Part shown: positions 1-34,451 of the stretch, in pieces
How positions within the stretch are numbered: the first letter of the stretch is position 1
Layout: every line of letters begins with the position of its first letter
Source of the DNA: a virus
DNA length: 34,451 nucleotides
Virus record (IMG/VR): IMGVR_UViG_3300036835_000456
Coordinates: 1 to 34,451 of that record
Reading direction: 5' to 3' (one strand)
Notes under the pieces: model-generated
Seen by the model: the letters and a program-made list of their open reading frames with translations, nothing else
Told to the model about the DNA's origin: nothing
Databases searched by the model: none
Position numbers and translations under genes: made by a program

Positions 1-52
1 ACAACCATACGAACGTCATCAGCGTAAACAGCGTCCGTGTTATCCCCGTCAC
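1..52 (-). CDS. Partial membrane-protein gene cut by window start
   Basis: A GTG codon at 50-52 opens a frame that runs off the window edge. The visible start is MTGITRTLFTLMTFVWL, hydrophobic and compatible with a membrane segment. The GTG overlaps the TGA of the upstream gene in a GTGA arrangement, the coupling seen throughout this genome, and a purine-rich GGAGGGA lies just upstream. It would be the fifth gene of the leftward early operon. Only 17 codons are visible, so function cannot be assigned. Confidence 0.5.
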   Translation of the reverse strand, partial: MTGITRTLFTLMTFVWL

Positions 53-417
53 GTTCCCTCCACCCACGCCAACCAGCTGTCGGCGATCTTCAGCACGTCG
101 GCGCTCTTCAGGTCCGGGCGGCTGGCGCCGAACGCGGCCGCGGCCTTGAGCACGGCCAGTCTGGTAATCCGCTCATCACGATCACTCAGAACTGCGGGAG
201 TTGTGGCTGAGTCGAGCACCTCGAGCTCACGGATGAAGCCCTTGGCGTCGACCTCCAAGCGCACGTGCGCGCCGACGTCGGGCAACTCGAGCGGGTGGAA
301 CTGGGAGACGTTAACCCACGCGCCGCCGATCTTGAGGCCGGTGCGATTGGTGGCCTCGACGACGCCCTCCACCTGTTGCGTCGGGACGCGCCCGTTCATC
401 GCTCGTTCACCGCTCAT
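49..417 (-). CDS. Hypothetical early protein, 122 aa
   Basis: The 122-residue product has a beta-rich N-terminal half (VEGVVEATNRTGLKIGG, then WVNVSQFHPLELPDVGAHV), loosely reminiscent of a small OB-like barrel. The C-terminal half is helical (LAVLKAAAAFGASRPDL, then SADVLKIADSWLAWVEG). I do not recognise the family. An early-operon DNA- or protein-binding role is only inference. Two starts are possible: ATG at 417, which overlaps the upstream gene by 11 bases, or an in-frame ATG at 399 (MNGRVPTQQ). Neither has a clear ribosome binding site. It is the fourth gene of the leftward operon. Confidence 0.75.
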   Translation of the reverse strand: MSGERAMNGRVPTQQVEGVVEATNRTGLKIGGAWVNVSQFHPLELPDVGAHVRLEVDAKGFIRELEVLDSATTPAVLSDRDERITRLAVLKAAAAFGASRPDLKSADVLKIADSWLAWVEGT

Positions 418-511
418 GCTCGTGGCCCATGTTGCGCGCTAGCCAGTACAGCCATACGTAGCCGGCGATGGCTACCAGCACGCCCCCAATGATCACTTTC
501 CGCCTGCTCAT
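407..511 (-). CDS. Micro membrane protein, 34 aa
   Basis: The product is MSRRKVIIGGVLVAIAGYVW followed by LYWLARNMGHEHER. It has a basic N-terminus, one hydrophobic segment of about 20 residues and a charged, His-containing tail, so a single-pass membrane protein is likely. Its ATG overlaps the TGA of the AAWRAG-motif gene upstream (TGATG), implying coupled translation. The same gene pair, an AAWRAG protein followed by a micro membrane protein joined by TGATG, occurs at 3136-3515. No function is known. Small size limits confidence, but the coupling and the repeated arrangement support it. Confidence 0.6.
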   Translation of the reverse strand: MSRRKVIIGGVLVAIAGYVWLYWLARNMGHEHER

Positions 512-786
512 CAGAACGCGACCTCATCGTCATCGAAGGATGGCCGCGGGCGACGGTCGGTGCGGCGCAGCAGGTCCTCGACGCGGCCGTCCTCGAGCAG
601 GCACAGCAGCTCGCGCAGCACGGGGACCAGGTCGACGAGTCGGGCGCTGTCCTGCAGCGCGGCACGGCCGCCGGCACGCCAGGCGGCGCCCCACACGGCG
701 GCCATGTCTTCCGACTCGCGCGGGTGGTGGTGCTTCCAGGCGAAAAACTGGCCGGCGGCACTGGTGAGCTGGAGCGGGGCTGGCAT
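511..786 (-). CDS. AAWRAG-motif early protein, copy 1 (91 aa)
   Basis: Residues 12-39 hold FFAWK, a HP-x-E-x-ED stretch and AVWGAAWRAG. These are shared almost unchanged with the protein at 3136-3414, so the two are paralogues on opposite arms of the early region. The middle (LVDLVPVLRELLCLLEDG) is predicted helical. The C-terminus is charged (RRTDRRPRP, FDDDEVAF). A good ribosome binding site (GGGAGGA) precedes the ATG, and the gene starts 3 bases after the SWIM gene ends. A micro membrane protein follows, joined by TGATG. No enzymatic motif is visible. An adaptor or host-takeover role would be a guess. Confidence 0.8.
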   Translation of the reverse strand: MPAPLQLTSAAGQFFAWKHHHPRESEDMAAVWGAAWRAGGRAALQDSARLVDLVPVLRELLCLLEDGRVEDLLRRTDRRPRPSFDDDEVAF

Positions 787-789
787 GCC

Positions 790-1377
790 TCAGTCCTCCC
801 GCTCGGTGCGTGGCACGAACGAGTGCGCGCCCGTGTGGTAGGCCGGCTTGGCACACACGCGCTTACGATCTGGCGTATACGCCGTGCACAACGGGCCGCA
901 TAGCGGCTCGACATCCTCGTCCGACTCACCGACGTGGTTGGTGACGTAAGGCGCTGGCCCACCGAGGATACGGGCGAGCGGCGCATCGTCCTCGAAGCGC
1001 TTGAAGATGTCGTCGTACTTCGCCGCGGTTTTCTCAGACTCAGACTGCTCGGCGACCAGGTCGCAATGCAGACGCACCGCGAGTTGGTGCTTGCAGTCGT
1101 GGCGACGGGCGTCGTAGCAGGTGCAGCTGGTGCGGGTGGTGAAGTAGACCTCGTCGGAGTCGGCGCTCGAGCGGATGCCGTACGCCTTGCGGCCGTCGCG
1201 TGTGCGGCACTTGAGCCACTGGCCGGCGTCGGTGGCGATGGCGACGGCCTTGGCGCCGCGCGGGTCGGATGCGGGGAGAAGTATGGTGCTCACGGTTGAT
1301 GCCCTCTGTAGCAGGGTGTTGACCTCGAGCAGGTCGGCGCCTCTAACGCTGGCCTGCTCTCTTTGTGTCACGTTCAT
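790..1377 (-). CDS. SWIM-type zinc-finger protein
   Basis: Residues 85-97 read CTCYDARRHDCKH, the CxC...CxH pattern of SWIM zinc fingers, which mediate DNA or protein binding. A second ligand cluster follows near the C-terminus (C160, C164, C175, H181, H185, around CAKPAYHTGAHSF). Residues 98-140 between them are charged and helical. It is the first gene of the leftward early operon. The longest frame starts at ATG 1375-1377, but the promoter -10 TATACT (1378-1383) abuts that ATG. The in-frame GTG at 1369-1371, six bases downstream of the -10, is therefore the likelier start of a leaderless mRNA (193 aa). A DNA-linked early role is inferred. Confidence 0.85.
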   Translation of the reverse strand: MNVTQREQASVRGADLLEVNTLLQRASTVSTILLPASDPRGAKAVAIATDAGQWLKCRTRDGRKAYGIRSSADSDEVYFTTRTSCTCYDARRHDCKHQLAVRLHCDLVAEQSESEKTAAKYDDIFKRFEDDAPLARILGGPAPYVTNHVGESDEDVEPLCGPLCTAYTPDRKRVCAKPAYHTGAHSFVPRTERED

Positions 1378-1406
1378 AGTATATTGAACGCGCTACTATT
1401 ACGCAA
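1378..1406 (-). promoter_or_regulatory. Leftward early promoter, leaderless type
   Basis: On the minus strand TTGCGT (1406-1401) and TATACT (1383-1378) are separated by exactly 17 bases. Six bases after TATACT comes GTG (1371-1369), in frame with the SWIM gene. This spacing places the transcription start at or next to the start codon, as in leaderless genes. The promoter shares the same 37 bases with the rightward repressor promoter. Confidence 0.7.
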
Positions 1407-1414
1407 CATATAAT
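1384..1414 (+). promoter_or_regulatory. Repressor promoter, leaderless type
   Basis: TATAAT at 1409-1414 is followed by six bases and then the ATG of the XRE gene at 1421, so the mRNA is probably leaderless. The best -35 is TTGAAC at 1384-1389 with a long 19-base spacer. It interlocks with the leftward promoter: each -35 sits beside the other promoter's -10. RNA polymerase bound to one should exclude the other, as in a lysis-lysogeny switch. Confidence 0.7.
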
Positions 1415-1420
1415 GGGCGT

Positions 1421-1654
1421 ATGCTGAACACTGCCGAGACGCAATTCGCACGGACGCTGGCCGTCCGAGTTCGCACGCTGCGCCTCTATCACGCTCTGAC
1501 CCAACAGGACCTCGCGAGACTCGCCGGTGTGAGCCGCACGGCCGTCCACCACATCGAGCACGGCACGCACCTGCCGCGCCCGAGCACCCTGCGCCAGCTG
1601 GCGCGTGCACTGCATGTCAACGTCACCAGACTCACCACCGACGAGGGCGAGTAA
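1421..1654 (+). CDS. XRE/Cro-CI family helix-turn-helix repressor
   Basis: The 77-residue protein is a single helix-turn-helix domain. LTQQDLARLAGVSRTAVHHI gives the two helices of the HTH_3 (Cro/C1) fold, followed by the typical EHGTHLPRPSTLRQLARAL. There is no C-terminal dimerisation or LexA-type cleavage domain, so it resembles a minimal Cro- or Xre-like regulator. It lies alone on the plus strand opposite the leftward operon, with overlapping promoters. It most probably binds that region and controls both directions. ATG 1421 is supported by TATAAT six bases upstream. Confidence 0.92.
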   Translation: MLNTAETQFARTLAVRVRTLRLYHALTQQDLARLAGVSRTAVHHIEHGTHLPRPSTLRQLARALHVNVTRLTTDEGE

Positions 1655-1663
1655 AAAAGAGAG

Positions 1664-1693
1664 GCCCCGCGCCGCGTGTCGCTCGGCCGGGGC
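1664..1693 (+). terminator. GC-rich hairpin after the repressor gene
   Basis: GCCCCG (1664-1669) pairs with CGGGGC (1688-1693), and GCCG (1671-1674) pairs with CGGC (1684-1687), giving a 10-bp stem with one bulged base and a 9-base loop. No T-run follows, so it may slow polymerase, protect the 3' end of the repressor mRNA or act with a factor rather than terminate alone. Confidence 0.4.
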
Positions 1694-1731
1694 AGTGGCA
1701 GATCCAACAGTGTGAAAGGACTGAACCTGCA

Positions 1732-2445
1732 ATGACGAGTGTAACTCGGCTACCAACGAGTGCCACGCCTGATGTCGATTTGTCGAGTTATCCGCTGCCC
1801 GTCCAGGAAGCATTCCGCCGTCTCTTGCTGCCTGGTCTGGCCGACGAGATCATCCTGGACGGCGAAGGTTCGTTCGCGGCTTTGTACGAGCGCGTCAGCG
1901 ACCCTCGTCTCGAGCAGGGTTACTCACTAGACCACCAGCGACTGGACGGCTTGGTCGAGGCGCATAGCAACGGCTGGCGTGTCCGCCGCGGCGACGTCTT
2001 CCGCGAGACCCACTCTGGTGAAGACATCTACGAGCGCCCGCTGCTGAGCATCCTGCGCGAACGTGCACGCCACGGCTTGGTCCAGGCTGTGGTTTACCCA
2101 CGCGATGATCGGTTCGCGCGTGACGCGGCGTGGCTCGAGCTCGTGATCCGCGAGCACTGGCACTTCCAGGTCGAGGTTCGCGTTGTGGGCTCGGGCGATG
2201 ACTTCACCGACGACTCGCCGCTCGGCTACCTGCTCCGCGCGGCCAAGGGCTACAAGTCCAAGCAGGTGTGCTGGGCCGACGTCTTCAAAGCCGCCGGGCC
2301 ATACGCGTGCTACAGAACGCCTGTTCTACTATCCTTAGAGCGTGGGGGTGGCACGTGGGTGGCAGATCGTACGGTTGCCAGCGCGGAGCGGACAAATTTC
2401 AAATGTGTCCGCACTTGTCCTCCCGGAGCCCATGCCGGTGGCTGA
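1732..2445 (+). CDS. Serine recombinase catalytic domain, truncated
   Basis: Residues 47-170 match the resolvase/invertase catalytic domain. They show YERVS with the nucleophile Ser56 and Arg54, then SLDHQ, then a THSGEDIYERP segment, then DRFAR with Arg127 and Arg130. Phage large serine integrases continue for a further 250-400 residues with recombinase and zinc-ribbon domains, which are absent here. From about residue 190 the frame runs through what looks like regulatory DNA (2314-2420), so the last 45-50 residues may be read-through. A 45-residue N-terminal extension is also unusual. GAAAGGA lies 11 bases before the ATG. It may be a decayed integrase or a minimal recombinase needing another DNA-binding subunit. 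Confidence 0.8.
   Translation: MTSVTRLPTSATPDVDLSSYPLPVQEAFRRLLLPGLADEIILDGEGSFAALYERVSDPRLEQGYSLDHQRLDGLVEAHSNGWRVRRGDVFRETHSGEDIYERPLLSILRERARHGLVQAVVYPRDDRFARDAAWLELVIREHWHFQVEVRVVGSGDDFTDDSPLGYLLRAAKGYKSKQVCWADVFKAAGPYACYRTPVLLSLERGGGTWVADRTVASAERTNFKCVRTCPPGAHAGG
2314..2332 (+). promoter_or_regulatory. LexA-box-like palindrome over a -10 element
   Basis: AGAACGCCTGTTCT (2314-2327) is a perfect 5-bp inverted repeat with a 4-base centre. It matches the GAAC-N4-GTTC core of the Gram-positive SOS box. TACTAT at 2327-2332, a reasonable -10, touches its right edge. No good -35 is seen. It lies inside the 3' end of the recombinase frame, about 100 bases upstream of the next gene. An eight-base core could occur once in a window this size by chance. 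Confidence 0.35.
2375..2412 (+). promoter_or_regulatory. Candidate promoter with 25-bp palindromic operator
   Basis: Positions 2388-2412 form a palindrome with 11 of 12 base pairs matching around a central C at 2400. The outer arms are GCGGACA and TGTCCGC and the inner arms are ATTT and AAAT. TTGCCA (2375-2380), an 18-base spacer and TCAAAT (2399-2404) form a possible promoter whose -10 lies inside the palindrome, so a bound protein would block it. The ATG of the next gene is at 2432 with GGAG upstream. A further TTGTCC half-site is at 2415-2420. A palindrome of the same GGACA-N11-TGTCC geometry lies at 2896-2916. Confidence 0.55.
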
Positions 2446-2893
2446 CGATGAACAGCAGCTACCCATGTTCCTGCACAACAGCCAGGATCCCGGACGGGAT
2501 CTGCTCGTTCACGTGGTGGATGTCCAGGCAGAGGCGATACGCAACCTGACCGGGCTGCTGCAACTCGCGGGCCTGCTGAAGGAACAGGACAATGGCCACA
2601 AGCCGGCCTCGGCACCACCCCAGCCGCTTGGCAAAAAGATCCATCGTCCCCAGAACAAGGCGCTACGTGAATGGCATACATTCCGCGCCCACTTCCAGCA
2701 TCTCGAGCACATCGTGCGGCGCGACCATCAGCTCGAGCCCGACGACGAGGTGACCAGGGAAATGCTGTACGCCGCGGGTGGGCCGCCGCCGAAGACCATG
2801 ACGCGGCACCAGGAATTCCACGGTCTGAAGTCCGAGCAGTGGCCGCCCTCAACCTGGCCGGAGGAGGCCCCGTCGAGGCCTGAAACGCCCTGA
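2432..2893 (+). CDS. Hypothetical early protein between two operators, 153 aa
   Basis: The family is not recognised. Residues 25-50 (LLVHVVDVQAEAIRNLTGLL) are amphipathic and helical. Residues 60-115 are basic and rich in His and Arg (LGKKIHRPQNKALREWHTF, then HLEHIVRRDHQLEP). The C-terminus is Pro/Glu-rich. It is the first gene of the rightward early operon. It is bracketed by the palindromes at 2388-2412 and 2896-2916, which suggests tight repression. The frame is open back to 2342, but ATG 2432 is preferred because GGAG (2425-2428) precedes it and it lies just beyond the promoter candidate. A nucleic-acid-binding role is possible but unproven. Confidence 0.75.
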   Translation: MPVADDEQQLPMFLHNSQDPGRDLLVHVVDVQAEAIRNLTGLLQLAGLLKEQDNGHKPASAPPQPLGKKIHRPQNKALREWHTFRAHFQHLEHIVRRDHQLEPDDEVTREMLYAAGGPPPKTMTRHQEFHGLKSEQWPPSTWPEEAPSRPETP

Positions 2894-2895
2894 CA

Positions 2896-2916
2896 GGACA
2901 AAAAATATGTTTGTCC
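2896..2916. promoter_or_regulatory. Palindromic operator-like site GGACA-N11-TGTCC
   Basis: GGACAAA (2896-2902) and TTTGTCC (2910-2916) form a perfect 7-bp inverted repeat around an AT-rich 7-base centre. Length and outer arms match the 2390-2410 palindrome exactly. It begins 3 bases after the stop of the 2432-2893 gene and ends 46 bases before the ribbon-helix-helix-like gene. It could be an operator for that protein. A hairpin in RNA is possible, but no T-run follows. The nearby CCCGG (2915-2919) and CCGGG (2929-2933) could form a second weak stem. Confidence 0.5.
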
Positions 2917-2962
2917 CGGTGTGTCGCGCCGGGGGGCTTGATGCCGATGCAAGCTACGGAAC

Positions 2963-3139
2963 ATGCGCATGCAGGTGGAGGTGCGACGCGAGGATGAGGA
3001 CCCGCTGCGCACGCTGGCATTCAAAGAGCATCGGTCCGTTCGTGAGCAGGCCAGTTTTCTGTTGCACCTCAGAATTCAGGAGGAGCTAGCCCGACTCAAC
3101 CTGAGACCGGAGCCGGCGGCCGAGGCTTTATCAGCGTGA
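2963..3139 (+). CDS. Small ribbon-helix-helix-like protein, 58 aa
   Basis: The product begins MRMQVEVRREDEDPLRTLAF and continues KEHRSVREQASFLLHLRIQ, then EELARLNLRPEPAAEALSA. The short basic beta strand, two helices and the HRSVREQASFLL turn fit the ribbon-helix-helix (Arc/MetJ-like) fold, in which dimers bind palindromic operators. It starts at ATG 2963 or ATG 2969 and its TGA overlaps the GTG of the next gene. It sits 46 bases downstream of the 2896-2916 palindrome, so autoregulation is plausible. Its small size explains why an automatic caller could miss it. The fold assignment is by eye. Confidence 0.65.
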   Translation: MRMQVEVRREDEDPLRTLAFKEHRSVREQASFLLHLRIQEELARLNLRPEPAAEALSA

Positions 3140-3414
3140 GCGCGATGGTCGAGGCCGATCCCCGCGGTCGGTTCTTTGCCTGGAAGCGCTCGCATCCGCA
3201 CGAGGCCGAGGACCCGAGCGCGGTGTGGGCCGCGGCATGGCGAGCCGGCAGCTGGGACGCCATCCGTCGCAACGCCAACCTCGGGCTGAACCTGAGCCAG
3301 ATCGTGCAGCGGCTCGAGGAGTTGGCTCACCTGTATGCCGATGTTGAGGTCGACCGCCACGTGGAGGACGAGTACGAGCGCGGGTCAGCGTACTGGCGGG
3401 GCGAGTCGTCGTGA
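3136..3414 (+). CDS. AAWRAG-motif early protein, copy 2 (92 aa)
   Basis: This is a paralogue of the leftward-arm protein at 511-786. Residues 11-38 contain RFFAWK, HPHEAED and AVWAAAWRAG. The C-terminal half diverges completely (LSQIVQRLEELAHLYADVEV, helical, then a charged tail). The GTG start overlaps the preceding TGA, and the stop overlaps the ATG of a micro membrane protein, the same pairing as on the other arm. Conservation of only the N-terminal 30 residues suggests they form the functional interface and that the variable tail sets specificity. Function is unknown. Confidence 0.82.
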   Translation: MSAMVEADPRGRFFAWKRSHPHEAEDPSAVWAAAWRAGSWDAIRRNANLGLNLSQIVQRLEELAHLYADVEVDRHVEDEYERGSAYWRGESS

Positions 3415-3515
3415 TGTTCGAGCTGCCGTGGTGGGCGTGGCTGCTGGCGGGCTGGCTGCTGGCGAGCGTGTGCCTCACCCTGGCGCTGTCGCGCTGGTTC
3501 CGGTACCTCCGATGA
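3414..3515 (+). CDS. Micro membrane protein, 33 aa
   Basis: The product is MFELPWWAWLLAGWLLASVC then LTLALSRWFRYLR. It is one Trp- and Leu-rich membrane segment with a basic C-terminus, so a cytoplasmic tail is likely. Its ATG overlaps the TGA of the AAWRAG copy 2 gene and its own TGA overlaps the ATG of the nuclease gene. It is unrelated in sequence to the micro protein at 407-511 but occupies the same place in the cassette. Confidence 0.6.
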   Translation: MFELPWWAWLLAGWLLASVCLTLALSRWFRYLR

Positions 3516-3967
3516 GCATCGCGATCCGCGGTCTGTCGTTTCCCGCGACGCGCGCCCAGGCATACCGCGTGGCGCCGCGCGGGCCGTACTTCACCCGTCA
3601 TCGCCTGCTGCTGCTCGAGGGCGCCGGCGAAGAGGAGCTCACCCGCTCCGTCAAGGCGTGCGCGAAGTACTACGGCTGGAACGGGGTGCACACCCGCGAC
3701 AGCGACGGCGTGATGGAGAGCGTCCACCTCGAGCGGCTGGACGGGTTCACCGAAGCCAAGGGCGCGCCCGACTGGTTGTTCTGGCACGAGGAGCTGGGCC
3801 AGCACTTCTGGGCGGAGCTCAAGGGCGCAACCGGACACCTGAGCGCCTATCAGAAGCGCGAGATCCCATCCATGCGCAAGGGCGGCGCCGTCGTCTTCGT
3901 CTGGTACCCGCGCGACGCGGTGACCATCGAGCGCGTCTTTCAGTACGGATTGGAGGACCACGCGTAA
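3512..3967 (+). CDS. VRR-NUC family endonuclease
   Basis: The 151-aa protein has the PD-(D/E)xK nuclease core of VRR-NUC domains: GAPD at residues 84-87 (Asp87), AELK at 101-104 (Glu102, Lys104) and the trailing HLSAYQ at 109-114, where Gln114 is the typical fifth motif. Phage members are small stand-alone enzymes thought to act on branched or nicked DNA during replication and recombination. A Holliday-junction or flap-type activity is therefore inferred. The ATG overlaps the preceding TGA (ATGA), which decides the start even though the frame is open to 3335. The stop TAA overlaps the next ATG. A RecT annealase lies downstream in the same operon. Confidence 0.85.
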   Translation: MSIAIRGLSFPATRAQAYRVAPRGPYFTRHRLLLLEGAGEEELTRSVKACAKYYGWNGVHTRDSDGVMESVHLERLDGFTEAKGAPDWLFWHEELGQHFWAELKGATGHLSAYQKREIPSMRKGGAVVFVWYPRDAVTIERVFQYGLEDHA

Positions 3968-4407
3968 TGCGCGTTACCCGCGTCAGTGTGGCGCTCGAGC
4001 AGCGCCTCGGCGACAACGACTACGGCTCCGAACGGGCCCAGGTGGAATATTCCGCCGAACTGGGCGCCGACGACGACGTCATCGATTGCACCACCGAGCT
4101 GCTCAAACTCGCGCGCGCCCACCTCTTCCATGACCTGAGCAACTCGCGCACGCTGGCCATTCGCCGCAAAGCGAACCCGCCGGCGCGGTTGTGTGCGGAG
4201 TGCAAGCAGCCGCTCGGCGACGAAGACGACTATCGCCACCCGGCGTGCGAGGAGGCGATGCTCGAGCGGCGCAAGCAGCAGGAGGAGGAGCGCCGCGCGA
4301 AGTACGAGACCGACCGCAAAGAGCGCGAGGCAGAGTACCAGCGCCAGCGCGAGCTCGCGGGTGTCGGCGCCGCGACCGATGACGACGACGAGGACGAGCC
4401 GTTGTGA
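3967..4407 (+). CDS. Early protein with zinc knuckle and coiled coil, 146 aa
   Basis: The N-terminal 55 residues (VSVALEQRLGDNDYGSERAQ, then VEYSAEL) resemble a widespread uncharacterised phage domain with a beta-strand, 'NLGDY'-type turn and helix. Residues 76-94 give C76-x2-C79-x11-H91-x2-C94, a probable zinc knuckle. Residues 97-133 form a highly charged coiled coil rich in Glu, Arg and Gln. The tail is acidic (DDDDEDEPL), typical of SSB-like interaction tails. TAATG joins it to the nuclease upstream and GTGA to the next gene. A role in replication or recombination is inferred from position. Confidence 0.75.
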   Translation: MRVTRVSVALEQRLGDNDYGSERAQVEYSAELGADDDVIDCTTELLKLARAHLFHDLSNSRTLAIRRKANPPARLCAECKQPLGDEDDYRHPACEEAMLERRKQQEEERRAKYETDRKEREAEYQRQRELAGVGAATDDDDEDEPL

Positions 4408-4607
4408 GCGACGACGTGGACCTGGTGGAGGAGACGAACGCACGCCTGCTCTTGGGGGTACCCGAGTTGTGCCAGCAGTTCGGCTGCCGGCAGCCGGTCC
4501 AGACGTGGTGTCCCCTTTGTCGTGCGTTCTTCTGCGACGAGCACGACGAGCTGTACCCCGTGAGAAAGCACGACTGCCTACGCGGACGGGCCGAGGTAAG
4601 CGGGTGA
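4404..4607 (+). CDS. AN1-like zinc-finger protein, 67 aa
   Basis: Eight metal ligands are spaced C23-x4-C28-x7-C36-x2-C39-x4-C44-x2-H47-x8-H56-x-C58 (around TWCPLCRAFFCDEHDEL). This is the cross-brace ligand pattern of AN1 zinc fingers, which are common in eukaryotes and archaea. The domain fills almost the whole protein. GTG overlaps the preceding stop, and the next GTG overlaps its own TGA. In this setting it could be a protein-protein adaptor. The AN1 assignment rests on ligand spacing, and H47-H56 is slightly longer than the usual spacing. Confidence 0.72.
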   Translation: MSDDVDLVEETNARLLLGVPELCQQFGCRQPVQTWCPLCRAFFCDEHDELYPVRKHDCLRGRAEVSG

Positions 4608-4690
4608 GCGACGACCAGCTCCGCATCGTGCTGCCGTTCGGCTTCCTGCTCGTGCTGATCCTGATCTTTGCCCTGCGGAGTGCGGGCTAG
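4604..4690 (+). CDS. Micro membrane protein, 28 aa
   Basis: The product is MSDDQLRIVLPFGFLLVLIL then IFALRSAG: a short acidic head, one 18-residue hydrophobic helix and a basic end. It starts with GTG overlapping the upstream TGA, and its TAG overlaps the downstream GTG (TAGTG). The coupling on both sides supports it as a real gene. Function is unknown. Confidence 0.5.
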   Translation: MSDDQLRIVLPFGFLLVLILIFALRSAG

Positions 4691-4893
4691 TGGCTCGGGC
4701 GCGTGAGCAAGTCCGTCGCGGACCCGTGCGCTGCAAGCTGGGTGGGCCGGCGCCGTGCATTGATGACCTGTGCCACGGCGTCGACGTCACCATGTGCGGC
4801 CTGCACTACGGCTTCGACCTGTGCGACCACGGCAACGATCCGGAGCTGTGCGACGAATACCCGTGCGACGTCGAGCGCGAGGACGACTTCTGA
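4690..4893 (+). CDS. Cysteine-rich early protein, 67 aa
   Basis: The protein contains seven Cys and several His in 45 residues (RCKLGGPAPCIDDLC, then MCGLHYGFDLCDHGNDPELC, then EYPC). This suggests two zinc sites or knuckles. The N-terminus is basic (MARAREQVRRGPVRC) and the C-terminus acidic. GTG overlaps the preceding TAG. TGATG joins it to the Rpf-like gene. No family is recognised. Confidence 0.7.
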   Translation: MARAREQVRRGPVRCKLGGPAPCIDDLCHGVDVTMCGLHYGFDLCDHGNDPELCDEYPCDVEREDDF

Positions 4894-5303
4894 TGGCGCG
4901 CAATGTCGTCCTGGTCGCGTTCGGCATCGTCGTCGGCACGGTGTTCGGCGCCGCGCTGCAGATCCACGCCGCGGCTGAGGGCGGGGCCTCAGATCAGGTC
5001 GAGAACCCGGAACAAGCGGAAGTGCCGGAAGTTGCGGAACCGACACCCGAGCCGGCGTACGGCGTGTGGGACCGTCTTGCGCAATGCGAGAGCAGCGGCC
5101 GCTGGAACCGGAACTCCGGCAATGGCTACTTCGGTGGTTTGCAGGAGGACCTGGTGTTCTGGCGACGCCACGGCGGGTTGGCGTATGCATCGCGGCCGGA
5201 CCTCGCCACACGCGGGGCCCAGATCGCGGTCGCCCAGCAGGGCCTACGTATTCAGGGTTGGCAGGCCTGGCCGGCGTGCTCGCGGGCGCTGGGACTTCGA
5301 TGA
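4893..5303 (+). CDS. Secreted Rpf-like transglycosylase domain protein
   Basis: Residues 5-23 form a hydrophobic signal anchor. A Pro/Glu-rich linker follows (35-55), then residues 57-136 match the transglycosylase-like core of resuscitation-promoting factors. The match includes WDRLAQCESSGRW with catalytic Glu66, NGYFGGLQ, the Gly/Ala-rich GGLAYASRPDLATR segment and QGWQAWPACSRALGL. Cys65 and Cys129 are placed for the family disulfide. The expected activity is cleavage of peptidoglycan glycan strands outside the membrane. It lies in the early operon, not in the lysis or tail module, so it may remodel the wall or wake slow-growing hosts. TGATG coupling fixes the ATG, even though the frame is open to 4770. 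Confidence 0.88.
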   Translation: MARNVVLVAFGIVVGTVFGAALQIHAAAEGGASDQVENPEQAEVPEVAEPTPEPAYGVWDRLAQCESSGRWNRNSGNGYFGGLQEDLVFWRRHGGLAYASRPDLATRGAQIAVAQQGLRIQGWQAWPACSRALGLR

Positions 5304-5304
5304 C

Positions 5305-5310
5305 AGGAGG
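5305..5310 (+). promoter_or_regulatory. Strong Shine-Dalgarno for the annealase gene
   Basis: AGGAGG lies 9 bases before ATG 5320. Most genes here rely on stop-start overlaps, so a full-consensus site in a 16-base gap marks independent, strong translation of the RecT/Bet gene. Confidence 0.8.
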
Positions 5311-5319
5311 AATTCGCGT

Positions 5320-6348
5320 ATGACGCAAGCACTCGCGAAAGATGAGACCTGGCGCGCTGGTGAAAGCCTGGCGCTGTCGGTCTTCGGCGCCGAACGTGTG
5401 GCTGTCCTCAAAGAGCAGCTGTCGCGCGGCTGGAAAGAGCCGATGACCGATGCCGAGCTCGAGCACATCGCGCTCGTGTATCAGCGCAACCACCTCGACC
5501 CGCTGGCCAAGCCGCCGCAGATCTACTGGATCAAACGCTGGGACGGGCGCCTCGGCAAGGAGGTGATGGGCGGCCAGGTCGCGGTCCACGGCCTGCGCCT
5601 GATCGCGCAGCGCTCGCGCGAGTGGGCCGGGCTGCTGGGCCCGTACTGGACCGCGGACGGCAAGGAGTGGCTGGACGTCTGGCTCAGCAACGAGGCACCA
5701 GCCGCAGCCAAGGTGGCGGTCATGCGCAAGGGTTTTTCAGAGCCGGTGTGGTCGACGGCGACGTGGAGAGAATGGGCGCAGTACGTCAAAGACGCCAAGG
5801 GCAATCGCGTGCTGACGCCGTTCTGGGCGTCGATGCCGGCCAACATGCTGGCCAAGACGGCCGAGGCGCACGCGCTGGCGCGGGCGTTCCCGCAAGAGAC
5901 CAGCGACCTGGAGATCGCCGCGGCGGATGCGGAGTGGCGCCAGCAGCAGCAGCAACTGTCGCAGCGCTACGACGAGATCCTGGGTCCGGACGTGTACGAG
6001 CTGCCGGAGCGGACCGTCGATCGCAGGACCGGCGAGGTGCTCGAGGAAAAAAATAACAAGCACGCTAGCGCTCAGGACCTCACCACGCCTGAGCCGTCGG
6101 GTGCGGCGGCGGACCCCGCATCTCCGTCGCCGGCACCACCCGAGCACCTGGTCGACAAGTACCGCCGCAATCGGGAGCTCGTCCGCCGCGCGCGCGAGCT
6201 GCACCTCGACGGCTTCGAGCCGCTGGCGCTGGGCAACGCGGACGACGTCGTCGAGGCGGCCAACCTGGAGCTCGAGGACCGCATCGCGCGGTTCGAGTTC
6301 GAGCACGGCGAGGTCGAGCGGCAGCGGGCGAGCGAAGGGCTGCTGTGA
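5320..6348 (+). CDS. bet: RecT/Bet family single-strand annealing protein
   Basis: The first 215 residues show the hallmark layout of the Bet/RecT family: an LDP motif (HLDPLAKPPQIYWI), GGQVAVHGLRLIAQRS, LGPYW, AAKVAVMRKG and a final PANMLAKTAEAHALARAFPQ. These proteins anneal complementary single strands during phage replication and recombination. Residues 220-342 are a Pro-rich linker and a helical acidic tail (ANLELEDRIARFEFEHGEVE) that could bind a host partner. No lambda-Exo or RecE-type partner is seen, and the VRR-NUC protein upstream is the only nuclease nearby. The start is set by AGGAGG nine bases upstream. GTGA joins it to the methyltransferase. Confidence 0.9.
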   Translation: MTQALAKDETWRAGESLALSVFGAERVAVLKEQLSRGWKEPMTDAELEHIALVYQRNHLDPLAKPPQIYWIKRWDGRLGKEVMGGQVAVHGLRLIAQRSREWAGLLGPYWTADGKEWLDVWLSNEAPAAAKVAVMRKGFSEPVWSTATWREWAQYVKDAKGNRVLTPFWASMPANMLAKTAEAHALARAFPQETSDLEIAAADAEWRQQQQQLSQRYDEILGPDVYELPERTVDRRTGEVLEEKNNKHASAQDLTTPEPSGAAADPASPSPAPPEHLVDKYRRNRELVRRARELHLDGFEPLALGNADDVVEAANLELEDRIARFEFEHGEVERQRASEGLL

Positions 6349-7589
6349 GCATCACGCTGCTCGAGGGCGACTGTCGCGTGACGCTGCCAGCGCTTGAGTC
6401 GAGCAGCGTTCAGTGTGTGATTACCTCGCCGCCGTACTGGGGCCTGCGCGACTACGGCACGTCACCGCTCGTCTGGGGCGGGGATGCGGACCACGCGCAC
6501 GTCTTCACCGCGGCGACGCATGGCTGGAATCCCGGTGGCAGGGGTGAGCGATCTATCTCGACGTCGACTCTGACCAACGGAGGAAAGCTGCACAACATGA
6601 CGAGGGCCACGGGTGCCAGCATGGGCCAGCACTGCGCGTGTGGCGCGTGGCTCGGCTCGCTGGGTCTGGAGCCAACTCCCGAGGCCTACATCGAGCATCT
6701 GATCGACGTGTTCCGCGAGGTCCACCGCGTGCTGCGCAATGACGGCAGCCTATGGCTGAACCTGGGCGACTCGTACGCCGGCTCCGGCAAGGGTCCGAGC
6801 ACGTCTATTTCAGCAGCCCTGCACTCACCCAACCCGCACAGTTTTGGACTCAACTCTGGCGTCGTGCCCGTCGGTGCCAAGCCTAAGGACCTGCTGCTGC
6901 TGCCGTTCCGTATGGCGATGGCCTTGCAGTCGGATGGCTGGTGGCTGCGGTCGGTCATCCCGTGGTTGAAGCGCAACAGCATGCCGGAGAGCGTGAGAGA
7001 CCGGCCGACGACCAGTCTGGAGTACGTGTTCCTGCTGGCGAAGTCCGCACGCTACTACTGGGACCGGGATGCGGTGCGCATGGGCGTGAGTGGCAACGCT
7101 CACGGGCGCGGTGATGGTGTGAATCCGAAGTCCGAGAAGTGGCCGTCCGGGTGGGCTTCAGGAGAAGACACCCGGAGTCATCGTGAGTTGACTGGTCGCT
7201 ACCGCCCAAGGCAGAACCAGTCTTTCAGCGGAGCTATCAGCGGTCCGGTCACCTCGCGCAACCGTCGCAACTCTGATTGGTTCTTCGAGTCGTGGCAGGG
7301 GCTGCTGCTCGAGGACGATGACCCGCTCGCGCTGGTGGTGAATCCCGCACCCTACGCCGGCGCGCACTACGCGACGTTCCCGCCCAGGCTGGTCGAGCCG
7401 ATGGTCAAGGCCAGCTCGCGGCCGGGTGACCTGGTGCTGGACCCCTTCGCGGGAGCCGGCACCGTTGGGCTCGTAGCAGACCGCTTCGGACGGGACGCGG
7501 TGCTGTGCGAGCTCAATCCTGACTACGCGAACCAGGCTGGCCAGCGCCTGGTCGACGACGCGCCACTGCTGGTGGAAATGGAGCGATAG
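6345..7589 (+). CDS. DNA methyltransferase, N4-cytosine/N6-adenine, beta class
   Basis: The catalytic motif IV TSPPY sits at residues 27-31, and the AdoMet-binding motif I DPFAGAG at 366-372. The IV-before-I order marks the beta class. TFPPRLVEP before motif I is the usual motif X region. SPPY is used by both N4-cytosine and N6-adenine enzymes, so the base cannot be decided by eye. The target-recognition region is probably the 120-300 insert. No restriction nuclease is adjacent, so it is an orphan enzyme, probably protecting phage DNA or regulating packaging. Full length (414 aa) and intact motifs suggest activity. GTG start overlaps the upstream TGA. Confidence 0.93.
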   Translation: MSITLLEGDCRVTLPALESSSVQCVITSPPYWGLRDYGTSPLVWGGDADHAHVFTAATHGWNPGGRGERSISTSTLTNGGKLHNMTRATGASMGQHCACGAWLGSLGLEPTPEAYIEHLIDVFREVHRVLRNDGSLWLNLGDSYAGSGKGPSTSISAALHSPNPHSFGLNSGVVPVGAKPKDLLLLPFRMAMALQSDGWWLRSVIPWLKRNSMPESVRDRPTTSLEYVFLLAKSARYYWDRDAVRMGVSGNAHGRGDGVNPKSEKWPSGWASGEDTRSHRELTGRYRPRQNQSFSGAISGPVTSRNRRNSDWFFESWQGLLLEDDDPLALVVNPAPYAGAHYATFPPRLVEPMVKASSRPGDLVLDPFAGAGTVGLVADRFGRDAVLCELNPDYANQAGQRLVDDAPLLVEMER

Positions 7590-7591
7590 CG

Positions 7592-7804
7592 ATGCAATTT
7601 CGTGCACGACTGGCGCAGGTGGTGGGCGCCGCGCCGAAGGATCCGGACAAGCCACTGACGATCACCGTCAAGCTCGAGCCGATGCTGCTCGAGGATCCGG
7701 AGTGGGTGTTCGATCGTCTGGGACGCTACCTGCTGGTGGAGCTCAGTGATGCGCCCCTGCCGCGCACGCCGATTGAGGACGAGATCGCGAAGTCACTGGG
7801 ATAG
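7592..7804 (+). CDS. Hypothetical early protein, 70 aa
   Basis: It begins two bases after the methyltransferase stop. The product alternates beta strands (MQFRARLAQVV, PLTITVKLEPM) and a helix (WVFDRLGRYLLVELSDAPL). A PIEDEIAKSLG tail ends it. No motif is recognised. The amphipathic beta pattern would fit a small sandwich or barrel. Confidence 0.7.
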   Translation: MQFRARLAQVVGAAPKDPDKPLTITVKLEPMLLEDPEWVFDRLGRYLLVELSDAPLPRTPIEDEIAKSLG

Positions 7805-7815
7805 GGCCGGTTTGC

Positions 7816-8718
7816 ATGGCGTTCGACTGGATCGAGTCGCACCGCGGGCTCAAGGATCATCCGAAGACGGTCCTGCTCACTGCAGCATGGAGTGATCGCA
7901 AACCATGCGTGCTCGGTCATCTGCACGAATTGTGGTGGTGGACCCTGGAGTACGCCCCGGACGGCATCATCCGTCCCTCGTTTGTGCCGCAGGTGATAGC
8001 GGCGTGCGAGTGGCACGGAAAGAGTGACCGATTCTGGAGCGGGTTGCTGGAGTCCGGCTTCCTTGAGGTGCAGACGGACGGCAGCTACGCGGTGCATGAC
8101 TGGGACGAGTACGCGGCGCGGCGGCTGGCTCGATTGGAAAAAGACGCGCTGCGCAAACGCGATGTCCGGGCGAAAAGGAGCGGACAGTCCGGTGCAAAAG
8201 CCCCGGACAATGGGCAAATGTCCGGGGCGATGTCCGCGGATTCCTCGTGCGCGCGCGCTCGCGCGCCGGTGCCACCGGACCAACCAACCGGACGCGAAGC
8301 GTCCGTACCGGACCAACCCTCAACTCCCTTGCCGACGTCCGACGCCGACGCTCAAGGGGGCTCCGCCCCACGCGTCGGCTCGCCTCGGGAAAACGGCACG
8401 AATCCTCGAGCGCTGGGCACCAACCCGAGGGCTCTCGGGACCAATCCACGTGCTGCGGACGACGAGCCGGCGGTGATCCACGCCGATGCCGGCGTCTGCC
8501 CGCTGTGCCGCCTGCCGTACACCGGGCCGTACCTGGAGCACACCGCCCAGAAGCACCGCGTCCACCCCGAGCCTGGCCCGGGCAATCTCGGTCCAGCGCT
8601 AGGTCGTCGTCGGCGTCACCGCGACAAGGCCGAGGCGCCGCCACCCGAGGTCGAGGCCCAGTTCGCCGCCATGCACCAGCGCTTGCAGTCGGTCCCTGAG
8701 CAGCAGGCACAGGCGTGA
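7816..8718 (+). CDS. Phage replication-initiator-like protein
   Basis: Residues 1-105 resemble the winged-helix N-terminus of phage replisome organisers: a 'WIESHRGLKDHPKT' start, the helical LHELWWWTLEYAPDGII and the DGSYAVHDWDEY wing. A low-complexity linker follows (115-220), containing three tandem copies of GTNPRAL (194-213). A possible zinc site is C228-x2-C231-x10-H242-x4-H247, then a basic helix (LGRRRRHRDKAEA). Inside the linker-coding DNA (8163-8318) lie clustered CGGACA/TGTCCG hexamers, palindromes and a 12-bp direct repeat. That is the arrangement expected if the protein binds its own gene as origin, as lambda O does. The assignment is from layout, not a confident family match. 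Confidence 0.7.
   Translation: MAFDWIESHRGLKDHPKTVLLTAAWSDRKPCVLGHLHELWWWTLEYAPDGIIRPSFVPQVIAACEWHGKSDRFWSGLLESGFLEVQTDGSYAVHDWDEYAARRLARLEKDALRKRDVRAKRSGQSGAKAPDNGQMSGAMSADSSCARARAPVPPDQPTGREASVPDQPSTPLPTSDADAQGGSAPRVGSPRENGTNPRALGTNPRALGTNPRAADDEPAVIHADAGVCPLCRLPYTGPYLEHTAQKHRVHPEPGPGNLGPALGRRRRHRDKAEAPPPEVEAQFAAMHQRLQSVPEQQAQA
8163..8318. repeat. Origin-like cluster of hexamers and palindromes
   Basis: CGGACA or TGTCCG occurs five times in 74 bases, at 8163, 8181, 8204, 8219 and 8231. CCCCGGACA (8201-8209) and TGTCCGGGG (8219-8227) form a perfect 9-bp inverted repeat. Further on, CCGGT-GCC-ACCGG lies at 8266-8278. A perfect 7-bp stem CGGACGC-GAA-GCGTCCG is at about 8289-8305. The 12-mer ACCGGACCAACC is repeated at 8274-8285 and 8307-8318. 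All lie in the initiator-like gene. An internal replication origin is inferred. Confidence 0.45.
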
Positions 8719-9191
8719 TTGATGCCGCGTGGTTATCAGTCCGCGACGGCGACCTGCGAGCGCTGCCGCTCTATCTGCGCCACTACTCCGCTCGCAAAGC
8801 ACGCGGTCCGCAACCGAGTGGATTCGTGTACGGCAACCACGCGCGCTTCGTCGGCAACGGCGAAACCATGGTGCTCCTCACTCTGGACTGCCGCGCCGTG
8901 TTTGCCTGGCGTGTCCAGCGGCACCGACTCGACGACGAGCACGGTGTCGAGTGTTCGGTCTTTCGCAATGAGGGCCCGGTGCGCTCGTCGGAGCTGATCG
9001 GCGAGGCCTGCACGCTGGCGTGGCAGCGGTGGCCGGACGAGCGATTGTTCACGTTCATTGACTCCCAGGCGATCCGCTCCACAAACCCGGGTTATTGCTT
9101 CCTGCAGGCTGGTTTTCGTCGGCTCAAGCGCCGAACCCAGCGAGGCCTGCGTATCCTCGAGCGGTGGCCCGAGCAGCCAGCGGAAGCGTGA
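8715..9191 (+). CDS. Conserved phage protein, possible GNAT/Mom-like fold
   Basis: The 158-aa protein has strongly patterned motifs: LYLRHYSARKARGP at the N-terminus, the central VLLTLDCRAVFAWRV, CSVFRNEGPVRSSELI, and a C-terminal SQAIRSTNPGYCFLQAGFRR followed by a basic RRTQRGLRILERWP. I recall the RHYS, RNEG and NPGYCF-AG blocks as conserved in many phage proteins of unknown function. The end 'GYCFLQAGFRRLKRR-RGL' resembles the last motif of GNAT acyltransferases, as in the Mu Mom DNA modifier, but this is inference. GTGA joins it to the initiator gene. It shares the early operon with the methyltransferase. Confidence 0.75.
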   Translation: MIDAAWLSVRDGDLRALPLYLRHYSARKARGPQPSGFVYGNHARFVGNGETMVLLTLDCRAVFAWRVQRHRLDDEHGVECSVFRNEGPVRSSELIGEACTLAWQRWPDERLFTFIDSQAIRSTNPGYCFLQAGFRRLKRRTQRGLRILERWPEQPAEA

Positions 9192-9192
9192 C

Positions 9193-9426
9193 ATGCACTG
9201 CGTCTGCTGCGGCACACTCCTGGACGTGGCAGTCATCCAGCGCTACTGCTCGGTCCGCTGCGCCGAGGACCAGCTGCGCGCCGTCGGGACGCTGCTGCAC
9301 TCCACGCCGCGCTTTGTGCTGTCGGTTGAAGAGTGGCACGACCTCAGCGCCGACTACGCCACCGAGCTCGAGCTGCTCGGCCGTGCTGTTGTTGTGCGTG
9401 AAAGCAACCCGGTAACAACTCCGTGA
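9193..9426 (+). CDS. Small zinc-ribbon protein, 77 aa
   Basis: MHCVCCGTLLDVAVIQRYCS then VRC gives C3, C5, C6 and C19, C23, a typical treble-clef or ribbon start (CxxC...CxxxC). The rest is helical, with the segment FVLSVEEWHDLSADYATELE. The ATG is one base after the previous gene, and the stop overlaps the GTG of the small terminase-like gene (GTGA). It may be an HNH remnant or a packaging accessory. Neither can be shown. Confidence 0.65.
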   Translation: MHCVCCGTLLDVAVIQRYCSVRCAEDQLRAVGTLLHSTPRFVLSVEEWHDLSADYATELELLGRAVVVRESNPVTTP

Positions 9427-9710
9427 CGTTCAAACCAGGCGAGTCCGGCAATCCCAACGGTCGACCACCCATCGTCCGCGACTTCCGCGCACGCTGTCTC
9501 ACGTTCATGTCCAAGACCGGCTGGACCACGCTCGAGGCCATGGCCAACAACGTCAAAAGTCCGCACCAGTACCGCGCCCTGGAGCTCATCACCGCCTACG
9601 CCTATGGGCGCCCCACGCAGCCCATCGCCGGCGATGCGGACCCCGAGACGCCCGCGGTCCGCGTGACCGTGACCTTCGATCGTGCCGAAGACCAGCCGCC
9701 CACCGCGTAG
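9423..9710 (+). CDS. terS: DUF5681-type protein, probable small terminase subunit
   Basis: The N-terminus FKPGESGNPNGRPP (residues 3-16) is the signature of the DUF5681 domain, commonly encoded directly before large terminase genes. A helical middle (TTLEAMANNVKSPHQYRALE) and a beta-type tail follow. At 95 aa it is short for a TerS, but its position is right: it overlaps the large terminase gene by 29 bases. The likely role is recognition of phage DNA for packaging. GTG start overlaps the previous stop. Confidence 0.75.
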   Translation: MTFKPGESGNPNGRPPIVRDFRARCLTFMSKTGWTTLEAMANNVKSPHQYRALELITAYAYGRPTQPIAGDADPETPAVRVTVTFDRAEDQPPTA

Positions 9711-11016
9711 CGTCGAGTTCGTCCGCCCACAGCTGTACGCCAAGCAGCTCGCGGCCATCTACGCACCCGAGCGCTACAGCGTCATCGAGGCCTCGACGAA
9801 ATCCGGCAAGACCGTCGGCTGCATGGTCTGGCTGGTCGAGCAGGCGTGGCGCGGGCGCTCCGGTTGGGAGTTCTGGTGGATCGCGCCGATCTATGAGCAG
9901 GCGCGCATCGTGTTTCGTCGTCTCAAACGAGGACTCACCGGCGGCACGTTTACGACCAACGAATCCGACTGCAGCATCACCCTCGCCAACGGCGCCGTGC
10001 TGCGCTTCAAGGGCGCCGACAATCCGGACAGTCTGTACGGCGAGGACGTGCACGCCGCGGTCATCGACGAGGCCACCCGCGTCAAGGAAGAGGCCTGGTT
10101 CGCAGTGCGCAGCACGCTCACGGCCACGCGCGGCGCGGTGCGCATCATCGGCAACGTCAAGGGGCGCCGCAACTGGGCGTATCGCCTCGCGCGTCGCGCC
10201 GAGACGGGCGAGCCGGGCATGCACTACGCGCGCATCACCGCCCATGACGCGGTGCTGGCCGGCGTGCTCGACCAGCACGAGATCGACGACGCCCGCGCGC
10301 AGCTGCCCGAGCAGGTGTTTCGCGAGCTGTACGAGGCCGAGCCGAGCGACGACGAGGGCAACCCGTTCGGCATCGCCGCCATCCGCGCCTGTCTCGAGCC
10401 GCTGCACGGCGAGTGCAAGCCGGCCTGCTGGGGCTGGGATCTGGCCCGCGCCAACGACTGGACCTGGGGCATCGCGCTGTGCGACCACGGCGCCGTGTGC
10501 CGCTCCGAACGCTGGAACCAGTCCAGCTACCCGTCACTGGAAGACGAAGACGATTCAGATTCGAGCGCGCATCCGGAGTACTGGCAGGTGACGCTGCGCC
10601 GCATCCGCGACCTGGTGGGGCGTGCGCCGGCCGCGGTCGACTCGACCGGTCCCGGCGGGCCCATCGACCAGGCGCTCAATGGCGACCACCGCAACATCGA
10701 GGGCTACGTCTTCAACCAGCGCTCCAAGCAACTGCTCATGGAGGGCCTGGCGGTGGCCATCCAGCAGCGCGACGTCGCGTTTCCCGAGGGCAGCCTGCAA
10801 CTCGAGCTCGAGGCCTTCGAGTACGTCTATTCGCGCACCGGGGTGCACTACGCTGCGCCCGAGGGCATGCACGATGACGGCGTGTGCGCGCTGGCGCTGG
10901 CGTGGTGGAAATTCGGTCAACTGGCGCGCTATCGCATGCTGGATGTGCTGCTCAGCACGCCGACCACGGTGCGGCACACGGGTGCGCTGGTTGGCGGGCG
11001 CAGCCGGGGTGAGTGA
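9682..11016 (+). CDS. terL: Terminase large subunit
   Basis: The ATPase domain has Walker A ASTKSGKT at residues 37-44 and Walker B AAVIDEAT at 125-132. The motor powers DNA translocation into the prohead. The C-terminal RNase H-like nuclease has acidic residues at D253 (GWDLARANDW), D320 (AAVDSTGPGG) and D398/D399 (MHDDGVCALALAWW), the usual metal-binding set. Length (444 aa) is normal. The GTG start lies inside the TerS gene. Packaging type (pac, cos or terminal repeats) cannot be told from the sequence alone. Confidence 0.93.
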   Translation: MPKTSRPPRSVEFVRPQLYAKQLAAIYAPERYSVIEASTKSGKTVGCMVWLVEQAWRGRSGWEFWWIAPIYEQARIVFRRLKRGLTGGTFTTNESDCSITLANGAVLRFKGADNPDSLYGEDVHAAVIDEATRVKEEAWFAVRSTLTATRGAVRIIGNVKGRRNWAYRLARRAETGEPGMHYARITAHDAVLAGVLDQHEIDDARAQLPEQVFRELYEAEPSDDEGNPFGIAAIRACLEPLHGECKPACWGWDLARANDWTWGIALCDHGAVCRSERWNQSSYPSLEDEDDSDSSAHPEYWQVTLRRIRDLVGRAPAAVDSTGPGGPIDQALNGDHRNIEGYVFNQRSKQLLMEGLAVAIQQRDVAFPEGSLQLELEAFEYVYSRTGVHYAAPEGMHDDGVCALALAWWKFGQLARYRMLDVLLSTPTTVRHTGALVGGRSRGE

Positions 11017-11089
11017 CGCGTACGTGCCGTTGGCGCTGTTCCTGCTGCTGGTGCTGGTGCTGGCCGTGTTGCTGTTCCGACAGCGTTAG
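11009..11089 (+). CDS. Micro membrane protein, 26 aa
   Basis: The product is MSDAYVPLALFLLLVLVLAV then LLFRQR: a short head, one long Leu/Val helix and a basic tail. The GTG start overlaps the terminase stop. The MSD start and the single helix recall the micro protein at 4604-4690. Its end overlaps the -10-like TAGACT of the next gene. It is very short, so its reality is uncertain. Confidence 0.45.
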   Translation: MSDAYVPLALFLLLVLVLAVLLFRQR

Positions 11090-11098
11090 ACTCCGGCT
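11087..11098 (+). promoter_or_regulatory. Leaderless-type -10 before the 11099 gene
   Basis: TAGACT (11087-11092), which begins in the TAG stop of the preceding gene, is followed by six bases and ATG 11099. This is the same N6 spacing as at the repressor and SWIM genes. A GCG-Y-TAGACTC string recurs at 11431-11440. No -35 is apparent, so activity would depend on an extended or phage-specific element. Confidence 0.35.
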
Positions 11099-11413
11099 AT
11101 GCCAACGACGTCCAAAACGACTTCGACCTCGACGACCACCAGCCCGACCGCCGACCTGGCCCAGCAGCTCGAGAGCTCGCAGAGCGCGACCATCTACGTC
11201 GACCTGCCAGACCTCGACGACGCCGGCGCTGAGGCGCTGCTCGAGGGCGATCCGCCGCTTCACGTGGAACACGACGCGGTGCGCAACCTGTGGGCGGTGC
11301 GCAAGGCGACCGAGGACGAGGTCGAAGCCGCCGCGGCCGCAAAAGCCGCCGACGACACGGCGTCCGCGTCCTCCGCCACGCCGGCCAGTAGCTCGACCTC
11401 GAGCGCAACGTAG
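11099..11413 (+). CDS. Hypothetical Ser/Thr/Ala-rich protein, 104 aa
   Basis: Disordered ends flank a short folded core. Residues 1-18 are Thr/Ser-rich, and residues 75-104 are an Ala/Ser tail (AAAAAKAADDTASASSATPA). The core ATIYVDLPDLDDAGAEALLE, then VEHDAVRNLWAVRKATEDEV, has strand-helix character. It lies between the terminase and the portal, so a minor head or assembly role is likely. No family is recognised. Confidence 0.65.
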   Translation: MPTTSKTTSTSTTTSPTADLAQQLESSQSATIYVDLPDLDDAGAEALLEGDPPLHVEHDAVRNLWAVRKATEDEVEAAAAAKAADDTASASSATPASSSTSSAT

Positions 11414-11433
11414 TCCCTCTCGCGACCATGCGC

Positions 11434-11511
11434 TAGACTCGCATCGGCAGGCCGCCGCAGGGAACGGTTGCGGCCTGCTCCGGTACCCAGCGGCGGAACG
11501 CCTCGTTTTTT
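11434..11511 (+). promoter_or_regulatory. Portal-gene leader with attenuator-like RNA structures
   Basis: TAGACT (11434-11439) could start a transcript near 11446. GCAGGCCGC (11447-11455) pairs perfectly with GCGGCCTGC (11470-11478). Downstream, GGCG-GAA-CGCC (11492-11502) followed by TCG and T6 (11506-11511) looks like a short intrinsic terminator. CCGCCGC (11452-11458) can instead pair with GCGGCGG (11490-11496), which breaks both hairpins. The terminator stem is only 4 bp, so termination may be weak. Confidence 0.4.
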
Positions 11512-11516
11512 CCCAA

Positions 11517-13565
11517 ATGGACGAGCGCGAGATTCCGACGCCTGGCCAGCTCGCCACGATGTGGTGGAGCAAGTACAACGAGTTCACCACCACTCGGCTG
11601 CGCGTGCGCGACTGCCGCGACTGGCTGGCCAACCGCTGGGATCCGGTCGTGCCCAAGGACTTCGCCCAGGTGGCCGGCAATCTGGCCATCAAGCTGCCCT
11701 ACGGCATCACCGTGGCGCTGCACGCGGTGCAGATGCTCAGCTCCAAGCGCCCGCGCCTGCGTAGAGATCCGATGGGCAAGAGCGTCACCGCGCGCACCAA
11801 CGCGTCGGACCTCGAGGTATGGGCCAACGCGTGCGTGTCCGCTGTCGAGGAGCAGCACGGCCAGTTCTGGCGGCCGCTCATGGACATGCTCTTTAACCAG
11901 GGCGCCGCCGCGGTGTTGTGCTTTCCCGCCGCGGCCGGCTGGGAGAACATGCCCAGCTACGTCGACGACGATGGCGGCGTGTACCGCCAGTGGAAGGCTG
12001 ATACCGCGCGCCACTCGCGCCAGATGTACGAGGACTACCTGCTCGACTGGAAGGCGCGCCAGGTGCCGATTTCGATCCGCGTCATCGGGGTCGACCAATG
12101 CCTGCCGATCCTGGGTCCGGGCCATCGCCTGGACGGGCTGATCGTCCGCTCGCAGTACGCCCAGGAGCAGCTCGAGGCGGCCGGCTACCGCTGGCGCTTC
12201 GCCGAGCGCGGGCACATCGGCGCCGGGTACGACCCCGACTACATGTCCCAGGCGCGCGGCAACTATCCCAAGTTCACCCTGTACGAGCTGTGGCGGCCAG
12301 GCTCGGTGATCTACTACATCGGCCAGGGCGTGACTGCGCCGGCGACTGATGGGTCAAACCTGACCGTTGCCTATCGCGTCAACGGCAGCGGCGACACCAA
12401 CCTGGCCGCGGTCGACCTGAAGCGCGACTTCGGCATCAATCGGCTGTGCGGCACGTGGGTGTGGGGCTGCAACTTCGCCTCGGAGACCGACCCGGACCGC
12501 CGCGGCGTGCCGTTCCTGTGGCCGTTCCTGTCGTCGTTCCAGGGCATGAACAACCTGGCCACGGCCAAGCTGGCGCACACCTGGCAGCACGCCTTCGGCG
12601 GCTGGTTCATCCCGGCCAACGCCGACGTAAGCCCCGACCTGGTGCTCGAAAACGGCCGCCCGCGCGAGATCGACGTGCAGCCTATGAAGGCGCAGTACGT
12701 GGCCGGCACGCCCGTACCCGCCACTCATCCGGGCACCAACAAGGACGTCGACGAGTTGATGGGCCTGATGCTCGGCGCGGTGCACGAGGAGGCGCCGTCG
12801 GCGGCGGCTGGTGGCGGTCCGGGGGCGACCAGCGGTCACGATCGGGCGCTCATCCGCAGCATGCTGCAGGACGCCTACGACGACGTGCTCAACGGTGGCC
12901 TGCAGGCGATGACGTTTGTCGGCAGCATGGCGACCGAGATCGCCGACCGCATCGTCGACAACTACGAGGTCACCGTGCCGGTGTACTGCAGCGTGCAGCC
13001 CAAGGGCATGCGCCAGAGCGTCCGCAAGGCGCAGGAGCTGACCCAGGACATGTGCTCAGGCGTGTACGACTTCTGGTGCGAGTACCCGCCCGAAGAGGGC
13101 GAGAACCTGCCGTACGCGCAGATGCTGATGCAGTGGAGTATCGAGGGCCGCATCCCGCTGCGCCAGGCGCTCGAGAAGGGCCTCGGCGACGAGAGCCCGG
13201 ACGAGACGATGATCGAGATTCAGACCGAGAAGCTGCTGTTCAACACGCCCCAGGGCCAGCAGTACCTGTTCCAGTTGGTCGGCAAAAAGCTCGACGACCA
13301 GAAGATGGCCCAGCTGTTCCAGGCGGTCCAGTCCGGGCAGGCGATGCCAGACGGCACGCCCACCGCGGCGCTGCCCGGCCAGGGCCAGCCGCAGGGCGCG
13401 ACCGGCAATCTGCCGGGCACCACGCCGCCGCAGCCGGTCAACGCGGCGATCGGTGGCATCATGGGCGGGGCGTCGGGCGCTGGGCCCATGCGTCAGGACG
13501 TGCTCGCATCCCAGCAGGCGGGCGCCATAGTCGGACCGGGGGCCGCGGCACCTCCGGGTGGATAG
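11517..13565 (+). CDS. Portal protein
   Basis: The 682-aa protein directly after the terminase has portal character: an N-terminal helical region (LATMWWSKYNEFTTTRLRVR, DWLANRWDPVVPKDFAQVAG), a central beta-rich wing (FTLYELWRPGSVIYYIGQGV) and a long helical stem region (VDELMGLMLGAVHEEAPSAA, LIRSMLQDAYDDVLNGGLQA). A Gly/Pro/Gln-rich disordered tail closes it. Portals form the dodecameric DNA channel at one capsid vertex. The frame is open upstream, but ATG 11517 is chosen because upstream codons overlap the neighbouring genes and give Arg/Pro-rich nonsense. No ribosome binding site is visible. The leader carries hairpins. Confidence 0.8.
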   Translation: MDEREIPTPGQLATMWWSKYNEFTTTRLRVRDCRDWLANRWDPVVPKDFAQVAGNLAIKLPYGITVALHAVQMLSSKRPRLRRDPMGKSVTARTNASDLEVWANACVSAVEEQHGQFWRPLMDMLFNQGAAAVLCFPAAAGWENMPSYVDDDGGVYRQWKADTARHSRQMYEDYLLDWKARQVPISIRVIGVDQCLPILGPGHRLDGLIVRSQYAQEQLEAAGYRWRFAERGHIGAGYDPDYMSQARGNYPKFTLYELWRPGSVIYYIGQGVTAPATDGSNLTVAYRVNGSGDTNLAAVDLKRDFGINRLCGTWVWGCNFASETDPDRRGVPFLWPFLSSFQGMNNLATAKLAHTWQHAFGGWFIPANADVSPDLVLENGRPREIDVQPMKAQYVAGTPVPATHPGTNKDVDELMGLMLGAVHEEAPSAAAGGGPGATSGHDRALIRSMLQDAYDDVLNGGLQAMTFVGSMATEIADRIVDNYEVTVPVYCSVQPKGMRQSVRKAQELTQDMCSGVYDFWCEYPPEEGENLPYAQMLMQWSIEGRIPLRQALEKGLGDESPDETMIEIQTEKLLFNTPQGQQYLFQLVGKKLDDQKMAQLFQAVQSGQAMPDGTPTAALPGQGQPQGATGNLPGTTPPQPVNAAIGGIMGGASGAGPMRQDVLASQQAGAIVGPGAAAPPGG

Positions 13566-13570
13566 TCAGC

Positions 13571-13786
13571 ATGGCAGGCAAGATGCCCAACGTGAGCTCC
13601 GGCTCAGCCGGCACCAGCAACCCCAACCCGACCGGACGCGTCGCCAGTCGCGGCGGATCGTCCCTGGCCAATAGCGACAACTCGAACCTGGCCAACTTCA
13701 TCGAGGAGCCCGAGGTCTACAACGACACGCCCGCCAAGAAGAAGTCGTACTCCTGGAACAAGGGCGAAACGGGTAACGCGACGTAG
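13571..13786 (+). CDS. Small disordered head-region protein, 71 aa
   Basis: It starts at ATG 13571, five bases after the portal stop. Its composition is Ser/Gly/Asn-rich (VSSGSAGTSNPNPTGRVASR), then a mixed stretch NFIEEPEVYNDTPAKKKSYS ending in WNKGETGNAT. It appears largely unfolded. It may be a portal-linked or structural accessory protein. No family is recognised. Confidence 0.6.
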   Translation: MAGKMPNVSSGSAGTSNPNPTGRVASRGGSSLANSDNSNLANFIEEPEVYNDTPAKKKSYSWNKGETGNAT

Positions 13787-13791
13787 CTGCC

Positions 13792-13950
13792 GTGGCCAAG
13801 GCGCGCATCAACCCCAAGACCGGCAAGCCGTGGACGGCGGCCCAGGACGACGCCGCCGATCGCAAGGCTGGCATCAAAGAGGGCAGCCGGCGCGACAACG
13901 CACTCGACCGCAAGCGTGGCGTGCCGCTCAAGAAAGGCGAATCAAAGTAG
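13792..13950 (+). CDS. Small basic protein, 52 aa
   Basis: It reads MAKARINPKTGKPWTAAQDD then AADRKAGIKEGSRRDNALDR, ending KRGVPLKKGESK. It is highly charged and basic and starts at GTG 13792. It is in a run of six very short genes between the portal and the large internal proteins, all in phase with tight spacing. A packaged DNA-binding or head-morphogenesis protein is possible. Confidence 0.55.
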   Translation: MAKARINPKTGKPWTAAQDDAADRKAGIKEGSRRDNALDRKRGVPLKKGESK

Positions 13951-14196
13951 ATGGCCGAGCTCAGCAGCAAGCGCCGCCAGTCGTTGAAGCCGTCGCAATT
14001 CGCGTTGCCGGGTAAGGGCGAGGGCAAAGGCGGCAAAGGCTCCGGCAGCTACCCCATCCCGGACGAGTCGCACGCGCGGAACGCCCTGGCGCGCGTCAGC
14101 CAACACGGCACCTCAGCGGAAAGGGCCACGGTGCGGGCCAAGGTCAAGGCCAAGTATCCGGGCATTGGTGTGAGCGGCACGAAAGGAAAGAAGTAG
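13951..14196 (+). CDS. Small head-region protein with YPIPDESHA motif, 81 aa
   Basis: It starts at the base after the previous stop. LKPSQFALPGKGEGKGGKGS is followed by YPIPDESHARNALARVSQHG and then VRAKVKAKYPGIGV. The pattern 'F-P--YPI-D--HA-NAL-R----G------V-AKV--KYP' is, from memory, common in phage and phage-derived structural-region proteins of unknown function. It is basic and partly helical. Confidence 0.75.
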   Translation: MAELSSKRRQSLKPSQFALPGKGEGKGGKGSGSYPIPDESHARNALARVSQHGTSAERATVRAKVKAKYPGIGVSGTKGKK

Positions 14197-14198
14197 CC

Positions 14199-14372
14199 AT
14201 GGCCAACGGCAAAGCACAGGGCCCGAAGCTGCCCAAGATCGCCGGCGCGCGGCCCAGGATGCCGAAATTGCCCAGCATGCCGGCCGCACCGGCCGTCGGC
14301 GGCGGCATGCGTCCGCCCACTGTGCGCGCACCGGCGCTGCGGGTCACCATCCCCACACGGCGTCGGCCGTGA
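14199..14372 (+). CDS. Small Pro/Arg-rich protein, 57 aa
   Basis: MANGKAQGPKLPKIAGARPR is followed by MPKLPSMPAAPAVGGGMRPP and VRAPALRVTIPTRRRP. It is unstructured, strongly basic and rich in proline. It starts three bases after the upstream stop, and its TGA overlaps the next GTG. Function is unknown. It may interact with packaged DNA. Confidence 0.5.
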   Translation: MANGKAQGPKLPKIAGARPRMPKLPSMPAAPAVGGGMRPPTVRAPALRVTIPTRRRP

Positions 14373-14593
14373 GAGACCAGGCCGAGCGCGGGCCCAGCAA
14401 CGCCGGCTCGCGGGCTGGGCCGAACAGCGAGCCGGACCTCGACCGCCTGGCGCGCCTGAACGCGCAGCTGTTGCCGCCCCAACCGGGCATGCTCGAGTGC
14501 GATCGGCATAGCTATCCGTGCCCGCCCCAGCGCCTGCACAAGGGCAGCGTGCCGACCGGCGGCAACGGCGGCGGCCACCTGCACAGTTCCTAG
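14369..14593 (+). CDS. Hypothetical small protein, 74 aa
   Basis: GTG overlaps the preceding stop (GTGA). The N-terminal half is polar and partly helical (EPDLDRLARLNAQLLPPQPG). The C-terminal half has MLECDRHSYPCPPQRLHKGS and ends in GGNGGGHLHSS, with two Cys and several His that could bind metal. No family is recognised. Confidence 0.55.
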   Translation: MRDQAERGPSNAGSRAGPNSEPDLDRLARLNAQLLPPQPGMLECDRHSYPCPPQRLHKGSVPTGGNGGGHLHSS

Positions 14594-14596
14594 ACG

Positions 14597-14731
14597 ATGC
14601 CGCTCATCAAGAGCTCGAGCCCCAAAGCGGTGGGGCGCAACATCAAAACAGAATTGGACGCGGGCAAGCCGAAACGCCAGGCTATTGCGATCGCGCTCAA
14701 CACCCAGCGTCAGGCGAAAAAGAAGCGCTGA
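14597..14731 (+). CDS. Conserved phage micro protein MPLIKS-type, 44 aa
   Basis: The start MPLIKSSSPKAVGRNIKTEL, then DAGKPKRQAIAIALNTQRQA, is a recurrent phage sequence: a 'PLIKS-S--A---NIKTE---GKP-KQA-AIAL' pattern that I recall from many phage structural regions, with no established function. It is very basic and probably helical. Coordinates leave 3 bases to each neighbour. Confidence 0.7.
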   Translation: MPLIKSSSPKAVGRNIKTELDAGKPKRQAIAIALNTQRQAKKKR

Positions 14732-14734
14732 GCC

Positions 14735-15289
14735 GTGGCCGGGCAGTCGTCGCAGGACGTCCTGCAGCAGACCGTGGATGGCTTCGCCAAGCGGGTCAGC
14801 GAGTACGCGGACGGCATCGCCAGCCGACTCGGCCAGCCGCTCAGTGGCCAGCAGCTGAGCCAGGACGAGGCCGTGCAGCGCTGGAATTTTTCACCCGTGG
14901 GCGACACCCAGGCGGCGGACGCGGCGTACCACCAGCTCGTGGCGCAGGGCACGGCGCCAGGCCAGGCGCTCAATCAGGTGTATCCCATGCGCCAGCTGCT
15001 GATTCAGGGCGCGGACATCAATGACTCGATCGCGCGCGCCAAGCAAATCGCTGGCTGGGCGGCGGACGCCGCGGGCGAGCCGGCGCCCAAACCGTTTGAA
15101 GGCTCGACCATGCCGCTCGCCCTGGCGCAGCAGGCTGCCGCCGCTCGCACGCCGTCAGCCCAACTGCCCACCCCACCACCGCCGCTCCAGACGCCTGCAG
15201 CGGCCATGCCCCAGGCGCCGCCGCCGCGGCCGCAGGTCACACCCGCGCCGATGCCGACGGGCGTGGCACCACAACCCCCGGTGAGCTGA
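14735..15289 (+). CDS. Hypothetical virion-region protein, 184 aa
   Basis: The first 120 residues are helical and contain QDVLQQTVDGFAKRVSEYAD and DDAYHQ-like repeats rich in Gln and Ala. The rest is a Pro-rich tail (PPPPLQTPAAAMPQAPPPRP). It begins with GTG 14735. It precedes three large proteins of the same Ala/Gln/Pro-rich style, so it is probably part of the same internal virion or ejection complex. Confidence 0.65.
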   Translation: MAGQSSQDVLQQTVDGFAKRVSEYADGIASRLGQPLSGQQLSQDEAVQRWNFSPVGDTQAADAAYHQLVAQGTAPGQALNQVYPMRQLLIQGADINDSIARAKQIAGWAADAAGEPAPKPFEGSTMPLALAQQAAAARTPSAQLPTPPPPLQTPAAAMPQAPPPRPQVTPAPMPTGVAPQPPVS

Positions 15290-15290
15290 C

Positions 15291-17360
15291 ATGCCGATTA
15301 CCGCGCGCCCCGACCCGAACAATCCTGGCCAGTGGATCTGGGTCGACTCGGCCACCGGCCAGCCGGCAACGCAGCCCGGCGGTCAGGGCACGCCGTACGT
15401 CGCGCCGAGTGACCAGCCCGCCAACGTGAATATCGACCCCAACGCGGGCGCCAGGCCGGCGACGACGCCGTACGGTCCGCCGAGCCCTGGCACCGGTGGC
15501 ACGCCGCAGACCGCCCCAGCTGTCGGCACGCCGCAGGGTCCGGCGGGCATGTACACGGTCGACCAGTCCACCGCGGCCGCCGCCGCCGAGGTGCAGGCGG
15601 CCAACGTCAGCGTCGCGGGCATCTGGGACCAGGTGCGGTCGACCCAGGCCACCGTCGACGCGCTGCAGCAGTCGACCAACCCGCTCGACCAGCAAAAACT
15701 CGTCTCGGCCAGCGGCAACCTCAACACGCTGTACCAGACGCTGAGCCAGGCCGAGCAGCGCGTCGAGACGGCTAACGCGGCGTACTCGACGTCGCTTGGC
15801 AAAGCCATCGACCAGAACCTGGTCGACCCGTCGCAGATCGACCTGGCCAAGTCGCAGGCGGGCAAGGCCGACGCGGACGCCGCCACCGCCAGGGCGCAGG
15901 CCCAGGTCCTCGTCGACGGCGCGCCTGGTCAGCGCGCACTGGTCGCCGCGCAGGCCGGCCAGGCGAGCGCCAGCGCGGCTGCGCAGCAGGCCACCGCGGA
16001 CGCGACCACGGCCAAGACGCCCGCCGAGGTCCAGCAGCTCACGGCCCAGGCCAACGCGCTGACCGCCCAGGCCAACCAGACCAATGCGCTGCTGCCGGGC
16101 CTGATCGACAAGCAGAAGGCGGAGACCGGGCTCACTCAGGCCCAGACGGACCTGACCGGCTCGCAGTCCGACCTGGCCAAGGCGCAGGCGACGCAGGCCC
16201 AGGCCAACGCCGGCCTGATCAATGCCCAGACCGCGCAGACGAACGCGCAGACCGGCACGCTGCTGCCGGCCCAGGCTCAGCTAGCGACCGCCCAGGCAGG
16301 GCTGGCTGGCACGCAGGGCACCAACCAGCTGTCGCAGGCGGCCCAGAACCTGGCCGGCATCCAGCAGAACCTGCTCGGGCCGCTGTACGGCCTGCAGGAC
16401 AAGCTGAACGCCATCCGCAGCATCCAGCAGCAGGTGTTCGGGCCGGGCGGCTCGGGCGATCCGGCCGAGGCCAACGACCTGCTGAACCAGTTCACGACCT
16501 CGACGATCGCCGGCACCACGCCGTATGCGGCCAACGTCGCCGCGGCCAACGCCGGGCTTACGGCGTTCGGCACCCAGGCGTCGCTGGCGAATGCGGCCCA
16601 GCAGGCCCTGGCCACGCGCGCCAACGCCTACACGGGTCTGGGCGGCAACGTGCTCTCGACGCTGGCGGGCATCAACGCCAACGCCCCAGCGGGCTCGACG
16701 GCCATGGCGGGCGCCTTCCAGAACGTCATGGACTACATGGCCGGCAAGCTGAACACGCCGCAGTTCGCACCACCCCAGCAGCCGACCGCGCCGCAACTGC
16801 CGGCCCTGCTGCAACGGCTGGCGCCTGGTGGCAGCTCGGCCGTGCAAGGTGGCCCTGGCGGCGCGCAGCCGATGCCGAACATGCCGCCGGGTGCGCCAGG
16901 CATGGGTGGCGCGCAGCCGATGCCCAATCCCGCGGGCGCTCCTGCAGCGGCACCGAGTCCGATGCCGTTCAACCCGCAGGCCTCGACGGCGGCGATGAAC
17001 GCCGCGGGCTTCATGGATAACCCGGCCGGCCGCGCGGCCATGGGCCAGGCGGCACCGCAGCTGCTCCAGACGCCGCAAGCCGCGCCGCAGACCAGCGCGC
17101 CGGTGACCATCAACATCGGTGGTCAAAGCTCGGCTCCCAATCCAACACCCAATTACCCGCCCAATCAAGGCGCCTTCAGCGGTGCGATGCCCAGCATGCT
17201 GCAGCAGTACTCGCCACCGACCACCGACTTCGTGCACCAGTTGTGGGGCAATGAGCTCAACTCGGGTGCGGTCCAGTCGCCGTACGCCACGCCGAACTCG
17301 AGCCCGGCCTCGTCGACGACTGGCGCGGCCTCGCCGTACGCCGCGATGGGAGCCACCTAG
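15291..17360 (+). CDS. Large Ala/Gln-rich coiled-coil protein, 689 aa
   Basis: Residues 85-390 are a long helical region built of loosely repeated AQA/TAQ units (ALTAQANQTNALLPGLIDKQ, DLTGSQSDLAKAQATQAQAN), probably coiled coil. Both ends are Pro/Gly/Gln-rich and disordered, with repeated PMPNMPPGAPG and AQPMPNP strings near residue 525. No catalytic motif is seen. Position and composition suggest an internal virion or DNA-ejection protein, with a head-fibre role as alternative. Low complexity makes homology-based naming risky. Confidence 0.65.
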   Translation: MPITARPDPNNPGQWIWVDSATGQPATQPGGQGTPYVAPSDQPANVNIDPNAGARPATTPYGPPSPGTGGTPQTAPAVGTPQGPAGMYTVDQSTAAAAAEVQAANVSVAGIWDQVRSTQATVDALQQSTNPLDQQKLVSASGNLNTLYQTLSQAEQRVETANAAYSTSLGKAIDQNLVDPSQIDLAKSQAGKADADAATARAQAQVLVDGAPGQRALVAAQAGQASASAAAQQATADATTAKTPAEVQQLTAQANALTAQANQTNALLPGLIDKQKAETGLTQAQTDLTGSQSDLAKAQATQAQANAGLINAQTAQTNAQTGTLLPAQAQLATAQAGLAGTQGTNQLSQAAQNLAGIQQNLLGPLYGLQDKLNAIRSIQQQVFGPGGSGDPAEANDLLNQFTTSTIAGTTPYAANVAAANAGLTAFGTQASLANAAQQALATRANAYTGLGGNVLSTLAGINANAPAGSTAMAGAFQNVMDYMAGKLNTPQFAPPQQPTAPQLPALLQRLAPGGSSAVQGGPGGAQPMPNMPPGAPGMGGAQPMPNPAGAPAAAPSPMPFNPQASTAAMNAAGFMDNPAGRAAMGQAAPQLLQTPQAAPQTSAPVTINIGGQSSAPNPTPNYPPNQGAFSGAMPSMLQQYSPPTTDFVHQLWGNELNSGAVQSPYATPNSSPASSTTGAASPYAAMGAT

Positions 17361-17363
17361 CGC

Positions 17364-18983
17364 ATGCCCCAGTTCACCCTCCCCAATATCCAGACGGGGG
17401 GCCAGATCACGGTCAATGCCGGCGACCTCGCGTCAGCACAGCAAGCCGCCGCCTCGCAGACGGGCGTCAGCCTCGCCGCCCAACAAGGTGGTGGCACGTT
17501 CGGCAGCAATACGTTTGGGGGTGGTGCGACCGGCGCCGGCAATGCGCCAGGCGTCGCGTCGCCCGGCAATATCGCCAGCCCAGACCTGAGTGGCCTGGCC
17601 GCCTTCGCCGCGCAGACCTCGGGCGTCACCCAGGCGCAACTGGCCCAGCAAAAGCAGGAGTTCGACGCCCAGCTCGCGTTTGCTCAACAGCAGATGCAGC
17701 AGCTGGGCATCCCGCAGTTGCAGATCAACCAGCAGCTCGCCCAACTCCAGCAGCAGCAGTTCCAGGCGCAGTTGTCGCTCGCCCAGCAGGCCCAGCAGTA
17801 CAACCAGGCCGCGACAACGGCGGGGCTGACGGGTTGGTACACGCCCGCACCAGGCATCCCGAATATCGCCGGTCAGTTCGGCGGCACCGGTACCGCGACC
17901 ACCGCCGGCGGCCAGGCGATCGCCGGTGGTGGTGGTAGCGCAGGCGGTGGTAGTGGCGGCGGTTTGACGTGGAACCAGCTGTCGCAGCAGATCCAGGCCA
18001 TGGCCGGCGGCAACTATAACGACGCCGCGGCCAAGTCGCTCGCCCAGCAGTTCCTGGGCGTCACCCCACAAAATTTCAACGGTGGCGCACCCCTCAATCT
18101 GTCCCAGGACCAGATCAACCAGATCATCAGCGCCGGCGGTGGCCAGCCGTCCGCCGCGACTGGCCCCGGCGCCGCTCCGGGCACGGCCACGGGTACGGGC
18201 TTTTTCATCGGCACCGACGGCCGCATCCACGTCGGCACGCCGACCGGCACCGGGCAGGCCGGCTGGGGCACGCCGCAGGGCACGCTCGCCGCGACGGGCT
18301 GGGCGCCCGGTACGCAGTCGAGCAACCCCAACGTGTTTTTGCAGCCACCGGGCACGGCGCCCGCCGCGGGCGCAGCTACGCCTGGTGCCGTACAGCCGAA
18401 TCCCAACGCGCCGCAGCAGACGCTCGCCGGTGCACTCCAACAAGCCAATCTCACCGGCATGTACCAGGGCGCGCCGACCGAACAGGCGAGTGAGTTCGCG
18501 CGCAACCTCGCCCTGCAGCAGGGGCAGCTCGGCCAGCAATACCTGAGCACGGCGGCCCAGCTCCAGGGCCCGCAAAATACGTTCCAGTTGTCCAACTACC
18601 TGCGCGGCGCGCAGGGCAACACCAACGTGCCGGTCTATCTGCAGTCGCTGGCCAACAACGTCGGCATGCCCACCTTCCAGGCCACCGGCACCAACGCGCC
18701 GACGCCCCAGAGCGCGGCCGGTCTGGCCGGCCAACTGGGCGGCACCCAGAGCGCGACGCCAGGCTGGGACTACAACCAGACGCTCGGCACCATCCAGCAG
18801 ATCATGGGCCAGGGCGCGCAGTCACTGGGGCCCGGCGCGCTCGAGCGCTTGTCGCCGGACGAGCTGCAGGCGTTCGGCTCGGGCCTCGGCGCCGTCGGCG
18901 GGTCGTTGCCGGCATTCTTGCAGCAGTACCAGCAGAGTCGCGTCGGCCAGCAGGCGCCCGTAGCGCAGACCTCGCTGGCGTAG
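17364..18983 (+). CDS. Large Gln/Gly-rich protein, 539 aa
   Basis: A short beta-type N-terminus (MPQFTLPNIQTGGQITVNAG) resembles small virion-anchoring domains. Residues 85-150 are a Gln-rich helix (QQKQEFDAQLAFAQQQMQQL). The rest alternates Gly/Ala/Thr-rich linkers with two helical blocks (WNQLSQQIQAMAGGNYNDAA; FARNLALQQGQLGQQYLSTA). The 'LTGWYTPAP' and 'LTGMYQGAP' segments suggest an internal repeat. It is probably a partner of its two large neighbours in the virion core. No enzyme motif is seen. Confidence 0.65.
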   Translation: MPQFTLPNIQTGGQITVNAGDLASAQQAAASQTGVSLAAQQGGGTFGSNTFGGGATGAGNAPGVASPGNIASPDLSGLAAFAAQTSGVTQAQLAQQKQEFDAQLAFAQQQMQQLGIPQLQINQQLAQLQQQQFQAQLSLAQQAQQYNQAATTAGLTGWYTPAPGIPNIAGQFGGTGTATTAGGQAIAGGGGSAGGGSGGGLTWNQLSQQIQAMAGGNYNDAAAKSLAQQFLGVTPQNFNGGAPLNLSQDQINQIISAGGGQPSAATGPGAAPGTATGTGFFIGTDGRIHVGTPTGTGQAGWGTPQGTLAATGWAPGTQSSNPNVFLQPPGTAPAAGAATPGAVQPNPNAPQQTLAGALQQANLTGMYQGAPTEQASEFARNLALQQGQLGQQYLSTAAQLQGPQNTFQLSNYLRGAQGNTNVPVYLQSLANNVGMPTFQATGTNAPTPQSAAGLAGQLGGTQSATPGWDYNQTLGTIQQIMGQGAQSLGPGALERLSPDELQAFGSGLGAVGGSLPAFLQQYQQSRVGQQAPVAQTSLA

Positions 18984-18991
18984 GGTAGGCC

Positions 18992-21900
18992 ATGCCCGGC
19001 AGCGGCATCTGGCTCGACGACGACACCTACTCGCAGACGGCCGGCCAGATGTGGGCCCAGCAGGCGACGCAGCAGGTGCACGCCGGCGAGTCGTGGGCGC
19101 AACAGGCCATGCAGGCCGCCATTGCGCCCATTCAGGACACGCTCGGAAAACTGCAGTCGATGGTGCCGTCGGTGCCCCAGCCCGCGGCCGCCGCGCCTGC
19201 ACCCGCGCCACCGCCCGTCGTGCCGACGCCGGCGCCCACTCCCCTCCCGGAGCCCACGCCGGCGCCGACACCCCCACTCGGCGTGGCCCAGACGCCGGTC
19301 GCCGAGCCGACGCCTGCAGCACCACCAGGTGCGCCGACACCAACGCCCACGCCGTCGCCGTTGCCCACCCCACCCGAGGTGCCAACCCCGTCGCCGAGCC
19401 CGGCGCTGACGGACATGGCCAGTACTGGAGAAAACTGGGCGCAGCAGCAGATCCAGAACCTGCTGAATCCTGCACAGGCGACGCCCCAGACACCGTCAAC
19501 GCCGGCTGCCACCGCATTGCCCATCCCCGGACTGAACACGTCTGCGGCCGCGCCTACACCAACACCAGCGCCAGCAGCCCCGACACCGGCGACGGCTACC
19601 CCGACGCCCGCGGCCGGCCCGACGGGCGATATGCCGAACGTCCAGGTCGACTCGAGCTCGCCCGAGGCCTTCGTGCGTTCAGTCGCGCCGGCCGCGCAGT
19701 GGGTCCAGGACAAGACCGGGATTCCGGCCGCGGCAATGATCGGCATGGCCGCCAACGAGACCGGCTATGGCAAATCCGCACCGGGCAACAACCTGTTCGG
19801 CATCAAGGGTCAGGGCCCGGCAGGCGCGACGACGTCGGGTACCTGGGAGGACTACGGCAACGGCCCGGTGCAGATCACCGACCAGTTCCGCCGCTACGAC
19901 AACGCCACCCAGAGCTTCCAGGACTTCGTCGATTTTCTGCGCGACAACCCGCGCTACCAGGGTGTGATGAACCTGGTCGACCAGGGCAAGGCCAACGTCG
20001 GCAACTTCGTGCAGGGGCTCAAAGACGCCGGCTACATGACCGACCCGAACTACGTCGGCAAGATTCAGAGCATCGTCGACCAGTACCAGCCGGTCATCGA
20101 CCAGGCGCGCGGCGCCGTCTCGGGCGTGCAGGGTGCGGCGCAGAACGCGGTCAGTGCCGTCACCGGGCGGGGTGGCGATCCTGGCATGGGCGCGCCCGTC
20201 AACACGCCCGCGCAGGGCAGGCAAGCCGCCGCCGCGGTCGAGCCGCAGCGCCAGTTCGAACAAGAAGCAGGCCTGAGCACGTCGGACGCCTACACCGCGT
20301 GCGGCCCGGTCGCCGCCGCCGCGTTCGCGGCAACCTATGGCCGCAACCCGACGCCCAGTGAAGCGATCGCCCTCGCGCGTCAGGTCGGCTGGGACCCATC
20401 GACTGGCATGGCTGGCCCACAGAGCGAGGTCAATTTGCTCAACAAGATGGGCGTCGATGCCCACCTGGCTCAGGGCGTCAACTGGAGCGACGTCGCCTCG
20501 AGCGCCCAGAGCGGCAATCCCGTCATTGTGAGCACGCCGAACCACTACCTGTACGTTGACGGCTACAACTCAGACACCGGCCAGTACCACGTCGGCGCGA
20601 GCGGGCAGGCGCTGAGGGGTGGGTCGGACTGGATGACGCCCGACCAGATCGCGCAGGTGCCCGGCACCCACGGCGCGGCGACGGCGGCGATCTTCGTCGA
20701 TCACCCCATCGACGGCACGCAGCGGGCAACGCCTCCCGCCAGCGCGCTCACGATGGGTGCCAACCAGCCCGCGAGCTCGAGCCCGGACCTGGGCAGCCAA
20801 CTCTTGCAGACCGGCGGTTCAGCCCTGAACGTTCTCGGCTCGGCGGCACCGGACCTGGGCGCCGGTTACCTGCTCAAGACCGGCCAGGACCTGGCCACCG
20901 GCCTGCTGCAGTCGCCGGAGGTGCAGAGCAAGGCGCAGAACGTCGCCCAGGCGGTGCTGAACGTCGGCGGCCCGCCAACCCAGGCCGTGGGTCAGACCGG
21001 CCAGAACCTGCTCGGCCAGGCGCAGAGCATCCTGAGCCCATACGCCGCCGACATCAGCGCTGCACCGCAGTCGGTGAGCGACATGCTGTCGCAGAACGCG
21101 CTCGTGTCGCAGGGCATCCCCACCGTCCAGGGCGCGCTCAGCGCGGTGCCGGACCTCAGCGCGCAGGGCATCGCCGGGGTGGGCGACTGGTGGCAGCAGC
21201 AGAACGCGCTCGCCGATCAGTTGCAGGGTCAGGGTCGGCTCGGGCTCCAGGCCGGGCCACCGCTGGACATCACCAAACCGCTCGGGCCGCAGCTGGGCTT
21301 CGACCCGTACGGCCAGATCGTCCAGCAGGGCATCCCGCAACTGGTCAGCGGCGTGCAGCAAGGCAACGTCGGCGACATCCTCGGTGGCGCGCTGCAAACA
21401 GGATTGGGTGTGCTGGGTGGCGCGGCAGGTCCTGGCGGCGCGGCAACGGAGGCCGGTCGCGCGGCGCTCGCGGCCGCACCCGAGCTCGCGCGACTGGGTC
21501 CCGAAGCCGGTGCGCTCGGCGTGCCGTGGAGCCCCCAGTCGCTTGGACTCCTGCAACAGGGACCGCGAGAAGCGCTGCCGGCCATCCTGCGCCCGCTCGA
21601 CATCAGCGGCGTGCCCTGGTCCGATCAGTCGCTGGCCCTGTTGCAACAGGGCCCTGCGGCCACGGAGCTCGCGCCGGCCGCCTATAGCCCGCGTGGCGTC
21701 CTGCTCGACCCGCTCACCGGCCAGGAGATGGTGCCGCGTGCCGCAGCGCAGCAGGCGAACAGCTACGCGGCAGCGCAGGCGGCCAACCCAGAGGCAACGC
21801 AGTTCGTGCGCACCGCTGGCAATCAGTTCGAGCCCGTCGTTTCGGCGGCCCCGCAGGAGGCTGGCGACGTGCTGACCGGCCTGCGCAATCTGCTCGCCGC

Positions 21901-24076
21901 ACGCCAGGGAACGGGCGACATTATCGGCGGCGCTCAGCCGGGTGCGATCAACGCCGCCTTTGCCCGCGCGCTGGGTGGCGGCGCGGCCGGCGGTCTCGGC
22001 ACCTACGAGGCGACCGACCCGAACGACCCGAACCGCTGGCTCAAGGTCGCCGGTGGCACCGCCGCCGGCGCGCTGTTGGCCGGCCCTGGCGTCGATCTGG
22101 CTACGGCCCGACCCGGCGGTGTGGCGACTGCCGACTGGCTGCGCGCCGCCTATCGCGGCGGCATCATCGGTGGCTTCAACACCGCGGCCGACGTCGTGTT
22201 CAACTCGACGCTCACCCCGGTGCTCTCGGGCGGTGCTGGCCTTATCCGCGACCTGGCGAGCTTCCAGCCTGGGCGTATCCAGGGTCGTGTGCTGGGTGCC
22301 CAGTCTGGCATCGTCAACTGGACCGGCAACTTTCTGCGCGGGCTGAGCACTTCATTAGCAGCACCTGGCACCGTTTCGGCGCGAGCGGCTCCTGGCTTGC
22401 CGACGGTCGTCGCACGCGCACTCGAGGGCATGGGCGCGCTGCACGGCGCGTTTCAGAACGCCACTTCGCAATTGATCCAGAGCATGGAGCACGGCGCGGA
22501 ATCAGGTGCCAACGCTTCGGCTGCCGGGCTCAGTGGCCCGGCGTGGTTCACCGAGTTCCAACGTCAGTTCTCTGGGCCGGTCAGCGCACGGGTCCAGGCC
22601 ATGGGCGACCGCACGGCATTGCGCGGCGATCTGGGCACGCTGACCAGCGCGTTCGGCAGGTTTGTGAACCAAGCGGGTCCGGTCGGCGACGCGTTGTTCC
22701 CCGTATATCGCATGGGCATGGCCATGGCCGCCCGCATGGTCGAGTCCACGCCGCTCGGCTTGGCTGGTACGGCCTTCGATGTTGGGCGCGGTTTGCTCGG
22801 GCGCGGTCCGTACGCGGCCGGTCTTGGCACCACGCCAGCCGGCAGCGCCGTGGGGCCACTCACCGAGCGCCTGACCAACAATCTGGTCGGCACCGCGCTG
22901 AGTATGTGGCTGGCCAACAAGGCCGTGGGTGGCGCGATCACCGGCGCGGGACCCAGCGACCCCGGCCAGCGCCAGGTATGGCTCGCCGACGGCAATCAGC
23001 CGAACAGCTTCCTCGGACCCGATGGCGCGTATCACAGTTGGCAGAAGCTCCCGCCCGCACTGCGTGGGCCGATGATGACTGCTGGGGCCTACGCAGATGC
23101 GGTGCAGGCCTATAACGCTGCCACGGCTCGCCAGCAAACCGCAGGGCCCGAAGCGTATGGCGTCCAGGACCCGCGCGTGGCTGCCGCCGCACAGCTCGTG
23201 TCCGAAGTTGGGCAACAGCTCGCCTCAGCCACGCCGATGCGCACCTTCGCCAACCTGTATGACGCTCTGCAGTCCAATAGCGTGGCCGGTGTCGGCATGA
23301 CGTCTGCGGGCGACGTCGCTTCGAGCGTGTTGGGCGGTCTGGTGCCATTCTCGGGCGAGGTGCGGTCCATCGCTCAGATGACCGATCCCACCCAACGCCA
23401 GGCGCTCACGCCGCGGATGCCGCAGGAATTGCCGCAGAGTGTCCTCGAAAACGTGGCCCAGAATATTCCCGGGCTGCGCGAGAACCTGCCCGCACGCGTG
23501 GACATGCTCGGGCGACCCGTCAGCAACCCGTTGCAAGGACTCGGCGAGTTACTCCCGGTGCGCACTGCCGCTGGCCAGCCGACGCCAGTGCTGCAGGCGA
23601 TGCAAAACGTCGGCGTTGCCCCAGGCCCGACCCCACAAACGATCCCGTACGGGCCGTACGACGAGGTGCGGCTGACACCGCAGGAGCAACGGACATACGA
23701 CCAGTACCGCGGTCAGCTGACGCAGCAGATGGCAGACGGCATGGTCAGCTCGCCCCAGTGGCAGCAGATGGCGCAGAACGCTCAGCGGGCCGCGCTGCAG
23801 CGAGTTGACGCCGTGGCCGCCGACGCCGCGGGAAAAATGGTGCTCCGCGACATTGCCTCAGGACCTGGTGCAGGTCTGTCACGGATGCAGCCGACGGGCG
23901 TCATGGCGCCGGTCGTGGGCTACGGCCCAGACGTGACGGGTAATCAGCTCATGCTCCAGCAGCAATTACTGCGCAACGCATATCAGCACCAGGCGTTAAT
24001 GCAGTCGCTGCTGGGTGGCCAGACCGGGCTGCAGGGCTTACAGGCCGCCAACGCGGCCGCGGCGGGCGTCGTCTAG
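18992..24076 (+). CDS. Giant virion protein with GH73 and C39-like lysin domains
   Basis: The protein is 1694 aa. Residues 65-215 are a Pro/Thr/Ala-rich linker. Residues 225-370 match GH73 glucosaminidases (MIGMAANETGYGKSAPGNN, NLFGIKGQGP, QSFQDFVDFL), with catalytic Glu256 in NETGY. Residues 430-570 look like a C39-type papain-fold peptidase, with Cys437 in TACGPVAAAAF and His518 in PNHYLYVDGY. The remaining 1100 residues are Ala/Gly/Gln-rich, with a short internal repeat (GVPWSPQSLGLLQQGP near 843, GVPWSDQSLALLQQGP near 873) and possible membrane-active segments. The likely role is an ejected internal virion protein that opens the cell wall during DNA entry. It lies upstream of the scaffold and capsid genes. 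Confidence 0.85.
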   Translation: MPGSGIWLDDDTYSQTAGQMWAQQATQQVHAGESWAQQAMQAAIAPIQDTLGKLQSMVPSVPQPAAAAPAPAPPPVVPTPAPTPLPEPTPAPTPPLGVAQTPVAEPTPAAPPGAPTPTPTPSPLPTPPEVPTPSPSPALTDMASTGENWAQQQIQNLLNPAQATPQTPSTPAATALPIPGLNTSAAAPTPTPAPAAPTPATATPTPAAGPTGDMPNVQVDSSSPEAFVRSVAPAAQWVQDKTGIPAAAMIGMAANETGYGKSAPGNNLFGIKGQGPAGATTSGTWEDYGNGPVQITDQFRRYDNATQSFQDFVDFLRDNPRYQGVMNLVDQGKANVGNFVQGLKDAGYMTDPNYVGKIQSIVDQYQPVIDQARGAVSGVQGAAQNAVSAVTGRGGDPGMGAPVNTPAQGRQAAAAVEPQRQFEQEAGLSTSDAYTACGPVAAAAFAATYGRNPTPSEAIALARQVGWDPSTGMAGPQSEVNLLNKMGVDAHLAQGVNWSDVASSAQSGNPVIVSTPNHYLYVDGYNSDTGQYHVGASGQALRGGSDWMTPDQIAQVPGTHGAATAAIFVDHPIDGTQRATPPASALTMGANQPASSSPDLGSQLLQTGGSALNVLGSAAPDLGAGYLLKTGQDLATGLLQSPEVQSKAQNVAQAVLNVGGPPTQAVGQTGQNLLGQAQSILSPYAADISAAPQSVSDMLSQNALVSQGIPTVQGALSAVPDLSAQGIAGVGDWWQQQNALADQLQGQGRLGLQAGPPLDITKPLGPQLGFDPYGQIVQQGIPQLVSGVQQGNVGDILGGALQTGLGVLGGAAGPGGAATEAGRAALAAAPELARLGPEAGALGVPWSPQSLGLLQQGPREALPAILRPLDISGVPWSDQSLALLQQGPAATELAPAAYSPRGVLLDPLTGQEMVPRAAAQQANSYAAAQAANPEATQFVRTAGNQFEPVVSAAPQEAGDVLTGLRNLLAARQGTGDIIGGAQPGAINAAFARALGGGAAGGLGTYEATDPNDPNRWLKVAGGTAAGALLAGPGVDLATARPGGVATADWLRAAYRGGIIGGFNTAADVVFNSTLTPVLSGGAGLIRDLASFQPGRIQGRVLGAQSGIVNWTGNFLRGLSTSLAAPGTVSARAAPGLPTVVARALEGMGALHGAFQNATSQLIQSMEHGAESGANASAAGLSGPAWFTEFQRQFSGPVSARVQAMGDRTALRGDLGTLTSAFGRFVNQAGPVGDALFPVYRMGMAMAARMVESTPLGLAGTAFDVGRGLLGRGPYAAGLGTTPAGSAVGPLTERLTNNLVGTALSMWLANKAVGGAITGAGPSDPGQRQVWLADGNQPNSFLGPDGAYHSWQKLPPALRGPMMTAGAYADAVQAYNAATARQQTAGPEAYGVQDPRVAAAAQLVSEVGQQLASATPMRTFANLYDALQSNSVAGVGMTSAGDVASSVLGGLVPFSGEVRSIAQMTDPTQRQALTPRMPQELPQSVLENVAQNIPGLRENLPARVDMLGRPVSNPLQGLGELLPVRTAAGQPTPVLQAMQNVGVAPGPTPQTIPYGPYDEVRLTPQEQRTYDQYRGQLTQQMADGMVSSPQWQQMAQNAQRAALQRVDAVAADAAGKMVLRDIASGPGAGLSRMQPTGVMAPVVGYGPDVTGNQLMLQQQLLRNAYQHQALMQSLLGGQTGLQGLQAANAAAAGVV

Positions 24077-24078
24077 GG

Positions 24079-24309
24079 TCAGGCCGCAGGCTGCCAGTTT
24101 GCCCATGCCGGGCAGTGCGCCACGCCAACGGAGCTGTTCCCGAGTGGCGTTGTGACCGAGCAGCCGGCAGGCATCAGCTGGTGCGAGCTGTAAAACAGGT
24201 GATCGGTCCACAGCAGCGGACTGAGCACAATTACCAGGACGGCGACCAGGATCAGCGCCGCGCTGATCACTAGGCCTTCCGCGATGAAAACGCTAGTCTG
24301 TGGTTGCAT
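24079..24309 (-). CDS. Reversed single-pass membrane protein, 76 aa
   Basis: It reads MQPQTSVFIAEGLVISAALI then LVAVLVIVLSPLLW, followed by an outside domain with Cys50 and Cys66 that could form a disulfide. One long hydrophobic helix (about residues 12-34) indicates a membrane anchor. It is the only leftward gene within the late block and is tail-to-tail with the giant protein gene, two bases apart. A longer frame opens at 24465, but ATG 24309 is favoured by GGAG 12-15 bases upstream. TATAGT (24400-24395, minus) may be its -10. It might be a holin-like or superinfection protein. Its start is similar to the start of the gene at 24464. Confidence 0.55.
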   Translation of the reverse strand: MQPQTSVFIAEGLVISAALILVAVLVIVLSPLLWTDHLFYSSHQLMPAGCSVTTPLGNSSVGVAHCPAWANWQPAA

Positions 24310-24337
24310 CGAAGTGCTTACTCCATTTCGGTGTCGT

Positions 24338-24381
24338 GCTCCCGGTCGCTCGAGCCAACTTGCGACGCGGGAGCGTTTTTT
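24338..24381 (+). terminator. Strong intrinsic terminator
   Basis: GCTCCCG (24338-24344) pairs with CGGGAGC (24368-24374), extended inward by GTCGC (24345-24349) with GCGAC (24362-24366). One base is bulged and the loop is 12 bases. GTTTTTT (24375-24381) follows on the plus strand only. It should end transcripts coming from the giant virion-protein gene, so the capsid module needs its own promoter. Confidence 0.75.
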
Positions 24382-24463
24382 CTCAAGTGGCCCGACTATA
24401 CCGCCGGCACGCTCGCGATTCTGAATAACTCCGCGGTTGCAGTACAGTTGGCTCGTCTGAGCC
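24382..24463 (+). promoter_or_regulatory. Probable scaffold/capsid promoter region
   Basis: This AT-richer stretch follows the terminator. TACAGT at 24443-24448 is the best plus-strand -10, giving a leader of about 10 bases before ATG 24464. No clear -35 is present. On the minus strand TATAGT (24400-24395) may serve the reversed gene. AGTTGGCTCG (24446-24455) is the exact inverse of 24351-24360. Confidence 0.4.
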
Positions 24464-25363
24464 ATGCAGCCACAGACGCCATCGTCAGACGCAGGCGCAC
24501 CTGCCCCGACGGGCCCGGAAGTTTTATCCAGCCCACAGGTTGAGATCGCCCTGGGACCAGATGTTTCGATCTATCCCGAGGACCTGAGACCACCTGCCGA
24601 CCTTGATAAAGCCGCACCGCCCGCCGCACTGGCACCGGAACCTGACGAGACGGGCGCGCCCGAGCCCGCGCATGAGGTCGCTGGAGCCGAGTCGTCACCC
24701 CAGGAGGGTGAGACGCGGGGCGCCCGACGTCGAGCGGCCGAGGATGCGTATCAGCGTGGACTGGCTGAGGGCAGAGTCGCGTACGAACGCGAGCAGGCGC
24801 TCCTGCAGCAACGCGACCAGGCCGAACGCGTCCAGCGCGAGGCCACCGAGCGCGTCGAGCAGTTGTTCCAACTCGCCGAGTCTCCGGATTTCGCCACACG
24901 CGATCAGGCGATGCGGCAGATCCTGGGCATGTACCGCGGCAACCGCCAGGCACAGGCGCTCACCACGGCCACCCGGCAGCAGATCCTGACCGAGATGGCC
25001 AGAGACTTCGGCACCCTCAAGAACCTGGACCCGACCATCACCGACGACGACTACCAGAAGCTGCACGCCGCGCCCTCGCCCGTCGAACTGGCCAAGCTGG
25101 CCTTCGACTTCGGCAAGCGCGCGCGTGACGAACAGGTGGCGCGTCTCGAGGCCGAGCTGCAGGGCCTGCGCGGCCGTCTCGTCGGCTCGCGCGCCACGCC
25201 CGAAGCCCACAACGGCACGAGCGCCGACATGTCTGGTGGCATTTCCATTGACGACTACCTGGCCATGTCGCCCAAGGAGGCGCGCAAGCTCAGCTCAGCG
25301 CAGATCGACGCGCTGACCCAGCAGCTCGCCGCCTCTGCTGAGCGCAACGGCCGGAGTTCCTAA
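24464..25363 (+). CDS. Capsid scaffolding protein
   Basis: The 299-aa protein has the usual scaffold composition. Its acidic, Pro-rich N-terminus includes ALAPEPDETGAPEPAHEVAG. The helical, coiled-coil middle includes AYEREQALLQQRDQAERVQR and REATERVEQLFQLAESPDF. A C-terminal helical segment (DDYLAMSPKEARKLSSAQID) could bind capsid subunits. It lies immediately upstream of the major capsid gene, 47 bases away, as scaffolds do. No protease motif is visible. The ATG is preceded by GAGCC only, so no good ribosome binding site is present and a near-leaderless mRNA from TACAGT is possible. Confidence 0.8.
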   Translation: MQPQTPSSDAGAPAPTGPEVLSSPQVEIALGPDVSIYPEDLRPPADLDKAAPPAALAPEPDETGAPEPAHEVAGAESSPQEGETRGARRRAAEDAYQRGLAEGRVAYEREQALLQQRDQAERVQREATERVEQLFQLAESPDFATRDQAMRQILGMYRGNRQAQALTTATRQQILTEMARDFGTLKNLDPTITDDDYQKLHAAPSPVELAKLAFDFGKRARDEQVARLEAELQGLRGRLVGSRATPEAHNGTSADMSGGISIDDYLAMSPKEARKLSSAQIDALTQQLAASAERNGRSS

Positions 25364-25372
25364 CGAGCTGAC

Positions 25373-25405
25373 GGGCTGATAGCCAGCCCTCCGCGGAGGG
25401 TTTTT
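25373..25405 (+). terminator. Terminator/attenuator-like hairpin before the capsid gene
   Basis: CCCTC (25387-25391) and GAGGG (25396-25400) form a stem with loop CGCG, directly followed by T5 (25401-25405). An upstream GGGCT (25373-25377) can pair with AGCCC (25385-25389), which overlaps and would break the terminator stem. It sits between scaffold and capsid genes and may set their expression ratio. The 5-bp stem suggests only partial termination. Confidence 0.5.
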
Positions 25406-25410
25406 CCACC

Positions 25411-26292
25411 TTGGCGAACGTAAATATCACGACCTCGGCCGTGTTCATCGACCAGGTCTGGTCGCCTGAACTAAATCGGGCCATTCAATACGACGTCGTC
25501 ATCGCCGCGCTGTTCGACGACAAGAGCGCGCTGGTCGACCAGCATGCCAACACCATCAACCTGCCGAGCCGCCACAACCTGACCGCCAACCCCAAGGCCG
25601 CCGGCACCGCGCTCACCCCGCAGGCCATCACCGAGACCCAGCAGCAGTTCGTGCTGCCGATGACCAACGGGCACCGCGCGATCGCCCAGCAGATCGAGGA
25701 CATCGCCGAGATCCAGAGCCGGTACGACATTCGCGCTGAGACGACGGTCGCCGGCGCCTACGCTCTGGCGCGTCAGATGGACGTCGACGCCGCGGGTCTC
25801 TTTTCCGCGGCGACCAACGCCGTCGGCACCGCCGGCTCGGAGCTCAGCGACGACAACCTGATCCAGGGCCGCACCCTGCTGCGCAACAATGCCGCGCCGC
25901 GGCCGTGGTACATCGCCGTCAGTCCGGCCACGTACTCCGGGTTTCTCAAGTTGGAAAAATTCACCAACATGCTGTACGTCGGCCAGGACGAGGCGGGCAC
26001 CGCCGTCGAGGAGGCCAGGGTCGGCAAGATGTACGGCGCCGACGTGTACGAGTCGCAGCTGCTGGCCGGCACCGCGCCGAACAGCGTCGGCGCGTACTGG
26101 TCCAAGACCCACTACTTCAAGGCCATCCAGCGCCAGCCGACGACGCACACCTGGTACTCGCCGCTCGACCTGAGCTGGATCGTGTCGATGGACACCATTT
26201 ACGGGATGTTCGAGCGACTGGAAGCTGATGAGGCCGCGGCCGCGACTACCAACTCGAGCGACTGGACGGTCAAGCTCAACGCGGTCAAGTGA
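25411..26292 (+). CDS. Major capsid protein
   Basis: The 293-aa protein starts at TTG 25411 (MANVNITTSAVFIDQVWSPE). It has the layout of phage coat proteins of this class: ELNRAIQYDVVIAALFDDKS, an INLPSRHNL strand, QFVLPMTNGHRAIAQQIEDI, and a C-terminal region YFKAIQRQPTTHTWYSPLDL. Position after the scaffold and the lack of other candidates support the call. An HK97-like fold is expected from the family. GGAGGG of the hairpin above lies 10-15 bases before the TTG and could act as ribosome binding site when unfolded. Confidence 0.88.
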   Translation: MANVNITTSAVFIDQVWSPELNRAIQYDVVIAALFDDKSALVDQHANTINLPSRHNLTANPKAAGTALTPQAITETQQQFVLPMTNGHRAIAQQIEDIAEIQSRYDIRAETTVAGAYALARQMDVDAAGLFSAATNAVGTAGSELSDDNLIQGRTLLRNNAAPRPWYIAVSPATYSGFLKLEKFTNMLYVGQDEAGTAVEEARVGKMYGADVYESQLLAGTAPNSVGAYWSKTHYFKAIQRQPTTHTWYSPLDLSWIVSMDTIYGMFERLEADEAAAATTNSSDWTVKLNAVK

Positions 26293-26299
26293 GTGACTG

Positions 26300-26575
26300 A
26301 TGATGCAGACGTTCAGCGGCGCCGACTACGTGGCGTTTGGCACCGCGGGCGTGGTCGTCAAGCCGCGCGCCGGACGGCTGGCCAAGGTCGTCGTCACCTC
26401 GGCCGTCACCGGCAACCTGACCTTCTACGACAACCCCTCGTCGGCCACCGGCACGATGCTGTGCCAGCTGACGACGCCGGCCGTCGGTGTGCCGATCGTC
26501 CTGGACATCCCGGCCAGGACCGGCATCTACCTGACGCCAGGCTCAGCCGGCGGCGGCATCGTCGTCTTTGCCTGA
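26300..26575 (+). CDS. Small beta-rich head protein, possible decoration protein
   Basis: The 91-aa product is nearly all beta strand and turn: YVAFGTAGVVVKPRAGRLAK, VVVTSAVTGNLTFYDNPSSA, VLDIPARTGIYLTPG. The pattern 'G-L--VVV-----G-ltFYDN' is common in small phage virion proteins encoded next to the capsid gene. A capsid decoration or cementing role is inferred. Two ATGs in tandem (26300, 26303) are possible starts. No clear ribosome binding site is present. Confidence 0.7.
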   Translation: MMQTFSGADYVAFGTAGVVVKPRAGRLAKVVVTSAVTGNLTFYDNPSSATGTMLCQLTTPAVGVPIVLDIPARTGIYLTPGSAGGGIVVFA

Positions 26576-26590
26576 TTAATTGATTGATAG

Positions 26591-26992
26591 ATGCCGATAG
26601 TCACCGAGCGGCAGGCGTACCGGTTGCCGTTTCACGTGCGCGTGCCGGCGCGCTCGAGCGCCGACCTGCTGGTGCGTCAACGCAACTGGTCGCTCGAGCG
26701 GATGCGCAGCCACCTCGAGCGCCAGGGCTGGGATTTCGTGGCGCTGTCGCCCGAGCGACCGCGCGGACCGCTGCCGGTCGTGCCACTCAAGGGCGTCGGC
26801 AAGCGGCCACCCAGGGGCCCGCGCACGCCGCTCGCCCAGGATGACAGTCTGTGGCGGGTTTCGACGTTGCCCACCTTCGGTCCGCTCGCGCCGCACCTGC
26901 TGACCGACGAGATCGAGTGGGAATACATCGCCATTTTCCAGCGGCCCGTCATCCCGACCGCCGCCGAGGAGCAGGTGCCGAAGAATGCCTGA
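26591..26992 (+). CDS. Hypothetical head-completion protein, 133 aa
   Basis: It begins MPIVTERQAYRLPFHVRVPA, is rich in Arg and Pro and has a helical segment WSLERMRSHLERQGWDFVAL. The last third holds the strand IEWEYIAIFQRPV. No motif is recognised. A short AT-rich stretch (TGATTAATTGATTGATAG) separates it from the gene before. Its stop overlaps the ATG of the next gene by 8 bases. Confidence 0.65.
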   Translation: MPIVTERQAYRLPFHVRVPARSSADLLVRQRNWSLERMRSHLERQGWDFVALSPERPRGPLPVVPLKGVGKRPPRGPRTPLAQDDSLWRVSTLPTFGPLAPHLLTDEIEWEYIAIFQRPVIPTAAEEQVPKNA

Positions 26993-27740
26993 AACACTGA
27001 CCACCGACGCCCCGAATGCCGTCATCGTCGACCAGGGGCTGCTGTACTTCCGCAGTCCGTCCGGCGAGGTCTACTCGGCCGACGCGGCCGACGGCGAGGT
27101 GATGAAAAAGGTCCGCCGCGGCAACACGCCGCTGTTCGAGTACGGACAGTTCGGCTCGAGCGCGTACTACATGGACCATCCATTCGAGCCGCTCTTTCAA
27201 GCCGGGGGCGCCGCGGCGATGAGCGTCGACCAGGTCATCAACCTGGGCTACCACCTGCGCCCGCCGCTGGTGCCCACGTGCGGCCAGCACGTCGGCCAGA
27301 GCAAGGAGCACCTGCTGCACCTGGGCAACCCGAACGGGCGCAACGCGCGCGAGCGCGGCTGCTGGCAAGGCGCTCAGTCGGTCAGGTTCCCGCAGCTCGA
27401 GGGCGTGGACATCCAGGACGTCCCCGACTGCGAATACTGCGGCCGCGACGACTTCGCCACCCTGCAGGCGCTGCGCCAGCACCAGAGCGTCATGCACAGT
27501 GACCGCCGCCAGCAGGCCGAGCTGGCCGACGGCATCGTCGCCGGGCTGATGCGCAGCGGCACAGTACCGTCCGGTGGCAGCAGCTCGGCGGCCGAGATCG
27601 CCGCCGCGGTGGTGATCGCCCTGCGGCAACTCGAGCAGCCAGCCAGGCCCTCCGCGCGCCAACGCGACGCGCAGGGTCATTTTCTCCCACTCCCCGCCAC
27701 GCCCGATACAGACGACGACGACGAAGACAACAGCGACTGA
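26985..27740 (+). CDS. Virion-module protein with C2H2 zinc finger
   Basis: The 251-aa protein has a beta-rich N-terminus (AVIVDQGLLYFRSPSGEVYS). A middle region contains TCGQHVGQSKEHLLHLG. At residues 149-171 lies a C2H2 finger: C149-x2-C152-x13-H166-x4-H171, with the core Phe and Leu in place (CEYCGRDDFATLQALRQHQS). The C-terminus has a helix (AEIAAAVVIALRQLEQPARP) and an acidic tail (DTDDDDEDNSD). C2H2 fingers are unusual in phage structural modules. It may bind DNA or a protein at the head-tail joint. No family name can be given. Confidence 0.75.
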   Translation: MPETLTTDAPNAVIVDQGLLYFRSPSGEVYSADAADGEVMKKVRRGNTPLFEYGQFGSSAYYMDHPFEPLFQAGGAAAMSVDQVINLGYHLRPPLVPTCGQHVGQSKEHLLHLGNPNGRNARERGCWQGAQSVRFPQLEGVDIQDVPDCEYCGRDDFATLQALRQHQSVMHSDRRQQAELADGIVAGLMRSGTVPSGGSSSAAEIAAAVVIALRQLEQPARPSARQRDAQGHFLPLPATPDTDDDDEDNSD

Positions 27741-27761
27741 GGCAGGAGGCTTTCCCCGACC

Positions 27762-28154
27762 ATGCCAGGTACACGTGCACAGGCCAAAAACATCATCGAC
27801 ACGGTCGTCGGCTATTCCAACGCCGCGGTCACCGCCAACCAGGTCCTGCAGGAGTGGGTGTCCGTCGCGTACGGGCGGCTCACCGGCATCAAGTTCTTCG
27901 CCGTGACGGCCGGCAGCGGCGCCGGCAACACCGTCGGCGACGTGCTGATCAACGGCACCAGCGTGTGGGCAGCCGCCGGCAACAAGCCGACGCTGGCCGC
28001 GGCCTCGACGGGTGAGTTCAACAATGCGGTGCCCGATCCGAACACGCGCTCGGTGCGGCCCGGCGATCGGATCACGCTGCAGGTCCTCAGCATTCCGGCG
28101 ACCACCGGGCACGCGCGGCTGATGGCCACCGTGGCGCTCGAGGGCAACGCCTGA
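27762..28154 (+). CDS. Small virion protein, 130 aa
   Basis: It is preceded by a full AGGAGG (27744-27749), 12 bases before the ATG, indicating strong synthesis. The product is beta-rich with Gly/Ala turns (GRLTGIKFFAVTAGSGAGNT, VGDVLINGTSVWAAAGNKPT) and ends in DRITLQVLSIPATTGHARLM. It resembles small virion-surface or head-stabilising proteins. Expression strength and position near the capsid gene support a structural role. Confidence 0.7.
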   Translation: MPGTRAQAKNIIDTVVGYSNAAVTANQVLQEWVSVAYGRLTGIKFFAVTAGSGAGNTVGDVLINGTSVWAAAGNKPTLAAASTGEFNNAVPDPNTRSVRPGDRITLQVLSIPATTGHARLMATVALEGNA

Positions 28155-28162
28155 GCTGAGCC

Positions 28163-29113
28163 GTGCCCTACACGCTGGCCGACTATCGCCACCGGCTCGC
28201 CGACGCGGCTGGCTTCAACGTCCTGACCACCACCACGGCCAGCGCGGCGCAGCCCAATCAGGTCGTCGTCTCCGACTTCCTGAGCACCGAGCTCGAGGCG
28301 TCGTTTCTGGGCAACACCTGGGCGTACCAGCCGAGCGGCCCGAACGCCGGCCAGGTGCGCCGCGTGGTGTATCAGGGCCTTGACAACGTGACCGGTACCG
28401 TCACGCTCGAGCGCGCGCTGTCCAGCAACACGCCCGTGGGCACGCCGATCGAGTTCATCGGCCGTCTGCCACCGGCGCGCTACGAGGGCCGTCTCGGCCT
28501 GAACGACCTGGCCAACAAGGTCCTCGACGAGTGCTGGACTATCCAGAAGGTGTCGGTCCCGGCGGTGCAGGACCAGAAGGTGTACCCCATGGCGAGCGTC
28601 GCGCCGTGGCTGCAGGCCGAGGACCAGATCGTCGAGGTCTACTACCGCGGCCAGGGTGCCGACCCGAACAGCGACGACCAGCTGATGATCAACTGGCGCT
28701 GGATGCCCGGCGGCGACAGCCCTGGCATCGAGATCGCCCAGACGCTCAATAGCGGCGACACGCTGCTGCCCCAGCTGTTCGTGCCCATGTCGTGGTGGGT
28801 CGACAGCGGCACCGGCTTCGGCGTGGCCACCGCGAGCGGACTGCATGCGGATACCGACCGCGCCATCCTGCCGCTGGTGGGCATGGAGGTGATCGGCCAG
28901 GCGTGGATCTTCGGCGAGCTCGCCAAATGGGGGCTGCCCGACGACCAGGCCGTGTACCGCCAGCAGCGCGCCCAGGCGCGCGCGGCGGCCAACCAGTGGA
29001 AGCGCCTGTCGCTCGAGCATCCGAAGGTGAGAAAGCAGCACTGGCCAGCGGTGCTCACCGTGCGCTCGCGCGACAACTTTGGCTACGGCTACACGGTGCT
29101 GACCCCAGGCTGA
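28163..29113 (+). CDS. Probable head-tail adaptor protein, 316 aa
   Basis: The start MPYTLADYRHRLADAAGF is followed by a beta domain with FLGNTWAYQPSGPNAGQVRR and VYQGLDNVTGTVTLERALSS. A helical segment follows (LNDLANKVLDECWTIQKVSV), then a second beta region. The 'T-AD-R-RLA' start and the 'aGq-RrV' strand pattern are, from memory, typical of adaptor proteins of podovirus-like phages. Helices near residues 270-300 (RQQRAQARAAANQWKRL) may contact the portal. The GTG start is 8 bases after the previous stop. Confidence 0.65.
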   Translation: MPYTLADYRHRLADAAGFNVLTTTTASAAQPNQVVVSDFLSTELEASFLGNTWAYQPSGPNAGQVRRVVYQGLDNVTGTVTLERALSSNTPVGTPIEFIGRLPPARYEGRLGLNDLANKVLDECWTIQKVSVPAVQDQKVYPMASVAPWLQAEDQIVEVYYRGQGADPNSDDQLMINWRWMPGGDSPGIEIAQTLNSGDTLLPQLFVPMSWWVDSGTGFGVATASGLHADTDRAILPLVGMEVIGQAWIFGELAKWGLPDDQAVYRQQRAQARAAANQWKRLSLEHPKVRKQHWPAVLTVRSRDNFGYGYTVLTPG

Positions 29114-29121
29114 GCTGACCC

Positions 29122-31152
29122 GTGCCCTACCCGCTGCGGGAAAGCATCAACCTGGGTGGTTACGACCTGACGCTGTACCAATACACCCAGGGCGCCCAGC
29201 GCAACCAGGCCAGCGACAACCAGACCAGCGTCGTGCAGCTCGCCGGCGAGCCGATGGACGTTTCCGAAGAGCCGCTGGTCATGGACACCTTTCACCTGGG
29301 CTTCGGCTACTCATGGCGCCTGCTGCAGGGCACCTACGCGTACGCCATCAACGCCGACGCGCGCTTCCCGCGCCTGGTGCTGCCGGGCCCGCTGGTGACG
29401 ACCACCGCGTTGCCGGCCGGCGTGACCAGCCCGCCGCGCTGCGGCCAGGACTACAACGGCGACTTCTACGTGGGTGCCGGGCGCTACGTGTACCGCATCC
29501 CTGGTGGCACCGGCGCGCCCGTGCAGGTCGCCGACCTGGGCGCTGGTGTCTACGCCTGGTCGATGGACACCTTCAACGGCAACCTGTACGTCGGCACCTC
29601 GACGACCGATACGCCGGCAGGCGCACCTGGCGCGCTGTGGCAGAACGCCAGCGGCACGTGGACCGGCGGCGGTCCGCCGCGCAAGGCCATCGTCCACGCC
29701 TGGTATCAGTCCTCGGCGAGCGGCGCCGTCGGCGCCTGGCAGCTCATCGCTTCGGACACGGTCTCGAGCGTCATCAACTGCGCTACTGGACCGATGACAC
29801 CGGCCAACTGGGGCGCGAGCATCGCCGTCGGCGACACGACCTACCCCATCAACAGCCTGGTCAGCGACCAGGCGCACGTGTATGTGGCCAAGACCAACGG
29901 CTTGCACGACGTCGACGGCGCGACGGGCTTTACGCCCAACCTGATGCCGTTTTACGAGTCGGCCGTCGACGTCGATAACGGCACCGCCAGCATCTCGGCC
30001 AACGGCTCGGTGTACGTCAACTCGATCGCCGGGCTGTTCCGCCTGGACGTCTCGGGCGGCTCGACGACCGGCCGCATCACCACCGTCACGCCGGGCCACG
30101 GCTTGCCGAACGAGACGCCCATCCGCGGCAAGATCACCGCGCTGGCGACCTACGGCCCGTGGGTCATCGGCGCGGTCTACAACGGCACGGACACCTACAT
30201 CATGTGGGGCCGCGACATCCGCCAGGGCGACGCGGGCACCTCGCCGTTCGGCTACGGCGCCGGCTACGGGCCCAGCCCGTCGGCCATCGGGCCCTCGCCG
30301 ATGCTGTGGCACGGCGCGCTGATCTACCTGCCGGGCCAGATCTGCCGCATGTTGGCCATCAGCGCGCTGACCAGCCCGCCGCGGCTGTGGCTCGGCACGC
30401 GCACTACCAGCAGCGGCCAGGCGTCGCTTGCCTGGGCGACGATCGCGCGCACCGAGAACCCGCTGCAGGACGTCGAGTACCGCTACGCCACCGACTGGGA
30501 GGTGCACATCCCCGGCCAGGACTGGCAGCACCCGATTACCGTCAAAGACCTGCTGCAGATCGACGTGCAGGCCGACGGCCTGGGCATCGGCGCCAGCCTG
30601 GACATCGAGGTCGGCGCCGACGATCAGGCTGAGGTGCTCTTCGGTACGGCCAACGAGTCGCCGCTGTCGTACGTGGTCGGCAGCCAGGACTTTTTCGGAC
30701 GGCGCCTGGCGCTGTGCCTGCACGGCACGAACGGGCCCGATGCGCCGGGCATCGTCCGCGCCATCAGCCCACGGGCCCAGCTGCGCCCGTCGCTGCGGCG
30801 CGTGCGGACCTACGACGTGGTCCTCGGCGAGGGCAACCTGGATCGTTTCGGCGGTCGCGACCTCGGGCGGTCGCTGACGACCTACCAGCAGCTCGAGCCG
30901 ATGCAGTGGAACGGCCGCGTCAGCCTGCGCGATGAGTTCGGCGAGACCTACAACGTGATCCTGCTGCCGCCCATCCAGCGGCGCCTGAGCCACCTGGGTG
31001 GCGAGTCGGGCAAGGGCACCGCCGAGCCGGTCATCGTTGCCACGCTCGTGCTCAAGCTGTTGGTCGACGACGCCGATCTGACGACCCCGGCCACGGTCAA
31101 CTGGGACGCCGGGTACAAGTACGACACTGGCTATCGATGGGGGTCACCATGA
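29122..31152 (+). CDS. Beta-propeller-like tail protein, probable tail nozzle
   Basis: The 676-aa protein is rich in repeated short beta units such as DFYVGAGRYVYRIPGG, NLYVGTSTTDTPAG, HVYVAKTNGLHDVDG and SVYVNSIAGLFRLD. These recur roughly every 60-70 residues, as propeller blades do. The C-terminal third (about 450 on) switches to jelly-roll-like strands (WQHPITVKDLLQIDVQADGL). Tail nozzle (T7 gp12-like) and hub proteins have this kind of build. With the adaptor before it and fibres after it, a tail nozzle is the favoured reading. It ends in YRWGSP, and its stop overlaps the next ATG. Confidence 0.7.
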   Translation: MPYPLRESINLGGYDLTLYQYTQGAQRNQASDNQTSVVQLAGEPMDVSEEPLVMDTFHLGFGYSWRLLQGTYAYAINADARFPRLVLPGPLVTTTALPAGVTSPPRCGQDYNGDFYVGAGRYVYRIPGGTGAPVQVADLGAGVYAWSMDTFNGNLYVGTSTTDTPAGAPGALWQNASGTWTGGGPPRKAIVHAWYQSSASGAVGAWQLIASDTVSSVINCATGPMTPANWGASIAVGDTTYPINSLVSDQAHVYVAKTNGLHDVDGATGFTPNLMPFYESAVDVDNGTASISANGSVYVNSIAGLFRLDVSGGSTTGRITTVTPGHGLPNETPIRGKITALATYGPWVIGAVYNGTDTYIMWGRDIRQGDAGTSPFGYGAGYGPSPSAIGPSPMLWHGALIYLPGQICRMLAISALTSPPRLWLGTRTTSSGQASLAWATIARTENPLQDVEYRYATDWEVHIPGQDWQHPITVKDLLQIDVQADGLGIGASLDIEVGADDQAEVLFGTANESPLSYVVGSQDFFGRRLALCLHGTNGPDAPGIVRAISPRAQLRPSLRRVRTYDVVLGEGNLDRFGGRDLGRSLTTYQQLEPMQWNGRVSLRDEFGETYNVILLPPIQRRLSHLGGESGKGTAEPVIVATLVLKLLVDDADLTTPATVNWDAGYKYDTGYRWGSP

Positions 31153-32348
31153 CATTTTCTGACGTGCATCCGGGCGATCCGATCAACGCGTCGAACGTCC
31201 AGCAGGTCATCGACGCGCTGAAGGGCACCGCGGGCAAAGGCGTGGCGCTCGCAGTGAGCGCCGTCAACGACGCAACGCGCTACGCGCTGACGCTCGAGAA
31301 CCTGGACGCGACCAACTCGCGCGCCATCAACGTGCTCAAGAGCGACGGCTCGGTGCTGATCCGCGCCGACGTGACGGGGGTGACGTTCGGCGCACCGCTG
31401 AACCTGACGGCCAATAGTGTGGCCGGCTCGGCCATCCAGGACGCTTCGGTCACCAACGCCAAGCTGGGGCCGGACGTCGCGCGCGCCAACCTACTGGTCA
31501 ACGGTGGATTCGAGCTTTGGCAGAGAGGTACCAGTGGGTTTACCGCTAATGGTGCGTTTTCAGCGGATCGTTGGATGAATGGGTTGGCGGGCACTTCGAC
31601 CTTTAGCGTGGTGCAGCAGCAAACGTCACCGGTTGCCGTCAATTCTCGCTTTAGCCTTGGGTTTACGTACAACCATAACGCTGAGAGCTATATCTACCAG
31701 AAGCTGGAAGACTACTTCCAGGTGCGCGGGCAAACGCTGTCGTTCAGCATCATGGTGCAGACCTCGACCGCCAATGCGGTTCGGCCATTTGTGCAGTGCT
31801 CCAGCACCTATACGTTCGGCGCATTTCACACAGGTGACGGCACCTTCCGCCAACTTACCGTCACGGCGCCATGCCCGTCGAATGCCACAGGTGTCGCTGT
31901 CGGCCTCGCACTCGATGCTTCCTGTACGGCGTACCTCGATAACGCGATGCTGGTGTATGGCTCGCAGCCAGCCAACTATGCACCGCTACCCCCGGCGGAT
32001 GAGTTGGCGCGCTGCCTCCGCTACTACGAACGCATCGACGCGGCGAACACCCAGCAACTGCTACTGACTCAGGCGTATGGGGCTGGCAGCACGATATGGG
32101 ACTGGCATCTCAGAGCAACCAAGGCGGTCACGCCCACGCTCACGACGGCAGCAGCTTCACAGTTCTGCCACCTGACTGCCACCGGTGCCGCGTCACCCGC
32201 ATGTACGGCTATCACGGCGGGGGCTCTGTTTGCCGACAGGATCACCGGGAGCACCAGCCTTTCTTCGGGGCTGGTAGCTGGTAATGCCTCTCAGTTGATT
32301 GCAGCAAATGCAGCCACCGCGTTCCTGATCGCGGAGGCCAACCCGTGA
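31149..32348 (+). CDS. Tail fibre / receptor-binding protein, 399 aa
   Basis: Residues 1-115 form a virion-attachment region (VHPGDPINASNVQQVIDALK, AGSAIQDASVTNAKLGPDVA). From about residue 117 the sequence turns to a galactose-binding/carbohydrate-module-like domain typical of fibres: LLVNGGFELWQRGTSGF, ADRWMNGLAG, then YLDNAMLVYGSQPANYAP and ELARCLRYYERI. The last part would be the tip. Base composition drops in GC from about 31500 onward compared with both flanks, a sign of recent domain exchange. ATG 31149 is preferred to 31137 because it makes the usual ATGA overlap. Confidence 0.82.
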   Translation: MTFSDVHPGDPINASNVQQVIDALKGTAGKGVALAVSAVNDATRYALTLENLDATNSRAINVLKSDGSVLIRADVTGVTFGAPLNLTANSVAGSAIQDASVTNAKLGPDVARANLLVNGGFELWQRGTSGFTANGAFSADRWMNGLAGTSTFSVVQQQTSPVAVNSRFSLGFTYNHNAESYIYQKLEDYFQVRGQTLSFSIMVQTSTANAVRPFVQCSSTYTFGAFHTGDGTFRQLTVTAPCPSNATGVAVGLALDASCTAYLDNAMLVYGSQPANYAPLPPADELARCLRYYERIDAANTQQLLLTQAYGAGSTIWDWHLRATKAVTPTLTTAAASQFCHLTATGAASPACTAITAGALFADRITGSTSLSSGLVAGNASQLIAANAATAFLIAEANP

Positions 32349-32704
32349 GCATACGACCGGTCAACTTCAACGCGGATGGCTCCGTCGAGGTGGTCTCCGA
32401 CGAGACGGGTCACAGTGGCACTCTTCCCGCCGAGCAGGTCGTATGGGGCGCAAACACGGACGGCTCCGAAAACCACAACTTCATCGTGTTGCAGTGTCCG
32501 GATGGCTGCGGCGCCAGTTCGACGCATCCCGTGGGCGGTGGCGCAGCGCCTGCCGAGGTGCAACAAATGTTTGTGAACAAGGTCCAGAACGAAGGTTGCG
32601 CGTGCGGCCAGATCCAGGCAACTGATGCTGACACGCTGGCCGAGTCGCACGTCAGGTTGAACGTCAACCGCCAGGATGGAGCAGGGAGGTGGCAACTCGC
32701 ATGA
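32345..32704 (+). CDS. Hypothetical protein with possible zinc site, 119 aa
   Basis: Beta-rich start (MSIRPVNFNADGSVEVVSDE). Residues 48-90 contain Cys and His pairs (HNFIVLQCPDGCGASSTHPV, then NEGCACGQI), which could make a zinc site C-x3-C...H...C-x-C. A helix (AEVQQMFVNKVQ) sits between. GTG overlaps the fibre stop. It may be a fibre chaperone or tail accessory. No family is known to me. Confidence 0.65.
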   Translation: MSIRPVNFNADGSVEVVSDETGHSGTLPAEQVVWGANTDGSENHNFIVLQCPDGCGASSTHPVGGGAAPAEVQQMFVNKVQNEGCACGQIQATDADTLAESHVRLNVNRQDGAGRWQLA

Positions 32705-32910
32705 CTGAGCAGCAGTTTCAGTTCAAGGTGGTCTACGTCGATCCGGGGGATGGGCTGATCGTGGGCATGGAGCCGTCCGGCGGCGCGGTCGGCAGCACCC
32801 ACAAGGTCGCGGTGTTGCACGATCCGGCCGAGTACGACGTGCTCATGCGCACCGACCCCGCGTATCTGTCGTCTGACAAAGACCACATCCTGGCGGCGCC
32901 TGACCACTGA
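32701..32910 (+). CDS. Hypothetical small tail-region protein, 69 aa
   Basis: MTEQQFQFKVVYVDPGDGLI, then VGMEPSGGAVGSTHKVAVLH, then AEYDVLMRTDPAYLSSD: two beta hairpins and a short helix. ATG 32701 overlaps the upstream TGA and has GGGAGG 11-12 bases before it. A GTG at 32689 would overlap that binding site, so the ATG is favoured. Function is unknown. Confidence 0.65.
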   Translation: MTEQQFQFKVVYVDPGDGLIVGMEPSGGAVGSTHKVAVLHDPAEYDVLMRTDPAYLSSDKDHILAAPDH

Positions 32911-32919
32911 GCAACGACC

Positions 32920-33654
32920 ATGACGCTCAAGACGCGCGTCGTTGGCTTGCTGCAGTACGCCCAGGGCGACGACGTCCAGACGTACCTGCAGCGCTGGCTC
33001 GCGCAGTCGATTCGTCTGACCGACGGCCTGTTCGATCCGGTCTCGGGCCACAATCACAACGGCAGCGGCACCAATGGGCCGGTGGTCGCCGGTGGAGGCG
33101 GCGTCACCATGGTCTGGCGCGGCGCCTGGTCATCGGCGACGGGCTACAGCAAGAACGACGGCGTCAGTTACCAGGGCTCGAGCTACATCGCGCTGAACGC
33201 AGTGGGTCCGTCGGCCACGCCACCACCCTCAGATACCGCCAACTGGGGGCTGCTCGCCGCGGCTGGCGCCACCGGACCGCAGGGCCCAGCTGGCGCGACT
33301 GGGGCACAGGGCCCGACCGGGCCAACAGGCGCCACAGGTCCACAGGGTGCCACCGGCGCGCAGGGCCCGATCGGCAATACCGGGCCGCAGGGAGCTACCG
33401 GCGCCACCGGGCCGCAGGGTCCAACAGGCGCAACGGGTGCTCAGGGCCCGGCTGGCCCACCGGGCCTGACCTGGCGCGGCAACTGGGTCTCGACCAACAG
33501 TTACGCCCTGAACGACGCCGCCTACGACACGGCCAATGGGTCGTCGTATATCTGCATCGCCGCGGTCGGCACGGGCGGCGGCGCGCCACACACCGACGCG
33601 ACGCACTGGTCGCTGCTGGCCTCGAGCGCCGCGGCGACATGGGGGTCTCCATAA
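32920..33654 (+). CDS. Collagen-like fibre with two chitin-binding-type modules
   Basis: Residues 116-183 are about 22 uninterrupted Gly-X-Y triplets ([10 protein letters not shown]-type), a collagen-like triple helix. Two related modules flank it: [20 protein letters not shown] then [11 protein letters not shown] (66-113), and [20 protein letters not shown] then [11 protein letters not shown] (184-236). They share the W-RG-W----Y--ND--Y--GSSYI pattern of CBM5/12-like carbohydrate modules. The first 60 residues ([29 protein letters not shown]) probably attach to the tail. The role is binding of surface glycans. The protein ends in WGSP like the nozzle protein. Confidence 0.83.
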
Positions 33655-33890
33655 TGAGCGACGTCAGCCAGTATTCCGACGACCAGACCGCCCAGATCAC
33701 CCAGCTGCAACAGCAGCAGGGGTTGTTTACGCAGGCCCTCAAGGCTGCCGTGGAGGGGCGCTGGGTGGGCGCCAGCAGCGTCGAGGCGTTTCTGTACGCG
33801 CTCGATCCCAGCCTGCAGGGCACGGTCACGCCGGACCCGCCGGTCACCGACTCGGAATACGCGGAGGACGCCGACTCCCCAAAAGCGTGA
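33654..33890 (+). CDS. Hypothetical small protein, 78 aa
   Basis: [20 protein letters not shown], then QQGLFTQALKAAVEGRWVGA and VEAFLYALDPSLQGTVTPDP. One helix rich in Gln, acidic overall. ATG 33654 overlaps the fibre stop (TAATG). A longer start at 33639 is less likely. Its stop overlaps the GTG of the peptidase gene. It may be a fibre-associated or lysis accessory protein. Confidence 0.6.
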   Translation: MSDVSQYSDDQTAQITQLQQQQGLFTQALKAAVEGRWVGASSVEAFLYALDPSLQGTVTPDPPVTDSEYAEDADSPKA

Positions 33891-34354
33891 CCTGGGATCC
33901 GAACTGGTTCATGCCGGGCCAGGCGTACAACTGGACGTGCAGCGTGTGCTCGACGACGTGGGTGCTGCAGGCGACTGGCACCGCCTACCAGGACTCGGAT
34001 ATTTACGACGCGCGCTACGCCGTCGGCGAGCGCATGGGGTATCCATCTTGCGTCAACCAGACGTATGGCTGCATGTCGCCACAGTGCGTCATCGACACGC
34101 TGGCCAGCTACGGCCTGGTGGCCAAGCAGGCCTACGTGACGTTCGACCAGGCGCTCGCTATTGCCAGGACTAACACCGGCGTCATCAACCCGCAGGGCAT
34201 GTACCACTTCATGGGGCTGCGCGGGACGAGCGGCTCGGATATCTGGGTGGCCAATAGCGCCCAGGGCTATGACGGCGTGTGGGACAACCTGACGCGCGAG
34301 CGCTTCAACGCGCTGGGGCCGGTGTCAGTCATCTACGTGGAGTCGCGGGCATGA
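33887..34354 (+). CDS. C39-like cysteine peptidase, candidate endolysin
   Basis: The 155-aa protein fits a papain-fold C39_2-type domain: AYNWTCSVCSTTWVLQATG carries the nucleophile candidate Cys. GMYHFMGLRGTSGSDIWVAN has the His after a beta strand. NSAQGYDGVWDNLTRERFNA is the closing block usual in the family. Peptidoglycan cross-link cleavage would be expected. Position before a membrane protein at the end of the late block makes an endolysin plausible, but a virion-associated role is possible. GTG overlaps the previous stop (GTGA). No signal peptide is seen, so export would need a holin. Confidence 0.7.
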   Translation: MTWDPNWFMPGQAYNWTCSVCSTTWVLQATGTAYQDSDIYDARYAVGERMGYPSCVNQTYGCMSPQCVIDTLASYGLVAKQAYVTFDQALAIARTNTGVINPQGMYHFMGLRGTSGSDIWVANSAQGYDGVWDNLTRERFNALGPVSVIYVESRA

Positions 34355-34386
34355 CTCGCGAGCTGGTGTAAGGGAGCATTTGCAGC

Positions 34387-34451
34387 ATGCAGATTGGTGG
34401 CACCGCGGCACCCTGGCTGACGATCGGGGCGATCATCGCCGTGGTCGTGTT
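34387..34451 (+). CDS. Membrane protein, probable holin, cut by window end
   Basis: AAGGGAG at 34369-34375 precedes ATG 34387. The visible part is MQIGGTAAPWLTIGAIIAVV, the start of a hydrophobic helix. A small membrane protein directly after an endolysin candidate is most simply a holin. Only 21 codons are visible. Confidence 0.5.
   Translation, partial: MQIGGTAAPWLTIGAIIAVVV

Follow-up and report, generated by a model that had tools for sequence, protein, structure and literature searches.

Phages encode small early proteins with a single transmembrane (TM) segment, examples of the type being T4 Imm and P22 SieB. In phage lambda, RexA and RexB are encoded by two adjacent early-region genes near the repressor, and one of them is soluble and the other a membrane protein. 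The C-terminal tail of SSB (DDDIPF), an acidic end that usually finishes in -PF, makes its contact with a basic pocket of the partner protein via the carboxylate of the terminal Phe and via acidic residues (PMC5872125).

The window, by which we mean the whole stretch of DNA analysed, is the IMG/VR virus record IMGVR_UViG_3300036835_000456 (34,451 bases) from an uncultivated temperate phage. The four ORFs described in its initial annotation were borne out: on the minus strand, gene A (511–786), encoding 91 aa, and behind it a 34-aa single-TM ORF (407–511); on the plus strand, gene B (3136–3414), encoding 92 aa from a GTG start or 89 aa from the ATG at 3145, and a 33-aa single-TM protein, Bm (3414–3515, MFELPWWAWLLAGWLLASVCLTLALSRWFRYLR). 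The members of each pair are joined by TGATG. Both A and B carry the core FFAWK-HP-E-ED-AVW-AAWRAG and a long helix; A has an acidic tail ending in ...DDDEVAF, and B has the motif GSAYW near its C terminus. Like proteins of the Imm and SieB kind, Bm is a membrane protein encoded in the early region, but its family is only about 32 aa long (30–40 aa) with its own conserved pattern, W..AS-C.....ARWFR. The early region that holds A and B also contains RecT-like, nuclease and replication initiation genes. Elsewhere, the window encodes a 1694-aa virion-type protein (18992–24076), which has a glucosaminidase domain (3e-26) and a C39 peptidase-like domain (8e-7), and a probable tail-fibre protein with collagen-like repeats (33183–33654).

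Scans of IMG/VR yielded about 30 related contigs, several of them 38–41 kb long. Every one of the 28 records searched whole, the window included, contains a copy of the AAWRAG protein, and 20 of the 28 contain a clear second copy on the opposite strand, typically 3.5–5 kb away. Orthologues of the left copy in related IMG/VR records are up to 96% identical. In the general arrangement of the relatives, the counterparts of the 49–417 gene, A and the 790–1377 gene read leftward; next come an HTH gene and a large serine recombinase gene reading rightward, a second HTH gene reading leftward, and then g2342, a 58-aa gene, B, Bm and a nuclease gene, all rightward. The window stops just beyond the 49–417 gene (left end, 1–48) at 34.5 kb, and since the longest relatives reach 38–41 kb, its left arm is probably truncated. 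No match to A or B was obtained by tblastn against 50,697 named phages. A and the 49–417 gene were each scanned against 84,980 species genomes of bacteria and archaea, again with no match and thus no host.

A and B are paralogs of long standing, two forms of one small early protein, probably a coiled coil, that belongs to this uncultivated temperate phage lineage. Within the record they are 50% identical over 62 residues (E about 6e-14; 5.9e-14 in the search), and their local alignment score is 137, whereas none of 2000 shuffles scored above 54. A core common to both proteins had been proposed earlier, with conservation only in the 30 N-terminal residues; the core is real, but the alignment extends to about residue 70, and the tails are kept within the group of each arm, so that they do not form the variable specificity region envisaged at first. 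Among 24 sequences of the left group, L53, P55, L57, L61, D66 and E70 are invariant. A tree was built for 28 left and 19 right copies on a short alignment of 91 columns; one branch, supported at 97/92, divides the two arms, and three right copies (L058, L063, and L064) are placed nearest the left group. On this split, the duplication is old, and the arms have not freely exchanged copies since. The two genes were also considered as inverted repeats that could serve inversion; their DNA similarity is confined to about 100 nt, too little to argue from.

The duplication does not include the membrane ORFs. The initial annotation had described a duplicated two-gene cassette, in which a shared core with variable specificity is paired with a small membrane protein on both arms, and the window itself does present both ORF pairs with their TGATG junctions. 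The two membrane ORFs are, however, unrelated (alignment score 22, shuffle mean 24), and only the soluble genes are homologous. The 34-aa left ORF is found in the window only, having no counterpart in 28 relatives or in a scan of IMG/VR with a degenerate DNA pattern, the way in which both Bm and this ORF were traced. Insertions vary at the place where it sits, between A and the 49–417 gene: the latter follows A directly in 13 of 27 records, and the others have an insert that differs by record and consists either of TM ORFs (34–66 aa) or of ORFs that are not membrane proteins. A small TM ORF comes next after A in 5/27 records and after the following gene in 6/25, so that the membrane neighbour of A is background. 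Most homologues of the left protein thus have no membrane partner, an outcome that the initial annotation had named as refuting its proposal. Neither are the TGATG junctions a special feature: here and in the relatives, neighbouring genes often overlap by TGATG or ATGA, and a -1/-4 overlap is present behind 11 of 16 nuclease genes and behind 11 of 12 members of the 3967–4407 family. Together with the conservation of the tails within arms and the one old branch between the copies, these observations contradict a cassette duplicated as a unit, which is very improbable. The membrane ORF behind the left copy would be an unrelated passenger.

The leftward operon also includes, upstream of A, a gene (790–1377, minus strand) with a weak resemblance to SWIM zinc fingers (E 0.05, under the cut-off), and downstream a conserved small gene (49–417, minus strand; VEGVVE..N.TGLKIGGAWVNVS.FHP.ELPE..), which is OB/SH3-like by eye only and gave no match in Pfam or PDB. 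The left copies themselves are marked by their C termini. All 27 complete ones end in Phe or Trp, compared with 14 of 262 proteins in other families, and the final 12 residues hold on average 3.9 acidic residues ahead of the last one (27 copies). Like the SSB tail, they have a flexible acidic C terminus and a terminal aromatic residue with a free carboxylate; they differ from SSB in that the left copy itself has no OB domain, the Pro of SSB tails is mostly absent and Trp replaces Phe in 13 of the 27 records. The codons for EV in the tail of A (GAGGTG) may also act in ribosome binding for the gene that comes after it, so some of the conservation of the tail could stem from that role. On the right arm, the family of the 3967–4407 gene (plus strand), which gave no Pfam or PHROG match, has members ending in acidic ..ED(I/L/E)PL, an SSB-tail-like C terminus with Leu replacing Phe; the relatives L054, L056, L069, L075, and L082 end in ..DDDEDIPL or DDEDLPL. 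Acidic tails are thus a theme of this region.

On the right arm, a recurrent pair of soluble and membrane genes does occur. A 58-aa conserved ORF (2963–3139, plus strand) overlaps the start of B by a stop/start junction, and Bm is followed by a putative nuclease or Holliday junction resolvase-like gene (3512–3967, plus strand; PHROG 5702, 2.6e-5). A small TM ORF lies behind B in 10 of 18 records, and nine of these ORFs belong to the Bm family. To avoid bias, IMG/VR was also scanned for Bm alone and the sequence upstream was then read. This gave 20 loci, of which two (L087 and L091) are cut by the contig edge and 18 are readable; they include near-copies of one phage (L085, L090, and L102) and likewise of another (L084 and L101). 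The right-slot protein is encoded directly upstream, with a stop/start overlap, in 15 of the 18 loci. A CRYCG zinc-type gene is inserted between the slot protein and Bm in two (L086 and L100), and another helical protein, with no match to the B profile, stands upstream of Bm in one (L089). The B profile was matched at 2e-7 or better by 10 of the 15 distinct slot proteins tested, including that of the window, at 8e-5 by L093, and weakly (E 0.009–0.022) by the most divergent ones, L092, L088, and L083. Records that at first seemed to lack B have the slot occupied by a divergent relative of it. The motif S-x-Y-[WY] is present in 13 of 15 slot proteins as against 32 of 3738 other ORF tails. By the Bm-only scan, the profile scores and the retention of this motif, the constant element of the right arm is the membrane protein, and its soluble partner is the variable one. 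A zinc-type protein of about 100 aa (CRYCGR..GGDEFSFGPDD..PGVCPTC) flanks Bm on either side, lying between B and Bm in L054, L071, and L073 and after Bm in L063.

The paralogs therefore share an N-terminal core and have specialised C termini: an acidic stretch with a terminal Phe or Trp on the left, and S-x-Y-W, with Bm in most phages, on the right. They also differ in rate. In 92% of record pairs, it is the right copy that has diverged more, with a median identity of 43% vs. 66% for the left copy. A comparison of the window with the relative G011 was the one clear case in which the limits of exchange could be read: the left arm is 83–95% identical and Bm with the genes beyond it mostly 92–97%, while identity is 53% for the HTH protein, 20% for the recombinase, 47% for g2342, 41% for the 58-aa gene and 43% for B. 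By these identities, B appears to lie within the exchanged block and Bm just outside it. No other gene co-evolved significantly with B in Mantel tests; Bm followed the nuclease gene and the 790–1377 gene. Median dN/dS values are 0.36 for A, 0.59 for B and 0.33 for Bm (0.12 for Bm between the window and G011); the medians are rough, many pairs being divergent, and fit selection acting on each of the three at the protein level. A is a fixed, slowly evolving member of the leftward operon, and B, in the rightward operon by the integrase/immunity block, is fast-evolving or exchanged.

Another explanation is that A and B are ordinary small early accessory proteins, helpers in host take-over or in nucleic-acid transactions, that their neighbours reflect operon synteny, and that Bm is an independent early membrane protein; the adjacency of B and Bm could then be inherited without any interaction. 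It is consistent with the lack of family and fold matches and with the fact that B lacks Bm in at least five records (L056, L058, L067, L069, and L070), as well as with the zinc-type gene between the two in others. The strong linkage of Bm to the slot across otherwise mosaic genomes argues against it, as does the retention of S-x-Y-W although much of the right protein has been replaced. We regard such an accessory role as quite possible, if short of an even chance.

The two paralogs are probably under different control, as had been suggested, although the pairing with a membrane gene that was part of the same suggestion holds for the right arm only. Two operator-like 21-bp palindromes of the form GGACA-N11-TGTCC (GGACAAA-N7-TTTGTCC) are present in the window, at 2390–2410 (GGACAAATTTCAAATGTGTCC) and, upstream of the operon with the right copy, at 2896–2916 (GGACAAAAAATATGTTTGTCC). 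Matching sites were found in L072, L075, L079, and others (also L080 and L056). No phage has more than three of them; they keep fixed positions about the second HTH gene and the right operon, and the last one lies just ahead of the operon of the 58-aa gene, B and Bm. No such palindrome was found at the left operon. The left operon begins at a compact gap (1378–1420) that resembles a divergent promoter; this gap separates it from the gene of an HTH regulator of the Cro/C1 type (1421–1654, plus strand; Pfam HTH_31, 3e-14) and contains AGTATA..TG / CAACATATAATGG elements recurring in many relatives; a consensus scan of the gap for a sigma-70 site gave none above threshold. With palindromes at the right operon only and the left operon beginning at this gap, different regulation of the two arms is likely.

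The region between the arms is incomplete in the window. The large serine recombinase gene (1732–2445, plus strand; Pfam Resolvase, 1e-9) is truncated: its product departs from the family after ...AAKGYKSKQ near position 2268 and continues in unrelated sequence, with the junction near 2268–2341. In the relatives, this locus encodes a recombinase of about 660 aa and the second, oppositely oriented HTH gene. Compared with G027 (L075), about 2.1 kb is missing, the serine integrase being cut after residue ~180; the second HTH gene, a probable repressor, and one operator are gone, and two operators remain. As judged from this sequence, the phage of the window is probably unable to lysogenise. The gap might also be a fault of the assembly.

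The place of the operators also bears on the comparison with lambda. B and Bm, a variable soluble partner and a constant membrane protein beside the immunity block, could constitute a sensor/effector exclusion pair working like RexA/RexB, which they resemble as two adjacent early-region genes near a repressor. However, RexAB is made from the prophage, along with the repressor, whereas the B–Bm operon is preceded by operator palindromes and is therefore probably silent in lysogens, so that the timing of expression would also differ. The proteins are of another size, Bm having about 32 aa and one TM segment, and no sequence relation was found: there was no family match, and no fold match for A (PDB and BFVD) or B (BFVD). 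A Rex-like exclusion function is thus improbable.

The initial annotation knew of no described system with this build, and this stands in the sense that A, B and Bm have no significant profile match in Pfam, PHROGs or NCBIfam and that neither these nor the PDB and fold searches gave any annotation or structural match supporting an activity. Foldseek searches of A (BFVD and PDB) and B (BFVD) returned nothing at E < 1, and the PDB profile search gave designed helical proteins only. PHROG 2440, a "transcriptional regulator," was reached at 5e-4 by one of 38 members, mostly through the helical tail, and was set aside as a probable coiled-coil similarity. AlphaFold predicted for both proteins short N-terminal helices followed by one long helix, with an unstructured tail in A; the pTM values of these models are low (0.43 and 0.47). 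The literature on SSB-tail mimics of phage origin and on paralogous arm genes yielded nothing on the A/B family.

Overall, the sequence comparisons establish the homology of A and B, their old paralogy, their arm-specific tails and the pairing on the right arm. The best explanation, to which as a whole we assign a probability of roughly 0.4, builds on these findings and has A docking on a partner in DNA metabolism and B acting with Bm at the membrane. Under this explanation, both would be oligomeric adaptors made early in infection. A would dock by its free C-terminal aromatic residue, in the manner of the SSB tail, onto a DNA replication or recombination protein. B would be made together with Bm and act at the inner membrane, where Bm could be an anchor or an effector and the variable soluble part would meet differing targets. 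Taken together, these two adaptor roles are a tentative proposal that is less likely to be true than not. A more elaborate version seems unlikely: a constant Bm of about 32 aa would use a fixed S-x-Y-W contact to hold a rapidly exchanged soluble coiled-coil partner that moves with the immunity/integration block, and A would have been re-tailored with an SSB-tail-like end for DNA metabolism, so that one small fold would serve membrane and replication roles within a single phage.

B and Bm provide a defined pair, and the tail of A a defined motif, in a phage group whose early genes are almost unannotated. If the reading of a constant membrane protein with a variable partner is true, membrane interference by phage genes would have a further, simple arrangement that is new. 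Should the reading fail, the locus remains a clear-cut example of an early gene duplicated long ago, with a left-arm and a right-arm copy that differ greatly in how fast they evolve.
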